Under the pieces are notes generated by a model that was given only the letters and a program-made list of their open reading frames with translations, was not told the origin of the DNA and did no database searches. Position numbers and translations under genes: made by a program. Positions 1 to 64,000 of a DNA stretch of 64,000 nucleotides are shown here, piece by piece (the stretch's first letter is position 1; each line of letters opens with the position of its first letter). The DNA is from Fibrobacterota bacterium (GTDB taxonomy: Bacteria; Fibrobacterota; Fibrobacteria; UBA11236): NCBI GenBank assembly GCA_028287505.1, contig JAQBPN010000076.1, forward strand, positions 126,069 to 190,068, read 5' to 3'.

Positions 1-582
1 AGACTTCTCAGACTCCCACGGGATGAAAAGCGTCCGGCCTCAGGGCGTGGTGGGAAAGCGGGGAAGTGTGTCAACAGAGGACGACGGGAAAGCGAAGAGG
101 GTCTGACCGCAGGGGTATTCGCGGAGTTAAGGCCAAGAGGGTTGTGTCGCGGGGAGAGATCCCTAGGAGGATGCGGCGCCTAAGCTGACGGGGTTCTGTG
201 ACCGTCCACGCTGGGGCTCAAGCGTGGACTGGACTGATGGTGGGTCAATCGGGTTAGGCACCCGTGGCTTCCGTCGCTTTTTCTTATGGGACCACGCAGA
301 CCCGCCGCGTCCCCTGCGTTCGACCGTGTGCGCCAGCGGGGGGGGCTCGGGGCGAATCAGGCGCAGGCAACAAAACCGGGGTCGCCGACGGAGCGTCCGC
401 GCGACCCTCTTCCAACGGAACCAATGGTGAGACCGGCTAATGGGCGCGTGGACGCGGCGACCGCCAGGAGCCGATCCGTCGGCGACCAGCGACCCACCGC
501 ATCAGCCGGTGACTTGCCGAAGCCGTGCGCCCCGAGCCCCCCGCGCCCCCCCTCGCGGACGTGCGCGACCAACCAGACCGCG
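1..582. other. No supported gene; CpG-rich region with one stem-loop
   Basis: I see no convincing coding region on either strand: the open frames lack ribosome binding sites, signal peptides or recognisable motifs. Direct observation: a perfect 9-bp stem (204-212 with 221-229) closes an 8-nt loop at 213-220, and the segment around 350-580 is very CpG-rich. I compared it by eye with tmRNA, RNase P RNA, SRP RNA and group II intron signatures and none fits. It lies downstream of the minus-strand protease gene, so it could be 3' flank, an unrecognised RNA or a decayed mobile element. Confidence 0.4.
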
Positions 583-2160
583 CTACTCCTCGGATTGCAG
601 CGCGATGTAGTCGGTACGGCCCTTGAAGAAGACTTTGAAGGCGATCTTTTCGCCTTGCTTGAGGGTCTTCACCGCGGCCAGCAGCTTCTTGGGGTCATCC
701 ACCTTCTGGAAGCTCGCATCATTCTGCCGCTTGTAATAGGAAAGGACCATGCCTTCCTGAAGGCCGTTCTCCGCCGCGCTGGAACCGTCCGAGACGCCGG
801 TGATCACCACGCCGGCCTGATCGTTCGGGATCGAGTATTTCACCCTGGCATCCTTGTCCAGGGTTCCGAAACGGATACCGAGCTTCTTGGAGAGGAAGCT
901 TCCGTCATTCTCGTCCGGTTCCGGCGCGCTCACGGCATCATCGCCGGCGACTTCGCTTTCCTCCGGCTTCGCGCCGATCTTGAGGCCGATGGTGGTCCGC
1001 TTGCCGTCGCGGAGCACTTCGAAATCGTACTTTTCACCGGGCTTGAGATCGGCGACCATGTTGCGGAGGTCAGCGGCATCCTGGGCCACGATGCCCTGGA
1101 CCTTGAGGATGATGTCCCCCTCCTTGAGTCCGCCCTTGGCGGCCGGGCCGTTCTTCATCACTTCGCGGACCAGGCAGCCATCCGTGCTGGCAAGCCCCAG
1201 GGCGTCGGCCAGGTTTTCGGAAACGTTGTCGATGCCTATTCCCAGGTAACCGCGGGTGACCTTGCCTTCATAGATCAAATCCTCCGCCACCTTGACGGCC
1301 ATGTTGATGGGGATGGCGAAGCTGACGCCCATGTAGCCGCCGGTGCGGGTATAGATGCTGGAGTTGATGCCCACCACCTCGCCTTTCAGGTTGACCAGGG
1401 GCCCGCCCGAATTTCCCGGATTGACCGCCGCGTCCGTCTGGATGAAATCCTGGTAGGCATCGCCTTGTTGCACCTGATCGCGGCGGCCCTTGGCGGAAAC
1501 GATTCCCGAGGTCACCGTGTTCTGGAGACCGAAGGGATTGCCGATGGCCAGAACCCATTCGCCGATGCCCAGCTTTTTGGAATCGCCGAAGGCGACCACG
1601 GGCAGCTCTTCGCTGGGGGCCTTGATCTTGAGTACGGCCACGTCGGCCTTCTTGTCCACGCCCACCACTCTGGCCACGTAGGTCTTCTTGTTGATCAGGC
1701 TGACTTTCACGATATCGGCGCCTTCGACCACGTGGGCATTGGTGAAAACGTAACCCTGTTTGTTCACGATGAAACCGGAGCCGCCGCCCAGGGGGATGTT
1801 GCGTTTGGGGGAGTTGTCTTCGGGTCCGCCCGGCTGGTTGGGCATGCCGAAGAATTCGAAGAAGGGATGGTTCTGCTGCTTGTCCTGCTCGGACCACTTC
1901 TTTTCCGTGTTCACGCTGACCACGCATGGTGAAACCGACTCCACCACCTTCGCGAACGCGCCATTCAGGAGTTCGATCTTGGCCGCGTCGGTCTGGGCCG
2001 GTTTTCCTTTGCCCAAATCAAGGCTGCCCCGCTTGGGACGGGTATCTTCCTTGGCATCCGGGCTCGAAGGCGAGCCTTTGGCGAAGGCTGTCGCTCCCGG
2101 CAGGATTCCTGAGAGGAAGATGGATAAGGCGAAAATCGGAGCTTTGCTGTAGCCCTTCAT
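583..2160 (-). CDS. HtrA/Deg family periplasmic serine protease
   Basis: Envelope protein quality-control protease. The 525-residue product has an N-terminal signal peptide (about 1-28), a trypsin-like domain and two C-terminal PDZ domains (about 303-390 and 415-520), the usual Do-type layout. The catalytic triad is visible: His143 in TNAHVVEG, Asp173 in KKADVAVLK and Ser251 in NPGNSGGPLVN. The start at 2160 is preferred over the upstream in-frame start at 2196 because it directly precedes the signal peptide and has a GGGA-type Shine-Dalgarno element. The gene stands alone, transcribed away from gnd. Family knowledge: Do proteases form oligomeric cages and also act as chaperones. Whether this is DegP, DegQ or DegS cannot be told, though two PDZ domains argue against DegS. 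Confidence 0.95.
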   Translation of the reverse strand: MKGYSKAPIFALSIFLSGILPGATAFAKGSPSSPDAKEDTRPKRGSLDLGKGKPAQTDAAKIELLNGAFAKVVESVSPCVVSVNTEKKWSEQDKQQNHPFFEFFGMPNQPGGPEDNSPKRNIPLGGGSGFIVNKQGYVFTNAHVVEGADIVKVSLINKKTYVARVVGVDKKADVAVLKIKAPSEELPVVAFGDSKKLGIGEWVLAIGNPFGLQNTVTSGIVSAKGRRDQVQQGDAYQDFIQTDAAVNPGNSGGPLVNLKGEVVGINSSIYTRTGGYMGVSFAIPINMAVKVAEDLIYEGKVTRGYLGIGIDNVSENLADALGLASTDGCLVREVMKNGPAAKGGLKEGDIILKVQGIVAQDAADLRNMVADLKPGEKYDFEVLRDGKRTTIGLKIGAKPEESEVAGDDAVSAPEPDENDGSFLSKKLGIRFGTLDKDARVKYSIPNDQAGVVITGVSDGSSAAENGLQEGMVLSYYKRQNDASFQKVDDPKKLLAAVKTLKQGEKIAFKVFFKGRTDYIALQSEE

Positions 2161-2504
2161 GGCATTCCCTTTCGGCGTTTTTCCTGTACTGTACAAAATC
2201 GCGTTCAGGCAGGCGTGGTTTGACGGGTAAAAATTACAAAACAGGTGGATTCGGACCTTACCTCCGGATTCGGCGGAAGAGGTGTCCCTGTCCGTGTTCC
2301 CGGTTTGACAGGCCGGGGTCCCGGCGGGTTCCGGACCTTCCCTGGGGGCCCAAACTTATTTAGTTTTCCGTATTGCCCCGCTCCACGATTGATCCGGCAA
2401 AGATTGATCCGGAGGCATGGGGGTGACCTTCGGCCGCTCTTGGGACGGGACTGGCTCCCGCGGGGCGGTACGGGCCTTTTCGGAATACAGGAGCACCAAA
2501 GATA
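2161..2504. promoter_or_regulatory. Divergent intergenic region between htrA-type gene and gnd
   Basis: This 344-bp gap must hold the promoters of both divergent genes. Direct observation: a small perfect palindrome TGTACTGTACA at 2185-2195 sits just upstream of the protease start and could be an operator, and a TTGACA hexamer lies at 2305-2310 without a good -10 at the right distance. An AGGAG element about 15 nt before 2505 serves gnd. No small gene is evident. Confidence 0.3.
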
Positions 2505-3926
2505 ATGGCACAAGCGGACATCGGCCTAATCGGCCTCGCGGTCATGGGCGAAAACCTCGTCCTCAACATGGAAAGCCGGGGCTACACCGTGGCGGTCTTC
2601 AACCGCACCACGGCCAAAGTGGACGAACTGATCCAAGGACGCGGCAAAGGCAAGAAACTGGTGGGCACCCATTCCCTCAAGGAACTGGTCGGCGCCCTGA
2701 AGAGCCCGCGCAAGATCATGATGATGGTCAAGGCCGGTCCCGCCGTGGACGATCTCATCGATCAATTGGTCCCCTTCCTGGACAAAGGCGACATCCTCAT
2801 CGACGGCGGCAATTCCTTTTTCCCCGATTCCATCCGCCGCACCAAAGCGCTGGAGGCCAAGGGCTTCCGCTTCCTGGGCGTGGGCGTTTCCGGAGGAGAA
2901 GAAGGCGCGTTGAAAGGCCCTTCCATCATGCCCGGCGGTTCCACCTCCGCGTGGCCGGAGCTCAAACCCATCTTCCAGGCCATCGCCGCCAAGGTCGGCC
3001 CCAACAACGACATCCCCTGCTGCGAATGGGTCGGCTCGGACGGCGCCGGCCATTACGTGAAGATGATCCACAACGGCATCGAATACGGCGACATGCAGCT
3101 CATCTGCGAAGCGTATTTCATGATGAAGGTTCTCCTGAAGATGTCCGCGCCCGAAATCGGCGAGGTCTTCGCCGAGTGGTACAAAGGGCCCTTGAACTCC
3201 TATCTCATCGAGATCACGCGGGATATCCTGGGCAAGAAGGATCCGGAAACCGGCAAACCCATCGTGGACATCATCCTCGACAGGGCCGGCCAGAAGGGCA
3301 CCGGGAAGTGGACATCCCAGAACGCCATGGACCTGGGCGTGCCGATCCCCACCATGATGGAGGCCGTGGTCGCGCGCAGCCTCAGCGCCATGAAGGACGA
3401 ACGCGTGGCGGCCTCCACCAGGCTTCCCGCCCCCGAGATGAACTTCAACATCGACAAGGCCAAATTCCTGCCGGCCATCCACGATGCCCTGTACGCCTCG
3501 AAGATCATGTCCTATGCGCAAGGTTTCCAGCTCCTCCGCGCCGCGGCCACGGCCTACAATTGGGATCTCAATTACGGCCAGATCGCCCTGCTCTGGCGCG
3601 GCGGTTGCATCATCCGGGCGCAATTCCTGGAAGACATCAAAAAGGCTTATGACGCGGATCCCAAGCTGGCGAACCTGATCCTGGCCCCGTACTTCACCGA
3701 TGTGATCGGCAAGAGCCAGGCCAACTGGCGCCTGGCCGTCGCCGAGGCGAGCAAGAACGGGATCGCCATCCCGGCGTTCAGCTCGGCGCTTTCCTACTAT
3801 GATCAATACCGCAGCGCCAGCCTTCCGGCCAACCTGCTCCAGGCCCAGCGCGACTATTTCGGTGCGCACACCTATGAGCGCGTCGACAAGCCCGGCGTCT
3901 TCCACACCGAATGGCTGCAGGCCTGA
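2505..3926 (+). CDS. gnd: 6-phosphogluconate dehydrogenase, decarboxylating
   Basis: Oxidative pentose phosphate pathway: converts 6-phosphogluconate and NADP+ to ribulose 5-phosphate, CO2 and NADPH in the cytosol. The 473 residues match the usual length of the long form (about 470). The N-terminal dinucleotide site reads [12 protein letters not shown], the substrate segment reads GGEEGA, the catalytic region reads [17 protein letters not shown], and the C-terminus has the expected [12 protein letters not shown]. The ATG at 2505 follows an AGGAG element. It is monocistronic as far as can be seen: no zwf or pgl gene is next to it, and it is followed at once by a large inverted repeat that may end transcription. 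Confidence 0.97.
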
Positions 3927-4097
3927 TGCTCCGGTGCTCATTGACAATGTAATGGCCCGCCCGCGTCATTGCCCTCGTCGCAGTGCTCGCCGACCTGCAA
4001 GCAGGTCGGACGCACAGCTCCTCGGGCGGCTTCGCGGGCGGGGACATTTCGCCATGACACATCCCTGCCCATTCCATTGTCAATGAGCACAGGAGCA
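3927..4097. repeat. 171-nt nested inverted repeat (MITE-like or giant hairpin)
   Basis: The whole gap between gnd and the next gene can fold on itself. Outer arms 3927-3955 and 4069-4097 are complementary at 27 of 29 positions (mismatch pairs 3933/4091 and 3950/4074). A second perfect 10-nt pair lies inside (3956-3965 with 4033-4042), and the centre has a perfect 9-nt inverted repeat (3990-3998 with 4001-4009). No target-site duplication or transposase is visible and no long T-run follows. It may be a miniature inverted-repeat element, a REP-like cluster or a terminator of gnd. I saw no second copy in the window. Confidence 0.7.
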
Positions 4098-4107
4098 AGG
4101 AGGTAAC

Positions 4108-4434
4108 ATGTCCGATACCCAGAAGGCGTTCGATGCCCTCACCGAGGAGCTTGCCAGGACCAAAGGGGCCGAAAAGGCCCAGATGTTCGGCAAGCAATGC
4201 ATGAAATACCGGGGTAACGGATTCATGGCCTTTTTCGACGGCGATATCGTCCTGAAGCTTTCCGGGCAATCCCGGGAAGACGCGCTCAGGCTCGAGGGCT
4301 CCCGGCTGTGGGACCCTTCGGGCCAGGGGCGCGCGATGAAGGAATGGGTGCAGATTCCCGCGGCCCATGAGGCCAAGTGGGAGAACCTGGCCATGAAAGC
4401 CATCGAATACATTTCCACCCTGCCCCAAAAGTGA
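4108..4434 (+). CDS. TfoX/Sxy N-terminal domain-like protein
   Basis: Small cytosolic protein of 108 residues. The central stretch has the look of the TfoX N-terminal domain: a MFGKQCMKYRGNGFMAFF strand-turn-strand followed by VLKLS and a conserved LWDPSGQG-type segment. TfoX/Sxy proteins regulate competence in gammaproteobacteria, but many stand-alone members of the domain have no known role, so function is not inferred. The ATG has an excellent AGGAGG-like site (AAGGAGGT, 4098-4103) that abuts the inverted repeat, whose fold could influence translation. The neighbours do not inform its role. Confidence 0.6.
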   Translation: MSDTQKAFDALTEELARTKGAEKAQMFGKQCMKYRGNGFMAFFDGDIVLKLSGQSREDALRLEGSRLWDPSGQGRAMKEWVQIPAAHEAKWENLAMKAIEYISTLPQK

Positions 4435-4492
4435 CCAGATCCCCCGTCCCCCCTATACCCATCTCTGCTTGTTGATATGCGGGCCGCAGAAA

Positions 4493-4524
4493 CTGCCAAC
4501 CGGGTCTTGCAACCCGGATGGCAG
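4493..4524 (-). terminator. Hairpin downstream of the secreted protein at 4537-5082
   Basis: A 12-bp stem (CTGCCA with TGGCAG, then CCGGGT with ACCCGG, separated by one A:A mismatch) encloses a 6-nt loop, 13 nt beyond the stop codon of the minus-strand gene. In the minus direction only a short TTTC follows, so it is at best a weak intrinsic terminator. Confidence 0.4.
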
Positions 4525-4536
4525 GGAGAGAACCGG

Positions 4537-5082
4537 TTAGTTGGAGGTGTTGTTGGCGTTGGAGATACTGCCGGCGTCATCGATGGTCGGATAGTTGTTG
4601 CCGGTCGCGCAATTCGCCTTGGAGGATTGCAAAGTGCGAATGACTTGGACGTAAAAGTCCACGGCGTTGTAGGAGGTGCTGTAAGCGGAAATCGTTAGGT
4701 TCAAAGTTGTGCTTCCCCAGAATCGGAAATAGGGGAGCCTGCTCCCGGCGGGGCCGTCATCATCGATGGAATTTGACCCATACCAGGCCCGGAGATCCGT
4801 GTCAGCTGCACTGTGGGAGGCGGTGACAATGCTTACTTCAAAGCACGACTTGTTGCCGCCACTGGATTCTCCGGCCAATTGCAGGTCGATGTACTTGGTT
4901 CCGGCGGATCCGCCGGGAGGGGTCCAGGTGAACCAATTCGAATGACCGCCGGCGCCGGTTGACATGGAAAAGTCGATAAAAGAGATGTCGCCGAGGATGC
5001 CCGATCCGAGGTAATTACCCCAGCTCAAGGTGGCGGTGGCGAAAGTTGCAAGCGACATGATCAAATATTTTTTGCCGAACAT
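4537..5082 (-). CDS. Secreted protein of unknown function
   Basis: The 181-residue product begins with a clear signal peptide (about 1-22, ending near LSWG). The mature part is rich in Ser, Thr, Gly, Asn and aromatic residues and has an alternating hydrophobic pattern typical of extracellular beta-sandwich proteins. Two cysteines, in KSCFE and KANCATG, could form a disulfide. I do not recognise a family. The ATG is preceded by AAAGGAATC, an acceptable ribosome binding site. It lies just downstream of the parvulin-like gene on the same strand (82 nt apart), so the two may be co-transcribed. The codon composition is less GC-rich than that of the housekeeping neighbours. Confidence 0.6.
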   Translation of the reverse strand: MFGKKYLIMSLATFATATLSWGNYLGSGILGDISFIDFSMSTGAGGHSNWFTWTPPGGSAGTKYIDLQLAGESSGGNKSCFEVSIVTASHSAADTDLRAWYGSNSIDDDGPAGSRLPYFRFWGSTTLNLTISAYSTSYNAVDFYVQVIRTLQSSKANCATGNNYPTIDDAGSISNANNTSN

Positions 5083-5164
5083 TTTGATTCCTTTGTTTAT
5101 GTGTTGATGCGGAAAGAATATCAGGACATTTTTTTTGGGGTCGACCTCCTTTGTGTTCCGATTT

Positions 5165-6640
5165 TCATGGACTTAGAAGCCTGTTCTCGAACAAAATGTT
5201 TTCATTGATCCACTTCTGCCGCCGCTGCGCATACGCTTGTCCGGTGGAGTCGGCCCTCCCTGGAGCGGCTTCCAACCGGGCCTTTGCGAAAGCCAGACGG
5301 AAGTCGCGCGATTTGGATTCCGACAGGAACTTGGCCTCCCGAAGAATGGCTTCCCCTGCCAGTGTCGAGTCTTCCTCGGAGGATTTGGACGGTACGGGAT
5401 TTTTCGCGGATAAGCGCTGCGGGGCCTTCAAGTACCAAATGCCCAACGAACTCTTTATGATGGCCGATGTGCGCCAAGGAAGGGCTTTCGACGCATCCAG
5501 GAAGACTTGCGGGGGGAGCGCGGATAGGCGGATAGGCCTGGACCGGAGCATGGCCGTGTCGCTCCAGTTGGACCGGGATACCGATTTTGCACGCGTGCGG
5601 AAATAGGGCATCAGCCACGACTTGATTTCGAGGTCGTCTCCGCCCTCCTCCGGAACGGCCCTGGCCGGCAAGGGGCGGGAAGGAGAACCGCCGGTTAACG
5701 GAAGCGCCGGCATGGCCGCGAGGGATGCGAGCAGCGGCGTCGCCTTTTCAAAGGGCGTAGCGGGTATATCCCGGATCTCCACCGGCGAGGCGATGATCCA
5801 GCCAATCCGGCATGGAACCGGCCGGGTTGTCTGTCCCGGCCGAAGACCGGCGACGGAAGCCGCTACCTCTTTGGGAAGCTCTTCCAAATCGTATTTTTGC
5901 CAGAGGAAAATCCTTCCACCCGGATTCCCCGTCCGGCTTTCCATGGCCCCCGCGCTGTCCTGAAGGCGAAGAAAGTCCGTGCGCAAGGAATCAAGAAAGA
6001 CGGAATCGCTGGCCGCCAAGGCCTCGACGATAACCCTTCTTCTTTTCGCGAACAACCGCTCATAGTTTTTCCGGTAAAGCGCTCTCATCCTTTCCACACC
6101 GATGGATTTTTCCAGATCGCGCTTCCGTGCGAGTTCCGCCTTTTCGACGGCCCGTTGCAGGGTTGTCTCCCGTGCATCCAGCAATTGGCCTTCCAGAAAG
6201 ATTTTTTCCTGCAAGCCCTCCATAACCCGTTGCCGGCAGACGGAGACACCCGCGGTTTTCCAAACTGCGGAGTCGCCTCGATCCATGGTGAGATTGGCGG
6301 CATTGCCGTTGAACTCCGCGACGGTAAGGAGGCATGCTCCATCGCCCCGATGGTAAGCAAGGCAGACCCCATCCGGAAGTTGCAAAACGACCTGGTTTTC
6401 AAACGACGACTTCTCTCCGGCCAGACTGTCTTTGCGCGCCTGGGCGGCCACGTTGCTTCGCTCCAGTTGCCGTTCGATGTCCGAAGGCCACCTTCCTTTT
6501 TCATCCATGGTCTCGACGGCTTGCCGGTTTCCGCTTGTCATCGAAGCGGCGGTTGATGATAAAACGCTTTTCACGGAAAGCAGGTGGATGATGGCGATCC
6601 CGAATGCAAAATTTCCGACCAATGAACGTGGAATTCGCAT
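5165..6640 (-). CDS. Exported protein with PpiC/SurA-like parvulin segment
   Basis: A 491-residue exported protein. The N-terminus has a hydrophobic signal segment. The middle is charged and helical, and the following region has the strand pattern of the PpiC peptidyl-prolyl isomerase domain (YDLEELPKEVAASVAGLRPG then GWIIASPVE). The C-terminus is again helical and charged (RRQKWINENILFEN). Overall this resembles SurA-like periplasmic chaperones, but it is divergent, so enzymatic activity is uncertain. The start at 6640 is preferred to 6661 because GGGAGAGGG lies immediately upstream. It may be co-transcribed with the secreted protein at 4537-5082, perhaps as its folding factor; that link is inference. 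Confidence 0.55.
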   Translation of the reverse strand: MRIPRSLVGNFAFGIAIIHLLSVKSVLSSTAASMTSGNRQAVETMDEKGRWPSDIERQLERSNVAAQARKDSLAGEKSSFENQVVLQLPDGVCLAYHRGDGACLLTVAEFNGNAANLTMDRGDSAVWKTAGVSVCRQRVMEGLQEKIFLEGQLLDARETTLQRAVEKAELARKRDLEKSIGVERMRALYRKNYERLFAKRRRVIVEALAASDSVFLDSLRTDFLRLQDSAGAMESRTGNPGGRIFLWQKYDLEELPKEVAASVAGLRPGQTTRPVPCRIGWIIASPVEIRDIPATPFEKATPLLASLAAMPALPLTGGSPSRPLPARAVPEEGGDDLEIKSWLMPYFRTRAKSVSRSNWSDTAMLRSRPIRLSALPPQVFLDASKALPWRTSAIIKSSLGIWYLKAPQRLSAKNPVPSKSSEEDSTLAGEAILREAKFLSESKSRDFRLAFAKARLEAAPGRADSTGQAYAQRRQKWINENILFENRLLSP

Positions 6641-7136
6641 ACCCTCTCCCATTCGAAACAAAGACTATCAAGGTCGGGCCGGCACGGCCCGATTTAACGG
6701 ATTCTCGATTCCTTTCGAATCAAAACGCGAAAGTCATTGGAACGCTATTAATATTTCCAACCTGCCCAAGAACTTAAAAAATGCCGCGCCGGAATTATTA
6801 ACAACAATCGTTATTTCGCGCACAAAGTGTGCGAATGAAAAACGCACAACCCGTCTTAGGGTAACATATCTGATACCCTGGCGGTGATCGATGCCCTCGG
6901 GAATCCTCCATTGCACTCGCGCTCAAGCGGGGCTGCGGGCTCGGAACATGAGGCGATGGATATCCGGATACGGATCAGTCCGGATGACTTGGCATGCAGG
7001 CGCATTTGGATAAGACCGTGGCGCAGTCAGCAACCTGGTCCCGGACTAGCGCGGCGGGATTGATTCCGTGGCAGCCGGTCCGTTGGCGAACATCCGGCGT
7101 GGGAGGCCATTTCCGAATTGCTAGCTTTTGCCGGGC
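6641..7136. promoter_or_regulatory. AT-rich divergent intergenic region
   Basis: No gene is supported in this 496-bp gap. The part from about 6690 to 6850 is distinctly AT-richer than the surroundings and probably carries the promoter of the minus-strand gene. A palindrome CGCACA-AAG-TGTGCG lies at 6819-6833. At 6859-6896 there is a stretch resembling the start of the TfoX-like gene at 4108. Confidence 0.4.
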
Positions 7137-8477
7137 ATGGCCTCAGTTTTCCGTTTTTCCTCCCGTTGCACAAGTATCGCAGGCTTGTTGCTGGCTCTGG
7201 CGGCCCCGGCCCGATCCCAGCGGGCGGACCTTTGTCGCGATGCGGATTCCCTGCGCGTCCAATCCCAGGAGTTCCAGGGGCTGGGCACCACGAGTAGGGA
7301 AGTGGTGCAGCGGGAGCTGCGCAACCGGATCGGCGAACGCTTCACCTGCGCCAATTGGCAGGCCGAGCAGGCCAGGCTCGAGGACCTCGATATCTTCGCC
7401 GAGGTTTCCCTGCAAACCGCTCCCGCAAAAGATAGCGGGGTCGTTTTGACCTACGCCTTCCGCGAGCTGCCCCCTTACATTCCTTTCGTAGCCGTTTCGA
7501 AAACCGAGCAGGACGGCTTGAGCCTGGGGCCCGCCCTGGCTTCCCTGAACTTTCTGGGCCAGGGCGTCCGGGCCGAGTTCATCACCCGTTTCGGCGGCAC
7601 CACCGAATTCCAGGCTTCCCTGAGTTCGACGCGACTGTTGGATTTGCCCCTGAAATACGACTTCGCCGTATTGCGGGTGGACAGCTACAATCGCTTCGAG
7701 TCCTTCCACGAGGATTCCTGGAGGATCAAGCTCGACATGGCCCAGGGCCTGGGGGAGATGGGGCTTCCCGACCCCGCCTATCTGATATATGCCGGCGAGC
7801 TGTTTTTGCTTCAGGACGGTAAGGGCGATTCGGGCATCCTGCTTTCCGGCAACGGGGACTTCGTTCCCAGACTGGCTGCCGGGCTGCTGTGGGACGGACG
7901 CGACCGTAGGCATAACCCCCGGCGCGGCCTTTACCAAGAGCTGCGCGTCACCCAGAACGGAGGCTTCCTGGGCGGCCCGGCCGATTACCGGGAATGGCTT
8001 TCTGATACCCGCGCCTACCTGCCCTGGCAAACCCGGAACACCTTGGTTCTGGGCGATTTATATCAATTCAGGGACGGTATCCTCGGCAGCAGTTTCGGCC
8101 GGTACGATCGGTTCCATGCGGGCGGCGTCAACACTTTGCGCGGATACGGGAACGATGCCTTCCAAGGCAAAAGCGAAATCGTTTTCACAATAGAGAACCG
8201 CACGGACCTGGTCCGGAAGCGGACTTTAAGGCTTTGGAGATGGAGCGCCTATTATGGCTTGCAAGGGATTTTGGGCTGGGAAGGCGCGAGCTTGTGGGAC
8301 CATAATTCGCTTTTAGAGCGGGATTTCCACTCCGGATGGTATGGCGGCCTGCACGTTTTGATTGCAGGCGCCGATCGAATCCGTTTCGAAGCGGGGTCAA
8401 AATCCGCAAAATTCCAGCTGGAATATGATATCGGAATTCTGGATAAGGCGGACATCCAAAGATTTAGGGCGCGCTAA
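7137..8477 (+). CDS. Omp85/BamA-family outer-membrane protein with short N-terminal region
   Basis: A 446-residue outer-membrane protein. After a signal peptide (about 1-26, ending PARS) comes roughly one POTRA-sized region (about 30-115, with a Cys pair), then a beta-barrel domain. The hallmark barrel motif of the Omp85/D15 family is present as AGGVNTLRGYGNDAF, matching the GG-x-x-LRG-[YF] signature, and DGRDRRHNPRRGLY matches the DTRD-type first-hairpin motif. The family usual length is 550-800 with several POTRA domains, so this is a compact member, closer to TamA-like or patatin-associated forms. The ATG at 7137 is used; a TTG at 7128 in frame is an alternative. Neither has a strong Shine-Dalgarno site. 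Its cargo is unknown. Confidence 0.8.
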   Translation: MASVFRFSSRCTSIAGLLLALAAPARSQRADLCRDADSLRVQSQEFQGLGTTSREVVQRELRNRIGERFTCANWQAEQARLEDLDIFAEVSLQTAPAKDSGVVLTYAFRELPPYIPFVAVSKTEQDGLSLGPALASLNFLGQGVRAEFITRFGGTTEFQASLSSTRLLDLPLKYDFAVLRVDSYNRFESFHEDSWRIKLDMAQGLGEMGLPDPAYLIYAGELFLLQDGKGDSGILLSGNGDFVPRLAAGLLWDGRDRRHNPRRGLYQELRVTQNGGFLGGPADYREWLSDTRAYLPWQTRNTLVLGDLYQFRDGILGSSFGRYDRFHAGGVNTLRGYGNDAFQGKSEIVFTIENRTDLVRKRTLRLWRWSAYYGLQGILGWEGASLWDHNSLLERDFHSGWYGGLHVLIAGADRIRFEAGSKSAKFQLEYDIGILDKADIQRFRAR

Positions 8478-8559
8478 AAAGAAACCCGGGGGGTATATTT
8501 GAATTTGTCAATCGAACTAGGTACTTTGGTCCGCGGTCCCGGTAGGGGTTGTCGGGGCC

Positions 8560-8573
8560 AAACAACATTGTTT
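8560..8573. promoter_or_regulatory. Palindrome upstream of radical SAM gene
   Basis: AAACAA-CA-TTGTTT is a perfect 6-2-6 inverted repeat 26 nt before the start codon of the gene at 8600. It could be an operator; there is no other support. Confidence 0.2.
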
Positions 8574-8599
8574 TAGCGTTTTTCGTGGAGGCTTTGTCT

Positions 8600-10207
8600 A
8601 TGAAGGTTTTGTTCCTGAATCCTCCATATTTTCCGATGTTTTCCCGGGAGTCCCGGAGTCCTTGCGTCACCAAGTCCAGCACCCTCTATTGGCCCATGTT
8701 CATGGCCTACGCCGCCGGATGCGTTGAGCAGGACGGGAACGAAATCATGGTGATCGATTCGCCCGCCATGGATCTGGACCTCCAAGGCACCTTGGATCGG
8801 GTCAAGGACTTCAAACCCCAGCTCGCCGTTCTCAATACCTCCACCCCTTCCATCAACAATGACATGCGCGTCGGCAAGGCCCTCAAAGAGGCTTTCGGTT
8901 GCGACATCGCCATGATGGGCACTCATGCCACCGCCGAGCCCCTGGAAATCCTGGAACGCGAGATGGCCATCGACTACGTCATCTCCGGCGAGGCCGATTA
9001 TACCGCCCGTGAACTCGTCCGCTTCCTACGCGGCGACGGTCCCGACGAAAAGAAGAAGATCCTCGGCATTTCCTGGCGCAAAGGCGAGGAAATGGTCCGC
9101 AATCCGGAACGGCCCAAGATCGAGAACCTGGACACGCTTCCCTGGGTGAGCAAGGTGTACCGCAATCATCTGTTCTCCTGCTACAAGCGCTATTTCTACG
9201 GCGCCAACATCAATCCGCTTATCGTGATCCTTTCCGGACGCGGCTGCCCTTTCCGTTGCACCTATTGCGTCATTCCGCAAACCCTGACCGGCCATACCTA
9301 CCGCAAGCGCAGCATCAAGGACGTGGTGGACGAAATGGCCTATATCAAGGCGGAGTTCCCGGACCTCGGGGAAATCTTCTTCGAAGACGATACCTTTACG
9401 GCCCATCCTTCCCGCACCGCCGAGCTGTGCCAGGAAGTCATCAATCGCGGCCTCAAGGTCACCTGGTCCGCCAACGCCCGCGCGGACGTGAAATTCGAAG
9501 TACTGGACGTGATGAAGAAGGCCGGATGCCGCGAACTCTGCGTCGGTTTCGAGTCCAGCTCCATGGAAGTCCTGAAAAACGTGAAAAAGGGTCTGGCCAA
9601 CGGCATGTCCGAGAAGTTCATGGACTCCGCCAACAAGGCCGGAATCCTCATTCACGGCTGCTTCATGGTGGGTAACCTGGGCGATACCAAGGATACCCTT
9701 CAGGGCACCCTTGAGATGGCCAAGAAGCTGAACCCCAATACGGCCCAGTTCTATCCCATCATGGCCTACCCCGGCACCACCGCCTACAATGAGGCCCGGT
9801 CCCGCGGCGAACTCGCCAGCGAAGACTATGATCAATGGCTGGACAAGGATGGTCAGCACAATACCACCGTCATCCGCAAAGGGCTCACCTCGCAGGATCT
9901 CGTGGATTTCTGCGACCGCGCCCGCCGCGAGTTCTACCTCCGGCCCGCGTATATCTATAAGCAGGCCATCATGGCCCTGACCAACAGCCGGGAGCGCTAT
10001 CGCGTGATGCGCGGCGCCGGCACCCTGGTCAAGCATCTGTTCAAGAAGCATGGCGCCCCTCAGGAAGCGAGCGGTTATTCCACCGCCGCTCCCAAGCAGC
10101 GCGCCGCGTCCTCCCATAGCCATTCCCATCAGGAAACCCTGGTGGAAAAGACTCCGGCCGCCAGGACGGAACCTTCCGTCAAGGCCGAAGCAGCCGTCAA
10201 AACCTGA
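8600..10207 (+). CDS. B12-binding domain radical SAM protein
   Basis: The 535-residue enzyme has an N-terminal cobalamin-binding Rossmann domain (about 1-145) and a central radical SAM domain. The 4Fe-4S cluster cysteines are Cys216, Cys220 and Cys223 in the motif CPFRCTYC. The C-terminal 50 residues are low-complexity and include a His/Ser stretch. Family members (BchE, HpnJ, P-methylases and others) perform methylations or rearrangements on unactivated carbons; the substrate here is unknown. The start at 8600 was chosen over 8549 because GGAGG lies 9-13 nt upstream and the protein then begins MKVLFLNPP, the standard opening. purN follows after 5 nt, so they are co-transcribed. Confidence 0.88.
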   Translation: MKVLFLNPPYFPMFSRESRSPCVTKSSTLYWPMFMAYAAGCVEQDGNEIMVIDSPAMDLDLQGTLDRVKDFKPQLAVLNTSTPSINNDMRVGKALKEAFGCDIAMMGTHATAEPLEILEREMAIDYVISGEADYTARELVRFLRGDGPDEKKKILGISWRKGEEMVRNPERPKIENLDTLPWVSKVYRNHLFSCYKRYFYGANINPLIVILSGRGCPFRCTYCVIPQTLTGHTYRKRSIKDVVDEMAYIKAEFPDLGEIFFEDDTFTAHPSRTAELCQEVINRGLKVTWSANARADVKFEVLDVMKKAGCRELCVGFESSSMEVLKNVKKGLANGMSEKFMDSANKAGILIHGCFMVGNLGDTKDTLQGTLEMAKKLNPNTAQFYPIMAYPGTTAYNEARSRGELASEDYDQWLDKDGQHNTTVIRKGLTSQDLVDFCDRARREFYLRPAYIYKQAIMALTNSRERYRVMRGAGTLVKHLFKKHGAPQEASGYSTAAPKQRAASSHSHSHQETLVEKTPAARTEPSVKAEAAVKT

Positions 10208-10212
10208 ATCCG

Positions 10213-10881
10213 GTGGCTCGCTACCGGATAGGGGTTTTCGCTTCAGGGGGCGGCTCCAATCTCCAAGCCCTCATGGATCGGGTCCGCTCCGGTGAATTGC
10301 CGGCGGACCTGGCATTCGTCCTTTCCAACAACAGCAAGTCCGGGGCCCTCGCCAAAGCCGGGGCTTTCGGATCCCAGGCCTTCCATGTCAGCGGTTTCAC
10401 CGAAGGCGGGGAAGACAAAGCCGCGGCGCGGATGGCCGAGATCGTCAAGTCCAGCGCCATCGATCTGCTGGTGCTTGCGGGATACATGAAATTGGTCCCG
10501 GTCGCCGTGCATGCCCTCTTGCCGAACCGCATCCTGAACATCCACCCTGCCTTGCTTCCCGCTTTCGGCGGCGCCGGATTCTATGGGAGCAAAGTCCACG
10601 AGGCCGTGGTCGCGCGCGGTTGCCAATTCACCGGCATGACCATCCATATGGTCAACCAGGCCTATGACGAGGGCCAGATCATCCTGCAACGGATTGCGCC
10701 CGTCGCTCCCGGAAGCCTTCCCGAAGCCGTAGCGGCCGACGTGCTCAAACTGGAGCATGCCTACTATTGGCAAGTGGTGCGCGCCTTCGCCACCGGTGAA
10801 ATCAAACCGACATCCAGCGACGAGCCGGGCCATGCCGTGGACCTGGGGCGTTTCCTGGACAGGTTCCCCCCCGTCGATTAA
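10213..10881 (+). CDS. purN: Phosphoribosylglycinamide formyltransferase
   Basis: Third step of de novo purine synthesis: transfers formyl from 10-formyltetrahydrofolate to GAR. The 222-residue protein has the N-terminal ASGGGSNLQAL phosphate-binding loop, the catalytic NIHPALLPAF segment, and GMTIHMVNQAYDEGQII containing the conserved catalytic Asp. Length is typical (190-220). The start is a GTG only 5 nt after the stop of the radical SAM gene, with no strong ribosome binding site, so it is probably translationally coupled. No other pur gene is adjacent. Confidence 0.93.
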   Translation: MARYRIGVFASGGGSNLQALMDRVRSGELPADLAFVLSNNSKSGALAKAGAFGSQAFHVSGFTEGGEDKAAARMAEIVKSSAIDLLVLAGYMKLVPVAVHALLPNRILNIHPALLPAFGGAGFYGSKVHEAVVARGCQFTGMTIHMVNQAYDEGQIILQRIAPVAPGSLPEAVAADVLKLEHAYYWQVVRAFATGEIKPTSSDEPGHAVDLGRFLDRFPPVD

Positions 10882-10892
10882 TTTGATCCGTC

Positions 10893-11576
10893 ATGCGGGA
10901 CCCACTTTGGAAGTTCGACAGCGGGCTGCTGGACGAGTTCCCGGTCCTTTGCGGCGTGGATGAAGTGGGCCGCGGTCCCTTGGCCGGAAACGTCGTCGCC
11001 GCCTGCGTCATCCTGGATTTCCGCGCCAAGCCCATCGTCGGCCTCAACGACTCCAAAAAACTCTCGCCGATCGTCAGGGAAAAACTCTTCGTGGAAATCC
11101 GGGAACGGGCCGTCGCCTTCGGAGTGGGGGAGTGCAGCCCCGGGGAAATCGACAAGCACAATATCCTGCGCGCCTCACTGTTGGCCATGCGCCGCGCGCT
11201 GGAAGCGATGGGCGTGCCTCCCGGACTCCTGCTTGTCGACGGCAACCAGAGGATCCCGGACGTCCGGTGGCCCCAGCGCACCTTGGTAAAGGGCGATGGG
11301 CGCTCCGCCTCCATCGCGGCGGCTTCCATTCTCGCCAAGGTGATCCGGGACAGGCAGATGCAGGAGATGCACGCCCAGTATCCCGACTACGGGTTCGATT
11401 GCCACAAAGGGTATGCGACGTTGGTCCATCGCCGGGCGATCGAAAAGCACGGTCTGACCCCTATCCACCGGAAATCGTTTTGCGCCGACCCCGAGGAACA
11501 GGAAGACCTGTTCGGACGGGAGCTCTTCGATCCGGACCGGGCGGATGTGCCCAATCCGGGCGCCGGAAAGCTATAA
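10893..11576 (+). CDS. rnhB: Ribonuclease HII
   Basis: Cleaves RNA in RNA-DNA hybrids and removes single ribonucleotides misincorporated in DNA. The 227-residue protein carries the family motif GVDEVGRGPLAG with catalytic Asp23 and Glu24, then VDGNQRIP (third acidic residue), the KGDG segment, and AKVIRDRQM (fourth acidic residue). The C-terminal 30 residues after SFCADPEEQ are an acidic extension. It starts 12 nt after purN and is followed 10 nt later by the next gene. Confidence 0.95.
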   Translation: MRDPLWKFDSGLLDEFPVLCGVDEVGRGPLAGNVVAACVILDFRAKPIVGLNDSKKLSPIVREKLFVEIRERAVAFGVGECSPGEIDKHNILRASLLAMRRALEAMGVPPGLLLVDGNQRIPDVRWPQRTLVKGDGRSASIAAASILAKVIRDRQMQEMHAQYPDYGFDCHKGYATLVHRRAIEKHGLTPIHRKSFCADPEEQEDLFGRELFDPDRADVPNPGAGKL

Positions 11577-11585
11577 TCAAACCGC

Positions 11586-12605
11586 ATGGAAGCTGAAACA
11601 GGGAGGAATGCGCGCAGCCGATTCCGGGTGCCGCCCGTCATCCGGCATTTGCTGAAGTTCGCCTTGGGCGCCGCCGCCATCTGGGCGCTGATCCGATCGG
11701 GCGCGCTCGATCCCGCCCTGGTGATGCAGGCCTTCGTCAACCATCCCTGGCTTTGCCTGTGCGCTTTCCTGTCCTATCTGCTCGTGGTGGTGGTGCCGGC
11801 CTGGCTGCGTTGGCTGCTGCTCATCCGGCAAGCGGGTCTCAAGGCGCATCCCGGCCGCGTCTTCAGCCTGCAGATGATCGGGATTTTCTTCAACAGCCTG
11901 ATCCCCGGAGGCACCGGCGGGGATTTGATCAAAGGCTATTACCTCTTCAAGGAACATGACGACAGGGAAAAAGCGCTGGCCCTCACTTCCATCGCCATGG
12001 ATCGCCTCATCGGATTGTACGGACTCCTCTGCGTGGCCATGGCCATGACCTGGGCGAACTACGGACTGTGGAAGGATTCCTCTCCGCTGCGGCTCAACAG
12101 CCTTTTCTACGCCGGGGTCTTCCTGGCCTTTACGGGCGCCATCGTTTTCTTCTTTTCCCCCTGGTCGCGCCGCTATCTGGAGCATCCCGGATTGCACAGA
12201 GCCCCGGGCGGCCGTTTCCTGCGCTCTCTCTCGGACTCGCTGCTGGTCTACCGGAAGCGTCCCTATGGATTGCTGCCGCCCCTGGCCTTGGGAATCATTG
12301 TGGATTGCGGGCTCATTCTGCTCTATTATTTCTCGGCAAGTTCCCTGGGCCTCAGGCTGTCTCTGGCCGTGCACGGCTTTGTGGTGCCGACCCTGACCAT
12401 GATCAATGGCATTCCCATTTCCCCTTCCGGCTTGGGGGTGGGGGAGGCCGCCGGTGAAATGATCTACCGCAATCTGGGAGTCGCCCAAGGAGGCAGCGAA
12501 GTGCTGGCCTTGGTGCATATCTTCATTCTGGTGACGTCCCTGTTCGGGGCGCCGTTCTACTTTCTCTACCGGGTCAAACCCGGCGCCGGCCATCCCGTAG
12601 CCTGA
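11586..12605 (+). CDS. YbhN/UPF0104 (LPG synthase TM-region-like) membrane protein
   Basis: The 339-residue integral membrane protein has about eight hydrophobic segments and the family motifs FFNSLIPGGTGGDLIKGYYL (about 100-119) and PSGLGVGEAAGEMIYR. It belongs to the superfamily that includes the flippase part of MprF and YbhN. These proteins are thought to translocate lipids or lipid-linked precursors, but the substrate of most members is unknown. A second, divergent member lies at 43090-44178 in a glycosylation cluster. The ATG start follows GGAAAGC. It is the last gene of the run that begins at 8600. Confidence 0.8.
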   Translation: MEAETGRNARSRFRVPPVIRHLLKFALGAAAIWALIRSGALDPALVMQAFVNHPWLCLCAFLSYLLVVVVPAWLRWLLLIRQAGLKAHPGRVFSLQMIGIFFNSLIPGGTGGDLIKGYYLFKEHDDREKALALTSIAMDRLIGLYGLLCVAMAMTWANYGLWKDSSPLRLNSLFYAGVFLAFTGAIVFFFSPWSRRYLEHPGLHRAPGGRFLRSLSDSLLVYRKRPYGLLPPLALGIIVDCGLILLYYFSASSLGLRLSLAVHGFVVPTLTMINGIPISPSGLGVGEAAGEMIYRNLGVAQGGSEVLALVHIFILVTSLFGAPFYFLYRVKPGAGHPVA

Positions 12606-12681
12606 CCTTCCCGGTCCTCGCCGATCCTTTTCGCCTCTCGTTCGAGATTCCCCCCATTTCCAGTCCCATTTTCCGTCCCGA

Positions 12682-12724
12682 ATGCGTCTAACGCATCTAA
12701 GCCCATTTTTGATGGGCCCCTTTT
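12682..12724 (+). terminator. Tandem hairpin terminator after the YbhN-type gene
   Basis: Two adjacent stem-loops: ATGCGT-CTA-ACGCAT (12682-12696) and GCCCAT-TTTTG-ATGGGC (12701-12717), the second followed by CCCTTTT. This fits an intrinsic terminator for the 8600-12605 operon. The rest of the gap to 12969 shows no gene. Confidence 0.6.
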
Positions 12725-12968
12725 CCTGGCGGAATGATGAAACTGGTGGAAATTGGACTTCAATCGGGGAATTACGGTTAATGTGATGGCCATCAAACTT
12801 GGATTCCATCACGGAGGTTACTTTATTTTCCAAGCCCGGATTTGGATTCTAGGGGTCCGAAACCGATTTGGCGTGCGCGCGGCCTATCCAGATGACCTTC
12901 CACGGCGAAGGATGCAAGCTTTGGCAAATGCCAATAGGCCCGGCGATGGATATGAATTTGGAGGGACG

Positions 12969-13649
12969 ATGAAGAAGAAGTTTTTACCGCGTTCGGCACT
13001 GGTTCCCCTGTTCGCCGCAATCGCGACCCTGCTCGCGGACGGGGCCATGGCGGCTTCGCAGCAATCCCTCTCCAAAAACGGCCGGAGCGCGAAAAGCCAA
13101 TCGTCCCAGAAAAGCCCCGCTGCGGCGGCGTCCAAGTTGATCCTCGATACCGCCACGGTCCGCAGGCTATACCTCGACGGCGAATTCGAAGGGGCCATCG
13201 AAGTGCTCGAGGCCGGTTTGAAGGAAAAGCGCCCATTCGATCACAAGGACAGTGTGTTCATCTTCAAGCATCTGGGAGTGATGTACGCCGCGAAATACGA
13301 AACGCGGGAAAAGGGCAAGTACTACATGCATGAACTGCTCATGACCGAGCCCACGGCCCGCATCATGGACATGTATGCCAGCGACATGATTTACATGATT
13401 TTCAAGAACATCCAGGACGAATTCGAAGCCAACCGCGTCCGGTTGACCCATGCCGTAACCCTGGTTCAAGGGAACACCCAAACGGAACCCGTATCCAATA
13501 ACAATAACGTTCCCGAGGAGCCCGAACCCAAGCGCTCCCACCGCGCCTACTACTGGATTGGCGCGACCAGCATCGTCGTGGTGGCGGGCGTGGCGGCGTT
13601 TTTCCTTTTGTCCGAGAAGCCGACGTCCGTCGATCATTCGGTTCAGTGA
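12969..13649 (+). CDS. Exported, C-terminally anchored protein of unknown function
   Basis: The 226-residue product starts MKKKFLPR and has a signal peptide (about 1-28, AMA-AS). A helical region (about 55-150) reads like TPR repeats (VRRLYLDGEFEGAIEVLEAG, then FIFKHLGVMYAAKYETREKG). After an Asn/Pro/Glu-rich linker there is a C-terminal transmembrane helix (WIGATSIVVVAGVAAFFLL). The ATG at 12969 has a strong GGAGGGACG site, so the longer frame from 12753 is rejected. It precedes the large Ig-repeat lipoprotein and may belong to the same transcription unit, although a strong palindrome lies between them. Function is unknown; a scaffold in the cell envelope is possible. Confidence 0.7.
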   Translation: MKKKFLPRSALVPLFAAIATLLADGAMAASQQSLSKNGRSAKSQSSQKSPAAAASKLILDTATVRRLYLDGEFEGAIEVLEAGLKEKRPFDHKDSVFIFKHLGVMYAAKYETREKGKYYMHELLMTEPTARIMDMYASDMIYMIFKNIQDEFEANRVRLTHAVTLVQGNTQTEPVSNNNNVPEEPEPKRSHRAYYWIGATSIVVVAGVAAFFLLSEKPTSVDHSVQ

Positions 13650-13662
13650 CGCCGGATCCGGT

Positions 13663-13682
13663 TCCGCGACCCGGGTCGCGGA
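13663..13682. repeat. Perfect 20-bp palindrome between the two envelope genes
   Basis: TCCGCGACCC followed directly by its reverse complement GGGTCGCGGA. It would form a very stable hairpin 14 nt after the stop at 13649. No T-run follows closely, so it may be an attenuator, an mRNA-stabilising hairpin or a protein-binding site. Confidence 0.4.
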
Positions 13683-13733
13683 GTTCCCGGAACGGTTTGC
13701 CTATTTTCGCAGCATAGCTAGGAATCAAGAAAA

Positions 13734-16700
13734 ATGAAAAAGCGATCGAATCCGATGTTCAAGTGGCTTTCCGCGATCCTGGCGGCCTCCTCCATGATCT
13801 TCTGGGCCTGCCAGTTGTCCCAGAACGGCAAGAGCGAGGATACCGTTTCCTTCACGAAAATCTATGATGAGCTCTCGAAGTACGATTCCGTCGTCATCAT
13901 CTTCAAGGATCGGGACGGCAACCTCCTGGATACGGTCTATAAGGGTAAGGTCGATACCCATGCGGAAATCGAAAAACTTTCCGTGCCCCATTGGGACGGG
14001 GGCGAAGCCATCATCACCATCGTCGGACTGGACGGGGGAGTGGCCGTCTACCATGTCGACAAAAAGTTCGACGGGAAAGACGACAAGACCGACACCACCA
14101 TCGTCATCTTCGAAACCGGCATCTCGATATCCAGCGACGTGCATGAAATCAGTATCCCCGAGGGAGACTCCATGGTGCTGCCGCTGGTCACGGTCAAGCC
14201 CTCGACACTTTCGAACCCGTCTGTGCAATGGTCCACATCCAATCCGGACGTTTTTCAGGTGGGGGAAACCCACCTCAAGGCGGTAAAGCGGGGGACGGCG
14301 GTATTGACCGCGAAGCTCAAGGCGGACAACTCCAAATTCCTGGCAATCCAGGTCACCGTCGAGGCCAACGGCCGGATTCCGGAAAGCCTGAAGCTTTCCG
14401 CGGACACTTTGTTCCTGGCTTCGGGAGGAGCCGCGGCGCGCCTGACCGTACAGGCCTATCCATCCACCGCGAGCAATGCCGTGACCTGGAAAACCGGGGA
14501 TGGAGCCTGCGCGGTCGCCTCCGCCGACGGACTTGTGGCCGGCCTGAGAAATTGCGAAACCAAACTCTCGGCCATTTCCAAGGAAGACACATCCATTGGG
14601 GCTACGGCCTGGGTGGTGGTTTCGGATCCGATTCCCGTTCAGCGCGTCCGGTTCCTGAAGGACTCGACCGAACTGTTCGTCGGCGGCGCCGCGGAAGACC
14701 TGCTCGTTGAAGTGCTTCCCGCCAAGTCGAATCCCGCGGTGGATTTCGTTTCCACCGATCCCGGCAAGGTCTCCATCAAGGACAACAAGATCAGCGGCTC
14801 CATCGAAGGCGAAGCCTGGATTGTCGTTTCCTCAAAAGAGAATCCCGCGATCAAGGATTCCCTGAAGGTCAAAGTGACGGTTCCCCAACACGTGGACGGC
14901 ATCCAGATCAGCCCCCGTTCCCTGAAGCTCTTTACCGGCGGGGAAAGCCTGGGCCTGACGGCAACCGTCTTGCCGGCCTCGGCCACCCAGAAAGCCAAGT
15001 GGATTTCCGGCAACGAGGGCGTGGCCACGGTGGATGAAGCCGGCAAAGTCAGCCCGGTTTCGCCGGGCAATGTCAAGGTTTATGCCGTAAGCCTGGCGGA
15101 CAGCTCCAGGAAGGATAGCGTGGACGTTACGGTCAAGCGCGATGCTCCCCAGGTTTCCGTGGGCCAGGATACGATTGTTTCCCTGGGTCAAACGGTTTCC
15201 ATTCTGCCCGTCGTGGCCCCGCAGGAATATGGACTGGTCACCCTCTTCAAGTGGGACATGGACGGAAACATGGTCTGGGACGATTCGGCCCTGGTCGTGA
15301 AGGCCGTTTCCTACAAGTACGATCAGGAAAAGGAGTATTCGGCCCGTTTCTACGTCCGGGATACCGAAGGCAATGAAACCATCGCCATCAAGAAGGTGAA
15401 GGCAGTCAAGGGTCCCGTGATCCTCATCGTCTCTCCTCTCAACAATTCCTACACCAACCAGACCAGCATCATGGTGAAATGGCGCGTCGACGGCAAGGAT
15501 CAGGATTCCCTCCCCCTGGTCGCCTTGAAGGACGGCGCCAACACCATCACGAAAACGGCGACGGATGGGGCGGGCGCTTCTTTCTCCTCTTCGATAACCG
15601 TTTATCTGGATACCTTGAAGCCCAATAAGCCCCTGGTCCACGGTCCGGCCAGCTCCACCTCCGCGACGCCCCTATGGACCTGGGCCACAGGAGGCTCGGG
15701 AGGAAACGGGATTTTCCGTTTCGCCATGGATGCGGAAATCTTCGCGACGGCGGTCGAAACCAAGGACACGGCATTCCTTCCGGCGGCTCCCCTGAGCGAG
15801 GCGACGCATACGCTTTTCGTCCAGGAGCGGGACGCGGCGGGCAATTGGTCCTTGTCCGGGAAGCTCTCCATCATCGTCGATTTCTCGGCGCCGGGCAAAC
15901 CGACCGTCACGGTCAACACCCCCGCGGTTACGAATGTCGCCAGGCCCGTCTGGAGCTGGACCGGAACCGGCGGCGGCTCGGGCGCCTTCCAATACAATGT
16001 GGACATCGGGGATTTCTCTTCCGGCGCCGTCGACACCAGATTGATGAGCTTTACACCGGCCGCGGATCTGTCCAACGGATTGCATACCGTGTACGTCCGG
16101 GAAAAGGATTCGACCGGGAACTGGTCCCCGACAGGCAGCGCCGCGGTGACCATCGATCTCGTCGCACCCGCCGCGCCCAAGATTTCCGGCGCTTCGCCCA
16201 CCAACGCTTTGCCTAAATGGACCTGGACCACGGGCGGGGGAGGGGGAGCCGGAATCTACCGTTCCCGCCTGGTGGATGGGAATTTCCCCGTCGGGGCCCC
16301 GGAGGCCAAGGACTCGGTATTCATCCTGGATGCGGCAGCCTCGGGAACCACCTATACCTTGTTCGTGGAAGAAAAGGATGCCGCCGGCAATTGGTCCGCC
16401 GCAGCGAGCCTGCCGATCAAATACGATTTGACCAAGCCCAGCGTGACCATCACCTCGCCGCTCGCCTCGGGGACGTATATCACCACCGCGGCCACCGTGG
16501 CCATGGCCGGAACTTCCGGAGGGCCAAATGCCATTTCCAAAGTCACCTACAGCGTGGACGGCGGAACGAGCGCCAATGCGACCCTGGGGGCGGGCGGCGC
16601 ATGGTCCATCCCGTCCATTCCGATTGCCGAAGGCAAGCCCGTTCTGATCACCATTACCGCCACCGACGCCCTGGGGAATCCGGGGGAGGCGACTCTCTCC

Positions 16701-18506
16701 ATCCACAGGGACAATACCATCCCATCCCCGCCGATTTCCCTTTCCAACCCGGCGTCTCCGACAAATATCACGACCGCGTCCTGGACCTGGGCCCCCGCCA
16801 CCGCTTCCCCGGACGGGCCGAATGGAACCGGATTGAACGGACAGTACCAATACAATCTGAACGGCGGAGCGTGGAAGGCCACTTCCACCGCGTCCGCTTT
16901 GACCTTGGCTTTGGCCGAAGGGCTGAACACCTTCTCGGTCCAGGAACAGGACAAGGCCGAAAACTGGTCCACCTCCGCCACCAGCACGGTTACCCTCGAT
17001 ACCAAGGCGCCGGACGCCGTGACCTTTGTCGGAACCGATAACTCCTATAGCGGTAGCGCCACGCCCACCTGGTCCTGGAATCCTTCCGGAACCAATGGGG
17101 GAATCGGAACCTATGTGCTTAAAATGGACGCGGGTATCGAGTTCGATTATTCCTCCCTTGCGACTCCGGTGATCTATACGCCCACCACGGTTTTGTCCGA
17201 CAACCAGACCCATACCCTGACCGTCAAGCAACGGGATCAGGTGGCCGGCGTGGTCGGGACCGCAAAGACCTTCAGCTTCAAGATCAAGGTCAATGCCGCC
17301 GGTGCACCGACCGTCAAAAGCGCCGTTGCCGCCCTTCCAAACAACGGCACCACCAACAATCCGAAATTCACCTGGACCTCCGGCGGCGGCGGGAATGGAA
17401 ATTACCGCGTTAAACTGGACGGGGGCTCCTACCCGGCCAACCCCCAGATTCTGAGCGGCAGCCCGTTGGAGTGGACAATCAGCGCCGCCGACGGTGCCCA
17501 TACGCTTTATGTTTCCGAGCAGGATCAATTGGGCCGTTGGAGCAATGATGGAAGCTTTACCATCAACCTCGATCGCACGGGTCCGGCCATCACCGCGGTC
17601 AAAGTGAAAGACGGAGGCTTTGACCTCAGGGATGGATTCATCACCAACAATGGTTCCATTACCATCAGCTACAAGTCGGATGGCACGGCGAAGGAGTTTC
17701 CCTGCACCCTTTCCAACGACAACGCTTCGAATGTCTGCAGTTTTTCCGAAACCGATGGATTGGGAAACAAGACCACCTATACTGCGAACGTCTGGAAACG
17801 CAGCAAGGTCCTTTTCTTCAAACCGAACGGTATTGGAGATGGATCGAGTTGGGAAGCCGCTTCCGGAGATATGTCCCTATTCACGGGGAACGGCTCTTCG
17901 TATTCCGACTATGATTTCTGGTTGGGGTCGGGTACCTACCCAGGCCTTTCCCCACAGATACCTTTGAACATTTACGGGGGATTCAATGCGGCCGCGTATC
18001 CGACCGATACGAATGGAAGGGACAAGACCAACACCAAGATGAGCGGGCTGCTGTTCGATTGGGTCAGCGGCGGACTTGTGGATGGGGTCGTGATGACCGG
18101 AGGATTCACGGTTCGAATCGCAACCATGACTATGACCGATTGCCAATTGCAGGGCGGTGGAAGCATCAGTGTCTCGGATGGCGGGACCTTGGTCGCGAAT
18201 AATCTCATCGCCCAGAATCTGAGTGGTTTCACCAACCTCATCTATGTCAATTTCAGCACTGTTACTTTCAACGGCGGATTAATCACCGGGAATATCCCGG
18301 ATGGCCAAGGCACCACTATCCAAATCGATGGAACGGCAACATTTAAGGGCGGATTGAACCTAAACGGGAACTTTACGTCCCAGAATCCTTACGTGATCCT
18401 CCTGGGTTCCGGAAGCAAGCTGACAATTGATGACGTCAAGAACTTCCTTTGCAGCCGTATCAACAATGCAGGCGGTTCGGGATCCTGTTTAGGGAGTGCA
18501 TTTTAA
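13734..18506 (+). CDS. Giant surface lipoprotein with Ig-like repeats and beta-helix tail
   Basis: The 1590-residue protein has an N-terminal signal with a lipobox-like FWAC (Cys26). Residues about 115-465 hold four Big_2-type bacterial Ig domains (for example VQWSTSNPDVFQV, AVTWKTGDG, AKWISGNEGVATV). A PKD-like domain follows (LFKWDMDGNMVWDD), then at least six related modules of about 80-100 residues marked by W-[ST]-W and a Gly-rich loop (PLWTWATGGSGGNG, PVWSWTGTGGGSG, PKWTWTTGGGG and others), each with FVQERD/YVREKD-type strands. The last 200 residues form a Gly/Asn-rich right-handed beta-helix-like region (FFKPNGIGDGSSW onward). This is the layout of an extended stalk with a tip domain, consistent with adhesion. 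The binding partner is unknown. The start has a modest AGGAATC site. Confidence 0.75.
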   Translation: MKKRSNPMFKWLSAILAASSMIFWACQLSQNGKSEDTVSFTKIYDELSKYDSVVIIFKDRDGNLLDTVYKGKVDTHAEIEKLSVPHWDGGEAIITIVGLDGGVAVYHVDKKFDGKDDKTDTTIVIFETGISISSDVHEISIPEGDSMVLPLVTVKPSTLSNPSVQWSTSNPDVFQVGETHLKAVKRGTAVLTAKLKADNSKFLAIQVTVEANGRIPESLKLSADTLFLASGGAAARLTVQAYPSTASNAVTWKTGDGACAVASADGLVAGLRNCETKLSAISKEDTSIGATAWVVVSDPIPVQRVRFLKDSTELFVGGAAEDLLVEVLPAKSNPAVDFVSTDPGKVSIKDNKISGSIEGEAWIVVSSKENPAIKDSLKVKVTVPQHVDGIQISPRSLKLFTGGESLGLTATVLPASATQKAKWISGNEGVATVDEAGKVSPVSPGNVKVYAVSLADSSRKDSVDVTVKRDAPQVSVGQDTIVSLGQTVSILPVVAPQEYGLVTLFKWDMDGNMVWDDSALVVKAVSYKYDQEKEYSARFYVRDTEGNETIAIKKVKAVKGPVILIVSPLNNSYTNQTSIMVKWRVDGKDQDSLPLVALKDGANTITKTATDGAGASFSSSITVYLDTLKPNKPLVHGPASSTSATPLWTWATGGSGGNGIFRFAMDAEIFATAVETKDTAFLPAAPLSEATHTLFVQERDAAGNWSLSGKLSIIVDFSAPGKPTVTVNTPAVTNVARPVWSWTGTGGGSGAFQYNVDIGDFSSGAVDTRLMSFTPAADLSNGLHTVYVREKDSTGNWSPTGSAAVTIDLVAPAAPKISGASPTNALPKWTWTTGGGGGAGIYRSRLVDGNFPVGAPEAKDSVFILDAAASGTTYTLFVEEKDAAGNWSAAASLPIKYDLTKPSVTITSPLASGTYITTAATVAMAGTSGGPNAISKVTYSVDGGTSANATLGAGGAWSIPSIPIAEGKPVLITITATDALGNPGEATLSIHRDNTIPSPPISLSNPASPTNITTASWTWAPATASPDGPNGTGLNGQYQYNLNGGAWKATSTASALTLALAEGLNTFSVQEQDKAENWSTSATSTVTLDTKAPDAVTFVGTDNSYSGSATPTWSWNPSGTNGGIGTYVLKMDAGIEFDYSSLATPVIYTPTTVLSDNQTHTLTVKQRDQVAGVVGTAKTFSFKIKVNAAGAPTVKSAVAALPNNGTTNNPKFTWTSGGGGNGNYRVKLDGGSYPANPQILSGSPLEWTISAADGAHTLYVSEQDQLGRWSNDGSFTINLDRTGPAITAVKVKDGGFDLRDGFITNNGSITISYKSDGTAKEFPCTLSNDNASNVCSFSETDGLGNKTTYTANVWKRSKVLFFKPNGIGDGSSWEAASGDMSLFTGNGSSYSDYDFWLGSGTYPGLSPQIPLNIYGGFNAAAYPTDTNGRDKTNTKMSGLLFDWVSGGLVDGVVMTGGFTVRIATMTMTDCQLQGGGSISVSDGGTLVANNLIAQNLSGFTNLIYVNFSTVTFNGGLITGNIPDGQGTTIQIDGTATFKGGLNLNGNFTSQNPYVILLGSGSKLTIDDVKNFLCSRINNAGGSGSCLGSAF

Positions 18507-18546
18507 CCTAATCGGATCGAAGATGTGCTGAAACCGGGTCCCGTCT

Positions 18547-19269
18547 TTAGCAATACCACCCCAGCCCCATCAGCTTGCCGCAAGCGAGCAATGGGGCATG
18601 GGTGCCGCGCAGGCGGGTCTCTCCGAGGCCCATCCTGTGGCAGCCCTCGCTTTCCAGCCAAGCCAACTCCGCCGCCGAGAATCCGCCCTCGGGTCCGGAC
18701 AGGACCGCGAAGTCCTCCTCCATCCGATCGGGCAACTGATCCTTTCCCGGGTGCAGCAGGACCACGGGCAGCCTTGGGAATCGCGTTCGCCATTCGCGCA
18801 GAGGCAAGGGCCCGTGCACTTCGGTCAGCCAGGCCTTCTTGGCCTGCTTCAGGGCGACCAGGGATTTCCCCCGCAGACGTTCCACCAGGCGATCATGGTT
18901 CTGGCCCTTGAACTCCTGGGTATGATCGGTGGTGACCAGGTGGATGGCGCGCACGTTCAACTGACATAGGCCTTCCACCGGCTCTTCCAGATCCTTGCCT
19001 TTCAGCAGGCTGAGGACCAGATTCAGGCGGGGGGGGGCGGGCTCGACGGTTAGCGGTTCCACGGCCATCAGCTCGATGCCGTCCGCTTTTCCGGCCAGGG
19101 TTTCGCACAGGAAGACGCCGCCTTTTCCGTTGCTCGCCACCACGCGCCGTCCCGGCTTGATGCGCAGGACCTTCTGCATGTGGAATGCCTCGTCGGCGGG
19201 AAGATGCGCCCTTTCGCCGGGAGCATGCAATGGGGCGTAGAACCAGCTTTCCTCGAACGGTTTTTCCAA
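18547..19269 (-). CDS. rsmE: 16S rRNA (uracil-1498-N3)-methyltransferase
   Basis: SAM-dependent methylation of U1498 in 16S rRNA. The C-terminal SPOUT knot motifs are present: LSGPEGGFSAAELAWLE and MGLGETRLRGTHAPL, the latter matching the family LG-x-RILR-x-ETA segment. The N-terminal PUA-like part contains FHMQKVLRIKPG. The predicted start is a TTG at 19269, 5 nt after the stop of the gene upstream; this gives 240 residues, the family norm. A longer open frame to 19473 has no family resemblance and is rejected. The TTG lacks an obvious Shine-Dalgarno site, so the exact start is uncertain. It is the last gene of the minus-strand run that begins at 22641. Confidence 0.88.
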   Translation of the reverse strand: MEKPFEESWFYAPLHAPGERAHLPADEAFHMQKVLRIKPGRRVVASNGKGGVFLCETLAGKADGIELMAVEPLTVEPAPPRLNLVLSLLKGKDLEEPVEGLCQLNVRAIHLVTTDHTQEFKGQNHDRLVERLRGKSLVALKQAKKAWLTEVHGPLPLREWRTRFPRLPVVLLHPGKDQLPDRMEEDFAVLSGPEGGFSAAELAWLESEGCHRMGLGETRLRGTHAPLLACGKLMGLGWYC

Positions 19270-19274
19270 GGGAA

Positions 19275-19589
19275 TCAGCCCAGCTTCGATTTGAGGATCT
19301 GGAACAGTCCCAGATCGCGTCCGGTCACCAGCAGGAAATAACCCTGCAGCCCGGCGAAAGCCAGGGTGAGCAGCAGGTTGAGCAGGTTGGCGCCCAGCTT
19401 GGAGTCGCTCCGGAAAACCAGGGACATGCCGAGCACGATGGCCGTCAGGCTGGAGATCAGGGTCCCGGCGCACGTGGAGATCACGATCGCTTGATCATCC
19501 CAGAGGAACGGGTTCCGGAAATGGATCCACAGGGTGGCCGCGGCCAGTACGAGATTGGCCGATTGCAGGAGCAGGAAGGTCAGGGGCAT
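19275..19589 (-). CDS. Small integral membrane protein, unknown function
   Basis: The 104-residue protein has three predicted transmembrane helices (about 3-21, 34-58 and 68-90) with charged connecting segments and a basic C-terminus (LKSKLG). No family is recognised. It starts 1 nt after the stop of the radical SAM gene and ends 5 nt before rsmE, so it is certainly co-transcribed and probably translationally coupled. Confidence 0.6.
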   Translation of the reverse strand: MPLTFLLLQSANLVLAAATLWIHFRNPFLWDDQAIVISTCAGTLISSLTAIVLGMSLVFRSDSKLGANLLNLLLTLAFAGLQGYFLLVTGRDLGLFQILKSKLG

Positions 19590-19590
19590 G

Positions 19591-20487
19591 TCAGGTTTCC
19601 ACTCCGTATACCCTTGCGGGCAGGCCGACTCCGGTTTCGATGCGCTCGCGCAGGTCCTGCAGGAACCCGCCGGTTACCGGGGTGCAGGTGGATTGCGCCG
19701 GCTTCCTGGCCAGGGTATGCAATTGCACTTCGCGGATTTCGCCGCCCGCGGCCTTGATGCGCCGCAGCCGATCCAGGTAGGCGTCCCGCTCGGCTTGGGG
19801 CGGCGTCACGCCGTCCAGGCTGCAGAACAGGGATTGGATTTTGTAAGGATGTTCCTGGCCCAAGCGGATCAGGTTCGCCTCGATTCTATCCAGGCTCACC
19901 CTGGAAATGTTGACTTTCTGATACCACTCTTCGGTGCCGGCATCCAGTTTGGCCCAGACCTCCCCGTTCCGGGACAGGAGATGGGAAATCCCTTCCAGGA
20001 CGTTCTTGCGATCGAGCAGGGTGGAATTGGTGATGAGGACGAGCTGGAAATCCAGTTCCGGGCGCGTAGCCTGGAGGGATGCGAGCATGGTACACACCTC
20101 CGCGAACTCGGGAACCATGGTCGGCTCTCCGTCCCCGCTCACGGCGATATCCTTGAGCCGTTTGTCCGCATCGGGAACGGCGGCGAACCGTTCCAGGCGG
20201 CAGACTCCGTCGGCGTCGAAGGTGGCCAGCAGCTTTTCCAGTTCCGCGCGGATGGCCGGCACCGAGATCGCCTGCTTGGGCTTGGGCACGGTCCTGTCCA
20301 CCTGGCAATAAGGGCAATCGAAGTTGCAGAATTTGTCGAGGTTGAGATTGACGCCGATGGAAACGCCCCCGGAACGCCGGGATACCACGGGATAGACGTA
20401 GACGAAGTCCGCGAAGTCACGGGGATGGTGGGACTGCTCCCTTTTCAGATCCGGATTGCGTGGAGGCATATCAGGACAAATTAGCAT
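19591..20487 (-). CDS. Radical SAM protein (COG0731/wyosine-type-like)
   Basis: A 298-residue radical SAM enzyme. The cluster motif is CNFDCPYCQ, preceded by VSIGVNLNLDKF, and the SAM-binding region reads AVSGDGEPTM, as in COG0731 proteins. Later segments include LVLITNSTLLDR and VWAKLDAG. COG0731 includes TYW1-like tRNA wyosine enzymes and several uncharacterised bacterial proteins; this bacterial protein has no flavodoxin domain, so its substrate is not assigned. The start is uncertain between 20487 and 20469; neither has a clear Shine-Dalgarno site. It lies 33 nt downstream of the histidine kinase gene. Confidence 0.8.
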   Translation of the reverse strand: MLICPDMPPRNPDLKREQSHHPRDFADFVYVYPVVSRRSGGVSIGVNLNLDKFCNFDCPYCQVDRTVPKPKQAISVPAIRAELEKLLATFDADGVCRLERFAAVPDADKRLKDIAVSGDGEPTMVPEFAEVCTMLASLQATRPELDFQLVLITNSTLLDRKNVLEGISHLLSRNGEVWAKLDAGTEEWYQKVNISRVSLDRIEANLIRLGQEHPYKIQSLFCSLDGVTPPQAERDAYLDRLRRIKAAGGEIREVQLHTLARKPAQSTCTPVTGGFLQDLRERIETGVGLPARVYGVET

Positions 20488-20520
20488 TTGCGGTCCGCCT
20501 GGACCGGAGAGTCGGCGCTT

Positions 20521-22641
20521 TCAGGCGTCCAGCACCTTGCGGATTTGCCGAACCAGGGATTTGGGCATGAAGGGCTTTTCCAGGAAGCTCACGGGAAGCC
20601 CGTTGGCTTGCGCGTCGGGGAAATCCTCCCGGCCGAATCCGGACATGAAAACCGCCTTCATCCCGGGATGGGCCGTGAGCAGTTTTTCCACCAGCCGGCG
20701 TCCGCCCAGCTTGGGCATTTGCAGATCGGTCAGGACCAGATTGATGGGTTCGTTGCTGGCCGCGGTGACTTCCAGGGCCTGCTCCCCATCCTTCGCCTCC
20801 AGCACCGAATAGCCGTCGGCCTTGAGGATGCTGGAAAGCAGAAAGCGGACATCGTCGTCATCTTCCACCAGCAGGATGGTTTCCACGCCGGACTTGATTT
20901 CGGCCTGGGCGATGGGGGCGGCAGGGGCCGCCACCGCGGGTTCATTGAGCCGGGGAAACAGGAGGTTGATGGCGGTTCCTTTTCCGGGACTGGATTCCAC
21001 CTGGATGTCCCCGCCCGCCGATTTCACAATCCCGTAAACGGTGGAAAGTCCCAGGCCCGCGCCTTTGCCGATGGGTTTGGTGGTGAAGAAGGGCTCGAAC
21101 AGGCGCGCTTTGATCTCATCGCCCATGCCGATGCCGGTGTCGCGGACGCTCAGGATTACATGCCCGGTCGCCCCGGCATCCGAATGGAATGCCGGGCGCC
21201 AATCCTGGCCCGAAGCCTCGCTGGTCGATACCGTCAGCTTGCCTCCCCTGGGCATGGCGTCGCGGGAGTTGGCGATGAGAATGGAGATCACCCTTTCGAT
21301 CTGGTTGATGTCGGCGAGCACCGGCGCCAACTGCGGATCCAGATCGAGGATCAATTCGATGTTCTCGTCCATCAAACCGGTGAGGCCCGGGAGCTGTCGG
21401 GAAATGACGGAATTGAGATCGAGGTTGCGGGGAGAAACCGTTTGCTGCCGGCTGATGGAGAGCAACTGCCTGGTCAACGCGGCCGCCTTGTCCACCGACC
21501 CCAGAATGCCCTGCGCGTGCGCGACCAGGGGACTTTTCGATCCGAGCGCCTGGCTCAGAAGATCGGCATGCCCGTTGATCGTGGTCAAAAGGTTGTTGAA
21601 ATCGTGGGCGATGCCTCCGGCCAGGCGGCCTACAGCCTCCATCTTCTGGGTCTGGAGCACGCGCTGCTCCAGGTTTTTCCGCTGGGTGATGTCGCGCGCG
21701 ATTCCCCAGATGCCGCCCGGTCGATCATCCTGGATGGCCGGGGCGCACCCGCATTCCACCACGATTTCCCCTCCCGGCTTGGCGCGCAGACGCATTTCCT
21801 GGGGCGGAAAGAATTCCCCGCGCAGGACTTTGCGGAACGCTTCCCAGGCGGGAACGGCGTCGGCGGGATTCAGGAGTTCGGCAAAGGGCCGGTAGAGCCA
21901 CTCCCGGGAGGACCATCCCGTGGACTTTTCGAAAGCCGGGTTGAGGGAGGTGATGATGCCTTCGCGCGACAAGGTGAAGATGATGTCCTGGGATTTCTCG
22001 ACCAGGTTGCGGTAACGGCGTTCGGAACGGCGGAATACTTCTTCCGCGCGTTTACGATCGGTCACGTCCCGGAGGATCCTCACCACGCCCATGACGTGGC
22101 CGTTGCTTTCGCGTATCAATGCCGACTTGGCTTCCACCGGCGTCCTATCCCCGTCGCGGGCCACCACGTCCGCATCCATCGGGTTGGCGGCGGAATGGGA
22201 GGGCGCGTAGGCATCGCGGTCTTCGGCCGCGTCCGGCGCGCGACGCTCGATGCGGAGAACGTCTCCCAGCGGCCGCCCGCAGGCCTCGCCCAGGGACCAG
22301 CCGGTCAGGGCTTCCGCTTGTGGATTCAGAAAAGTGATGCGGCCTTTTTCGTCGCTCGCCACCACGGCATCGCCGATGCTGCGCAAGGTGGTGAAAAACC
22401 ATTCCTGGCTTTCCTGCAATTTGGTTTCCATCGCATGTTGTTGGAGGGCCGTTTCGATGGCGCCGCGGAGTTTTTTCTCGTGGATGGCCAAGGCGGTGTC
22501 TCCGTCCGGAATCCCTCCGCCGGGCCCGGCTTCCGCCGTGTCGATTGCGCTGACGCGATACCCCAAATCCCTCAGGCGGGCTTGTAAATCGCGGGCCGCC
22601 GCGCTTTCATCTTCGACCACCAGGATGCGGGGATTGCCCAT
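20521..22641 (-). CDS. PAS-containing hybrid histidine kinase with truncated N-terminal receiver
   Basis: The 706-residue sensor kinase has, in order: a receiver-like remnant (1-70), two PAS domains (about 80-195 and 205-320), a HisKA domain with phospho-acceptor His346 in GGIAHDFNNLL, an HATPase_c domain (SVRDTGIGM, FFTTKPIGKGAGLGLSTVYG) and a C-terminal receiver (ILLVEDDDDVRF, LVLTDLQMP, FLEKPF). No transmembrane segment is visible, so it is cytosolic. The N-terminal remnant opens as ILVVEDESAAARDL but jumps to a helix like the end of a receiver and lacks the phospho-acceptor Asp and conserved Lys. The ATG at 22641 has a GGGAGG site 7 nt upstream; the TTG at 22656 is rejected. No cognate response regulator is adjacent. 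Confidence 0.9.
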   Translation of the reverse strand: MGNPRILVVEDESAAARDLQARLRDLGYRVSAIDTAEAGPGGGIPDGDTALAIHEKKLRGAIETALQQHAMETKLQESQEWFFTTLRSIGDAVVASDEKGRITFLNPQAEALTGWSLGEACGRPLGDVLRIERRAPDAAEDRDAYAPSHSAANPMDADVVARDGDRTPVEAKSALIRESNGHVMGVVRILRDVTDRKRAEEVFRRSERRYRNLVEKSQDIIFTLSREGIITSLNPAFEKSTGWSSREWLYRPFAELLNPADAVPAWEAFRKVLRGEFFPPQEMRLRAKPGGEIVVECGCAPAIQDDRPGGIWGIARDITQRKNLEQRVLQTQKMEAVGRLAGGIAHDFNNLLTTINGHADLLSQALGSKSPLVAHAQGILGSVDKAAALTRQLLSISRQQTVSPRNLDLNSVISRQLPGLTGLMDENIELILDLDPQLAPVLADINQIERVISILIANSRDAMPRGGKLTVSTSEASGQDWRPAFHSDAGATGHVILSVRDTGIGMGDEIKARLFEPFFTTKPIGKGAGLGLSTVYGIVKSAGGDIQVESSPGKGTAINLLFPRLNEPAVAAPAAPIAQAEIKSGVETILLVEDDDDVRFLLSSILKADGYSVLEAKDGEQALEVTAASNEPINLVLTDLQMPKLGGRRLVEKLLTAHPGMKAVFMSGFGREDFPDAQANGLPVSFLEKPFMPKSLVRQIRKVLDA

Positions 22642-23117
22642 TCGATTGCCTCCCAAGGCTTAAGGCGTTCCCACATTTTACTCCCCCATGACGGAGTGAA
22701 GCAATCCTTGGATATTTTTTGGGAGTCGGAACTTCCATCTTTACCTTTTTTTGGGAAAATTGCCTTCAATCAGGGAATTCTTCGTTCTCGGAGGGAAAAC
22801 GGAAAGGCTCAAAATATTTTCAAAATCATCCGCCCAAATATCGTTTTCTGACATACCTTTTACGGGTGGTGGCATAGGCGGGGCCAAAATGGCCCCCGAG
22901 GTTTTCAACGATCGCCCGGTTGGCGGGAAACTTGAGAACTAGATTGCTACTCGTTCGTGGGGGCGAGCGTCAGGTTTGGGGGGGTAGGAGCATCGCTGCT
23001 TCAACTTTATTCAATTCCCTCTACTCTTGAAAGGTGGATGGTTTGGGTATTTCAATCAACAAAAACAAGCTTGATTGTCCGTCTAGGGGCGTCATGGGTC
23101 ATTCGTGTGGGAGAGAT
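22642..23117. promoter_or_regulatory. AT-richer intergenic region before the DUF1080/barrel cassettes
   Basis: No gene is supported in this 476-bp gap, which separates the divergent kinase gene from the first cassette. It should hold both promoters. An inverted repeat CAATCAA (23053-23059) with TTGATTG (23071-23077) lies 41 nt before the cassette start. The sequence ATTCAATT also occurs upstream of the second cassette (about 28880), hinting at shared promoter elements. Confidence 0.35.
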
Positions 23118-24353
23118 ATGGAATCAAATATGTCGTGGATGAAATACGCCGTAAAGGCGATGATGGTGGTTGGAACGATATCGGCCATTTCCGTCTGGGC
23201 CCAGCCCACACCGGCCCCTACTACAGGCGATCTTCCCTGTAAGGATGAAGTCGACATCGTCCCGACCGATACGGTCAACTCCGGCGGCGGCGTCGATGCG
23301 GACGGGTACTTCCCCATGTTCGACGGAACATTCAAGGGTTGGTTCCAGAGCTGCAAGACCGGCCATTCCAACGGAAGCACCGTCGGCGCGATTTTCCGCC
23401 TCGGCACGGCCGATGGCAAGCCGGCCATCTATTCGACCCAGCGCGGTACCAATACCGGCGGTTTGATGATGACCAACAAGACCTTCACCAACTACGAGAT
23501 CCAGCTGGAAACCTGGCCGGATTACGGCAATGATGCCGGTTTGTTCAATCGCACGCCCATCACGGGCCGCTGCTTCCAGACCGTGCTCGACTATATCGGT
23601 AGCGCCGCGGTAGGCGGTACCTGGGGCGAGGGCGGCTTTCCCAGCCGCGATTTCCGTCCCTACGCGTTCGCCGGTGACGAAAAGACCATTTCCATCCCGG
23701 GTCTGCCGGGCGGAAACGAACTCAACAATTGGACGACCATCACCTCCAAGCTCAACCCCACCAGCTTCGGCTGCCCGGCTTCCGGTTGCACCCAGACCGA
23801 ATGGCGCAATCTCTGGGACATGGACGGATGGAACGACATCAAAGTCCAGTTCTACGGCGGTTCCGCAGCGGGAACGGGAAACGTGCATATGAAGTTCTGG
23901 TTCAAGAAGATGGCGTCCACCACCTGGGTTCCCGTCATCCAGGACACCACCTTCAATCAGACCACGGTTCCCCCCGGCTTCATCGGCCTCCAGGTCCACG
24001 GCGGCGGTCGTTTCGGCGGCGCCAAGGGTACCTGGTACCGTAACATCCGTTGGAAGCCCCTCGACGACAAGGGCAATGTGATTCCCCAGAAGCCCTTGGT
24101 TCCGACTGCGGTGTCCGCGGTGGATCGGGTGAAGTTCCACTTCTCCGCGAGCGCTTCCGTTCTTACCGGCAACATCGATCAGAACTATACGATCACCGTC
24201 AAGGATGCGAAGGGAAAGAATCTCGAATCCTTTTCCGGCACTCCCGGAAAGGTCAACCATGCGTTCGCCACGAACGTGCGTGGAATCCTCTTCCTGAGCA
24301 TCAAGACCGCACGCAGCGTTGAATCCTTCAGCGTAGTGCGCGCTTCCAACTAA
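23118..24353 (+). CDS. Secreted DUF1080 (3-keto-disaccharide hydrolase-like) protein, cassette copy 1
   Basis: A 411-residue exported protein: signal peptide (about 1-29, ending VWAQ), a DUF1080/PF06439 jelly-roll domain (about 50-325) and a C-terminal beta domain of about 75 residues. Domain hallmarks: MFDGTFKGWFQSC, IQLETWPDYGNDAGLFNRT, CFQTVLDY, DGWNDIKVQ and GFIGLQVHGGGRFGGAKG. Characterised DUF1080 members bind or hydrolyse 3-keto-glycosides; the substrate here is unknown. The C-terminal part (YTITVKDAKGKNLESFSG) resembles type IX secretion sorting domains, an inference. The ATG at 23118 follows GGGAGAGAT, so the longer frame from 23034 is rejected. It is the first gene of cassette 1 and is paralogous to 28944-30074. 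Confidence 0.82.
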   Translation: MESNMSWMKYAVKAMMVVGTISAISVWAQPTPAPTTGDLPCKDEVDIVPTDTVNSGGGVDADGYFPMFDGTFKGWFQSCKTGHSNGSTVGAIFRLGTADGKPAIYSTQRGTNTGGLMMTNKTFTNYEIQLETWPDYGNDAGLFNRTPITGRCFQTVLDYIGSAAVGGTWGEGGFPSRDFRPYAFAGDEKTISIPGLPGGNELNNWTTITSKLNPTSFGCPASGCTQTEWRNLWDMDGWNDIKVQFYGGSAAGTGNVHMKFWFKKMASTTWVPVIQDTTFNQTTVPPGFIGLQVHGGGRFGGAKGTWYRNIRWKPLDDKGNVIPQKPLVPTAVSAVDRVKFHFSASASVLTGNIDQNYTITVKDAKGKNLESFSGTPGKVNHAFATNVRGILFLSIKTARSVESFSVVRASN

Positions 24354-24366
24354 ATCGCTTGTCCAT

Positions 24367-24399
24367 CGTCGCCGTTCCACTTAGGGAACGGCGGCGACG
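24367..24399 (+). terminator. Strong hairpin between DUF1080 copy 1 and barrel A1
   Basis: GCCGTTCC (24371-24378) pairs with GGAACGGC (24385-24392), and the flanking CGTC and GACG extend the stem across a small bulge. The downstream sequence CATTTCCTTTC is only moderately T-rich. It sits 14 nt after the DUF1080 stop, so it may partly terminate transcription and make the first gene more abundant than the barrels. Confidence 0.5.
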
Positions 24400-24499
24400 G
24401 CATTTCCTTTCAAACAAAGATCATTTTTCTAAACTTACGCAAAAGCGTGACGCTTGTGATACTTGTTCAATCCTATCCCTTTTGGAAAAGTTGACCCAC

Positions 24500-25945
24500 A
24501 TGAGATTAATCCCCTGGTCGGTCTCAATACTCGCTCCGCTCCTGGTATTCGGAGAGACCAAATTCACATTCCACGGAAAAGCGTGGATGGACTACGGCAG
24601 GATCATGAATGCCGAAGACACCATCGTGAACACCCTGAATCCCGAGATCACCCTGAACTATAACGGCAACGCGCTCCAGAGCGTGGGCGGGCAAATCACC
24701 GTGCTCGCGGATCTGAGCGACCATCTGGAAGCCGGGTTGGGGTATGGAGCCGCCAAGGGCAGTCACTCCCTGGGCAACGGACCGAGCGAGTATCTGACCA
24801 TTTCCCTTTTCGAGAACTTCGTGACCCAGTCCCGGTTGACCTGGTACATGGGTGATAAAGCGGCTCCCGGCCTGAGCGTAACCGTGGGCGGCTTTCCCTA
24901 CATCTACAACAAGGACGTCAAGAACCTGGGGCTGTACCTGCTCCGGGGACCCGTCTACCCGGGAGCCCTGATGGGCGGCTTCGGCGAGTACAGCGCCGAC
25001 TCCACCAAGGCCAATATGCTGGGCATCAAGGTGCATCATGCCATCGGCGAATTCAGCCAGGACCTGATCCTCAACAACGAACGCGAAATCCCTCCCACGC
25101 TCGATTGGAGCTTGGCCTACCTGGCCAAGTACAAGATGGGCGCGCTGGAACTGGGTGGCGGCGTGAACTTCTACCGCCTCATTCCGTACAACTCCATCCT
25201 GGAAACTCCGGGCAAGGACACCAGTCTCGTGAACGGTTCGCTCCGCAAGCATTATATCGAAATCGATTCCACCAACCCGGCGGCCAAGGACACCACCTTC
25301 TTCTCCAATCAGGGGACCAAGGTGGTGGGAACGATGAGCCTGGACTTGAAGCAACTGTTCGGCGTATCCTCCGAATCCATGAATCCGGACGACATGAAGA
25401 TCTATGCGGAAGCGGGCATCATCGGTCTCAAGAATTACGGCACGGTCTACGCGAAGATGTCCGAACGCATCCCCGTCATGGTCGGCTTCAATGTCCCGAC
25501 CTGGGGGCTGCTCAGCCATCTGTCCGTGGAAGTGGAATACTACGGCGCCAAGTATCGCAACGATTTGGGCGCCGTCGGGAACAATAACGCCGTGGCGCCA
25601 TGGACCCGTCAGGATCACCCGATTCCCTCTCCGAAGCCCCTCACCAATGCCGATTACAAGATCGACACCGCCGGATATTTCAAGGTGGGCGGAGATACGA
25701 CCGGGGTCTACGTCCGGGGAACGGCGATGGACAAAGAGAATCTGACCATGGACGATCTCAAATGGTCCGTCTACATCGACAAAGTCGTCGCAAGGCATAT
25801 CCAATTCGTGGCCCAGGTCGCCAATGACCACTACCGTCCCCGGCCAATCGCTTCCGGCCTCATCAGTTCGCAAGGCGGGACCGCCGAGGCCTTCACCTCG
25901 CCCAAGGACTGGTACATGATGTTCAGGGTGGGGTACTTCTTTTGA
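24500..25945 (+). CDS. Outer-membrane beta-barrel paralogue, type A, cassette 1
   Basis: The 481-residue protein has a short signal peptide (about 1-19, LLVFG). It then shows the family pattern: FHGKAWMDYGRI near the N-terminus, GGQITVLADL, the central VKNLGLYLLRGPVYPGALMG, GGGVNFYRLIP, and RIPVMVGFN with VEVEYYGAKY. It ends in VGYFF; a C-terminal Phe in an alternating strand is the usual BAM recognition signal. Alternating amphipathic strands throughout indicate a barrel, likely porin-like. Type A is defined by comparison with 30076-31620: both share RGTA-x-D, a DD-x-KWS segment and KDWY-x-M-x-R-x-GYFF. The start has only a weak GGAAAAG site. I do not recognise a named family. Confidence 0.7.
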   Translation: MRLIPWSVSILAPLLVFGETKFTFHGKAWMDYGRIMNAEDTIVNTLNPEITLNYNGNALQSVGGQITVLADLSDHLEAGLGYGAAKGSHSLGNGPSEYLTISLFENFVTQSRLTWYMGDKAAPGLSVTVGGFPYIYNKDVKNLGLYLLRGPVYPGALMGGFGEYSADSTKANMLGIKVHHAIGEFSQDLILNNEREIPPTLDWSLAYLAKYKMGALELGGGVNFYRLIPYNSILETPGKDTSLVNGSLRKHYIEIDSTNPAAKDTTFFSNQGTKVVGTMSLDLKQLFGVSSESMNPDDMKIYAEAGIIGLKNYGTVYAKMSERIPVMVGFNVPTWGLLSHLSVEVEYYGAKYRNDLGAVGNNNAVAPWTRQDHPIPSPKPLTNADYKIDTAGYFKVGGDTTGVYVRGTAMDKENLTMDDLKWSVYIDKVVARHIQFVAQVANDHYRPRPIASGLISSQGGTAEAFTSPKDWYMMFRVGYFF

Positions 25946-25974
25946 AACGCATACAGGGAAAATCGGATACAAAT

Positions 25975-27306
25975 ATGCGATGGAAACTCGTTATCCTGTT
26001 GACCGCCGGCCTGATGGCGGCACCGCTCCGGGCGGAGATGGACGATCTGAAGTTGGACTACCACGGCGCCGGTTGGCTGCAGACCGGCCGCGTCGAGGAA
26101 AGCTTCGCGCTGCCCAATGACGGCAACGCTTACAACAAGAATTGGGTCGGACAGTCCGGCGGCCTATTGACGGTCCATGCCACCATCAATGAGCATTGGG
26201 ACGGCGCGCTGGGCATCGGAACCGTTCTGGTCCAGTTGGCCCGCGGCGCCCGCTTGCTTTCCAACAAGTGGTACCCCTTCTGGGTGTCCTGGGTCGATGA
26301 AGCCCGTATCAGCCATACGTCCAGTCTTTTCACCGGGGACGACGAGCTGAAGCTCACGTTCGGTTCCTTCCACTACGGCTACAATCCGGACGTCAAGAAT
26401 CTCGGCCAGTACCTGTTGCACGGGTATGTCTATCCGGGAGCGCTCGAGTCCGGATTCACCGGACCCTTGGGCGTTTTCCAGGCCATCTCCGGAGCCCAGG
26501 CTTCCTACAAAATCGGCGGATTCAAGAACGATTTGAACCTCCAGGTCGAGACCGAGGAAAAGCCGCTGTACGACTTGTCCGTTTCCGATATCGTAACCTG
26601 GCGTCTGCATCCGGCGCTCGAGATCGGCGCCGGCGTGAACTTCTACCGTCTTCTTCCCGCAAACATGAAGGCGACGAATCCGGGCGATGATTGCGACCCC
26701 AACCAGCTCGGCCCCTATGCGAATGCAGCGGAGGACAATCCTTGCTTTATCGTGATCAGGAAGGATTCCACCAATGACAGCATCCTCGAGAAGGTGAATC
26801 CTTCCCTGCAGGGCACGAAGCTCATGGGGCGATTCCATTTCGATCCGAAGGCCCTGTTCTCCTCCGGCGACGACGGGGTTCTCGGCGGCGATGATCTGGT
26901 CCTGTACGGCGAAGTGGGCCTTATCGGCGTGAAGGATTATCCCCGCTTCTACGATAAGATCGGGCGCCGGATTCCGGCCATGATCGGCTTCAACCTTCCC
27001 GGATTCAGGTTCCTGAATTGGTCGATAGAAGCGGAATACTATGCGTCCAAGATCTCCTCGGACAATATCGCGGCCAGGAACGGTTCGCCCATACCTATCA
27101 AGGATGATGTGCTGAACTCGAAAAGGGATGACTGGAAGTGGTCCCTGAACGCCTCCAAGGTCTTCGCCGGCCATGCCATTCTGATGGGCCAGGTAGCCAA
27201 CGATCACTTGCGACTGGGCGGTAATCATGATACGGATACAGGTATAGAGGCGTTGCGGACGCCCTCGGACTGGTATTGGACCACCAAAATCGCGTACTTT
27301 TTTTAG
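25975..27306 (+). CDS. Outer-membrane beta-barrel paralogue, type B, cassette 1
   Basis: The 443-residue product has a signal peptide MRWKLVILLTAGLMAAPLRA, then LDYHGAGWLQTGRVE, NPDVKNLGQYLLHGYVYPGA, GAGVNFYRLLP, GTKLMGRFHFDPKALF, RIPAMIGFNLPGF and the terminal TTKIAYFF. It aligns best with the type B gene at 31617-33059: both open with YHGAGW-x-Q and share the acidic CDPNQLGP/KDCASKG insertion region and a KDYP segment before the RRIP motif. An in-frame TTG at 25942 overlaps the previous stop as TTGA; the ATG at 25975 gives the better signal peptide, but the TTG cannot be excluded. Likely a porin-like outer-membrane protein of unknown substrate. Confidence 0.7.
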   Translation: MRWKLVILLTAGLMAAPLRAEMDDLKLDYHGAGWLQTGRVEESFALPNDGNAYNKNWVGQSGGLLTVHATINEHWDGALGIGTVLVQLARGARLLSNKWYPFWVSWVDEARISHTSSLFTGDDELKLTFGSFHYGYNPDVKNLGQYLLHGYVYPGALESGFTGPLGVFQAISGAQASYKIGGFKNDLNLQVETEEKPLYDLSVSDIVTWRLHPALEIGAGVNFYRLLPANMKATNPGDDCDPNQLGPYANAAEDNPCFIVIRKDSTNDSILEKVNPSLQGTKLMGRFHFDPKALFSSGDDGVLGGDDLVLYGEVGLIGVKDYPRFYDKIGRRIPAMIGFNLPGFRFLNWSIEAEYYASKISSDNIAARNGSPIPIKDDVLNSKRDDWKWSLNASKVFAGHAILMGQVANDHLRLGGNHDTDTGIEALRTPSDWYWTTKIAYFF

Positions 27307-27321
27307 GATTCGAGGAGCGCC

Positions 27322-28647
27322 ATGCTAATGATCTCCAGTTCAAATATCCGTTCCTCGCTTGCCGCCCTCGCACTCGCAGCGGCCCTCTCGTCGGGCGTAC
27401 ATGCGGATGATGCCAAGATGACCTTCAGCGGAGCCGGCTGGACCCAGTTCGGCATGATCGTGAAGAGTCTCGATACCACCGAAAACAAGGTGTTGAACGG
27501 CAGAGGAATGCTCGGTACCGGCGCCCAGTTCGCCGTGGAGTACCGCGGTTCGGAAAAGATCGAAGTCAATGCCGGACTCGGGATGGGTTCCGGCCACAAC
27601 CTTGCCGTCCGCAAGGAGAATGGTTTCTACGCTCCGTTCGGAACGGGCGCTTACGTGGCCGCGGCCAACGTAAAGTATTCCTTCTGGAACGAAGACGCCA
27701 AGAACCTGTTTTTCAAAATCGGCCTGTTCCCGTATGACTATGCGCCGGACGCCCAGAATCTGGGTCTCTACCTCCTGCGCGGCCCGGTCTATCCCGGCTT
27801 CCTGATGTCCGGTTTCGAAACCAAAGAGGTGTTGCCCGTCGCCAATATGCTGGGATTCCAGTTCCATCATCAGACCGGGTTCTTCGAACAGGATCTGCTC
27901 TTCTCCTTCGACAGCGATTGGTTCCCCTACTGGGACATCTCCCCGGCCTATATCGCCAAGGTCCATGCCGGCTCGGCTTTGACCATCGGCGCAGGCGTCA
28001 ATCTCTATCACTGGATCCCGGTCGACAAGAAGCTGACCTCCGAGAAGATCAATGAGGTTGCCTACATCGATACGGCCACGAATGATACGACTTACATTTC
28101 CTTCAAGGGCACCAAGCTCATGGGCAATTTCAGCTTCGACCCCAAGGCCCTGTTCGGCTATTCCGGGGACGGCCTGCTCGGGGCTGAGGACCTGAAACTG
28201 TACGGCGAAGTGGCCGTGATCGGTCTCGACAAGGACAAGGCGCATAACGCCTTGTACGGCACGATTTCCAAGCGCATGCCGATGATGGTCGGATTCAACC
28301 TGCCCGCTTTCAAAATCCTGGATCGGCTGAACGTGGAAGTGGAATATTACCAGGCTCCCTGGGTGGATGACCCTTCCATCTACAACCACACTTCCGGTCC
28401 CCAGGTCACGCCGATCCCGAAGATCAGCGCGCTGGATACGAACAATACCAAGGACAACCTGAAGTGGTCCATCTACGGTTCCCGCGTGATTGCGAACCAT
28501 GTCAAGCTCAGCGTCCAGGCCGCCAGTGATCATTCCCGTCCGGGTCTGTTCCAGGGATACGGGGACAACAATCCTCCCATCAACCATGTTCCGTACTTCT
28601 CGCCGAGCGAGTGGTACTGGTCGACCAAGATCGCCTACTTCTTCTAG
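27322..28647 (+). CDS. Outer-membrane beta-barrel paralogue, type C, cassette 1
   Basis: The 441-residue protein has a signal peptide (about 1-29, VHA-DD), then TFSGAGWTQFGMI, PDAQNLGLYLLRGPVYPGFL, MSGFETKEVLPVANMLGF, GTKLMGNFSFDPKALFG, RMPMMVGFNLPAF and a terminal STKIAYFF. The type C hallmark shared with 33094-34524 is GLDKDKAHNALYG before the RMP motif. The ATG has a good GAGGAG site 15 nt after the previous stop. A hairpin terminator follows at 28687, ending cassette 1. Confidence 0.72.
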   Translation: MLMISSSNIRSSLAALALAAALSSGVHADDAKMTFSGAGWTQFGMIVKSLDTTENKVLNGRGMLGTGAQFAVEYRGSEKIEVNAGLGMGSGHNLAVRKENGFYAPFGTGAYVAAANVKYSFWNEDAKNLFFKIGLFPYDYAPDAQNLGLYLLRGPVYPGFLMSGFETKEVLPVANMLGFQFHHQTGFFEQDLLFSFDSDWFPYWDISPAYIAKVHAGSALTIGAGVNLYHWIPVDKKLTSEKINEVAYIDTATNDTTYISFKGTKLMGNFSFDPKALFGYSGDGLLGAEDLKLYGEVAVIGLDKDKAHNALYGTISKRMPMMVGFNLPAFKILDRLNVEVEYYQAPWVDDPSIYNHTSGPQVTPIPKISALDTNNTKDNLKWSIYGSRVIANHVKLSVQAASDHSRPGLFQGYGDNNPPINHVPYFSPSEWYWSTKIAYFF

Positions 28648-28686
28648 GCTCCGCCTTTTCCAAACCCGATCCTGACCTGATTGTCG

Positions 28687-28716
28687 CGCCTCCCTTCCCC
28701 GGGAGGCGTATTCGTT
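28687..28716 (+). terminator. Intrinsic terminator ending cassette 1
   Basis: Perfect 8-bp stem CGCCTCCC/GGGAGGCG with a 6-nt loop (28687-28708), followed by TATTCGTTT. It lies 40 nt after the stop of the type C gene. Confidence 0.65.
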
Positions 28717-28853
28717 TCCGGGCGCTCGATCGCCCTTCTCTTCCGGGTCCCCTTGGGAAAAAGCTTCTTGGGTTTTCTACGGATTTAGGCGGGTTCCGGG
28801 ATCAGGGTGTTGGATAGTTTGATCGCTTTATGGCATTAATACGTCCAAACGCC

Positions 28854-28881
28854 TTGACTCCCCAGAGCGGTGGATTACATT
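28854..28881 (+). promoter_or_regulatory. Candidate sigma-70-type promoter of cassette 2
   Basis: TTGACT (28854-28859) and TACATT (28876-28881) are separated by 16 nt, with a predicted leader of about 55 nt before the DUF1080 start at 28944. This matches five and four positions of the consensus hexamers respectively. Confidence 0.4.
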
Positions 28882-28943
28882 CAATTATGTCTTCGGCGGA
28901 TTCGAGCCGGGGGAATCTGTTGGGATTTTCAGGAGGTAAGTCT

Positions 28944-30074
28944 ATGGTGGGAGTGAAGTTTTTTGCCTTGGCTTCGGCCCTGAGCGCGGTCGCGGTTTTC
29001 GCCCAGCCAGGCGCCGTTCCCACGACTACGGAAGCACCCTGCCAGGAGACCGCGGGAACGGACGAAGTCAGCATTCCCATGGATTCGGGATTCGTCGGCA
29101 TTTTCAACGGAACCGATTTGAAGGGCTGGTGGAACAATTGCCACGGTGAAGACGCGAACCACAGCAACACCACCAAGGGCGGCATCTACAAAGCGGACCC
29201 GACCCTCCACGCCATCTATACCCAGCAACGCGCCACCACGCCGGGCGGATCCGCCCTCTGCACCAACAAGAAATACGGGAACCAGGAAATCATCGTCGAG
29301 TATTGGGCCGATTTCGGAAATGACGCGGGCATTTACCATCGCACCACGGAGAAGGTCCTGGCCTATCAGACCGTGCTCGACTACAAGCCCGACAATTGCA
29401 TCGGCGGAAGCTATCCCCAGGAAATGGAAAACGCGGGCAATCCGTTCTACAATTGCTCCTACAAGTTCGGCGCCTCCGAGACCGCGCCTTTTTCCGGAAC
29501 CCAGGGAAACGCCGGCATCGCCAACAAGGCCACCCTGGTCCAGGCGGACATGTATGATCCCAACGGCTGGAACGAATTGCGGACGAAAGTCTGGGGCAAT
29601 CCCCCGCATCACCAGGCTTGGATGCGGAAGCTCGGCGGCGCGAAGTGGATCCAGACCTTGGATGTCACCTGGCCGGGATACTACCTCACCCCAATCCCTA
29701 CGGCCACGGGCTATACGGCTTTGCAGGTCCATGGCAACGGATACTGGAACAAGACCATCCTGGGCGACTGGTACCGCAATATCCGCGTCCGCGAGTTGGA
29801 CGCCAATGGTAATCCCATCCCGCCGACCACTTCCCTGAAGCCGCGCTTGAACCCGGGCGTGAAGGTTTCCCTGACCTCGGCCGGACTTGCAGGCTGGCTG
29901 GACCGGGACTATGCCGTCAAGGTGACGGACGTGAACGGAAAACTTTTCGAAGCCTTCCCGGCCCATTCCGGAAATTTCACGCACTCATTTTCCAAGGGTT
30001 CTCCCCGCGGGATAACGTTCGTCCATCTGATTGCGGGAGCCCAGAGCCGGGTCATCCGCGCCGTTCCCCTCTGA
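28944..30074 (+). CDS. Secreted DUF1080 (3-keto-disaccharide hydrolase-like) protein, cassette copy 2
   Basis: The 376-residue paralogue of 23118-24353. Signal peptide about 1-21 (VAVFAQ), DUF1080 domain about 40-295 with IFNGTDLKGWWNNC, IIVEYWADFGNDAGIYHRT, AYQTVLDYKPDN, NGWNELRTKVWG and GYTALQVHGNGYWNKT, then a C-terminal beta domain (YAVKVTDVNGKLFEAFP) like that of copy 1. It shares the NDAG-x-x-x-RT and YRNIR motifs with copy 1 but is clearly diverged. The start at 28944 has a near-perfect AGGAGGT site; the longer frame from 28830 is rejected. The stop is separated by one base from the GTG of the type A barrel, so they are translationally coupled, unlike copy 1. Confidence 0.82.
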   Translation: MVGVKFFALASALSAVAVFAQPGAVPTTTEAPCQETAGTDEVSIPMDSGFVGIFNGTDLKGWWNNCHGEDANHSNTTKGGIYKADPTLHAIYTQQRATTPGGSALCTNKKYGNQEIIVEYWADFGNDAGIYHRTTEKVLAYQTVLDYKPDNCIGGSYPQEMENAGNPFYNCSYKFGASETAPFSGTQGNAGIANKATLVQADMYDPNGWNELRTKVWGNPPHHQAWMRKLGGAKWIQTLDVTWPGYYLTPIPTATGYTALQVHGNGYWNKTILGDWYRNIRVRELDANGNPIPPTTSLKPRLNPGVKVSLTSAGLAGWLDRDYAVKVTDVNGKLFEAFPAHSGNFTHSFSKGSPRGITFVHLIAGAQSRVIRAVPL

Positions 30075-30075
30075 C

Positions 30076-31620
30076 GTGGATTTGAGATTCCCCACATATT
30101 GCCTTGCCGCCGCACTCGCGGCCGTGTCCGTGTTCGCGACGGATGTCGCCTACCGCATCAGCGGACAGGGTTGGGCGGAATACGGACGGGTCGCCCATGC
30201 CACCGACACCTTGTTGGTGAACATGAACGGGAACGCCCTGCAAAGCGCGGGCGCGCAATTCACGGCTTATGCGGACATCGGCGAGAATTGGGAAGGAGCC
30301 TTCGGCATCGGCGGGTTCCAGGTCCATCACATGCAAGGCGGAAGCGGCGTGTCCTCCCGCAGCATGCAGTTCTATTTCAGGAATTTCATCACCGAGTCCC
30401 GCATGACCTATTTCCGCGGCGGGAAGGCGGACCCGGCCTTCAGCCTCACCTTCGGCAACTTCAACTACAACTACAACCCCGATATCAAGAACCTGGGCCT
30501 CTACCTGTTCCGGGGAACCGTCTATCCGGGATTCCTGGTATCGGGATTCATGGACCCGGCCGTGGACGATACCAAAGGAGACATCCTTGGCCTGAAGGCG
30601 CATAACCGCTTCGGGAACCTGAGCAACGATTTGATCTTCGCGAATGAACGTCAGTTCCCGCCCACCTTCGATTGGTCTCTGGGAGACGTCCTCAAATACC
30701 GGCCCATCGAAGGCGTGGAAGTGGGGGCCGGTTTCAATCTGTACCGGATCCTTTCCGCCAACGGGGAGTTGACCACGCCGGACAATGCGGATTATTACTC
30801 CCAGGATTCCATCGCCACGGCCAACGGCGGAAGCCCATACGATCATGATTACACGGAAGGGATCATCGATACCCTGAGGAATGCCCAAGGGCAGCCCGTG
30901 ATCGACAGCGCGACCCTGCTGCCCCGTCTCCATTACGTTCCCACCGTCACTTATACCCACCAAGGCATCAAGCTGATGGGCATGGCAAGTTTCGATCCGA
31001 AAAAGGTGTTCGGCTTCGGAGCGGGTCTCGGCGCAGAGGATCTGAAGCTGTACGCGGAGTGCGCCCTCATCGGAGTGAAGAACTACGGAAACGTCTATTC
31101 CGATCGCTCTCAGCGCATCCCCGTGGTGGTGGGTGTGAACCTGCCCGCGTTCAAGTGGCTGGACGTGGTTTCCCTGGAGGTGGAATATTACGGGGCGCGC
31201 TACCGCAACAACATTTCCAAATTGACCCAGCGGAAATATTCCGACCTGCCGTCGCCGATTCCGGTCTCCTACAACACCTATGATCCCATCAGCAGCAAGG
31301 GCGTCGATCCCGTCACCGGCCGCTTGCTGAAGGACAGCACGGATGCGGCAGGAAATCCCATCAAGGTGCCGGGCGATGTCCAGATCCGGGGCACCGCGCT
31401 CGACATCGAGCACCTGACGCAAGACGATTGGAAATGGTCCTTGTTCTTCCAGAAGACTTTGCGCCAGCATATCCGCTTCTCGGGCCAGATCGCCAACGAT
31501 CATTTCCGGCCCCAGCCGACGCATACCCTGTATTCGGATCTCGACGGGACCGGCGCCACCGAACTCTCTTCTTCCATGAAGGACTGGTATTTCATGTGCC
31601 GGTTGGGGTATTTCTTTTGA
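30076..31620 (+). CDS. Outer-membrane beta-barrel paralogue, type A, cassette 2
   Basis: The 514-residue protein starts at a GTG one base after the DUF1080 stop (TGACGTG) and has a signal peptide about 1-22 (VSVFATD). Family motifs: ISGQGWAEYGRV, NALQSAGAQFTAYADI, NPDIKNLGLYLFRGTVYPG, GAGFNLYRIL, RIPVVVGVNLPAF, VSLEVEYYGARYRNN and terminal CRLGYFF. It is the type A partner of 24500-25945 (shared NALQS-x-G, NERQFPPTFDWSL/NEREIPPTLDWSL, RGTALD). It carries longer loops than A1 between the YRIL and GIKLMG segments (about 250-300) and before the RGTALD segment (about 410-435), the places expected to face outside. Confidence 0.72.
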   Translation: MDLRFPTYCLAAALAAVSVFATDVAYRISGQGWAEYGRVAHATDTLLVNMNGNALQSAGAQFTAYADIGENWEGAFGIGGFQVHHMQGGSGVSSRSMQFYFRNFITESRMTYFRGGKADPAFSLTFGNFNYNYNPDIKNLGLYLFRGTVYPGFLVSGFMDPAVDDTKGDILGLKAHNRFGNLSNDLIFANERQFPPTFDWSLGDVLKYRPIEGVEVGAGFNLYRILSANGELTTPDNADYYSQDSIATANGGSPYDHDYTEGIIDTLRNAQGQPVIDSATLLPRLHYVPTVTYTHQGIKLMGMASFDPKKVFGFGAGLGAEDLKLYAECALIGVKNYGNVYSDRSQRIPVVVGVNLPAFKWLDVVSLEVEYYGARYRNNISKLTQRKYSDLPSPIPVSYNTYDPISSKGVDPVTGRLLKDSTDAAGNPIKVPGDVQIRGTALDIEHLTQDDWKWSLFFQKTLRQHIRFSGQIANDHFRPQPTHTLYSDLDGTGATELSSSMKDWYFMCRLGYFF

Positions 31621-33059
31621 TCGCCGCGACCCCGATCCGCAGGTTCCCTTCCGTCGCGGTCCTGGCCGCGTGCGGTGCGCTGGCCTTCTGCTCCATCTCC
31701 GCCGCATTCGCCGAAGAAGGCTTGAAGATCCAATACCACGGAGCCGGCTGGGTCCAGGGCGGCCGCATCGAACGGCAGACGGATACGCTTTCCGATCAGG
31801 GCGGCCAGAACTTCAACGACAATTGGACGCAGAATTCCGGCGGACAGATCACGGCCGTGGCGGATCTGGGCGGCGGTTGGGAAGGCGGATTGGGCCTGGG
31901 CGCCATCCAGAGCCCGCTGTGGTATCGCGGTTCCCGCAGATTCGACAAGGTGCCGCCGCTGACCTGGTCCCCTTACGTGACCGAAGCGCGCCTGACCTAT
32001 ACCGTGGGAGACTACGCGCATCCGGCCTTGCAGGTGACGGCCGGTTCCTTCCATTTCAACTACAACCCGGACGTGAAGAATCTGGGACTCTATCTGATGC
32101 GCGGACTGGTCTATCCCGGCATTGTCGTCTCCGGATTCGAAACCAAGGACGTGCTGCCCATCGCCAACGTGTTCGGCCTGGACGTCCGCCATGAATACGG
32201 GGGATACCGCGGCGATTTCCTGGTGAATTCGGAAACCGATATCAATCCCTATTTCGACCTCTCTTTCGCGTACGTGTTCAGCTATCGCTTCCTGGGCGCC
32301 ATCGAGGTGGGGGCCGGGGCGAATTGGTATCGGGCGGTGGCGCAGAAGCCGGAAATCACCAGTCCGACCAAGGATTGCGCGAGCAAAGGCACCACCAGCG
32401 TGGTGGGCGTGAACGGCGGGGACGCGGAGCTCTGCTATATCCTGGACACCAGCTACGTGGCCGGGCCCGCGGGCGCCGATTCGGCGGTGGTGGACACGAT
32501 CACCGGGTCCCTCTCGGGAATCAAACTGATGGGCAGGATGTCGGTGGATCCCAAGGTGTTGTTCGGGATCGGCGGTCCTTTCGGACCCAAGGATCTGATC
32601 GTGTACACGGAAGCGGCGGTATTGGGCTTGAAGGATTATCCGAAATACTACGCCGAGATCGGCCGGCGCATCCCCGTCATGGTGGGGATCAACCTTCCCG
32701 CCTTCGGATTCCTGGACGAGCTGAGCCTGGAGGCGGAATACTACGCGAACCGTAACATGGCGGATTACCAAAAGGAACTGGACGACAATTCCTGGGTCCC
32801 TCGGCCCAGGGCCTACAACAACGTGACGTTCGACAGCACCGGCGTGAGGAACGGATTCACGCGCACGGATACCCGCAGCGACAATTGGAAATGGTCCCTG
32901 TACGGGGACAAGGTCATCGCCGGTCATCTCAAGCTTTCCGCCCAGGTCGCGAACGATCATCTGCGCACGGGCGGGTTCTACCTGAGACGGTCGCAGACGG
33001 AAGTCCTGAGCGATACGTTCGACTGGTATTGGACCTTCAAGGTCGCGTACTACTTCTAG
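31617..33059 (+). CDS. Outer-membrane beta-barrel paralogue, type B, cassette 2
   Basis: The 480-residue product is predicted to start at a TTG overlapping the previous stop as TTGA; this yields a signal peptide MIAATPIRRFPSVAVLAACG followed by an Ala-rich cleavage site near AAFA. Family motifs: QYHGAGWVQGGRIE, GGQITAVADLGGGWEGG, NPDVKNLGLYLMRGLVYPG, SGFETKDVLPIANVFGL, GAGANWYRAV, RRIPVMVGINLPAF and terminal FKVAYYF. It is the type B partner of 25975-27306. The longer frame from 31428 lies inside the preceding gene and is rejected. Confidence 0.7.
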   Translation: MIAATPIRRFPSVAVLAACGALAFCSISAAFAEEGLKIQYHGAGWVQGGRIERQTDTLSDQGGQNFNDNWTQNSGGQITAVADLGGGWEGGLGLGAIQSPLWYRGSRRFDKVPPLTWSPYVTEARLTYTVGDYAHPALQVTAGSFHFNYNPDVKNLGLYLMRGLVYPGIVVSGFETKDVLPIANVFGLDVRHEYGGYRGDFLVNSETDINPYFDLSFAYVFSYRFLGAIEVGAGANWYRAVAQKPEITSPTKDCASKGTTSVVGVNGGDAELCYILDTSYVAGPAGADSAVVDTITGSLSGIKLMGRMSVDPKVLFGIGGPFGPKDLIVYTEAAVLGLKDYPKYYAEIGRRIPVMVGINLPAFGFLDELSLEAEYYANRNMADYQKELDDNSWVPRPRAYNNVTFDSTGVRNGFTRTDTRSDNWKWSLYGDKVIAGHLKLSAQVANDHLRTGGFYLRRSQTEVLSDTFDWYWTFKVAYYF

Positions 33060-33093
33060 GATGGCCGGAGCGATTGTGGAACGGAATGGAATC

Positions 33094-34524
33094 ATGAAGC
33101 ACCTGAACGCGATCCGGAAGGCCGTCGCTTTGGTGGCCGCCTTGGCTGCTTCGGCCGCAACGGCCGCTTCGGCCGCAACGGCCGCTTCGGCCGCAACGGC
33201 TGCTTCAGCCTCCGAGCCGGGAGCTTTGGACTTCAGCGGCGTAGGATGGGTGCAATACGGGCAGGTGGGGAACAGCAGCGATACCATCCCCAACAATTAC
33301 AACGGCAATCCCATGCAGAATTCCGGCGCTCAGATTTCCCTGAATGCCAGGATCAACGACAGGATGTCCGGCGCGGTGGGATTGGGCGTATACGAGGGGC
33401 ATGCCTTGGCCGGCCAGATTGAATCGGGCGGGCGCGTCGCGGTCTCCGCCAGTCCCTACATCGCCGCGGCCAATTTCACGTACCGGATCGGGGAAGAGGA
33501 AAGCCCCCTGCTCCAGGTGCGGGGCGGCCTGTTCCATTACAATTACGATCCCAACGTCAAGGATCTGGGCCTCTATCTGTTGCGCGGTTCGGTCTATCCC
33601 GGATTCCTCATGTCCGGCTTCGAGACCGCCGACGTGGTGCCGCTCGCCAACGTCCTGGGCTTGTGGGTGCGCAATACCTCCGGCATCCTGACCAGCGATC
33701 TGGTCGTAAACTGCGAAACGCAGTTGAAGCCTTATTTCGATCTGTCCGTCGCCTATATCGGCCGGGCCAAGCTGACGAGCTTCCTGAGCGTGGGAGCGGG
33801 AGTGAATTTCTACCGGTTGATCGCGAGCGACGGCAAGACCAGCCATGATCCTTTCGATCCGATCATCGAGAAGCCCGACGCGGACGTGAAGAATCCCTTC
33901 CAGCGGGAATTCATCTACGTGGACACGGTGCGGGCGGCCCAAGGCGCCACCCCCGCCGTGGTCGACACCACCTTCTTCGGGTTCGACGGCACCAAGCTGA
34001 TGGCCGATTTCGAATTCGACCCCAAGCCCCTGTTCGGCGCGCCCGGGATCCTGGGTCCCGAGGATCTGAAATTCTACGGCGAGGCCGCCGTGATGGGCCT
34101 CGATTTCGACAAGGCCCACAAGGCCGTCTACGGCGGCCTGGCCAACCGGATGCCGATCATGGCGGGTTTCAATTTCCCCGCCTTCGGATACCTGGATCAC
34201 CTTTCCCTGGAAGCGGAATGGTACGGCGCGAAATTCCGGGATGACACCTGGCGCATGCAGCCGGAAATCGATCGTCCCGAATCCCCGATCCCTTACGTGC
34301 GTCCCGAAGAGGATCCGAACCACCCGAAGGTGTATTCCCGGGACGATATCAAGTGGGCCTTGCACGCCGCCAAGACCATCCAGGGCCATTTCAAGATCAG
34401 CGGCCAGCTGGCCAATGACCATTTCCGTCCTTACGGGATCTCGGGCGCCAATCCCACCTATGAAGTGGCGATGTCCACGCCCAAGGATTGGTATTGGATG
34501 GCCAAGATCGCCTATTTCTTCTGA
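33094..34524 (+). CDS. Outer-membrane beta-barrel paralogue, type C, cassette 2
   Basis: The 476-residue protein shows DFSGVGWVQYGQV, NSGAQISLNARI, PNVKDLGLYLLRGSVYPGFL, GAGVNFYRLIA, GTKLMADFEFDPKPLFG, GLDFDKAHKAVYGG, RMPIMAGFNFPAF and terminal AKIAYFF, pairing it with type C gene 27322-28647. The signal peptide contains three direct copies of an 18-bp repeat (SAATAA residues). The start at 33094 gives the more usual signal peptide (MKHLNAIRK); an ATG at 33061, one base after the previous stop, is an alternative. It is the last gene of cassette 2; no clear terminator separates it from ribD. Confidence 0.72.
   Translation: MKHLNAIRKAVALVAALAASAATAASAATAASAATAASASEPGALDFSGVGWVQYGQVGNSSDTIPNNYNGNPMQNSGAQISLNARINDRMSGAVGLGVYEGHALAGQIESGGRVAVSASPYIAAANFTYRIGEEESPLLQVRGGLFHYNYDPNVKDLGLYLLRGSVYPGFLMSGFETADVVPLANVLGLWVRNTSGILTSDLVVNCETQLKPYFDLSVAYIGRAKLTSFLSVGAGVNFYRLIASDGKTSHDPFDPIIEKPDADVKNPFQREFIYVDTVRAAQGATPAVVDTTFFGFDGTKLMADFEFDPKPLFGAPGILGPEDLKFYGEAAVMGLDFDKAHKAVYGGLANRMPIMAGFNFPAFGYLDHLSLEAEWYGAKFRDDTWRMQPEIDRPESPIPYVRPEEDPNHPKVYSRDDIKWALHAAKTIQGHFKISGQLANDHFRPYGISGANPTYEVAMSTPKDWYWMAKIAYFF
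33148..33201 (+). repeat. Three tandem 18-bp repeats in a signal-peptide coding region
   Basis: GCTTCGGCCGCAACGGCC occurs at 33148-33165 and 33166-33183, with a one-base variant at 33184-33201. The unit is a multiple of three, so copy-number change would lengthen or shorten the hydrophobic core by six residues without a frameshift. Confidence 0.85.
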
Positions 34525-34570
34525 CATTTCCGCCTCCCTGGCCAAAATCCCCCTGCGTTATGATATTCAT

Positions 34571-34600
34571 CCGGTCGGCATCTCCCTGCCGGCGGACCGG
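34571..34600 (+). promoter_or_regulatory. Hairpin abutting the ribD start codon
   Basis: CCGGTC (34571-34576) pairs with GACCGG (34595-34600), and inside it GGCA (34577-34580) pairs with TGCC (34587-34590). It ends 2 nt before the ribD ATG, where a ribosome binding site should be, and no purine-rich site is visible. It could control translation of the riboflavin genes. It is too short to be an FMN riboswitch. Confidence 0.4.
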
Positions 34601-34602
34601 AC

Positions 34603-35706
34603 ATGAAAAAAACGCACGCTAGCAACCCCCGTTGGACGCCCACCGACAAACGCTTCATGGAACTGGCCTTCGCGGAAGCCCGCAAGGTCAAAGGCAAAAC
34701 CCTGCCCAACCCGCCCGTGGGCGCGGTGCTGGCCAAACGCGGCCTGGTTGAGGGAAAAGGCGGCACGCGGCCGGCCGGGCAGTCCCACGCGGAAATCGTC
34801 GCCCTGGATAAAGCCGGCGAAAAGGCGGAAGGCTCCACTCTCTACGTGACTCTGGAACCTTGCGGCCATCACGGCCGGACTCCTCCCTGCGTGGACGCCA
34901 TCATCAAGGCCGGAATCCGCAAAGTGGTCATCGCCATCCAGGACGCCAATCCCCTGGTGGGAGGCCAGGGCATCCGCGCCTTGCGCGACGCCGGGATTGA
35001 AGTGGCCGTGGGCCTGATGGAAGAAGAGGCGGCACTTTTCTATGAGGGCTTTTTCTACCGCATCACCCATGGCCGTCCGCTCATTCTTCTCAAGATCGCC
35101 CAAAGCCTGGATGGCCGGATAAACAGCCGCCCCGGGGTGGAGACCGCGATTACCGGCGAAGCGTCCCGGAAATGGACCCATGGTTTGAGATCCCTGGCGG
35201 ACGCGGTGGTGATCACCGGACGGACCTTGCGCGCGGACGATCCGGATTTGACGCCCCGGTTGGTGCAAGGACCGGCTCCCGAGGTTGTGGTCCTGAGCCG
35301 GCGCGGGCCATTCCCGGCCGAGGCCAAGATTTTTTCCAAGGATCGGAACGCCAAAACCCTGGTCCTGGGCGAATCCGGCGCGGGACTGCCGGCATGGGTG
35401 GAGCATGTGGCCGCCGAAGGTGCGCCTTCCGCTTCCGATCCGTTGGCCTCATTATTGGCCCTTTTCGACAAACGGGGCTACCATTCGGTGCTGATTGAAG
35501 GCGGACGGGAGCTTTGGACGCTTTTCCTGCAATCGGGAAAATGGGACAAGCTTTATGTCCTGACCGCGCCGCAGATATTCCCTGAAGGGGATAGATGGGA
35601 TACCGGACTGGCTCGGGACTGGGGAAAATCCCTCAAATTTCGTAATTTAACACCCTTCGGGAGTGATTTTCTGACGGAATTCGGACACTGTGAGCCCGAA
35701 GAGTAA
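34603..35706 (+). CDS. ribD: Bifunctional riboflavin deaminase/reductase
   Basis: Two consecutive steps of riboflavin synthesis: deamination of the pyrimidine ring, then NADPH-dependent side-chain reduction. The deaminase domain (about 12-155) has zinc and catalytic residues His62 and Glu64 in SHAEIVAL and Cys87 and Cys96 in EPCGHHGRTPPC. The reductase domain (about 160-365) contains KIAQSLDGRI, DAVVITGRTLRADDPDLTPR and LIEGGRELWTLFL. The 367-residue length is normal. It opens a rib operon in the order D-E-BA-H followed by nusB, a common bacterial order. Confidence 0.95.
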   Translation: MKKTHASNPRWTPTDKRFMELAFAEARKVKGKTLPNPPVGAVLAKRGLVEGKGGTRPAGQSHAEIVALDKAGEKAEGSTLYVTLEPCGHHGRTPPCVDAIIKAGIRKVVIAIQDANPLVGGQGIRALRDAGIEVAVGLMEEEAALFYEGFFYRITHGRPLILLKIAQSLDGRINSRPGVETAITGEASRKWTHGLRSLADAVVITGRTLRADDPDLTPRLVQGPAPEVVVLSRRGPFPAEAKIFSKDRNAKTLVLGESGAGLPAWVEHVAAEGAPSASDPLASLLALFDKRGYHSVLIEGGRELWTLFLQSGKWDKLYVLTAPQIFPEGDRWDTGLARDWGKSLKFRNLTPFGSDFLTEFGHCEPEE

Positions 35707-35751
35707 ACGTCTTGCTTCCCATTTTTTTTCGCTTGGAAGTTCAGGGGACCC

Positions 35752-36414
35752 ATGTTCACCGGTATCGTGGAGGAAGTCGGAATCATCCGGGACAAGATCC
35801 CCGCGGGTCCGGCATTGCGTTTCCGTTTGACCGCGCCGATCGTGGCCCGCGGCCTTAAGGCCGGCGACAGCGTGGCCTGCAACGGAGTCTGCCTCACCGC
35901 CGAAGAGGTTTTCCCCGATGGGTTCACCGCCACCGCGGTCCCGGAAACCCTGCAACGAACCACCTTGGGTTCCTCCCGGCAAGGCGACGCCGTCAATCTG
36001 GAAGGCGCCCTGAAGGCGGGCAGTCCCATGGGCGGGCATATCATGCAGGGCCACGTCGACGGCGTGGGCGAAGTTTCCGCCTGGCGGGATTTGCCCGGCG
36101 GCGGCGGCAAGGAGCTCACCCTCCGCATTCCCCATGCCTTCACGCGCTACTGCGTGGAAAAGGGATCCCTCGCCTTGCACGGCGTAAGCCTGACCATCGC
36201 GGGAATCGAAGCGGAAACCATTCGCATCGCCTTGGTGCCGCATACCCTCTCGCATACCAACCTGGGCGGCATGCGCCCCGGCGATGCCTTGAATTTCGAA
36301 GTGGATCTGCTCGGGAAATACGTGGAAAAGTTGCTGGGCTTCGTGGGCAAAGGCGCCGCTCCGGCGTCGTCCCTTGACGCGGCCAGTCTCGGAAAATGGG
36401 GCTATGGAGTTTAA
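35752..36414 (+). CDS. ribE: Riboflavin synthase, alpha subunit
   Basis: Catalyses dismutation of two 6,7-dimethyl-8-ribityllumazine molecules to riboflavin. The 220-residue protein begins with the canonical MFTGIVEEVG and has two homologous lumazine-binding halves: the first with DSVACNGVCLTAEEV and GHIMQGHVDGVGEV, the second with GSLALHGVSLTIAGIE and HTLSHTNLGGMRPGDALNFE. The last 20 residues form a short extension. The start has a GGGGACCC site. Its 3' end overlaps the start of ribBA by 11 nt. Confidence 0.95.
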   Translation: MFTGIVEEVGIIRDKIPAGPALRFRLTAPIVARGLKAGDSVACNGVCLTAEEVFPDGFTATAVPETLQRTTLGSSRQGDAVNLEGALKAGSPMGGHIMQGHVDGVGEVSAWRDLPGGGGKELTLRIPHAFTRYCVEKGSLALHGVSLTIAGIEAETIRIALVPHTLSHTNLGGMRPGDALNFEVDLLGKYVEKLLGFVGKGAAPASSLDAASLGKWGYGV

Positions 36415-37738
36415 CAGCATACCCGAGGCGGTCGCGGACCTCAAAAAAGGCCGGTTGATCGTCGTCGTGGACGACAAGGATCGCGAGAACGAGGGAGACG
36501 TGGTCTTCGCCGCTTCCAAGTCCACTGCGGCCAAGATCAACTTCCTGGCGAAACATGCGCGCGGACTCATCTGCGTAGCGCTCACTTCCGAGCGCGTCGA
36601 ATCCTTGCGCCTGCCTCCCATGGCGGAAAGCAACCTTTCCCGGCACGACACCGCCTTCACGGTTTCCGTGGAAGTGCGGGAAGGCACCACCACCGGCATC
36701 TCCGCCGCCGATCGCAGCGCCACCTCCCTGGCCCTGGCCGACGAAGCATTCGGCCATGAGGATTTCATCCGGCCCGGGCATGTGTTTCCGATCAAGGCCA
36801 AAAAAGGCGGCGTGCTGGTGCGGGCCGGGCACACGGAAGCCGCCGTGGATCTGGTCAAGATGGCCGGGCTGGGCACCGCGGGCGTTATTTGCGAGATTAT
36901 GAATGAGGACGGGACGATGGCCCGGCTCAAGGATTGCCAGCGTTTCGCCCGCAAGCACAAGCTCAAGATCATTTCCGTGGAAGACCTGATAGGCTATCGG
37001 CGGACCCAGGAAAAACTGATCCGCCTGGTCGCCTCTCCGGAGCTGCCCACGCCGTACGGGAACTTCCGCTCTTACGTTTACGAAGACGTCATCCATGGCC
37101 GCAAGCATATCGCCCTGGTCAAGGGGGACATCTCCCCGAAGCATCCCGCCAACGTGCGCGTGCATTCGGAATGCCTGACGGGGGACGTTTTCGGGACCGC
37201 GCTTTGCGACTGCGGATGCCTGCTGAATCTGGGGCTGGAGCACATCGCCAAAAATGGCGGGGTTTTCCTGTATATGCGCCAGGTGGATCCGGAAGCGGAT
37301 TTCACCCGCAAGATCCAGGCTTACGACGAGGCGGAATCCCAACGCGGCGCTGCGACGCCGAAAGCCGCGGGGCGCGGAATCCGGACGAAGCCGAATCCTC
37401 CGGGGACGACCTTCGGCGGCACCCATCATGGACTGTTCATGGACGCGCGCACCTACGGGATTGGCGCGCAGATCCTTTTCGACCTGGGGGTGCGGCGTCT
37501 GCACCTGCTGACCAATTCCCCCAGGAAGATCCAGGGATTGGAAGGGTACGGACTCAAGATCACGCGGCAGTCCCCTTTGGATCTGTCCAAGTGCGCGCAG
37601 GATGGCCATGGCCACAAGTATGCGCCGTCCCCTGAACCGGCGCCGGCGCGGAAGGCCGGGGCCAAGGCGGGCGGGAAATCGAAATCGAAGGTGCCGGCCC
37701 GGGCCGCGGCTTTGAAGCTCGGAAAAAAGAGGAGTTAA
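36404..37738 (+). CDS. ribBA: DHBP synthase/GTP cyclohydrolase II fusion with altered cyclohydrolase loop
   Basis: The 444-residue fusion supplies both riboflavin precursors. The N-terminal DHBP synthase (1-200) has [10 protein letters not shown], a [10 protein letters not shown] segment and [10 protein letters not shown]. The C-terminal cyclohydrolase II (206-392) keeps the zinc ligands Cys257, Cys268 and Cys270 ([18 protein letters not shown]), Tyr307, and Asp347/Arg349 in [12 protein letters not shown]. However, the usual RQEGR[GN]IGL GTP-phosphate loop reads RQVDPEADF (292-300), and residues about 311-340 are a rearranged insert. A basic low-complexity tail (about 402-444) follows. The start at 36404 overlaps ribE; an upstream in-frame TTG is rejected. 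The DHBP activity looks sound; the cyclohydrolase activity is questionable. Confidence 0.9.
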
Positions 37739-37739
37739 C

Positions 37740-38204
37740 ATGGCGGTTATCGAAGGCAAGCTCACGGCGCAAAACCTCAAGTTCGCGATAGTGGTTTCCC
37801 GCTTCAATTCCCTGGTGACGGAACAACTCCTGGCGGGCGCGCGGGATTGCTTCATCCGCCACGGCGGGAAGGAATCGGACCTCACCATCGTCTGGGTTCC
37901 CGGAGCCTGCGAAATCCCCCAGGTGGCCAAAAAGCTCGCCGACAACGGCAAGTACAAGGCCATCGTCACCTTGGGCGCCGTGATCCGGGGCGCGACGCCG
38001 CATTTCGACCTGGTGGTCAACACCGTGAACAAGGGCGTGGCCGAAGTGGCCATGCACTCGGGATTGCCGGTCATCTTCGGCGTTCTCACCACGGACAACC
38101 TGGAGCAGGCCCTGGAACGCGCCGGCACCAAGGGCGGCAACAAAGGCTGGGACGCGGCATTGGCGGCCATCGAAATGGCCAACCTGTGGGACCAGCTTAA
38201 ATGA
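37740..38204 (+). CDS. ribH: 6,7-dimethyl-8-ribityllumazine synthase
   Basis: Penultimate riboflavin step, condensing DHBP with the ribityl-aminouracil. The 154-residue protein matches the family length. Visible motifs: [49 protein letters not shown] (containing the substrate-binding and catalytic region) and [19 protein letters not shown]. The ATG follows a GAGGAG site one base after the ribBA stop; the 3' end overlaps nusB by 4 nt. Confidence 0.96.
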
Positions 38205-38638
38205 TTTCCCGCCGGCGCGGACGCGAATTCGCGATGCAGCTGCTGTATGCGGTGGAAGTGGGCAAAGAGGCTTTCGCCGAGGCTTTGAAAGGCCTCTCCG
38301 CGGATCCGGATCTGCCCCCGGACGCGAAGGAATATGGCGTCAAGCTGGCCCGCAAGGTCCTGGAGAACCAGGACGAGCTGGACGCGAAACTGGCCCTGGC
38401 TTCCGCCAATTGGGACCTGGAGCGCATCGCCATCGTGGACAAGCTGATCATCCGCTGCGCCACGGCCGAACTGATGTTTTTTTCCGATGTCCCCCTGAAG
38501 GTGGCCATCAACGAGGCGGTGGACATCGCCCGGAAATTCTCCACCGGCGAGTCGAGCCGGTTCGTGAACGGCGTCCTGGACGCCATCGCCAAAACGTTTT
38601 CCAATTCCATCCAAAGGAACGAGCAAGATGCTGAATGA
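38201..38638 (+). CDS. nusB: Transcription antitermination factor NusB
   Basis: Binds BoxA RNA with NusE/S10 in rRNA antitermination. The 145-residue helical protein starts [19 protein letters not shown], the typical opening, and contains [20 protein letters not shown] and the conserved [18 protein letters not shown] and FVNGVLDAI segments. It overlaps ribH (ATGA) and the next gene (11 nt). ribH-nusB adjacency is widespread in bacteria. Confidence 0.95.
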
Positions 38639-41600
38639 GAAGCAACTGAAGACAGTCCTGGCCCTCCTGATATTCGGGGTGGCCTTCGCGGTCTACCTGA
38701 TGACCATGGCCCCAACGGTTTCGTTCTGGGATTGCGGCGAGCTGGTGGGCGCCTCCAACATCCTGGGCAATCCCCATCCCCCCGGAAATCCGCTGTTCAC
38801 CACCTTGGCCCGCGTTTTCATCATGGTGGCTCCCTTCAAGGAGGCCGCCACGCGCGTCAACCTGATTTCGGCCCTGACCAGCGCGCTCACGGTGATGATG
38901 TGCTTCCTGTTCATCGTCAAACTGCTCGCCATCCTTTTCCAGGGCCAGGCCAAGCTGTCCCGCTTCGCCACCTACTGCTCCGCCGCCATCGGCGCGGCCC
39001 TGGTGACGTTTTCGGACACCTTCTGGTTCAGCGCCGTGGAAGCGGAAGTGTACGGCACCTCCATGTTGCTGGTCATGATCATCTCCTGGCTGTCCCTGGA
39101 CTGGTATGAAAACCGCGGCACCCCGAAAGCCAATCGCATTCTCCTGATGATCACCTACCTGGGCTTCCTGGGCATGGGCATCCATCCCTTTTCCTTCATC
39201 ACCATTCCCGCCGTGGGCCTTTTCGTCGTCTTTTCCGACGACAACCACCGTAAGAATTGGCTCGGCTACGTCTTTTTGATCGGCGGATTCGTGCTCTCCA
39301 CCCTCATCCTGTCCAAAGGCCTGAAGCTCGACATGATTTGGGCCTACATGGCGCTCCTCGCCTTGGGCGCCATCGTGTACGCCTCGGTTCCGGACATGAA
39401 GTTCGATCTGCCTCTGGCCGTCACGGGCCTGGGATTGTTCGCCATCGTATACGACATCGGCGATTTCATCTTCTACGCCATCGGGACCCTGGTGGTGGCG
39501 ATCATCGCCAAGCTGCTGGCGAACACCCCCGAGGCCAAGGGTCGATGGAACATGTCCATCATGCTGTGCCTGGTGGCCTTGCTGGGCTTTTCCAGTTATG
39601 CGTACGTGCCCCTCCGCTCGAACGTGAACCCCAACATCGATGAGAACGAACCGCGCACCTGGGGCACTTTCAAGGAATACCTTGAGCGGAAACAGTACGG
39701 TTCCGAGTCCATGCTCTCCCGCGCCTTCCATCGGCGCGGCGAGTTCTTCCACCAGATCCTGGTCTATCCCCACATGGGATACGGCGGCTACATGCTGAGC
39801 CAGTATTTCCCCTGGAAGGTGGGGGAGACCCGCGCGGACGAGAACGAGTCCGTGGTGCGCAAGGCTCCCGTCAAGCACGAATTCGATACCCTGTGGACCA
39901 ACCTGGGCCAGCATCCCGGCTGGCAGATGTTTCTGTTCCTGATTTTCCAGGCTCCGTTCGTCTACGGCGGATACCTGGCATTCAAGCGCAACCCGCACCT
40001 GGGGGCGTACCTTCTGATACTTTACGCGGCCACCAGCTATGGTCTGGTGTTCTATATGAACTTCGCGGACGGGACGCAGATGGAAATGCGCGATTACGAT
40101 TATTGGAAACATGAGAATTTCAATCCCCAGGCGAAACCGGAGAACGTGCATATCGAAGTGCGCGATCGCGATTATTTCTACACGCCCGGGTTCATGTACA
40201 TGGGCATCCTGTTCGGCGTGGCCGCGGCTTTCCTGCTCAACAAACTGGGCCAAGGCGCCGGCGGAACCGGTGGGGGAGGCCGCGGAAGCCTTCCCAAGGG
40301 AGTGGGTCTGGCCCTGCTGGCCCTGGCGGTGGCGGTTCCGGCCTACTCCAATTACAAGGAGCATAACCGGCACGGGGATTACATCCCTTGGGACTACGCC
40401 TACAACCTGCTGATGTCGTGTCGGCCGAACAGCGTGCTGTTCACGAACGGAGACAACGACACCTTTCCTCTCTGGTTCATCCAGGAAGTGGAGGGCGTGC
40501 GCAAGGACGTGCGCGTTGTGAACCTGTCCCTGGTGAACACCAATTGGTACGTCAAGCAGCTCAAGACCCACGAGCCCAAGCTCTCCATCGGCTTCTCCGA
40601 TGAGGAAATCAACGCCCTGGAGCCCCAGCCGTGGCGCTTCAAGCAGGCCGTGGGCTTCAAAGTCCCCAACTCGGCCATCACGGTGGAGCTGGAACCGCGC
40701 CCTTACCTCAAGGTGCAGGACATCATGGTCCTCCACATCGTCCAGAACAACTATCCCAAGCATCCCATCCACTTCGCCGTCACCGTTTCCGACGACAACA
40801 TGATGGGCCTTGAGAAGTACCTGGTGATGGAAGGCATGGTCTATACCCTGACCGAGGAAAAGAAGAACAAGGAAATCGATGCGGCCACCACGGCCCACAT
40901 GGTGGACGATGTCTACCGTTTCCGCGGCCTGGGGGATCCCAAGCTTTTCGTGGATCTGAATACGGAAGGCCTGCTCACCAATTACTCGGCGACCAACTTC
41001 CGCCTGGTGATGTGGGCGCAGGAGAAGCTGTCCGATATCGAAAAGCAGCTCGAGGATCTGCGCAAGCGTCCCGACCCTTCGGATTCGGTCAAGGTGGCCA
41101 TCGCCGCCAAAGAGGCCGAGAAGAAGGAAAAGGTCGCTTTCGCCGAGAAGTACCTGGCCTTGAACGCCAGGATCCTGCCCCGCGAGTGGCGCAACAACTA
41201 CTATGGGGCGCAATTGTACGCGGCCGTCAAGGATTTCCCCAAGGCCGAGGCTTATTACCAGAGGGGCATCAAGGATGCGCCCAATCCCAGGCTGTTCGGA
41301 GCGAACCTGGCCCAGTTGTACATCGAGCAGAACAAATTCCCGCAGGCGGAGTCGTTGCTGAACGAGCTCAAGAAGACGTCGCCGAACGATTTCGAACTCT
41401 GGTACGGGCTGAGCGATCTCTACCAGAAGCGCGGGGACCTCCGCAAGGCCCACGACGTGCTGGCGGAATGGCTTAAGGGGAATCCCAGCCATCAGTACGC
41501 GTCCATGGTGAGCCAGCAACTGCAATTCCTGGAAAGCCAGATCAAGAACCAGTCCGCTCCCGCCCTGCCTCCGGGGGATTCCGGAAAACCCTCCGCTGCC

Positions 41601-41798
41601 GCATCGGTTCCGGGCCTTCCCGCCACCGCGCAGGCTTCCGGTTCCAAGCCCGCCGTTCCCAAGCCGGGCCCTTCGGGCGTTCCCGGCCTGGGCGCGGATC
41701 CGGCCAAGGCCGGCAAGGCTCCCAAGCCTACCGAGGCCAAAGGCAAGGAAAAGGATACCGCCCTTAAGGGATCGTCCGCGCCCGCGGGCAAGTCCTAG
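38628..41798 (+). CDS. DUF2723 (GT117-type) membrane glycosyltransferase with TPR tail
   Basis: A 1056-residue protein. The N-terminal half is a multi-pass membrane domain with the DUF2723 signature FWDCGELVGASNILGNPHPP followed by GNPLFTTLARV; about ten hydrophobic segments follow. The region around 570-800 is periplasmic-like and the segment about 860-965 reads as TPR repeats (AKYLALNARILPREWRNNYY, AKDFPKAEAYYQRGI-type helices). The last 80 residues are Pro/Ala/Lys-rich. DUF2723 proteins in Bacteroidota act as protein O-glycosylating, PMT-like enzymes using lipid-linked sugars; that role is inferred here from family and from the sugar-transfer genes downstream. It overlaps nusB and is the first of the glycosylation genes. 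Confidence 0.8.
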   Translation: MLNEKQLKTVLALLIFGVAFAVYLMTMAPTVSFWDCGELVGASNILGNPHPPGNPLFTTLARVFIMVAPFKEAATRVNLISALTSALTVMMCFLFIVKLLAILFQGQAKLSRFATYCSAAIGAALVTFSDTFWFSAVEAEVYGTSMLLVMIISWLSLDWYENRGTPKANRILLMITYLGFLGMGIHPFSFITIPAVGLFVVFSDDNHRKNWLGYVFLIGGFVLSTLILSKGLKLDMIWAYMALLALGAIVYASVPDMKFDLPLAVTGLGLFAIVYDIGDFIFYAIGTLVVAIIAKLLANTPEAKGRWNMSIMLCLVALLGFSSYAYVPLRSNVNPNIDENEPRTWGTFKEYLERKQYGSESMLSRAFHRRGEFFHQILVYPHMGYGGYMLSQYFPWKVGETRADENESVVRKAPVKHEFDTLWTNLGQHPGWQMFLFLIFQAPFVYGGYLAFKRNPHLGAYLLILYAATSYGLVFYMNFADGTQMEMRDYDYWKHENFNPQAKPENVHIEVRDRDYFYTPGFMYMGILFGVAAAFLLNKLGQGAGGTGGGGRGSLPKGVGLALLALAVAVPAYSNYKEHNRHGDYIPWDYAYNLLMSCRPNSVLFTNGDNDTFPLWFIQEVEGVRKDVRVVNLSLVNTNWYVKQLKTHEPKLSIGFSDEEINALEPQPWRFKQAVGFKVPNSAITVELEPRPYLKVQDIMVLHIVQNNYPKHPIHFAVTVSDDNMMGLEKYLVMEGMVYTLTEEKKNKEIDAATTAHMVDDVYRFRGLGDPKLFVDLNTEGLLTNYSATNFRLVMWAQEKLSDIEKQLEDLRKRPDPSDSVKVAIAAKEAEKKEKVAFAEKYLALNARILPREWRNNYYGAQLYAAVKDFPKAEAYYQRGIKDAPNPRLFGANLAQLYIEQNKFPQAESLLNELKKTSPNDFELWYGLSDLYQKRGDLRKAHDVLAEWLKGNPSHQYASMVSQQLQFLESQIKNQSAPALPPGDSGKPSAAASVPGLPATAQASGSKPAVPKPGPSGVPGLGADPAKAGKAPKPTEAKGKEKDTALKGSSAPAGKS

Positions 41799-41815
41799 GG
41801 AAGGGCCGCGCCGCC

Positions 41816-43093
41816 TTGGAAGCTCCGGTTCGCGTTCCGGCCCGGCCGGATTCATCCGGGCGCCGATCGACCGCCCGGTCCTTGACCGCCCGATCCTTGA
41901 CCGGCCGGTCCCTGGCTGGTAGGCCCCGGGTCCTGCTGGTCAACTGGCGCGACATGATCAATCCCGAAGCCGGGGGCGCGGAAGTCCATCTCCATGAGGT
42001 GGCCGTCCGCCTGGTCAAGGACGGGTTCACCTGCATCCAATACTCCCACGCCTTTCCCGGCTGCAAGCCGGAAGAGGACGTGGGCGGCGTTCTGGTCCGC
42101 CGCGTGGGCGGAAAATTCCTGTTCAACTTCACGGTATGGCTGAGGCTGCGCGCCTGGTGCCGCCGCGACGCCATCGACGTGGTGCTCGACGATTCCAACA
42201 AGGTACCCTTCCTGTTACCCTGGCTGACCGCGCTTCCCGTGGTCGCGCAAATCCACCATCTTTTCGGCCGGGTGCTGTTCCATGAAACCGCCTGGCCCAT
42301 GGCCTTGTACGTGCTGGCTTTCGAAAGCCTCATGCCCTCCGCCTACCGCCGCACCCGCGTGCTGACGGGATCGGAAAGCAGCCGGCGCGAATTGCTGGCC
42401 AAGGGATTCGGGAACGTGGCCATCGCTCCCGAAGGCGCGGACCTGGCCCTCTACCGGCCCCCGGCCGATGCGGCCAAGTCCGGGCGCAAGATCCTTTACG
42501 TGGGGCGCATCAAACGCTACAAGGGCCTGGACGTGATCCTCCGGGCCGCGGCGAAAATCAAGGCCGCCTTTCCGGATCTGGAAATGCAGATTGCGGGATC
42601 CGGAGACGATGTGCCGCGCCTGAAGGAATTGGCCAAAAGCCTGGGCATGGACGGCTGGACGCAATTCCTCGGCTTCGTCAGCGAGGCGAAGAAGGTGGAG
42701 TTGTACGGCGCGGCCCAGGTGGTGGTGAACTCATCCTTGAAGGAAGGGTGGGGGCTCACTTCCATCGAAGCCAACGCCTGCGGCACTCCCGTGGTGGCGA
42801 CGGACGTGCCCGGCCTCTGCGACAGCGTGCGCGACGGAGAAACCGGTTTCCTGGTGCCTTTCGGGGACGTGGATGCATTCGCCGCCGCTTTGGGCCGCAT
42901 CCTGGCGGATCCGGCCGCGGCCGGAACCATGAGGGAAAAGGCCCTGGCGTGGGGCGGCGCCCATACCTGGGAAAAAGCGTTTGAAGTGACGCGGGACGCG
43001 TTGCTGGACGCGTGGCATGGGTCCAGCAACGAAGCGACGGGAAGCGGATCGGAAACCAGGGTCGAAACCGACGGCGAAAGGGTCCTGGCATGA
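41816..43093 (+). CDS. Glycosyltransferase family 4
   Basis: A 425-residue GT-B glycosyltransferase. The N-terminal domain has NWRDMINPEAGGAEVHLHEV (acceptor side), the C-terminal domain has KILYVGRIKRYKGLDVILRA and the donor-binding EGWGLTSIEANACGTPVVAT with the E-x7-E pattern. The first 37 residues, upstream of RVLLVNWRD, are encoded by imperfect 15-bp repeats (SLTAR/SLTGR) and look non-native to the fold. The predicted start is TTG at 41816; a later start near the domain is possible. The 3' end overlaps the next gene as ATGA. Sugar donor and acceptor are unknown. Confidence 0.82.
   Translation: MEAPVRVPARPDSSGRRSTARSLTARSLTGRSLAGRPRVLLVNWRDMINPEAGGAEVHLHEVAVRLVKDGFTCIQYSHAFPGCKPEEDVGGVLVRRVGGKFLFNFTVWLRLRAWCRRDAIDVVLDDSNKVPFLLPWLTALPVVAQIHHLFGRVLFHETAWPMALYVLAFESLMPSAYRRTRVLTGSESSRRELLAKGFGNVAIAPEGADLALYRPPADAAKSGRKILYVGRIKRYKGLDVILRAAAKIKAAFPDLEMQIAGSGDDVPRLKELAKSLGMDGWTQFLGFVSEAKKVELYGAAQVVVNSSLKEGWGLTSIEANACGTPVVATDVPGLCDSVRDGETGFLVPFGDVDAFAAALGRILADPAAAGTMREKALAWGGAHTWEKAFEVTRDALLDAWHGSSNEATGSGSETRVETDGERVLA
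41866..41925 (+). repeat. Imperfect 15-bp tandem repeats at the GT4 5' end
   Basis: Units at 41866-41880, 41881-41895, 41896-41910 and a decayed 41911-41925; the middle two are CTTGACCGCCCGATC and CTTGACCGGCCGGTC. They encode the repeating pentapeptide RSLT[AG] and are in frame. Confidence 0.7.
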
Positions 43094-44178
43094 ACGGCAT
43101 GGGCGCGCCGGTCAAAAGCGAATCCGCGCGGAAGCGGAGCAAGGTGATCTGGTTCTGGCTGCGCCTGGCCGCGGCCGTCGCCGTGCTGGTATGGGTCATC
43201 GAAAAGAACGGCCGCGGACGCATCCTGGCCACTTTGCTCTCCGCCAAACCGGGTTGGGTCCTGCTGGGCGCCGTGTTCTTCTTTCTATCGGTCCTGGCCG
43301 GCGCCTACCAATGGTATCTGCTCCTGCGCATGCAAGGCATCGATTTCGGGTACCGCGCATGTTTCCGCACCTATTATTCGGGCATGTTCCTGAACAACTT
43401 CCTCCCCGGAACCGTGGGCGGAGACGCCTTGCGCGTCTATGAAGTCAAGAAGGGGGCGGACGGTTGGGGCAAGGCCGTGGCCTCCACATTTCTCGATCGC
43501 CTCATCGGGTTCTTCACCCTTTCCCTGCTTTCCCTGGTGGCCGTCGGCATCGCCCTGTGGCAGAGGACCCTGGACCAGGCGGTATTCCGGCACTTGCTGT
43601 ACGCGGTGGGTTTCGTGTTCTCCGTTTTCGTGCTGGTGCTGGTCCTGCTGTTGAGCCGGCGCATCGCCTCCCTTGTCCACTCGCTCATCCATCGCACCGG
43701 GATGAAATGGCTGGAAGAGGCGCATGCGCGCATGCAGGACATCCTCCTGGCGTACCGGGCCCGTTGGATGGAAATGGGTTGGGTCATCATCGTGTCCTGC
43801 GTGGTGCAGATCCTCCGCATCGACGTGCACTGGTTTTCGGCGATAGGCCTCGGGGTGCATATTTCACCGGTCTTCTTCTTCTGTTTCATCCCCGTCATCG
43901 CCCTGGCGGGCGTGATACCCCTCAACGTGGGCGGGTGGGGCATTCCCCAGACCATCGGCACCTATCTCTATACCCTGCCGGGCGTCCTGGAAGCGGCCGC
44001 CGACGGAGGAGACATCAAGGTTACCGCCACCGCGCTGGCCTTCCTGCCTTCCGTGATCGGGTTGGTTGTCATGCTGGGGGGAGGATTCTACTTTGTCCGG
44101 GGGCGCCATGCCGGGGTTGCCGCCGCGGGGAACGCGTCCACGGAGAACTCGAAGGGTCAAGTGCAGAATGCAGAATGA
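43090..44178 (+). CDS. YbhN/UPF0104-type membrane protein (putative lipid or lipid-sugar translocase)
   Basis: The 362-residue membrane protein has about eight hydrophobic segments and the motifs YYSGMFLNNFLPGTVGGDAL followed by RVYEV, and PLNVGGWGIPQTIG in place of the PSGLGVGEA of the paralogue at 11586. Position between a GT4 and a GT2 suggests handling of a lipid-linked sugar, which is inference. The start is the ATG overlapping the previous stop (ATGA); the frame upstream to 43012 is rejected. Confidence 0.78.
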   Translation: MNGMGAPVKSESARKRSKVIWFWLRLAAAVAVLVWVIEKNGRGRILATLLSAKPGWVLLGAVFFFLSVLAGAYQWYLLLRMQGIDFGYRACFRTYYSGMFLNNFLPGTVGGDALRVYEVKKGADGWGKAVASTFLDRLIGFFTLSLLSLVAVGIALWQRTLDQAVFRHLLYAVGFVFSVFVLVLVLLLSRRIASLVHSLIHRTGMKWLEEAHARMQDILLAYRARWMEMGWVIIVSCVVQILRIDVHWFSAIGLGVHISPVFFFCFIPVIALAGVIPLNVGGWGIPQTIGTYLYTLPGVLEAAADGGDIKVTATALAFLPSVIGLVVMLGGGFYFVRGRHAGVAAAGNASTENSKGQVQNAE

Positions 44179-44190
44179 TACACTAATCGC

Positions 44191-45120
44191 ATGACCCCTA
44201 CGCTCTCCATCGTCATCCCGGCATTGAATGAAGCCGAAAGCCTTCCGGTGCTCGCCAAGGAGATCAAGGACGTCTGCGAACGGGAAGGCATCGACTACGA
44301 AGCCATCATCATCGACGACGGAAGCAAGGACGGCACTTTCGCCTGCATCCAGGCCCTGTCGGCGGAAGACGCCCGCATCCGCGGCGTGCAATTCCGGCAG
44401 AACTGCGGTAAGGCCGCCGCCCTGTCCGAAGGGTTTGCCCGCGCGCGCGGAAGGTTCGTCATCACCATGGATGCGGACCTGCAGGACAATCCCGCCGAAA
44501 TACCCGGCCTCATCAAGATGCTGGAAGACGGAGCGGACCTGGTTTCCGGATGGAAGAAGAAACGCTACGATCCCCTGGGCAAGACCCTGCCTTCCAAATT
44601 CTTCAACGCCATCACCGGAAGGGTGGCGGGCATAAAGCTCCACGATTTCAATTGCGGCCTGAAAGGGTATAAAAGCGAAGTGGTGAAGAGCCTCGACCTG
44701 TACGGGGAGCTGCATCGCTATATCCCCGTACTGGCCCACTGGAACGGGTTCACCGTGGCGGAAAAGATCGTCGAGCACCGCGCCCGCAGATTCGGCAAGT
44801 CCAAGTACGGTTGGGCCCGCCTCAGCAACGGCATGTTCGACCTCGTCACCCTGGTCTTCCTGCACCGCTACACCAGCCGGCCCTTGCACCTGTTCGGGTT
44901 CGTCGGCCTGTTGTTCAGCACCATCGGATTCCTGATCCTGGCCGGGTTCGCCGTCAACTGGGCCGTTACGGGCAATGGCCACGTGCGCCCCTTGATGCTG
45001 GCCGGCGTGGCTTTCATGATTGTCGGCGTCCAATTCGTATCCGTCGGATTGTTGGGCGAGATGATCAACCACCGCATGTCGGACGGACGGGCCAATCCCG
45101 TGTCCCGGACGGTCGGGTGA
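44191..45120 (+). CDS. GtrB/DPM-like GT2 glycosyltransferase with two C-terminal membrane helices
   Basis: A 309-residue enzyme with an N-terminal GT-A domain (LSIVIPALNEAESLPVL, IIIDDGSKDGTF, ITMDADLQDNP with the DxD-like metal site) and two transmembrane helices at about 230-285. This is the layout of GtrB and other polyprenyl-phosphate sugar transferases, which load undecaprenyl phosphate with a sugar. It starts 12 nt after the previous gene and overlaps the next as GTGA. Confidence 0.88.
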   Translation: MTPTLSIVIPALNEAESLPVLAKEIKDVCEREGIDYEAIIIDDGSKDGTFACIQALSAEDARIRGVQFRQNCGKAAALSEGFARARGRFVITMDADLQDNPAEIPGLIKMLEDGADLVSGWKKKRYDPLGKTLPSKFFNAITGRVAGIKLHDFNCGLKGYKSEVVKSLDLYGELHRYIPVLAHWNGFTVAEKIVEHRARRFGKSKYGWARLSNGMFDLVTLVFLHRYTSRPLHLFGFVGLLFSTIGFLILAGFAVNWAVTGNGHVRPLMLAGVAFMIVGVQFVSVGLLGEMINHRMSDGRANPVSRTVG

Positions 45121-46004
45121 AGGTATTTATCATCGGCTGCAACGGTCTGTTGGGCCAGAACCTGCTCAGGGCCCGTCCCTCGGACGCCTGGGAGTTGTTG
45201 GGCTCCGGACTGGAGGGCCAAGCTGTCCTTCCCGAATCCCTCTCCGGGTATAAGAACGTGGACATTTCCAAGCGCGCCGATCTGGAGGCCGCCATAAAAG
45301 GCTTCGCTCCCGATTGGATCTTCAACGCGGCCGCCATCACGGACGTGGACCTTTGCGAAAGGGAACCCGCCCTGGCCGCCCTCATCAACCGGGATACCGT
45401 GGGATGGATGGCCGCCACCGGCATTCCCGTCGTCCACGTGTCCACGGACTACGTCTTCGACGGCGAAGCGGGGCCTTACCTTGAGGATGCGCCGACCCGG
45501 CCCCTGAGCGTTTACGGCGCCACCAAGCTGGAGTCGGAAAAGCTGGTGCTGGAGCAATCCCCGCGATCGCTCATCGCGCGCACCATGACCCTTTGGGGCC
45601 GCGGCAAGGGCGGGAAGACCAGCTTCGTGGATTTCGTCCGCACCAGCCTGCAGGCGGGAAAGACCGTCCGCATCGTCACCGATCAATGGGGGAACGCCAC
45701 CCTGGCCGAGGATCTGGCCATGGGAATCTGGAAACTGGTGACGGGCGGGCATTCCGGCGTCTACCATGTGGCCGGTTCGGAATGGAACAGCCGCTTCCAA
45801 TGGGCCGAGTCCATCGCCGATCATTACGGCCTGGATAAAAGCCTGATCCAACCGTGCCTGACCGCGGATTTGAAACAGGCGGCGCGCCGCCCCTTGAAAT
45901 CGGGATTGCGGACGGATAAATTGACCGCGGACACCGGCTTCCGGACCCGGGACGTGGCGGCCCAAATCCGCCGTATGGACAATCTCTCGCAATCGATCGG
46001 GTGA
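45117..46004 (+). CDS. RmlD-like dTDP-4-dehydrorhamnose reductase family protein
   Basis: A 295-residue extended SDR protein. The N-terminal Rossmann motif is VFIIGCNGLLGQNLL; NAAAITDVDLCE and VHVSTDYVFDG match the RmlD family, and the catalytic Tyr-x3-Lys is YGATK. The family makes dTDP-rhamnose or related nucleotide sugars. No rmlA, rmlB or rmlC is in the window, so the exact product is not fixed. The start is a GTG overlapping the previous stop (GTGA); the frame upstream is a shadow. It ends the run that begins with ribD. Confidence 0.85.
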   Translation: MKVFIIGCNGLLGQNLLRARPSDAWELLGSGLEGQAVLPESLSGYKNVDISKRADLEAAIKGFAPDWIFNAAAITDVDLCEREPALAALINRDTVGWMAATGIPVVHVSTDYVFDGEAGPYLEDAPTRPLSVYGATKLESEKLVLEQSPRSLIARTMTLWGRGKGGKTSFVDFVRTSLQAGKTVRIVTDQWGNATLAEDLAMGIWKLVTGGHSGVYHVAGSEWNSRFQWAESIADHYGLDKSLIQPCLTADLKQAARRPLKSGLRTDKLTADTGFRTRDVAAQIRRMDNLSQSIG

Positions 46005-46096
46005 AATCGAGTAATAGTGGCGCCTCCGTGCCCGCGATTTCAACGCCAATACCCTTAAATTCCGCAAATCCCGGAGGTCCCTTGAGCGGCTTTTGC

Positions 46097-46199
46097 TATA
46101 TTCAGCCCCACACCCGAAGAGGCTGGCTAAGGCGCTCCGACGGCAGCGACCAGCGAACTTCCCATCAGTGGAAGTGAGCCACACGCGAGACCACTAAAA
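46097..46199 (+). promoter_or_regulatory. TATATT -10-like element and structured leader before GT2 gene
   Basis: A TATATT hexamer at 46097-46102 has no good -35 at 17 nt. The following sequence can form two hairpins: GCTGG (46122-46126) with CCAGC (46150-46154), enclosing CGCT/AGCG; and ACTTCC (46157-46162) with GGAAGT (46170-46175). The start codon at 46200 has no Shine-Dalgarno site (CACTAAAA). I could not match it to a known riboswitch class. Confidence 0.35.
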
Positions 46200-46910
46200 A
46201 TGGCCAGAACCCTAGTCATCATCCCTACCTATAACGAGATCGAGAATCTGCCCAGGCTGCTGGACAGAATCGATGCGACCCAGCTCGGCCTGGACGTGAT
46301 GATCGTCGACGATGGGTCCCCGGACGGCACCGGCGAATGGGTGAAGGAACAGCTCGGCAAACGCAAAAACCTCCATTTGATCCAGCGGGAAGGCAAGCAG
46401 GGCCTGGGCAGCGCGTACGTGGCCGGGTTCCGGTATGCCATCGCCGAGGGCTACACGTTCGTCTTCGAAATGGACGCGGACTTCTCCCATGATCCCGCCC
46501 ATCTGCCCGTATTCCTCAAGGAGATCGAGAACAACGATCTGGTGCTCGGCAGCCGTTACATCAACGGCATATCGGTGGTGAACTGGCCCATGAGCCGGCT
46601 GCTGCTCAGCTATTTCGCGAACCTGTATGCGCGGGTGATCACGGGCATGCCGGTGCAGGACGCCACCGGCGGCTTCAAGTGCTTTCGCGTGGAAGCCCTG
46701 AAAACCCTGGACTTGGGGAAAATCCATGCCGGCGGATATTCTTTCCAGATAGAAGTCACCTATAAGCTCTGGAAAAAAGGATTCCGCATCCAGGAAATCC
46801 CCATCATCTTCATGGACAGGACCGCCGGCGTCTCCAAGATGTCGAGCAAGATTATCAAGGAAGCCCTCTTCCTGCTCATCCGCCTGCGTTTCCTGGGCGG
46901 CGGCAATTGA
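46200..46910 (+). CDS. Polyprenol-phosphate mannose/glucose synthase-like GT2
   Basis: The 236-residue cytosolic-face enzyme closely follows the DPM1 family: LVIIPTYNEIENLPRLLD, MIVDDGSPDGTGEWV, FEMDADFSHDP and ATGGFKCFR. No transmembrane helix is present, as in the short DPM1 type. It would transfer a sugar from a nucleotide donor to polyprenyl phosphate, supplying lumen-type glycosyltransferases such as the DUF2723 protein. The next gene overlaps by 4 nt (TTGA). Confidence 0.9.
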   Translation: MARTLVIIPTYNEIENLPRLLDRIDATQLGLDVMIVDDGSPDGTGEWVKEQLGKRKNLHLIQREGKQGLGSAYVAGFRYAIAEGYTFVFEMDADFSHDPAHLPVFLKEIENNDLVLGSRYINGISVVNWPMSRLLLSYFANLYARVITGMPVQDATGGFKCFRVEALKTLDLGKIHAGGYSFQIEVTYKLWKKGFRIQEIPIIFMDRTAGVSKMSSKIIKEALFLLIRLRFLGGGN

Positions 46911-48637
46911 GCTCCTTCCTGCGGAATCTTCCGGGCCACCGTATCAAGCCTGCCGTGCGCGCGCCGGTCGCCGGAACGGAGGCCGCGGCCGGCCAGGGCC
47001 TTACCGATCCGGAAGCCGCCGGGGTTTCCGAGTCTCCCAAGACCCCGGGAATCTCCATCGTCATCGTTTCCTACAACGTGCGGGAATACCTGGACGCCTG
47101 CATCCAAAGCATCTACCATGCCGCCGAAACCTTCGCCGGGGATATCGAAGTCATCGTCTTCGACAATGATTCCCGGGACGGGACGCTGGCCTTGCTCAAG
47201 CCCCGCTACCCGGAAGTCATCTGGCTCAAATCCGATCGCAACCTGGGATTCGGCACCGGCTGCAACCGCGGCGCGGCCCTGGCCACCCAGGACCTACTGC
47301 TGTTCCTCAATCCCGACACCCTGGTGAGCGAAAACACCTTCCAGGTGATGTGGGATTTCTTCCAGACGGAAGCGCAGATAGGCGTGGCGGGCTGCAAAAT
47401 CGTCAACCGGGATGGAAGCCTCCAGCTCGCCTGCAAGCGCAGCTTCCCTTCGCCCCAGGTGGCGGCATTCAAATTCGTCGGGCTCTCGGGATTGTTTCCC
47501 AAGAGCCGCGTGTTCGGCCGCTACAACCTGACCTTCCTGGACGAGAACAAAACGCACGAAGTGGACGCGGTATCCGGCTCCTTCATGTGCGTCAAGACCG
47601 AGCTGTTCCGGGGCGTGGGCGGCTTCGATGAGGACTTCTTCATGTACGGGGAAGACCTGGACATCTGTTTCCGGATCAAGCTGCTGGGCAAGCGGAACTT
47701 CTACCACCCGCAGACCACGGCCATCCATTTCAAGGGCGAGAGCGCCAAGAGCAAGCCGTTCCGTTCCTTCCTCTACTTCTACGAGGCCATGGTCATCTTC
47801 TCCAGGAAGCATTTCGAACTGCGGGCCCTGCCCCTGTTCCTGTTCTATTTCGGCGTGACGGTGCTGGCCTCGGTCAATTTCGCCTACTCGCGATTCCAGA
47901 AATGGCAGCGGTGGCTGGCGGATCTGGTGCTGGTAAACGGCATCCTGGCCGCGGTGACCTTCGCCTACATGGGTTACCTGGGCATGTCCTTGCCTTATCA
48001 CACCGATAGGAATCTCTATTTTTCCTGGCACTCGTTGGTTTCCGTGGCCGTGCTGATTCCCATGGCCTATATCGGGGACTATGGCCGGTTCGTGCAGAAG
48101 CTCAAGACCGTATTCGCCACCCTATGCGTTTCCTTCCTCGGGTTCTTCGCGCTCAGCTTCTTCATCCGCGAGGAAGCCTACTCCCGCGTGGCTTTCGCCT
48201 TCGCGGCCCTGTTCAGCATCGTCAGCCTCATCTCCTGGCGGTTCCTCTCCATCCAGGGCGGCAAGTTCTTCAACAAGATCATGGGATCCACCAAGCGCAT
48301 CGCCATCCTCGGCAACGACACGCGGGCGAAAAAGCTCGCCGATCTCATCCTGCAGGAACGGCTGGAAGGCTATGAATTCGTGGGCTTCATCAAATTGGGG
48401 TCCGGACGCGTGTCCCAGGATATCATGCAGAACCTCATCGGCGATCTCAGCACGCTTTCCTCCATCGTCAACAAGGTGGAGCTGCAGGGCGTCATCATCG
48501 CCGTGGAAGAAGGCGCATTCCAGATGGCGGTCAAACTCCTGTCGGAAAAGTCCAACCATGAACTGGAAGTGAAACTCCTGGTCGGGGAGCCCGAGCCGGG
48601 GATGATGTCTTTGATCGATTTGAATTTCAGGAAGTGA
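46907..48637 (+). CDS. GT2 fused to membrane segment and sugar-transferase-type Rossmann domain
   Basis: The 576-residue protein has a rhamnosyltransferase-like GT2 domain (about 45-290: SIVIVSYNVREYLDACI, VFDNDSRDGT, FLNPDTL, VDAVSGSFMCVK, FFMYGEDLDICFRIK), about four transmembrane helices (about 310-445), and a C-terminal nucleotide-binding domain (about 460-576: RIAILGNDTRAKKLADLI, GYEFVGFI) like the CoA-binding-type domain of polyisoprenyl-phosphate hexose-1-phosphate transferases but without their catalytic part. The predicted start is a TTG overlapping the previous stop; the first 40 residues are Pro/Ala-rich and outside the fold. It probably adds a sugar to a lipid-linked glycan. Confidence 0.8.
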   Translation: MSSFLRNLPGHRIKPAVRAPVAGTEAAAGQGLTDPEAAGVSESPKTPGISIVIVSYNVREYLDACIQSIYHAAETFAGDIEVIVFDNDSRDGTLALLKPRYPEVIWLKSDRNLGFGTGCNRGAALATQDLLLFLNPDTLVSENTFQVMWDFFQTEAQIGVAGCKIVNRDGSLQLACKRSFPSPQVAAFKFVGLSGLFPKSRVFGRYNLTFLDENKTHEVDAVSGSFMCVKTELFRGVGGFDEDFFMYGEDLDICFRIKLLGKRNFYHPQTTAIHFKGESAKSKPFRSFLYFYEAMVIFSRKHFELRALPLFLFYFGVTVLASVNFAYSRFQKWQRWLADLVLVNGILAAVTFAYMGYLGMSLPYHTDRNLYFSWHSLVSVAVLIPMAYIGDYGRFVQKLKTVFATLCVSFLGFFALSFFIREEAYSRVAFAFAALFSIVSLISWRFLSIQGGKFFNKIMGSTKRIAILGNDTRAKKLADLILQERLEGYEFVGFIKLGSGRVSQDIMQNLIGDLSTLSSIVNKVELQGVIIAVEEGAFQMAVKLLSEKSNHELEVKLLVGEPEPGMMSLIDLNFRK

Positions 48638-48648
48638 AAAGGAGCCCC

Positions 48649-49602
48649 ATGCCCATACCCAAAGGACCTCACCTCGAATTCGAACAGCCCGTGGTGGAGC
48701 TGTCCATGAAGATCGAGGATCTTCTGAAGAACAGCGAGATCAACGCCGCGGACGTCAAGGATCTCCTGGCCAAGAAAGAATCGATGCAGAAGAAGATCGC
48801 CTCCAAGCTCAGCGCTTGGAACCGCGTGGAGCTTTCGCGCCGATCCGGACGTCCCTATACGCTCGACTACGTGCAGAACATCTTCACCGAGTTCACGGAG
48901 CTGCACGGCGACCGCTGTTTCGGCGACGATCCCGCCCTGATCTGCGGCCTGGCCAAGTTCAACGGCCAGAGCGTGATGGTGATGGGGCACCAGAAGGGGA
49001 AGGATACCAAGGAGAGCATCCGCCGCAATTTCGGCATGGCCCATCCGGAAGGCTACCGCAAGGCCCTCCGGTGCATGAAGATGGCGGAAAAGTTCCATTT
49101 GCCGGTGATCACGCTCATCGACACCATGGGCGCCTATCCCGGCATCGGCGCCGAGGAGCGCGGACAGGCCGAGGCCATCGCCAAGAACATCATGGAGATG
49201 TCCGTTTTGCAGGTGCCCATCCTGTGCGTCGTGATCGGAGAGGGCGCCAGCGGCGGCGCCATCGGCATCGGCATCGGCGATCGCCTGTTGATGCTCGAGA
49301 ACGCGTGGTTCGGGGTCATCTCGCCGGAATCCTGCAGCGCCATCCTGTGGGGCGACAGCTCCAAGAAAATGGATCTGAGCGAAACCATGAAAATCACGGC
49401 CGCGGATCTGTATGAATTGAAAATCATCGACCGCATCATCCGGGAGCCCCTCGGCGGCGCCCATTGGGACCCGGAACAGATGTACCGCATTCTCAAAGGG
49501 GTGCTGACGGAAGAGTTGGAATCGTTGAACAAAATTCCCGTCGATACCCTGGTCGAGAAGCGCCTGGCCAAGGTGACCTCTATCGGGCAGTTTGCCGGAT
49601 AG
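48649..49602 (+). CDS. accA: Acetyl-CoA carboxylase carboxyltransferase, alpha subunit
   Basis: Part of the enzyme that makes malonyl-CoA, the first committed step of fatty-acid synthesis. The 317-residue length is typical. Motifs: LEFEQPVVELSMKIEDL at the N-terminus, FTEFTELHGDR, GHQKGKDTKE, NFGMAHPEGYRKALRCMK, DTMGAYPGIGAEERGQAEAI and VVIGEGASGGAIGIG. The ATG at 48649 has a GGAG site; the GTG at 48634 overlapping the previous stop is less likely. accB and accC lie 3-5 kb downstream; accD is not in the window. Confidence 0.96.
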   Translation: MPIPKGPHLEFEQPVVELSMKIEDLLKNSEINAADVKDLLAKKESMQKKIASKLSAWNRVELSRRSGRPYTLDYVQNIFTEFTELHGDRCFGDDPALICGLAKFNGQSVMVMGHQKGKDTKESIRRNFGMAHPEGYRKALRCMKMAEKFHLPVITLIDTMGAYPGIGAEERGQAEAIAKNIMEMSVLQVPILCVVIGEGASGGAIGIGIGDRLLMLENAWFGVISPESCSAILWGDSSKKMDLSETMKITAADLYELKIIDRIIREPLGGAHWDPEQMYRILKGVLTEELESLNKIPVDTLVEKRLAKVTSIGQFAG

Positions 49603-49647
49603 AATCGCAATCTTTCAGCAAGCGACGAGCCCTCAAAGAACGGAAAA

Positions 49648-49911
49648 ATGAATATGGTAGACCAGGAACTATTGGACATGTTGTGCTGCCCGGAGACCAA
49701 GGAAGACGTTTCCCTGGCCGCGATGGGGATTATTGAGGATTTGAACCGCAAGGTGGAGGCGGGGCAGCTTCGCAACCGGGGCGGCGAAATCGTGAAGGAA
49801 AAGATGGATTCTGGCCTGATCCGGGCGGATAGGAAGTATTTATACCCCATCCGGGAAGACATCCCCATTATGCTGATTGATGAGGCAATTCCCCTGGAAG
49901 GGTTGATATAA
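49648..49911 (+). CDS. Trm112-like/UPF0434 family small protein
   Basis: The 87-residue protein has the Trm112 N-terminal LLDMLCCPETKEDVSL and C-terminal IRADRKYLYPIREDIPIMLI, the family pattern of a small zinc-ribbon-like fold. Only the first Cys pair is retained. In archaea and eukaryotes Trm112 activates methyltransferases; the bacterial role is unclear. The start may be at 49648 or at a second ATG 6 nt later. Confidence 0.75.
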   Translation: MNMVDQELLDMLCCPETKEDVSLAAMGIIEDLNRKVEAGQLRNRGGEIVKEKMDSGLIRADRKYLYPIREDIPIMLIDEAIPLEGLI

Positions 49912-49923
49912 TAAGGACTTGCA

Positions 49924-49963
49924 GGAATCCGCTTGCGGATTCCCGGGATCCGGCTTCCGGATC
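49924..49963 (+). repeat. Two adjacent perfect hairpins between Trm112-like and TPR genes
   Basis: GGAATCCG-CTTG-CGGATTCC (49924-49943) and GATCCGG-CTT-CCGGATC (49947-49963). There is no T-run. They may attenuate or stabilise the transcript within this long operon. Confidence 0.5.
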
Positions 49964-50002
49964 TCCGCGTCCATTGTTGGGATCCGTTTCGACGGGGGAT
50001 TC

Positions 50003-52978
50003 ATGAGCATCCAGTATACAGCCGATCAATTGCAGCGGAAGTTCCACGGACCTCCCGGAGCGCCGGGATTCCCGCGCCTGGCGGACGTGCTCCGCAAAGA
50101 AGGAAAAATCGACGAGGCCATCCAGATGTGCCAGGACGGCCTGCGCGTCCGTCCCAATACGCTCTCGGCCTATGTGGTGTTGGGGAAGGCGTTGATGGAT
50201 GCCGGACGCATGGAAGACGCCCGCGATCAATTCGAAGCCGCCTTGAGGCTGGACTCCCGTTGCCTGTCGGCCATGCATTTCCTGGCCCGGATTATGACCA
50301 AGATGCAATGGGCCGAGGCTGCCGCGGGATATTACCGCTCCATCCTGGAAGTAGAGCCCTGGGATTCGGAAATCCGAGCCCTGCTCGGCGAATCCTCACC
50401 CCAGATCGGTTCCTTTCCCGGGGCCGCGTCCAACGGCAACGGCCACGCGTCCGCGCTGCAGGCGCAGCCCATCGAGGAGGACACCTTCCACAAGCCCGAG
50501 GGCCTGGCCGGAGACGTGCTTGAGGTGAGCCTCAACGACTTGGCCGCGGATTTCCTCCCCGGCCAGGATCCTTCCGACACCGCGTCCATGGGACTCGGCG
50601 AAGAATCCCTCGAGGACGCATTGTCCTCTCCTTACGACGCCTTCGATTCGCCCCAGGCCGCCGCGTCCAACCCGGAAGACATGCGCAAATCCCGCGTCCC
50701 GGAAAGCCTGGCGGAACCGCAGCCCCAGGATGTTTTCAAAACCGAGTCTTTGGGACAGGCCGATGCGGCGGACGGAGACGCGCCGCCCATTTCCGGGCAG
50801 GATGTGGAAGACCGTCTCGATTCCCTGTTCGGATCCGAAGACGGGCCCACCGAATCCATGCGCTCCGCGACGGCCACTTGGAGCCCGGCTCCGGCGGAAG
50901 CCCCCGCGGTGGAAGCCCCCGAGGCGGAAACCGCCGGCCCGGAAGCACCCATCGATTTTTCCCTTGCCGACCCTTCCGGACAGGAAGGCTCCGCCACCGC
51001 CTCCGGTGAAATGCGCGCGGCGGACATGGGCGGAATCAGCCCCATCGATCTGGCCTCCGTGCCGGACCTGCCGAACTCGTATGCGGCGGAAGCCATGGCG
51101 GTCGGCGACTACAGCGCCGTCGATTTCGTCACGCCTTCGCCGGACCTCGCCCGCCGGGACGATTCCCAAGGCGCGGAAATGGACGAAGGCGGCCGTGTGC
51201 AGGGCGAGGATATCGAGCGCCGCCTGGATGAACTTTTCAACCTGACCGAAGCGGACGACCTCCCTCCCGCCGCCATCGCTTCGGCATCGCTGCCGGTGGC
51301 GCCGGCGCCCAGGGTGGATGAAGCCGTGAGCATGGGGGAAGTGGTTTCCTTCGGAGGCGAAGTCGCCTTCCGGGATCCCGGGGCCGCGGAGGAATCCTTC
51401 GCGACGGCGGGCGAAACCACCATGTCCTCCTTTCCGGACGCGGGCACTTCCGAATCCAGAATAGAGGATCTGATCGATATTCCGGCGGAGACCGCCGAAG
51501 AAATCATCACCGGCCAGGATGTGGCCGACAAATTGGACAACCTGTTCGGCGTAGAAGCCCCGGCACCCGTCGAAGCCAAGGAGCGGGTCCCGGAGCCTGT
51601 CCAGGACTTCGAACCCAAGGCTGCGGCGGAAACCGTGCCGGAACCCGCGGCGGAGCCTATGGCGAAGGCCGGGCCCAAACCCTGGATGGAAACCGCCGAG
51701 CCGTCCCAGCCTCCCGCCACCGGGGACATCATGTCCACGGAATCCATGCTGCCTCCGGGATGGTTCGGCGACGCGGGCGACGGTCCGACCGTCACCGGCT
51801 CGGACGTGGAAGACCAGTTGGACAAACTCTTCAACCTGCAGGACGAAGGCGACGCATTCAAGGCCCCCGGCGCGCAGAGCGGCCCCGGGGATGTTAACAC
51901 CGGCGATACGGCCACTTTCAAGGCGCCCATCTCCGGCGGTCCGGAGCAGACCTATGGCATGGCCATGCCGGACGGCGGGGCGCCCGCCGGCGGAGCGCCG
52001 GGCGACGAATCGGATATGACCGTGATGATGCCCGCCATGACCGAACCCCTGCCCGCCCAGGATACCCGCGTTCCCAAGGATGCCGGCCGGATCAAGGAAA
52101 GCGTGGCCGATTGGCTGGCGCGCCAGAACGGGGAGTCCGAATCCAAGGCCGACGAACCGGGCGCCGTGTTCAATTCGGGAATGGAAGCGGCGGGTGACAC
52201 CCTGATCCTGCCCCATGAAGACATCGCCGCCAACGGTGAGGACGCGGAAATGTTCGGCACTTTGGCTCCGGAAGATATGGCCGGCCTGTCGGATACCGCT
52301 TCCATCGAAATGGTTGACGGCGTGGACATCGCCGAGCGCCTGGATGAATTGTTCGCCGGCGAAGGTCTGGCCTCGGCCAGGGGCGGCGTCGTGCCCGAAT
52401 CCGATGCGACCTCGGGCGGAACGGAAATGTCCCTGTTCACCCATGAGACCGGAGAGTCGCCGGACTTCGCTTCCGAAGCGACCGACGCGGCCGGGAATAT
52501 GGTATCCGGAGAGGATGTATCCTCCCGGCTGCAGGATATCTTTGAAGCCGGATCCGCCCAAAAGCCCGCCGTTGATCGGTCACCGACTGAAACGGGTGTT
52601 CCCACCGGTATGGAAACCGATGAGGAATTGCCCCCAATAACCGACCTTGGCAAGCCATCGGCCCAGCCGGCGCCTGAATTGGCTCCCATGCTGGACGAAG
52701 AGGACGGTTACCCGGAGGAAGAGGAAATGCCTTCGGGAACCGGCGCGGGAGCTAATGTTGCCACGGTCACCCTAGCGGAAATATATTTCCAGCAAGGTTT
52801 GAGGGAGCAGGCGCTTCAGATTTACCGCCAACTCCTGGAACGGGAACCCGAGAACGAATCGGTCCGCAAGCGGATCGAGGAGATCGAAGCGGTCAAGCCG
52901 GAAGGCGGGGATCGCGGACCCGGAACGGACCCACGCAGGCCCAGGCCGGGGCTGAAGGTTCCCAAGAGGAAGAAGTAG
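50003..52978 (+). CDS. TPR protein with long acidic linker and six copies of a short LF motif
   Basis: A 991-residue protein without signal peptide or membrane helix. Residues about 10-130 form TPR repeats (FPRLADVLRKEGKIDEAIQM, VVLGKALMDAGRMEDARDQF). The middle 750 residues are acidic, Pro/Ala/Glu-rich and presumably disordered, but contain six copies of a motif of the form [VI]-x-G-x-D-[VI]-x-x-[RKQ]-L-[DQ]-x-[LI]-F. The C-terminus has another TPR-like repeat (VTLAEIYFQQGLREQALQIY). Such a protein could be a scaffold with repeated docking helices. It sits between accA and accB/pilT, so either a cell-envelope or a pilus role is possible. The ATG at 50003 follows GGGGGATTC. Confidence 0.7.
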   Translation: MSIQYTADQLQRKFHGPPGAPGFPRLADVLRKEGKIDEAIQMCQDGLRVRPNTLSAYVVLGKALMDAGRMEDARDQFEAALRLDSRCLSAMHFLARIMTKMQWAEAAAGYYRSILEVEPWDSEIRALLGESSPQIGSFPGAASNGNGHASALQAQPIEEDTFHKPEGLAGDVLEVSLNDLAADFLPGQDPSDTASMGLGEESLEDALSSPYDAFDSPQAAASNPEDMRKSRVPESLAEPQPQDVFKTESLGQADAADGDAPPISGQDVEDRLDSLFGSEDGPTESMRSATATWSPAPAEAPAVEAPEAETAGPEAPIDFSLADPSGQEGSATASGEMRAADMGGISPIDLASVPDLPNSYAAEAMAVGDYSAVDFVTPSPDLARRDDSQGAEMDEGGRVQGEDIERRLDELFNLTEADDLPPAAIASASLPVAPAPRVDEAVSMGEVVSFGGEVAFRDPGAAEESFATAGETTMSSFPDAGTSESRIEDLIDIPAETAEEIITGQDVADKLDNLFGVEAPAPVEAKERVPEPVQDFEPKAAAETVPEPAAEPMAKAGPKPWMETAEPSQPPATGDIMSTESMLPPGWFGDAGDGPTVTGSDVEDQLDKLFNLQDEGDAFKAPGAQSGPGDVNTGDTATFKAPISGGPEQTYGMAMPDGGAPAGGAPGDESDMTVMMPAMTEPLPAQDTRVPKDAGRIKESVADWLARQNGESESKADEPGAVFNSGMEAAGDTLILPHEDIAANGEDAEMFGTLAPEDMAGLSDTASIEMVDGVDIAERLDELFAGEGLASARGGVVPESDATSGGTEMSLFTHETGESPDFASEATDAAGNMVSGEDVSSRLQDIFEAGSAQKPAVDRSPTETGVPTGMETDEELPPITDLGKPSAQPAPELAPMLDEEDGYPEEEEMPSGTGAGANVATVTLAEIYFQQGLREQALQIYRQLLEREPENESVRKRIEEIEAVKPEGGDRGPGTDPRRPRPGLKVPKRKK

Positions 52979-53018
52979 GCTTCGACCTGCACATCGAGAA
53001 CAGAATGAAGGATACAAC

Positions 53019-53507
53019 ATGCAATTGAACGACGTGGCTTCCCTGGTCAAGCTGCTGGATAAAAGCAGCCTCACCGAGATCAGCTTCAGCGATGAGACCT
53101 CCAAGATCGTGCTGAAGAAGGAAGTCTTCCGGGCCGCCCCCATGCAGACCGGCATGATGACCATGCCCATGGCGATGGCCGCCCCCGCGGCCGCACCGGC
53201 GATTGCAGCGCCCGCCTACCAGCCCGCCGGCACTCCCGGCGCCGGCCCCGAGAAGGCAGGCAACAAATTCAAAGAAGTCACCTCTCCGATGGTGGGGACC
53301 TATTACGCCAGTTCCTCTCCCGGTTCTCCGGCCCTCACCCAGGTGGGCACCACCGTCAAGGCCGGCCAGGTCCTTTGCATCATCGAAGCCATGAAGATCA
53401 TGAACGAGATCGAGTCCGACGTGTCGGGCGTGGTGGAAGAAGTCTGCGTCCAGAACGAAACGCCGGTGGAATACGGGACCGTGTTGTTCCGTATCAGGCC
53501 CGGCTAA
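53019..53507 (+). CDS. accB: Biotin carboxyl carrier protein of acetyl-CoA carboxylase
   Basis: Carries the biotin that shuttles CO2 between AccC and AccA/AccD. The 162-residue protein has an N-terminal helical/strand segment, an Ala/Pro/Met-rich linker (about 40-80) and a C-terminal biotinyl domain with the motif EAMKIMNEI, where Lys126 is biotinylated. The Met-rich linker (QTGMMTMPMAMAAP) is slightly unusual. pilT follows after one base. Confidence 0.95.
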   Translation: MQLNDVASLVKLLDKSSLTEISFSDETSKIVLKKEVFRAAPMQTGMMTMPMAMAAPAAAPAIAAPAYQPAGTPGAGPEKAGNKFKEVTSPMVGTYYASSSPGSPALTQVGTTVKAGQVLCIIEAMKIMNEIESDVSGVVEEVCVQNETPVEYGTVLFRIRPG

Positions 53508-53508
53508 G

Positions 53509-54609
53509 ATGAACGTTGAGTCCCTCCTAAAGGAGATGGTGCTCCGCAACGCGTCGGATTTGCATCTGCGCGTGGGCGGCCAGCCGGCTTTCCGCATCAA
53601 CGGCGAGCTGTACCGTCTCCAGAACGAGAGGATCACTCCCGAGCAGATGGACCAGTTCATCCTGGATTTGATGGACCGCAACCAGAAGACGAATTTCGAC
53701 GAAAAGCACGAGCTCGACTTCGCCATCGGCATCCGCAATATCGGCCGTTTCCGCGTGAACGCATTCAAGCAGCGCGGCACGCCCGCCCTGGCCATCCGCG
53801 CCATCGTGGGCATCGTGCCCGCCTTCGAGCAGTTGGGCCTTCCGGAAGTCATCCGCGATCTCTCCCTGCGGAAGCGCGGACTGATCCTGGTGACCGGCAC
53901 CACCGGCTCCGGCAAGTCCACCACCTTGGCCTCCATGATCGACCATATCAACGAGCACACATCTTCGAACATCGTCACCATCGAGGATCCGATCGAGTTC
54001 CTGTACAAGGACAAGAAGAGCATCATCTCCCAGCGGGAAGTCAGTTCGGATACCACCGGTTTCACCACCGCGTTGCGTTCCGCTTTCCGCCAGGATCCGG
54101 ACGTCATCCTGGTCGGCGAAATCCGCGATCAGGAGACCATGTCCATCGCGCTCACCGCGGCGGACACGGGCCACCTGGTGCTTTCGACCCTGCATACCAT
54201 GAACGCGATCGAAACCGTGAACCGGATCGTGTCCTTTTTCCCGCCCCACCAGCATCAGCAGGTCCGCCTGATGCTTTCGAGCACCTTGGTGTCCATCATC
54301 ACTTTACGCCTGCTGGCGCGCAAGGATGGCCGCGGCCGCGTGCCCGCCTGCGAAATCCTTGTCAACAACGCAACCATCAGGGAACTCCTGACGCAACCCG
54401 AGAACACACACATGATAGACGCCAGCATCCGCGAGGGGTATACCCAGTACGGATCGCAATCCTTCGACCAATCCATCCTCCGGCTGTACCAGGACGAACT
54501 GATCAGTTACGAGACCGCCTTGCGCGCCGCCAGCAATCCCGACGACTTCGAACTCAAGGTTCGCGGCGTGGAAGGAACCTCCGACCGGAGCTGGATGCTC
54601 GGTGTTTAA
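53509..54609 (+). CDS. pilT: PilT-type pilus retraction ATPase
   Basis: Hexameric motor that drives type IV pilus retraction. The 366-residue protein has the Walker [10 protein letters not shown] (130-138), the Asp box at [10 protein letters not shown], Walker [13 protein letters not shown] (196-207) and His box [11 protein letters not shown], all as in PilT/PilU. The C-terminal AIRNLI-type retraction motif region is represented by NNATIRELL. It lies between accB and accC, overlapping accC by 8 nt; no other pilus gene is in the window. Confidence 0.93.
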
Positions 54610-55957
54610 AAAAATCCTGATCGCCAACAGAGGCGAAATAGCGCTACGCGTCATCCGTTCCTGCAAAGAACTCGGCATCAAAACGGTGGCCGTGCATTCC
54701 ACCGCGGATACCCATTCCCTCCACGTCCATTTCGCCGACGAGGACATCTGCATCGGTCCGCCCAATTCCAAGGCCAGCTATCTGAACATGAAGCAGATCC
54801 TGGCCGCGGCGGAATTGACCAATGCGGACGCCATCCATCCCGGTTACGGCTTCCTTTCCGAGAACGCCAAGTTCGCGGAAATGTGCGAAGAGAACCGCAT
54901 GACCTTCATCGGACCCTCCCCGGATTCCATCCGATCCATGGGCGACAAGAGTTCCGCCAAAGCGGCCATGAAGGCCGCCGGCGTGCCCTGCATCCCGGGT
55001 TCGGAAGGCCTGGTCGCCACCCTGAAGGACGCGATCACGGCGGCCAACGTGGTGGGTTATCCCGTCATCGTCAAGGCCACGGCCGGCGGCGGCGGACGCG
55101 GCATGCGCGTCGCGTTGAACGAAGAGGAGCTGAAAAAGCTGTATCCGGTGGCCGCCTCGGAAGCGCTGGCCAATTTCGGCAACGGCAGCCTGTACCTGGA
55201 ACGTTATTTCACCGAGCCCCGCCACGTGGAAATCCAGCTCATGGGCGACAAGCACGGCAATATGGTCTATCTGGGCGAACGCGACTGCTCCATCCAGCGC
55301 CGCCACCAGAAACTCATCGAGGAAAGCCCCAGTCCGGCCGTTACCCCCGAAGTGAGGGAAAAGATGGGCAAGGTTGCGGTGGCCGGGGCGAAAGGCGCCG
55401 GTTATTACAACGCCGGGACCATCGAATTCCTGTTCGACAAGGACTCCAGTTTTTATTTCATGGAGATGAACACGCGCATCCAGGTGGAGCATCCGGTGAC
55501 CGAGGCGGTCACGGGCATCGATTTGGTGCGGGCCCAGATCCTGGTCGCGGCGGGCGAAAAGCTCGAGTTCTCCCAGAAGAGCATCACGATGGCGGGCCAC
55601 AGCATCGAGTGCCGCATCAATGCCGAGGACCCGTGGAACGATTTCCGACCCTCTCCCGGCACCATCAGCGATTTCCACCTGCCGGGCGGCATGGGCGTGC
55701 GCATCGACACCCACTGCTATAGCGGGTACGAAGTCCCTCCCAACTACGACAGCATGATCGCCAAGCTCATCGTGCATGCGCCCACCCGCGAACTCGCCAT
55801 CGCCCGCATGTTGCGCGCCCTGGACGAGTTCGTGATCGTGGGCGTCAAGACCACGATTGCTTTGCACAAGCGGATCCTGCAGCATCCGCTGTTCGTCAAG
55901 GGCCAATACACCACCAAGTTCCTGGAGCAGCATCCGGAACTGCTGATTGAGAAGTAG
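54602..55957 (+). CDS. accC: Acetyl-CoA carboxylase, biotin carboxylase subunit
   Basis: ATP-dependent carboxylation of the biotin on AccB. The 451-residue protein starts at a GTG and shows [47 protein letters not shown] (ATP-grasp Gly-rich loop), [37 protein letters not shown] and the C-terminal [10 protein letters not shown]. Length and motifs are typical. dapA follows one base after the stop. Confidence 0.96.
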
Positions 55958-55958
55958 C

Positions 55959-56960
55959 ATGTCCGATACCCAAAAGAATCCCCAGGCCCGCGGCAAGCGC
56001 AAGAGCCTTTCCTCAGCCAAGGAATTCACCGGGGTGTTTCCGGCCGTATTCACGCCCCTCAATAACGACGACCCCACCCGGTTGCGCAATACCATCGACT
56101 ACGCCAAGGCCAAGATCATCATCGATGATCTCATCGCCGCCGGCGTGGACGGCCTGGTTCCGGTGGGGACCACGGGCCAGAGCCCCACGGTAAGCCCCAA
56201 GCAGCATATCGACTTCATCAAGTTCACCCTGGACTACGTGGACGGACGCGTGCCCATCATCGCCGGCGCGGGATCCAACTGCACCCGGGAAACGGTGGAC
56301 ATGATCCAGGCTATCCAGCGGGACGCCGGGGAACTGGCCTGCCTCTGCGTGACCGGCTATTACAATAATCCCCCCCAGGAAGGCCTGGTCCGGCATTTCG
56401 AAACCGTGGCCGCCGAGACCGGGGCCAAGCTCGTCATCTACAACGTTCCCGGCCGCACCAGCAGTTACCTGGAGCCGGATACCCTGGTGCACCTGAGCCG
56501 CAACGCGGACATCATCGGCCTCAAGCAATCCGTCGATTTCCGGAACCCGGGAAAGCACCGGGAGGACACGCAAAGCGTGCTCCAGCGCGTTTCCGCCGAG
56601 GATATTTCCGTGGTCAGCGGCGAGGACGATTCGCTTTACGCCATCCTGGAAATGGGCGGCCGCGGCATCATCACCGCTTCCGGGAACATTCCCGAGGTTT
56701 CGCGGGCCTACCTGAACATCATCAAGGCGTTCCGCGACGGGGATCGTAAGGGCGCCGAAGCCATGCAGGCCGGCCTCGATCCGATCATCAAAGCGGTATT
56801 CTGCCGCAAGAATCCCATCCCTTTGGGGACGTTTTTCAATTCCCCCCTTTATCTGCCCTTGGTTCCTGTGCGGGAAACCAAGGGGGGCGAAGAAGCCCAT
56901 GCCAAAATCCTGGAGCTGATTTCCACGTCCGCACCCAGCCTGAAGAAATACCACGGTTAG
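55959..56960 (+). CDS. dapA: 4-hydroxy-tetrahydrodipicolinate synthase
   Basis: First committed step of lysine and diaminopimelate synthesis, condensing pyruvate with aspartate semialdehyde. The 333-residue protein has a 28-residue N-terminal extension, then GVFPAVFTPL, VPVGTTGQSPTVS, YNVPGRTSSYL (catalytic Tyr) and IGLKQSVDFR (Schiff-base Lys). It is longer than the usual 290-300 residues mainly because of the N-terminus. The start at 55959, one base after accC, is preferred to 55947. Confidence 0.9.
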   Translation: MSDTQKNPQARGKRKSLSSAKEFTGVFPAVFTPLNNDDPTRLRNTIDYAKAKIIIDDLIAAGVDGLVPVGTTGQSPTVSPKQHIDFIKFTLDYVDGRVPIIAGAGSNCTRETVDMIQAIQRDAGELACLCVTGYYNNPPQEGLVRHFETVAAETGAKLVIYNVPGRTSSYLEPDTLVHLSRNADIIGLKQSVDFRNPGKHREDTQSVLQRVSAEDISVVSGEDDSLYAILEMGGRGIITASGNIPEVSRAYLNIIKAFRDGDRKGAEAMQAGLDPIIKAVFCRKNPIPLGTFFNSPLYLPLVPVRETKGGEEAHAKILELISTSAPSLKKYHG

Positions 56961-56990
56961 GGGCGACCCGGACCGGGGGGAGGCAATATC

Positions 56991-57320
56991 ATGAAATCGC
57001 TTCGTTCCCTCATCGGTTCCACGACACGGGCCAAGATTCTCCTGTACATGAGCGTCTACAAGGAAACCTATCCCCGCGAGCTGACGATCAACCTGAAGCT
57101 GCCGCTTTTCGGCGTGCAGACCCAGCTCAAGAACCTGTTGCGGGGCGGGGTGGTCAAGGTCAAGAAGGACGCCAACCGGCAGATGTTCAGCTTCAACCCC
57201 GACTATGAGTTGAAGAAAGAGTTGTTGGCCCTGCTCAAGAAATCCCTGCAATGCCTGCCTGAGCGCGACCGCGCCCTGTACCTGAAGCCTAAAATGACGC
57301 CCAGAGCGTCGCGCAAATAA
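56991..57320 (+). CDS. Winged-helix (ArsR-like) DNA-binding protein
   Basis: The 109-residue protein shows a helix-turn-helix pattern (TRAKILLYMSVYKETYPRE, then LPLFGVQTQLKNLLRGGVV) followed by a wing-like KVKKDANRQMFSFN and a basic C-terminal helix. Proteins of this type are usually transcriptional regulators. The ATG has a GGGAGG site. It may regulate this operon, but no operator was identified. Confidence 0.65.
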   Translation: MKSLRSLIGSTTRAKILLYMSVYKETYPRELTINLKLPLFGVQTQLKNLLRGGVVKVKKDANRQMFSFNPDYELKKELLALLKKSLQCLPERDRALYLKPKMTPRASRK

Positions 57321-57351
57321 TAGAACGGCCCCCAAAGCCGCCGGAGGTGAT

Positions 57352-57927
57352 ATGGAAGGTACCAAGAAGAAGCCTGCCGCCTCCGATGCCGAGCGCGCGG
57401 AACGCATCCGCTCCAAGATCCGCTGCATCCCCGATTTCCCCAAGCCCGGCATCATGTTCCGGGACATCACCACGCTCTGGAACGACGCCGAAGGCTTCTG
57501 CCTGTGCATCGACGCCTTCGCCGAGAAATACCGCCCCGTGCAATTCGATTCCATCGTCGGCATCGAAAGCCGCGGCTTCATCATCGGCGCGGCGCTGGCC
57601 GACCGCTTGGGCAAGGGCTTCATTCCCATCCGCAAGCAGGGCAAGCTCCCCGCGGAGGTGGAGCGTTACGAATACCAGCTGGAGTACGGAACGGACGTCG
57701 TCGAGATCCACAAGGATGCCATCATCCGCGGCCAGCGGGTGCTGCTCATGGACGATCTGATGGCCACCGGCGGGACCATGAATGCCTCCATCGAACTCTT
57801 GCGCAAGCTGGGCGCGGAGGTGGTTTCCTGCGGCGTGATCGTGGACCTTCCGGATCTGGGCGGCAGCCGGAGCCTGCGTGACAAAGGTCACGAAATCATT
57901 TCCCTGGTCCAATTCTCCGGCCACTGA
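57352..57927 (+). CDS. apt: Adenine phosphoribosyltransferase
   Basis: Purine salvage: adenine plus PRPP to AMP. The 191-residue protein has IPDFPKPGIMFRDITTLW, VGIESRGFIIGAALADRLG, a YEYQLEYGTD region and the PRPP-binding VLLMDDLMATGGTMNA. An N-terminal charged extension of about 15 residues precedes the domain. The ATG has a GGAGGTGAT site. Confidence 0.95.
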   Translation: MEGTKKKPAASDAERAERIRSKIRCIPDFPKPGIMFRDITTLWNDAEGFCLCIDAFAEKYRPVQFDSIVGIESRGFIIGAALADRLGKGFIPIRKQGKLPAEVERYEYQLEYGTDVVEIHKDAIIRGQRVLLMDDLMATGGTMNASIELLRKLGAEVVSCGVIVDLPDLGGSRSLRDKGHEIISLVQFSGH

Positions 57928-57999
57928 CGCCCGCCTGACCGGCGGCTCCTGTGACCCTTTGCACCGACGCATGTACGCCGCGGGCGTATCTTGGCCGGC

Positions 58000-59604
58000 A
58001 TGCTTTATCCATCCCGCCCCCGCCTGCCTGCCCTTTGCCTTTGCCTTTGCCTTCTCGCCGTCCGGACCGCTTGCGCCTTTCCGGCCCCCATCCTTTCCGA
58101 AGCCATGGCCGACCCTACCGCGGTGGCGGATGCCCAGGGTGAATTCCTGGAAGTGGGCAATCCCGGCGCGGACACCTTGCGGCTGGACAGCCTGCGCATC
58201 GATGTGGATGCGCAAAGCCTGGTCCTGACCGGACTGGTCCTGGAACCCGGGGGCGTTTTCCTGCTTTGCCGGGACTCGCTGCATTCCGCCAACGGCGGCA
58301 TGGCATGCCGCGCGCAATGGAGCGGTCTGAGCCTGGCGAACGGCCGCGAGACCCGCGTGGGGTTGGCCTGGAACGGAGGCGAAAGCGCCTTCGTCCTGCC
58401 CGCCTCCAGGCCGGGAGTAAGCTGGGAAAACACCTGGGAAGCCGAGGGAGGCTTCGGCCGGTTCCTGCCTTCGGCGGGCGCCTGGGCGGGCGGGGATTCC
58501 GCCACCCCGGGATTCCGCAACAGCCGGAGCGTACGGCAGGCGATGCGGGACTTGGGTATCGTGGAAGTTACCTGGATTCCCGCGGGGATTTCCGGGAACG
58601 CCGCTCCGGGGGAGGGAGTGGTGCAGGTGCGGGTGGAAAACCGGGGAACCGGCCAACCGCCCCGGTCCTTCCTGTCCCTGCGCCTGGACGCGGACTGGGA
58701 TGGGGACGCGGAAACGCCCCTGGATTCGGTCGCGGTGGAAATGCCCGCCAGCGGGGAGAGGGTCCTCCGGCTGGGCATGGGGTCGGGGCTGAGGGGAATC
58801 GTGCGCGCCGCCTTGGATCAGGATGAGAATCCCGGCAACGACGTATTCCTGCTGCCGGTGGAACCGGGAAGGCCCTTGGCGATCACGGAATGGCGGCCGG
58901 CCCCGGAAGCGGGGGAGGCCGAGTGGGTGGAAATCCGCAACCGGACCGGGGACTCCGGCGGCATCGGCCGGCGCCTGGACTTGAGCCGCGCCGCTTTCAA
59001 CGGCATGCCTTTGGGAAGCAAGGCGGGCGGGCTGGATCCGGGAGAATTCCTGGTCCTGACGGCCAGCCTGGAACGGTTCCACGCCCGTTACGGTCCCATC
59101 AAGGCCCGCGTGCTCCAGCCGGCGGGATGGCGGAGCTTGCGCAACTCCGGAGATACCCTGACGTTGACCCTGGCGGGCTTCACGGTGGACAGCGTGGTCT
59201 ACGATGCGGCCGGCGACGCCGTGGTCGATGGGGTTCCGGTCCCGGGGGGCGCGTCCGGCGCGTTGTCCGACTCGCGCGGGGGATTGCCCGGCACGCCCGG
59301 ATTCGCAGCCGGGGCGGCCGGGGAAAATGGCTGGACCTTGTCCGGCAAGGTGGCGGGACCGGGGCGCCCCCTGGACGTGGAAGTGCGGATGGCGGATGGG
59401 AAGGACTACGTGCTGCGCCTCTTCGACCTGGAGGGAAACCTGATGCGCGAATTGGCGCGAGGGGGCCCGGGTCGGCGGCTGCATACCTGGGACGGGTCGG
59501 GGGAAGGAGGCGCTGTCTTGAACCCCGGCCCATATATCCTCTGTCTGTCCATGGCGGGCCGCCGTCCGCGGCGCGAGGCAATCATCCTGATGGGAGACCG
59601 ATGA
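58000..59604 (+). CDS. Secreted lamin-tail-domain protein with FlgD/T9SS-like C-terminus
   Basis: The 534-residue protein has a signal peptide (about 1-27, Leu/Cys-rich, ending CAFP). Two LTD-like (lamin-tail) beta-sandwich regions occur (about 30-165 with EFLEVGNPGADTLRLDSL, and about 290-410 with EWVEIRNRTGDSGG), separated by a further beta domain. The last 80 residues (VLRLFDLEGNLMREL, then WDGSGEGGAVLNPGPYILCL) resemble FlgD-Ig or type IX sorting domains. Starting at 58000 gives the proper signal peptide; the TTG at 57991 is rejected. It overlaps the barrel gene as ATGA, so the two are likely functionally linked. Confidence 0.72.
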   Translation: MLYPSRPRLPALCLCLCLLAVRTACAFPAPILSEAMADPTAVADAQGEFLEVGNPGADTLRLDSLRIDVDAQSLVLTGLVLEPGGVFLLCRDSLHSANGGMACRAQWSGLSLANGRETRVGLAWNGGESAFVLPASRPGVSWENTWEAEGGFGRFLPSAGAWAGGDSATPGFRNSRSVRQAMRDLGIVEVTWIPAGISGNAAPGEGVVQVRVENRGTGQPPRSFLSLRLDADWDGDAETPLDSVAVEMPASGERVLRLGMGSGLRGIVRAALDQDENPGNDVFLLPVEPGRPLAITEWRPAPEAGEAEWVEIRNRTGDSGGIGRRLDLSRAAFNGMPLGSKAGGLDPGEFLVLTASLERFHARYGPIKARVLQPAGWRSLRNSGDTLTLTLAGFTVDSVVYDAAGDAVVDGVPVPGGASGALSDSRGGLPGTPGFAAGAAGENGWTLSGKVAGPGRPLDVEVRMADGKDYVLRLFDLEGNLMRELARGGPGRRLHTWDGSGEGGAVLNPGPYILCLSMAGRRPRREAIILMGDR

Positions 59605-60533
59605 GAACGGGGCCGCTCCTGTTCCTGTCCGGCTTGGCCATGCTTGCGGTCCGGCCGGCGCCCTGCGGCAATCAGGCCCTGGTTTCGGGCGCGTATGCGG
59701 CGACCCTGGGGGCGGGGGGCGCCACCGCGGCGGAACGATGCGCCCTGGGGCAGAATCCCGCCGCCTTGCGGCCGGGACGCCTGGGCGCGCATTTGGATTT
59801 CAACCGGCCTTACGGAATGGACGAAATCCAGGTGGCCGAGGCGGGAGGTTTCCTGGACGCGAGCCATTGGGGCGTTTCCGCCGATTGGCGCCAGACCGGA
59901 GTGGCGGGATTGTACGCCGAGCACGGCTTCCAGGTAACCCAAACGTTACGCCTGGGAAGCCCGGGACGCCCGGGAGAAGGCGGCGCGCATTTTCCCGGAG
60001 TCCTGGACCTGGGGGCCGCCTGGAACGGATGGCGGGCGGAATGGCCGGGCGGGAATGCGGAAATGTCCTGGACCCATGGGCTGGGGTTGGCCTGGCGTCC
60101 GTTTCCCCGCCTCAAGGCCGGGGCTTTCGCGTTGGGGCTTCCCCTGGATCAATACTGGGAAACCGAGGGCGAAGCCGCCGCCCCCGGCCGGTCTTTCACC
60201 GATAGGATTCTGCAATGGGGTTTGGAGGCGGACAGCCGGGATCCGGAAGCGGAAACCGGGAGGGGCGGTCCGTGCCAGATCCTGAGGTTGGATTTCCGGA
60301 AAACCGGGGAAACCCCCTGGCGCACCCTGGTCTCGCTCTCCCTGAGCCATCGTTCCGGACTGGAAATCACCGGCGGTTTCGCCGCTCCGCCGTTCCAGGC
60401 CTCCCTGGGGGTCCGGGCGGCATGGGCGGGCTGGGAAGTGCGCCAGGCATTGCGATATCATCGATATCTGGGAAGAACCTGGCTTTCCGGGCTGTCTTTC
60501 TCCCGCGCCACGGGCGCCACCCCCCATAATTGA
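59601..60533 (+). CDS. PorV/UPF0164-like outer-membrane beta-barrel protein
   Basis: The 310-residue exported protein has a signal peptide (about 1-22) followed by AYAATLGAGGATAAERCALG and QNPAALRPGRLGAHLDF; the QNPAAL segment is typical of the PorV/UPF0164 barrel family. The remainder is alternating amphipathic beta strands with many Trp and Gly. PorV-type proteins take part in type IX secretion as shuttle or anchor, and this gene overlaps that of a secreted protein with a C-terminal sorting-like domain. The role is inference. The frame was read from 59601, where ATG overlaps the previous stop; the longer upstream frame from 58890 is a shadow. Confidence 0.68.
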   Translation: MRTGPLLFLSGLAMLAVRPAPCGNQALVSGAYAATLGAGGATAAERCALGQNPAALRPGRLGAHLDFNRPYGMDEIQVAEAGGFLDASHWGVSADWRQTGVAGLYAEHGFQVTQTLRLGSPGRPGEGGAHFPGVLDLGAAWNGWRAEWPGGNAEMSWTHGLGLAWRPFPRLKAGAFALGLPLDQYWETEGEAAAPGRSFTDRILQWGLEADSRDPEAETGRGGPCQILRLDFRKTGETPWRTLVSLSLSHRSGLEITGGFAAPPFQASLGVRAAWAGWEVRQALRYHRYLGRTWLSGLSFSRATGATPHN

Positions 60534-60551
60534 AGGGCATGGGGCTTTTTT
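60522..60551 (+). terminator. Intrinsic terminator ending the 46200-60533 run
   Basis: CCCCAT (60522-60527) pairs with ATGGGG (60539-60544), followed by C and six T residues (60546-60551). The stem begins inside the last codons of the barrel gene. Confidence 0.75.
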
Positions 60552-60586
60552 GCGGCTCCCGGGATGCGCCAAGCCGGCCTGGAACC

Positions 60587-60615
60587 TTGACTTCCGGCGG
60601 TATTTGCAAGAGAAT
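60587..60615 (+). promoter_or_regulatory. Candidate promoter for the HD-GYP gene
   Basis: TTGACT (60587-60592) and GAGAAT (60610-60615) are 17 nt apart. The leader would be very short before the ATG at 60627, so this is tentative. Confidence 0.3.
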
Positions 60616-60626
60616 AAGGCACTTCC

Positions 60627-61820
60627 ATGATCAAGTTGGGGCTGGACGAAATCAAGCCGGGAATGCTGCTCGCCCGCTCCATTGTGAGCGAGTCCGGCGA
60701 GCTCTTGCTCTCCGCCGGCAACGTGATAAACGATCGCGTCCTGGTCAAGATGCGCGAAATCGAATTGACCGCGGCCTGGATCGCCGAAGAGGGAACCGAA
60801 AACGTGATCCCCGAGGAGAACGTCAGCGAGCAGCTGGCCCTCCAGTCCCAGTTCATCGTCAAGGAAAACGCGGACATCCTCAAGCGGGTCGCGCAAATCA
60901 AGACCCTCACCAATACCAACATTTCCAATGCGCTCGCCGACTCATCCCGGTTCAAGAACATCATCGCCGTCGATGAGATGAAGAGGATCATCAAGCAGAT
61001 CCTGGATGATCTCCTGAGCAAGGAACCCGTCGCCGTCAACTTCGCATCCATCCGCACCAAGAGCGGGTACCTCTACCAGCACGCGCTGGACGTTGCCATC
61101 ACCGCCATCATCCTGGCCAACAAGCTCAAGTACACCAACCGCGAGATCGAAGAACTCGCCCTGGGCTGTCTGTTGATGGACCTTGGCAAGGTGGTGTTTC
61201 CGGAAACCCTTCTCAACAAGCCGGGGCAGATGTCCGAAGAGGAACAGCATCTCTACCGGGAGCATCCCACCCTCGGTTACGCCATTCTGCGCCAGAACGA
61301 CCGCATCGGCATCACCACTTCCCACGTGGCCTATCAGCACCACGAACGCCAGGATGGCCTGGGCTATCCCCGCGGACTCAGAGGGGACAACCAGATACCG
61401 CTCAAGACCCTGAGCCCCAAAAAGGGGATGATCCACCGTTACGCCGAAATCGCGGCCGTGGCGGACACCTACATCTCCCTGCTCAGTCCCCGGCCCAATA
61501 CGGTCGCGCCGCAATCCCCGGACGAAGCCATGCGCGTGGTCATCAAGGCCGCGGGCACGCAACTCAACCGGGCCGTGGTGGATGCGTTCATCACCATCGT
61601 CCCCGTGTTTCCCGTGGGATCCCGCGTCGTCATCGTCGAGGACAAGAAATACCGGAAGTACACGGGTTTTTCCGGAGTGGTGGCCCGGTGCAGCATCGCC
61701 AACCCGGAGAAGCCGGTTCTCTTGATCATCTTTGATCGGGAAAAAAAGAAAATCAAACCGTGGACCTTGGATATGTCCGATGAAGACGGCTTCAAAATCC
61801 AGTTCGCGCGCCTGCGTTAG
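60627..61820 (+). CDS. HD-GYP domain protein with altered HD motif
   Basis: The 397-residue protein has an N-terminal module like those preceding HD-GYP domains (LDEIKPGMLLARSIVSESGE), an HD-GYP domain (about 145-300) and a C-terminal beta region (KKYRKYTGFSGVVARC). HD-GYP enzymes hydrolyse cyclic di-GMP. Here the HD dyad usually written LLHD-x-GK reads LLMDLGK (Met184-Asp185), so a metal ligand is lost, whereas HHERQDGLGYPRG (238-250) is intact. It may be a binding-only or altered enzyme. It has its own promoter candidate and follows a terminator. Confidence 0.85.
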   Translation: MIKLGLDEIKPGMLLARSIVSESGELLLSAGNVINDRVLVKMREIELTAAWIAEEGTENVIPEENVSEQLALQSQFIVKENADILKRVAQIKTLTNTNISNALADSSRFKNIIAVDEMKRIIKQILDDLLSKEPVAVNFASIRTKSGYLYQHALDVAITAIILANKLKYTNREIEELALGCLLMDLGKVVFPETLLNKPGQMSEEEQHLYREHPTLGYAILRQNDRIGITTSHVAYQHHERQDGLGYPRGLRGDNQIPLKTLSPKKGMIHRYAEIAAVADTYISLLSPRPNTVAPQSPDEAMRVVIKAAGTQLNRAVVDAFITIVPVFPVGSRVVIVEDKKYRKYTGFSGVVARCSIANPEKPVLLIIFDREKKKIKPWTLDMSDEDGFKIQFARLR

Positions 61821-61864
61821 GGCTAATTACTACTTTTGATCGGGAAAGCACCGGATTGACCTCC

Positions 61865-62773
61865 ATGGAACCATCCGAAACATCCGCCTTGGAACTCCCG
61901 CAAGCGATCGAGGACTACCTCGACCACCTCCGGGATGCCCGCGGCTATTCCCTGCACACCATCTCGGCCTATTCCCTGGACCTGGCGAAACTGACCGCCT
62001 GGGCCGCCAAGAAAGGTCCGGTCCGCGCCGTCGATCTGGACAAGCGTACCCTGCAGATGTTCCTCTCCGCCCAGGCCCGCGGCCTCGCCGCCAGCAGCCA
62101 GAGCCGTCTGCTCGCCTGCCTCAAGGGGTTCGGGAAATTCCTGGTGCAGAACCACGGCATGCCTCGCAATCCCGCCCAGACCATCGCCTTCCCCAAAAAG
62201 GAAAGCAAACTGGTCTCCGTCGCCGGGGCGGAATTCCTGGACGAGGTGCTTGAAGAAGAACCCCAGGGTTTCGCGGCCGCGCGCACGCGCCTATGCGTGG
62301 AGATGTTCTACGGTTCCGGATTGCGCCTGAGCGAATTGACCGGCCTCAAATGGACGCACATCGCCCGGGACGGTTCTTCGGCGCGCGTGCTGGGCAAGGG
62401 AAGCCGCTACCGCACCGTGCCCATCACCGCATCCGCCCGGGCCATGCTGGAAGAATACCGCGCGTTGTGCCGCGAACACGGGGTGCAGACCACCGCCGGG
62501 GCGGTGCTGGTCTCGGCCAAAGGCAAGCCGGTGGGAAACCGCATCATCCAACGCACCGTGACCGACAGGTTGCACGCCATGGGCCGCCGCGGGAAGTCCT
62601 CGCCCCACGTTCTGCGGCATTCGTTCGCGACCCATCTGCTCGACAACGGCGCCGACCTGATGGCGGTGAAGGAAATGCTGGGGCATTCCTCCCTGTCCAC
62701 CACCCAGAAATACACCCACGTTTCCGTAAAGAAACTCAAGGAAACCTACGCCAAAGCCCATCCGAGGGCCTGA
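61865..62773 (+). CDS. Xer-type tyrosine recombinase (XerC/XerD-like)
   Basis: Site-specific recombinase of the chromosome-dimer-resolution type. The 302-residue protein has a SAM-like N-terminal core-binding domain (about 10-95) and a catalytic domain with Arg154 (GSGLRLSEL), Lys178 (GKGSRYRTVP), His248 and Arg251 (HVLRHSF), His274 (LGHSSL) and nucleophile Tyr283 (TQKYTHV). This complete set and length fit XerC or XerD; the two cannot be separated from sequence alone. No attachment site or phage gene is nearby, so a housekeeping role is likely. The ATG at 61865 is used, 9 nt after an alternative TTG. Confidence 0.92.
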   Translation: MEPSETSALELPQAIEDYLDHLRDARGYSLHTISAYSLDLAKLTAWAAKKGPVRAVDLDKRTLQMFLSAQARGLAASSQSRLLACLKGFGKFLVQNHGMPRNPAQTIAFPKKESKLVSVAGAEFLDEVLEEEPQGFAAARTRLCVEMFYGSGLRLSELTGLKWTHIARDGSSARVLGKGSRYRTVPITASARAMLEEYRALCREHGVQTTAGAVLVSAKGKPVGNRIIQRTVTDRLHAMGRRGKSSPHVLRHSFATHLLDNGADLMAVKEMLGHSSLSTTQKYTHVSVKKLKETYAKAHPRA

Positions 62774-62780
62774 AGGAACC

Positions 62781-64000
62781 ATGGCCGAAGGAATCAAGGA
62801 AAGCGACGGGACGCTGGAAGGCCTCCGGCTCAGGAATGCGGAGCTGGAAGCCCGCCTCCTGGAAGCGGACGCGCGCGTCAAGGAATTGGAAGGCCTGAAT
62901 CAGGCCTTGGAGCAGGAGCTCCGCCCCTTCCATGTGCTGGCGGACAACATTTCCGACCATATCTATTTCAAGGACAAGGAAGGCCGGTTCTTGTGGGTCA
63001 ACCGGAACCTGTACAACCTGCGGGGCAAGGGGAGCCGCGAGGAATTGATCGGCAAGAGCACGTTCGATATCCACAACCCCGAGCGGGCGAAGGAGCGTTT
63101 CGACGACGACATGCGGGTGGTCCGCACCGGCGAATACATCCTGAACAAACTCGAAGCCGACCATTACGCGGACGGTTCCCCCATGTGGGTACTGACCACC
63201 AAGATCCCCATGCGCAATCCCCAAGGCGAAATCATCGGCCTTTGCGGCATCTCCAAGGATTTCACCAAGATGGTCCAGGCCGAGCAGGTGTTGGCCACGG
63301 AAGGCGCGCTACGCAACGATTTGCTGGAAAGCATTCCGGACGGCGTCTGGTTCAAGGACAGGGAAAGCCGCTTCACCTGGGTCAACCGCAGCGTGGTCAA
63401 TGATTTGGGCAAGGGCAGCCGCGAAGAAATCATCGGCAAGTCGGATTTCGATTTCTTTTCGGCGGATCATGCGGATCAGGCCCGCAACGACGAACTCCGG
63501 ATCATGGAGTCGGGCGAGGCGCTCATCAACAAATTGGAAAAGGACAATTACGCGGACGGGAGCCCGCGCTGGGTCTATACCACCAAGATCCCGCTCCACG
63601 ACGTCAACGGCAACATCATCGGCACCTGCGGCGTCACCAAGGACGTCACCGCGCTCAAGAAGGCGGAAGAGGCGATGTCGCGCGAAAGCGCCCTGCTCAA
63701 CGATCTGCTCGAGAATACGCCGGACATCGTATACTTCAAGGATCACGATTGCCGTTTTACCTGGGTCAACAAGGCCACCATCTCCCTCTTGGGAACCAAT
63801 TCCAAGCAGGAAATCCTCGGCAAGTCGGATTTCGATTTCTTCTCGCCCGAGCATGCGCAGGCGGCGCGCGAGGACGAACTCCGCATCATGTCCACGGGCG
63901 AGGCCCAAATCGACAAGCTGGAGTTGGACAATTACGCTGACGGCAAGCCGCGCACGGTACTCAGCACCAAAATGCCCCTGCACGATACCAAGGGGAACAT
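62781..64000 (+). CDS. PAS-repeat signalling protein, 3' truncated by window end
   Basis: An open frame of 406 codons runs off the end of the window. After a short coiled coil (about 10-45) come three tandem PAS domains of 128 residues each, every one ending in [HN]YADG-x-P then a [TS]TK-[IM]P strand. Typical PAS motifs are present, such as YFKDKEGRFLWVNRN, FKDRESRFTWVNRS and GKSDFDFF. The missing C-terminus probably carries an output domain (histidine kinase, GGDEF or other), which cannot be told. The ATG at 62781 has an AAGGAACC site 7 nt after the Xer stop. Confidence 0.85.
   Translation, partial: MAEGIKESDGTLEGLRLRNAELEARLLEADARVKELEGLNQALEQELRPFHVLADNISDHIYFKDKEGRFLWVNRNLYNLRGKGSREELIGKSTFDIHNPERAKERFDDDMRVVRTGEYILNKLEADHYADGSPMWVLTTKIPMRNPQGEIIGLCGISKDFTKMVQAEQVLATEGALRNDLLESIPDGVWFKDRESRFTWVNRSVVNDLGKGSREEIIGKSDFDFFSADHADQARNDELRIMESGEALINKLEKDNYADGSPRWVYTTKIPLHDVNGNIIGTCGVTKDVTALKKAEEAMSRESALLNDLLENTPDIVYFKDHDCRFTWVNKATISLLGTNSKQEILGKSDFDFFSPEHAQAAREDELRIMSTGEAQIDKLELDNYADGKPRTVLSTKMPLHDTKGN

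Follow-up and report, generated by a model that had tools for sequence, protein, structure and literature searches.

A DUF1080 enzyme with three predicted porins: a recurring four-gene cassette of Fibrobacterota and its candidate role in surface glycan processing and uptake

Introduction

A 64,000-nucleotide stretch of a Fibrobacterota genome (assembly GCA_028287505.1, contig JAQBPN010000076.1; hereafter the window) carries, twice and side by side, a gene for a DUF1080 protein followed by genes for three outer membrane barrels, A, B and C. The locus raises two questions: what such a unit does, and whether its two copies arose from one another. The Caulobacter DUF1080 protein CCNA_01705 is important in lactose use and is a proposed 3'-ketolactose hydrolase, and a planctomycete member of the family is an endo-xanthanase (PMC9007349, PMC10881899). 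A full-text search for literature on Fibrobacteres with DUF1080 returned solely a planctomycete paper; full-text searches likewise found no paper on Fibrobacterota porins and none pairing ThuA with DUF1080.

Results and discussion

Two cassettes of the same gene order

Cassette I spans positions 23118-28647 of the window and cassette II 28944-34524, both in the order DUF1080-A-B-C (Table 1). An earlier note, made from the sequence alone, had described this four-gene unit in two adjacent copies; all eight open reading frames were recovered in place, on the same strand, together with every motif that it had quoted (RGTA-x-D, DWY-x-M-x-R-x-GYFF, YHGAGW-x-Q, KDYP and GLD-x-DKAH). The six barrels are alignable over their full length, with about 37-45% identity to A1, and the two DUF1080 proteins share 31% identity. 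The signal peptides of the DUF1080 proteins starting at 23118 and 28944, and of most cassette DUF1080s, end in AQ, so that cleavage would expose a glutamine; these ends resemble the Q-rule, described in the abstract of PMC5837995 as confined to Bacteroidetes. The signal peptide region of C2 (33094-33216) contains a short tandem repeat (SAATAASAATAASAATAASA).

Table 1. Features of the two cassettes and their flanks (window coordinates).
Feature	Position	Strand	Evidence or remark
Hybrid histidine kinase, PAS-PAS-HisKA-HATPase-REC, divergent from cassette I	20521..22656	-	Domain scan; conserved neighbour
Cassette I DUF1080 (3-keto-disaccharide hydrolase family)	23118..24353	+	Signal peptide; PF06439 42 bits, above cut-off
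C-terminal T9SS-like tail, cassette I DUF1080	about 24117-24350	+	hhalign, tail profile against T9SS-tail profile
Barrel A1, new family of predicted porins	24500..25945	+	A clade; no Pfam/NCBIfam family
Barrel B1	25975..27306	+	B clade in tree
Barrel C1, modelled 16-strand porin	27322..28647	+	C clade; AlphaFold; Foldseek
L3-position loop of C1, residues 137-175, strands 5/6	27730..27846	+	Model and conservation
Intrinsic-terminator-like hairpin 3' of cassette I	28686..28709	+	Same position in L039, L040, L041
Conserved block 5' of cassette II (L040; less in L039)	28810..28886	+	Contains promoter candidate 28854-28881
Cassette II DUF1080, signal peptide	28944..30074	+	PF06439 53 bits; fold match 9fbe
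C-terminal T9SS-like tail, cassette II DUF1080	about 29859-30071	+	Seven-strand C-terminal domain in model
Barrel A2, GTG start directly after DUF1080 stop	30076..31620	+	Alignment, tree
Barrel B2, TTG start overlapping A2 stop; start codon uncertain	31617..33059	+	Alignment, tree
Barrel C2	33094..34524	+	Alignment, tree
ribD, flanking gene after cassette II	34603..35706	+	Marks cassette II empty site

Distribution of the cassette

A search of the window's genome gave 33 matches to a profile built from the six window barrels and 32 to the DUF1080 family. Four DUF1080-A-B-C cassettes are present in this genome: the two in the window, a third on contig C7 and a fourth divided over the ends of contigs C89 and C78, which their placement in the tree suggests belong to a single cassette. 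The earlier statement that the cassette occurs twice is therefore right for the window and too low for the genome. Scanning a sequence collection with the barrel family returned 32 loci; every one comes from a record titled Fibrobacteres, Fibrobacteria or 'bacterium isolate AM_1606'. The DUF1080-A-B-C order is common among them, with tandem doubling in L039, L040, L042, L043 and L047 (the second cassette of L043 is cut by a contig end and incomplete).

In a sample of the phylum, close barrel matches occurred in all 10 sampled genomes of the window's family (f1), were absent from f2, the other family listed for the window's class, and gave way to mostly more distant relatives in the remaining Fibrobacterota families. 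The barrel family is specific to Fibrobacterota and occurs across the phylum. The search for DUF1080-A-B-C neighbourhoods in related genomes that the earlier note had called for yielded 23 cassettes in f1 (a count that takes in G089), with three consecutive barrels in A-B-C order wherever the contig allows; no intact one among the 23 has fewer than three barrels. Two irregularities were seen. The C barrel of the second L047 cassette (L047:14327-15765) is split over two overlapping frames, by a frameshift or an assembly error. Directly 5' of a complete cassette, L050 (6814-8184) has a barrel-less DUF1080 gene of the genus g2 tandem-partner type, as though the three porins that went with it had been lost.

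The window cassettes are deep paralogues

In a 77-row barrel tree, a single branch sets off each of A, B and C from the remainder in 98% of bootstrap trees; they form three clades across the 10 genomes, with the same cassette types recurring within each. Approximately unbiased (AU) tests rejected an A1-B1-C1 clade (p 3.7e-9) and an A2-B2-C2 clade (p 3.9e-5), and with them any cassette-wise grouping or homogenisation, bearing out the predicted positional pairing (A1,A2), (B1,B2), (C1,C2). The DUF1080 tree has groups compatible with those of the barrel tree, with fewer supported branches. Trees and AU tests together support the earlier proposal of an ancestral DUF1080-A-B-C unit, itself the product of barrel duplication, that was duplicated as a whole and then diverged.

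One part of that proposal did not survive. Two neighbouring copies in the same gene order are what a recent, plain tandem duplication of one operon would leave, a gene-dosage event without particular function. A sister grouping of cassettes I and II was rejected at p 9e-33, so a local duplication cannot account for the pair and the two are deep paralogues; moreover, every cassette type has orthologues in other genomes, and type II is missing from its site in L041 and L044. We regard recent tandem duplication as highly improbable. The barrel and DUF1080 trees and the AU tests therefore define four orthologous types: I (first in the window, widespread), II (second in the window; L039, L040), III (C7) and IV (C89/C78). 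Type IV is the weakest, its A and B barrels attaching with low support (56/93 and 53/93) and its members being unplaced in a smaller tree. A fifth group (the second cassettes of L042 and L043) may belong with either type I or type III, and orthology of cassette II with this genus g2 tandem partner (L042_u2/L043_u2) was rejected (p 0.0012).

In L039, L040 and L041 the histidine kinase adjoins cassette I (upstream in L041), and ribD directly follows the type I cassette in L041 and L044. Only the window, L039 and L040 have cassette II, placed after cassette I and before ribD; it is missing there in L041 and L044 and was either inserted at this site or lost in the other genomes.

The barrels form a new family with a predicted porin fold

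None of the six barrels matched a Pfam or NCBIfam family, porin profiles included, and the barrel profile had no match among PDB sequences. They constitute a new family of predicted porins, outside the family and structure libraries that we searched by sequence. An AlphaFold model of C1 with 99 relatives (pLDDT 89.8, pTM 0.87) predicts 16 antiparallel strands, by our own count from the model's strand list; strands 5 and 6 are joined by a long loop. The best Foldseek matches of the model are 16-strand porins (best E 3.5e-10), at modest TM-scores of 0.4-0.6 against known porins. No plug is present in any of the six, and TonB-dependent receptor identity was rejected.

Classical porins have their constriction loop, L3, between strands 5 and 6. 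In the barrel family, the loop at this position is 39 residues long, with a mean information of 2.31 bits and 20 of 39 positions highly conserved. Loops L1, L2, L5, L7 and L8 average 0.7-1.5 bits and the shorter L4 and L6 reach 2.30 and 2.16. Among the long loops of the family, the one at the L3 position is the most conserved; several strands towards the C-terminus equal or exceed it. In strand number and long L3, the barrels resemble general and carbohydrate porins with 16 strands (Rhodopseudomonas blastica porin, OmpF, OmpM1, chitoporin). They differ in their low identity to these (about 10%), in lacking a sequence-profile match to them, and in occurring as three paralogues per operon with an enzyme in the same operon.

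Family and fold of the DUF1080 enzymes

Both window DUF1080 proteins match PF06439 at 42.1 and 53.4 bits, against a cut-off of 26.8. The AlphaFold model of the cassette II protein (pLDDT 81) matches 4jqt, 4hxc, 3u1x and 9fbe with E values of 4e-11 to 2e-8; 9fbe, matched at 2.4e-8, is a 3-keto-glycoside eliminase/hydratase. A QxH motif is present in 22 of 22 cassette DUF1080s and a YRNI-type motif in most. From family membership and modelled fold, we infer that these proteins cleave 3-keto-glycosides. They share both with the DUF1080/PF06439 hydrolases and eliminase/hydratases (BT2157, CCNA_01705, 9fbe); unlike known DUF1080 proteins, they carry an extra C-terminal domain resembling those of type IX secretion system (T9SS) cargo, have domain insertions and are linked to three porins. 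In a further departure from known DUF1080 systems, no dehydrogenase gene was recognised adjoining the window cassettes.

C-terminal tails and the secretion machinery

The model of the cassette II enzyme sets its C-terminal 70 residues apart as a separate seven-strand domain. In hhalign, a profile of the cassette tails paired with one made from the tails of further proteins encoded beside barrels (96%, E 1.7e-9), whereas control DUF1080 windows not reaching the tail scored at most 5.5%. With the curated type A model TIGR04183, weak matches were obtained for 20 of 36 barrel neighbours (E of 0.1 or below) and for 11 of 22 cassette enzymes (E of 1 or below, the best being 2.2e-5); the two window DUF1080s have no TIGR04183 match of their own. 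The genome encodes T9SS machinery (SprA/Sov, TIGR04189 at 620 bits; PorV, PF19572) and has 42 TIGR04183 matches. At the profile level, the cassette tails thus appear homologous to T9SS tails, and export of the DUF1080 enzymes through this system may be inferred. Neither the tails nor the further members of the barrel family had been mentioned in the earlier note.

The cassette enzymes are like type A cargo (TIGR04183) in their seven-strand C-terminal tail, their signal peptide and the presence of SprA and PorV in the genome; they differ in window tails too diverged for the curated model and in their dedicated porin triplets. PorP/SprF and type B cargo pairs likewise place an outer membrane barrel gene beside a T9SS cargo gene, whereas here the tail is type A-like and the barrel family is a different one. 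PF11751 (PorP/SprF) matched none of the six barrels; it matched nothing in the genome either, and the profile's control was also silent.

Genomic company: sugar porins or secretion partners

In the window's genome, a DUF1080 gene lies within 1.5 kb of 8 of 16 barrel units (0.45 expected, P 3e-8). Further neighbours include additional DUF1080s, GSDH (PQQ-dehydrogenase), GH20, GH31 and GH116, and ThuA accounts for 17 of the 36 barrel-neighbour proteins scanned. The same neighbourhoods could be read otherwise, with the barrels as T9SS partners, anchoring or shuttling cargo as PorP/SprF does for type B and PorV for type A, and not as sugar channels. Most barrel units of f1 have a neighbouring gene whose product ends in a T9SS-like tail, and a TIGR04183 match lies within 1.5 kb of 5 of the 16 units (0.59 expected, P 4e-4); PorP is also known to bind type B cargo (review PMC11205867). 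We nevertheless consider such a role quite unlikely, given the 16-strand general porin fold, whose 50 best listed matches include neither FadL/PorV nor PorP, the high conservation of the L3-position loop, a PorV encoded by the genome itself, and units outside f1 that lack tailed neighbours and have MFS sugar transporters or cytochromes next to them.

Single barrels prevail in deeper Fibrobacterota, next to GH43, GH30, GH27, a sugar MFS transporter or a cytochrome-type protein. In 20 regions of other Fibrobacterota families, picked before their neighbours were viewed, the tail stood beside 3 of 21 units, against a background of 11 of 115 ORFs over all loci of that scan, two f1 loci included; the tail profile was trained on f1 tails and may miss diverged ones, such as those of the GH43 proteins of L094 and L103. 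Since most deeper barrels are single and tails show no clear enrichment next to them, the T9SS link is a trait of f1 and not of the barrel family as such, and a T9SS partner role was dropped as the family-wide function. The gene company of the barrels favours a sugar porin instead.

A subset of the deeper loci has a layout of its own. In L089-L093, L097, L099, L105 and L108, a single barrel directly follows a protein of about 630 residues with CxxCHP near its C-terminus; the four of these proteins that were scanned (L089, L090, L092, L097) match beta-propeller and MauG/cytochrome c models. The barrel is followed in L090-L092 by a gene of about 400 codons, which in L090 belongs to the L-PSP family.

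A candidate SusCD-less uptake system

Taken together, we favour with moderate confidence a model in which each cassette unites a surface enzyme processing 3-keto-glycosides with three dedicated carbohydrate porins, as an analogue of a PUL without SusCD; the model adds putative secretion, catalysis, substrate and pore selectivity to the observed gene order, phylogeny, predicted porin fold, enzyme family and fold, profile-level tail homology, T9SS core genes and gene neighbourhood. The surface glycan processing or uptake role first proposed for the locus remains the best reading of the enzyme family and fold, the porin fold and the neighbouring genes. Each cassette would be an operon serving to capture carbohydrates at the surface of the cell. 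The DUF1080 enzyme, which carries a signal peptide, would be routed by its C-terminal tail through the T9SS to the surface. There it would split 3-keto-glycosides, or some related glycan, that co-secreted dehydrogenases produce. The cleavage products would be admitted to the periplasm by A, B and C as 16-strand porins, with the conserved L3-position loop shaping a substrate-selective pore. Whole-unit duplication produced four or more orthologous types of cassette, which presumably serve different glycosides; the module is old and has been copied repeatedly, and it looks like this lineage's own means of sugar uptake.

Several observations count against this model: the window DUF1080s have no type A sorting match of their own, TM-scores are modest, the L050 DUF1080 is without its own barrels, and a common deeper subset of barrels adjoins a beta-propeller/MauG-type cytochrome protein and not a glycan enzyme. 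SusC/SusD PULs of Bacteroidota likewise join surface glycan-active proteins with outer membrane uptake barrels in operons, with many paralogous loci per genome. The present cassettes differ in having plug-less 16-strand porins in place of TonB-dependent receptors, an enzyme with a T9SS-like tail, and no SusD, for which the genome was searched with a positive Bacteroides control.

Because the barrel number is fixed at three, A, B and C could also be subunits of one obligate heterotrimeric porin, a refinement of the favoured model that does not exclude it. 16-strand porins are commonly trimers, and an obligate heterotrimer would explain exactly three barrels in fixed order in every intact cassette, as found over the 23 cassettes of 10 genomes. 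Rhodospirillum Por39/Por41 heterotrimers have been reported (PMC11369160). Three homotrimers of differing selectivity would be conserved as well, and other units of the barrel family have one or two barrels; we hold the heterotrimer to be possible, if rather doubtful. More speculative, and in our estimate unlikely, is an extension in which obligate A:B:C heterotrimers are each co-encoded with a T9SS-displayed 3-keto-glycoside enzyme of their own that docks at the pore, as a TonB-independent counterpart of SusCD diversified by whole-cassette duplication.

The favoured model, dedicated sugar porins with a surface enzyme, offers a candidate SusCD-free route for glycan products across the outer membrane in FCB bacteria other than Bacteroidota, above all the uncultured Fibrobacterota. 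The candidate system comprises a predicted porin family, spread across the phylum and unannotated in the libraries, that is linked with putative 3-keto-glycoside enzymes as well as, in a single family, with T9SS-like tails; it makes specific predictions on channel selectivity, subunit composition and surface display.

Transcription signals and flanking genes

The terminator proposed after cassette I received mixed support. A terminator consensus scan was not above chance, with 9 sites, including this hairpin, against 12.9 expected from shuffles; hairpins followed by T-runs nonetheless stand at the matching place after cassette I in the orthologous loci L039, L040 and L041. The promoter candidate of cassette II, TTGACT-16-TACATT within a 77-bp conserved block, has a counterpart of identical spacing in L040 (TTGACT-16-TAAATT) and is less well kept in L039. 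With terminator positions conserved and the promoter block partly conserved, separate transcription of the two cassettes, and hence their separate regulation as suggested earlier, is plausible. The histidine kinase, a neighbour of cassette I at 74-79% identity in L039, L040 and L041, is a candidate regulator. Just 5' of ribD, at 34540-34600, a motif CCCTGGCCAAAA...ATATTC is kept in the window, L040, L041 and L044, and probably marks the ribD promoter region.
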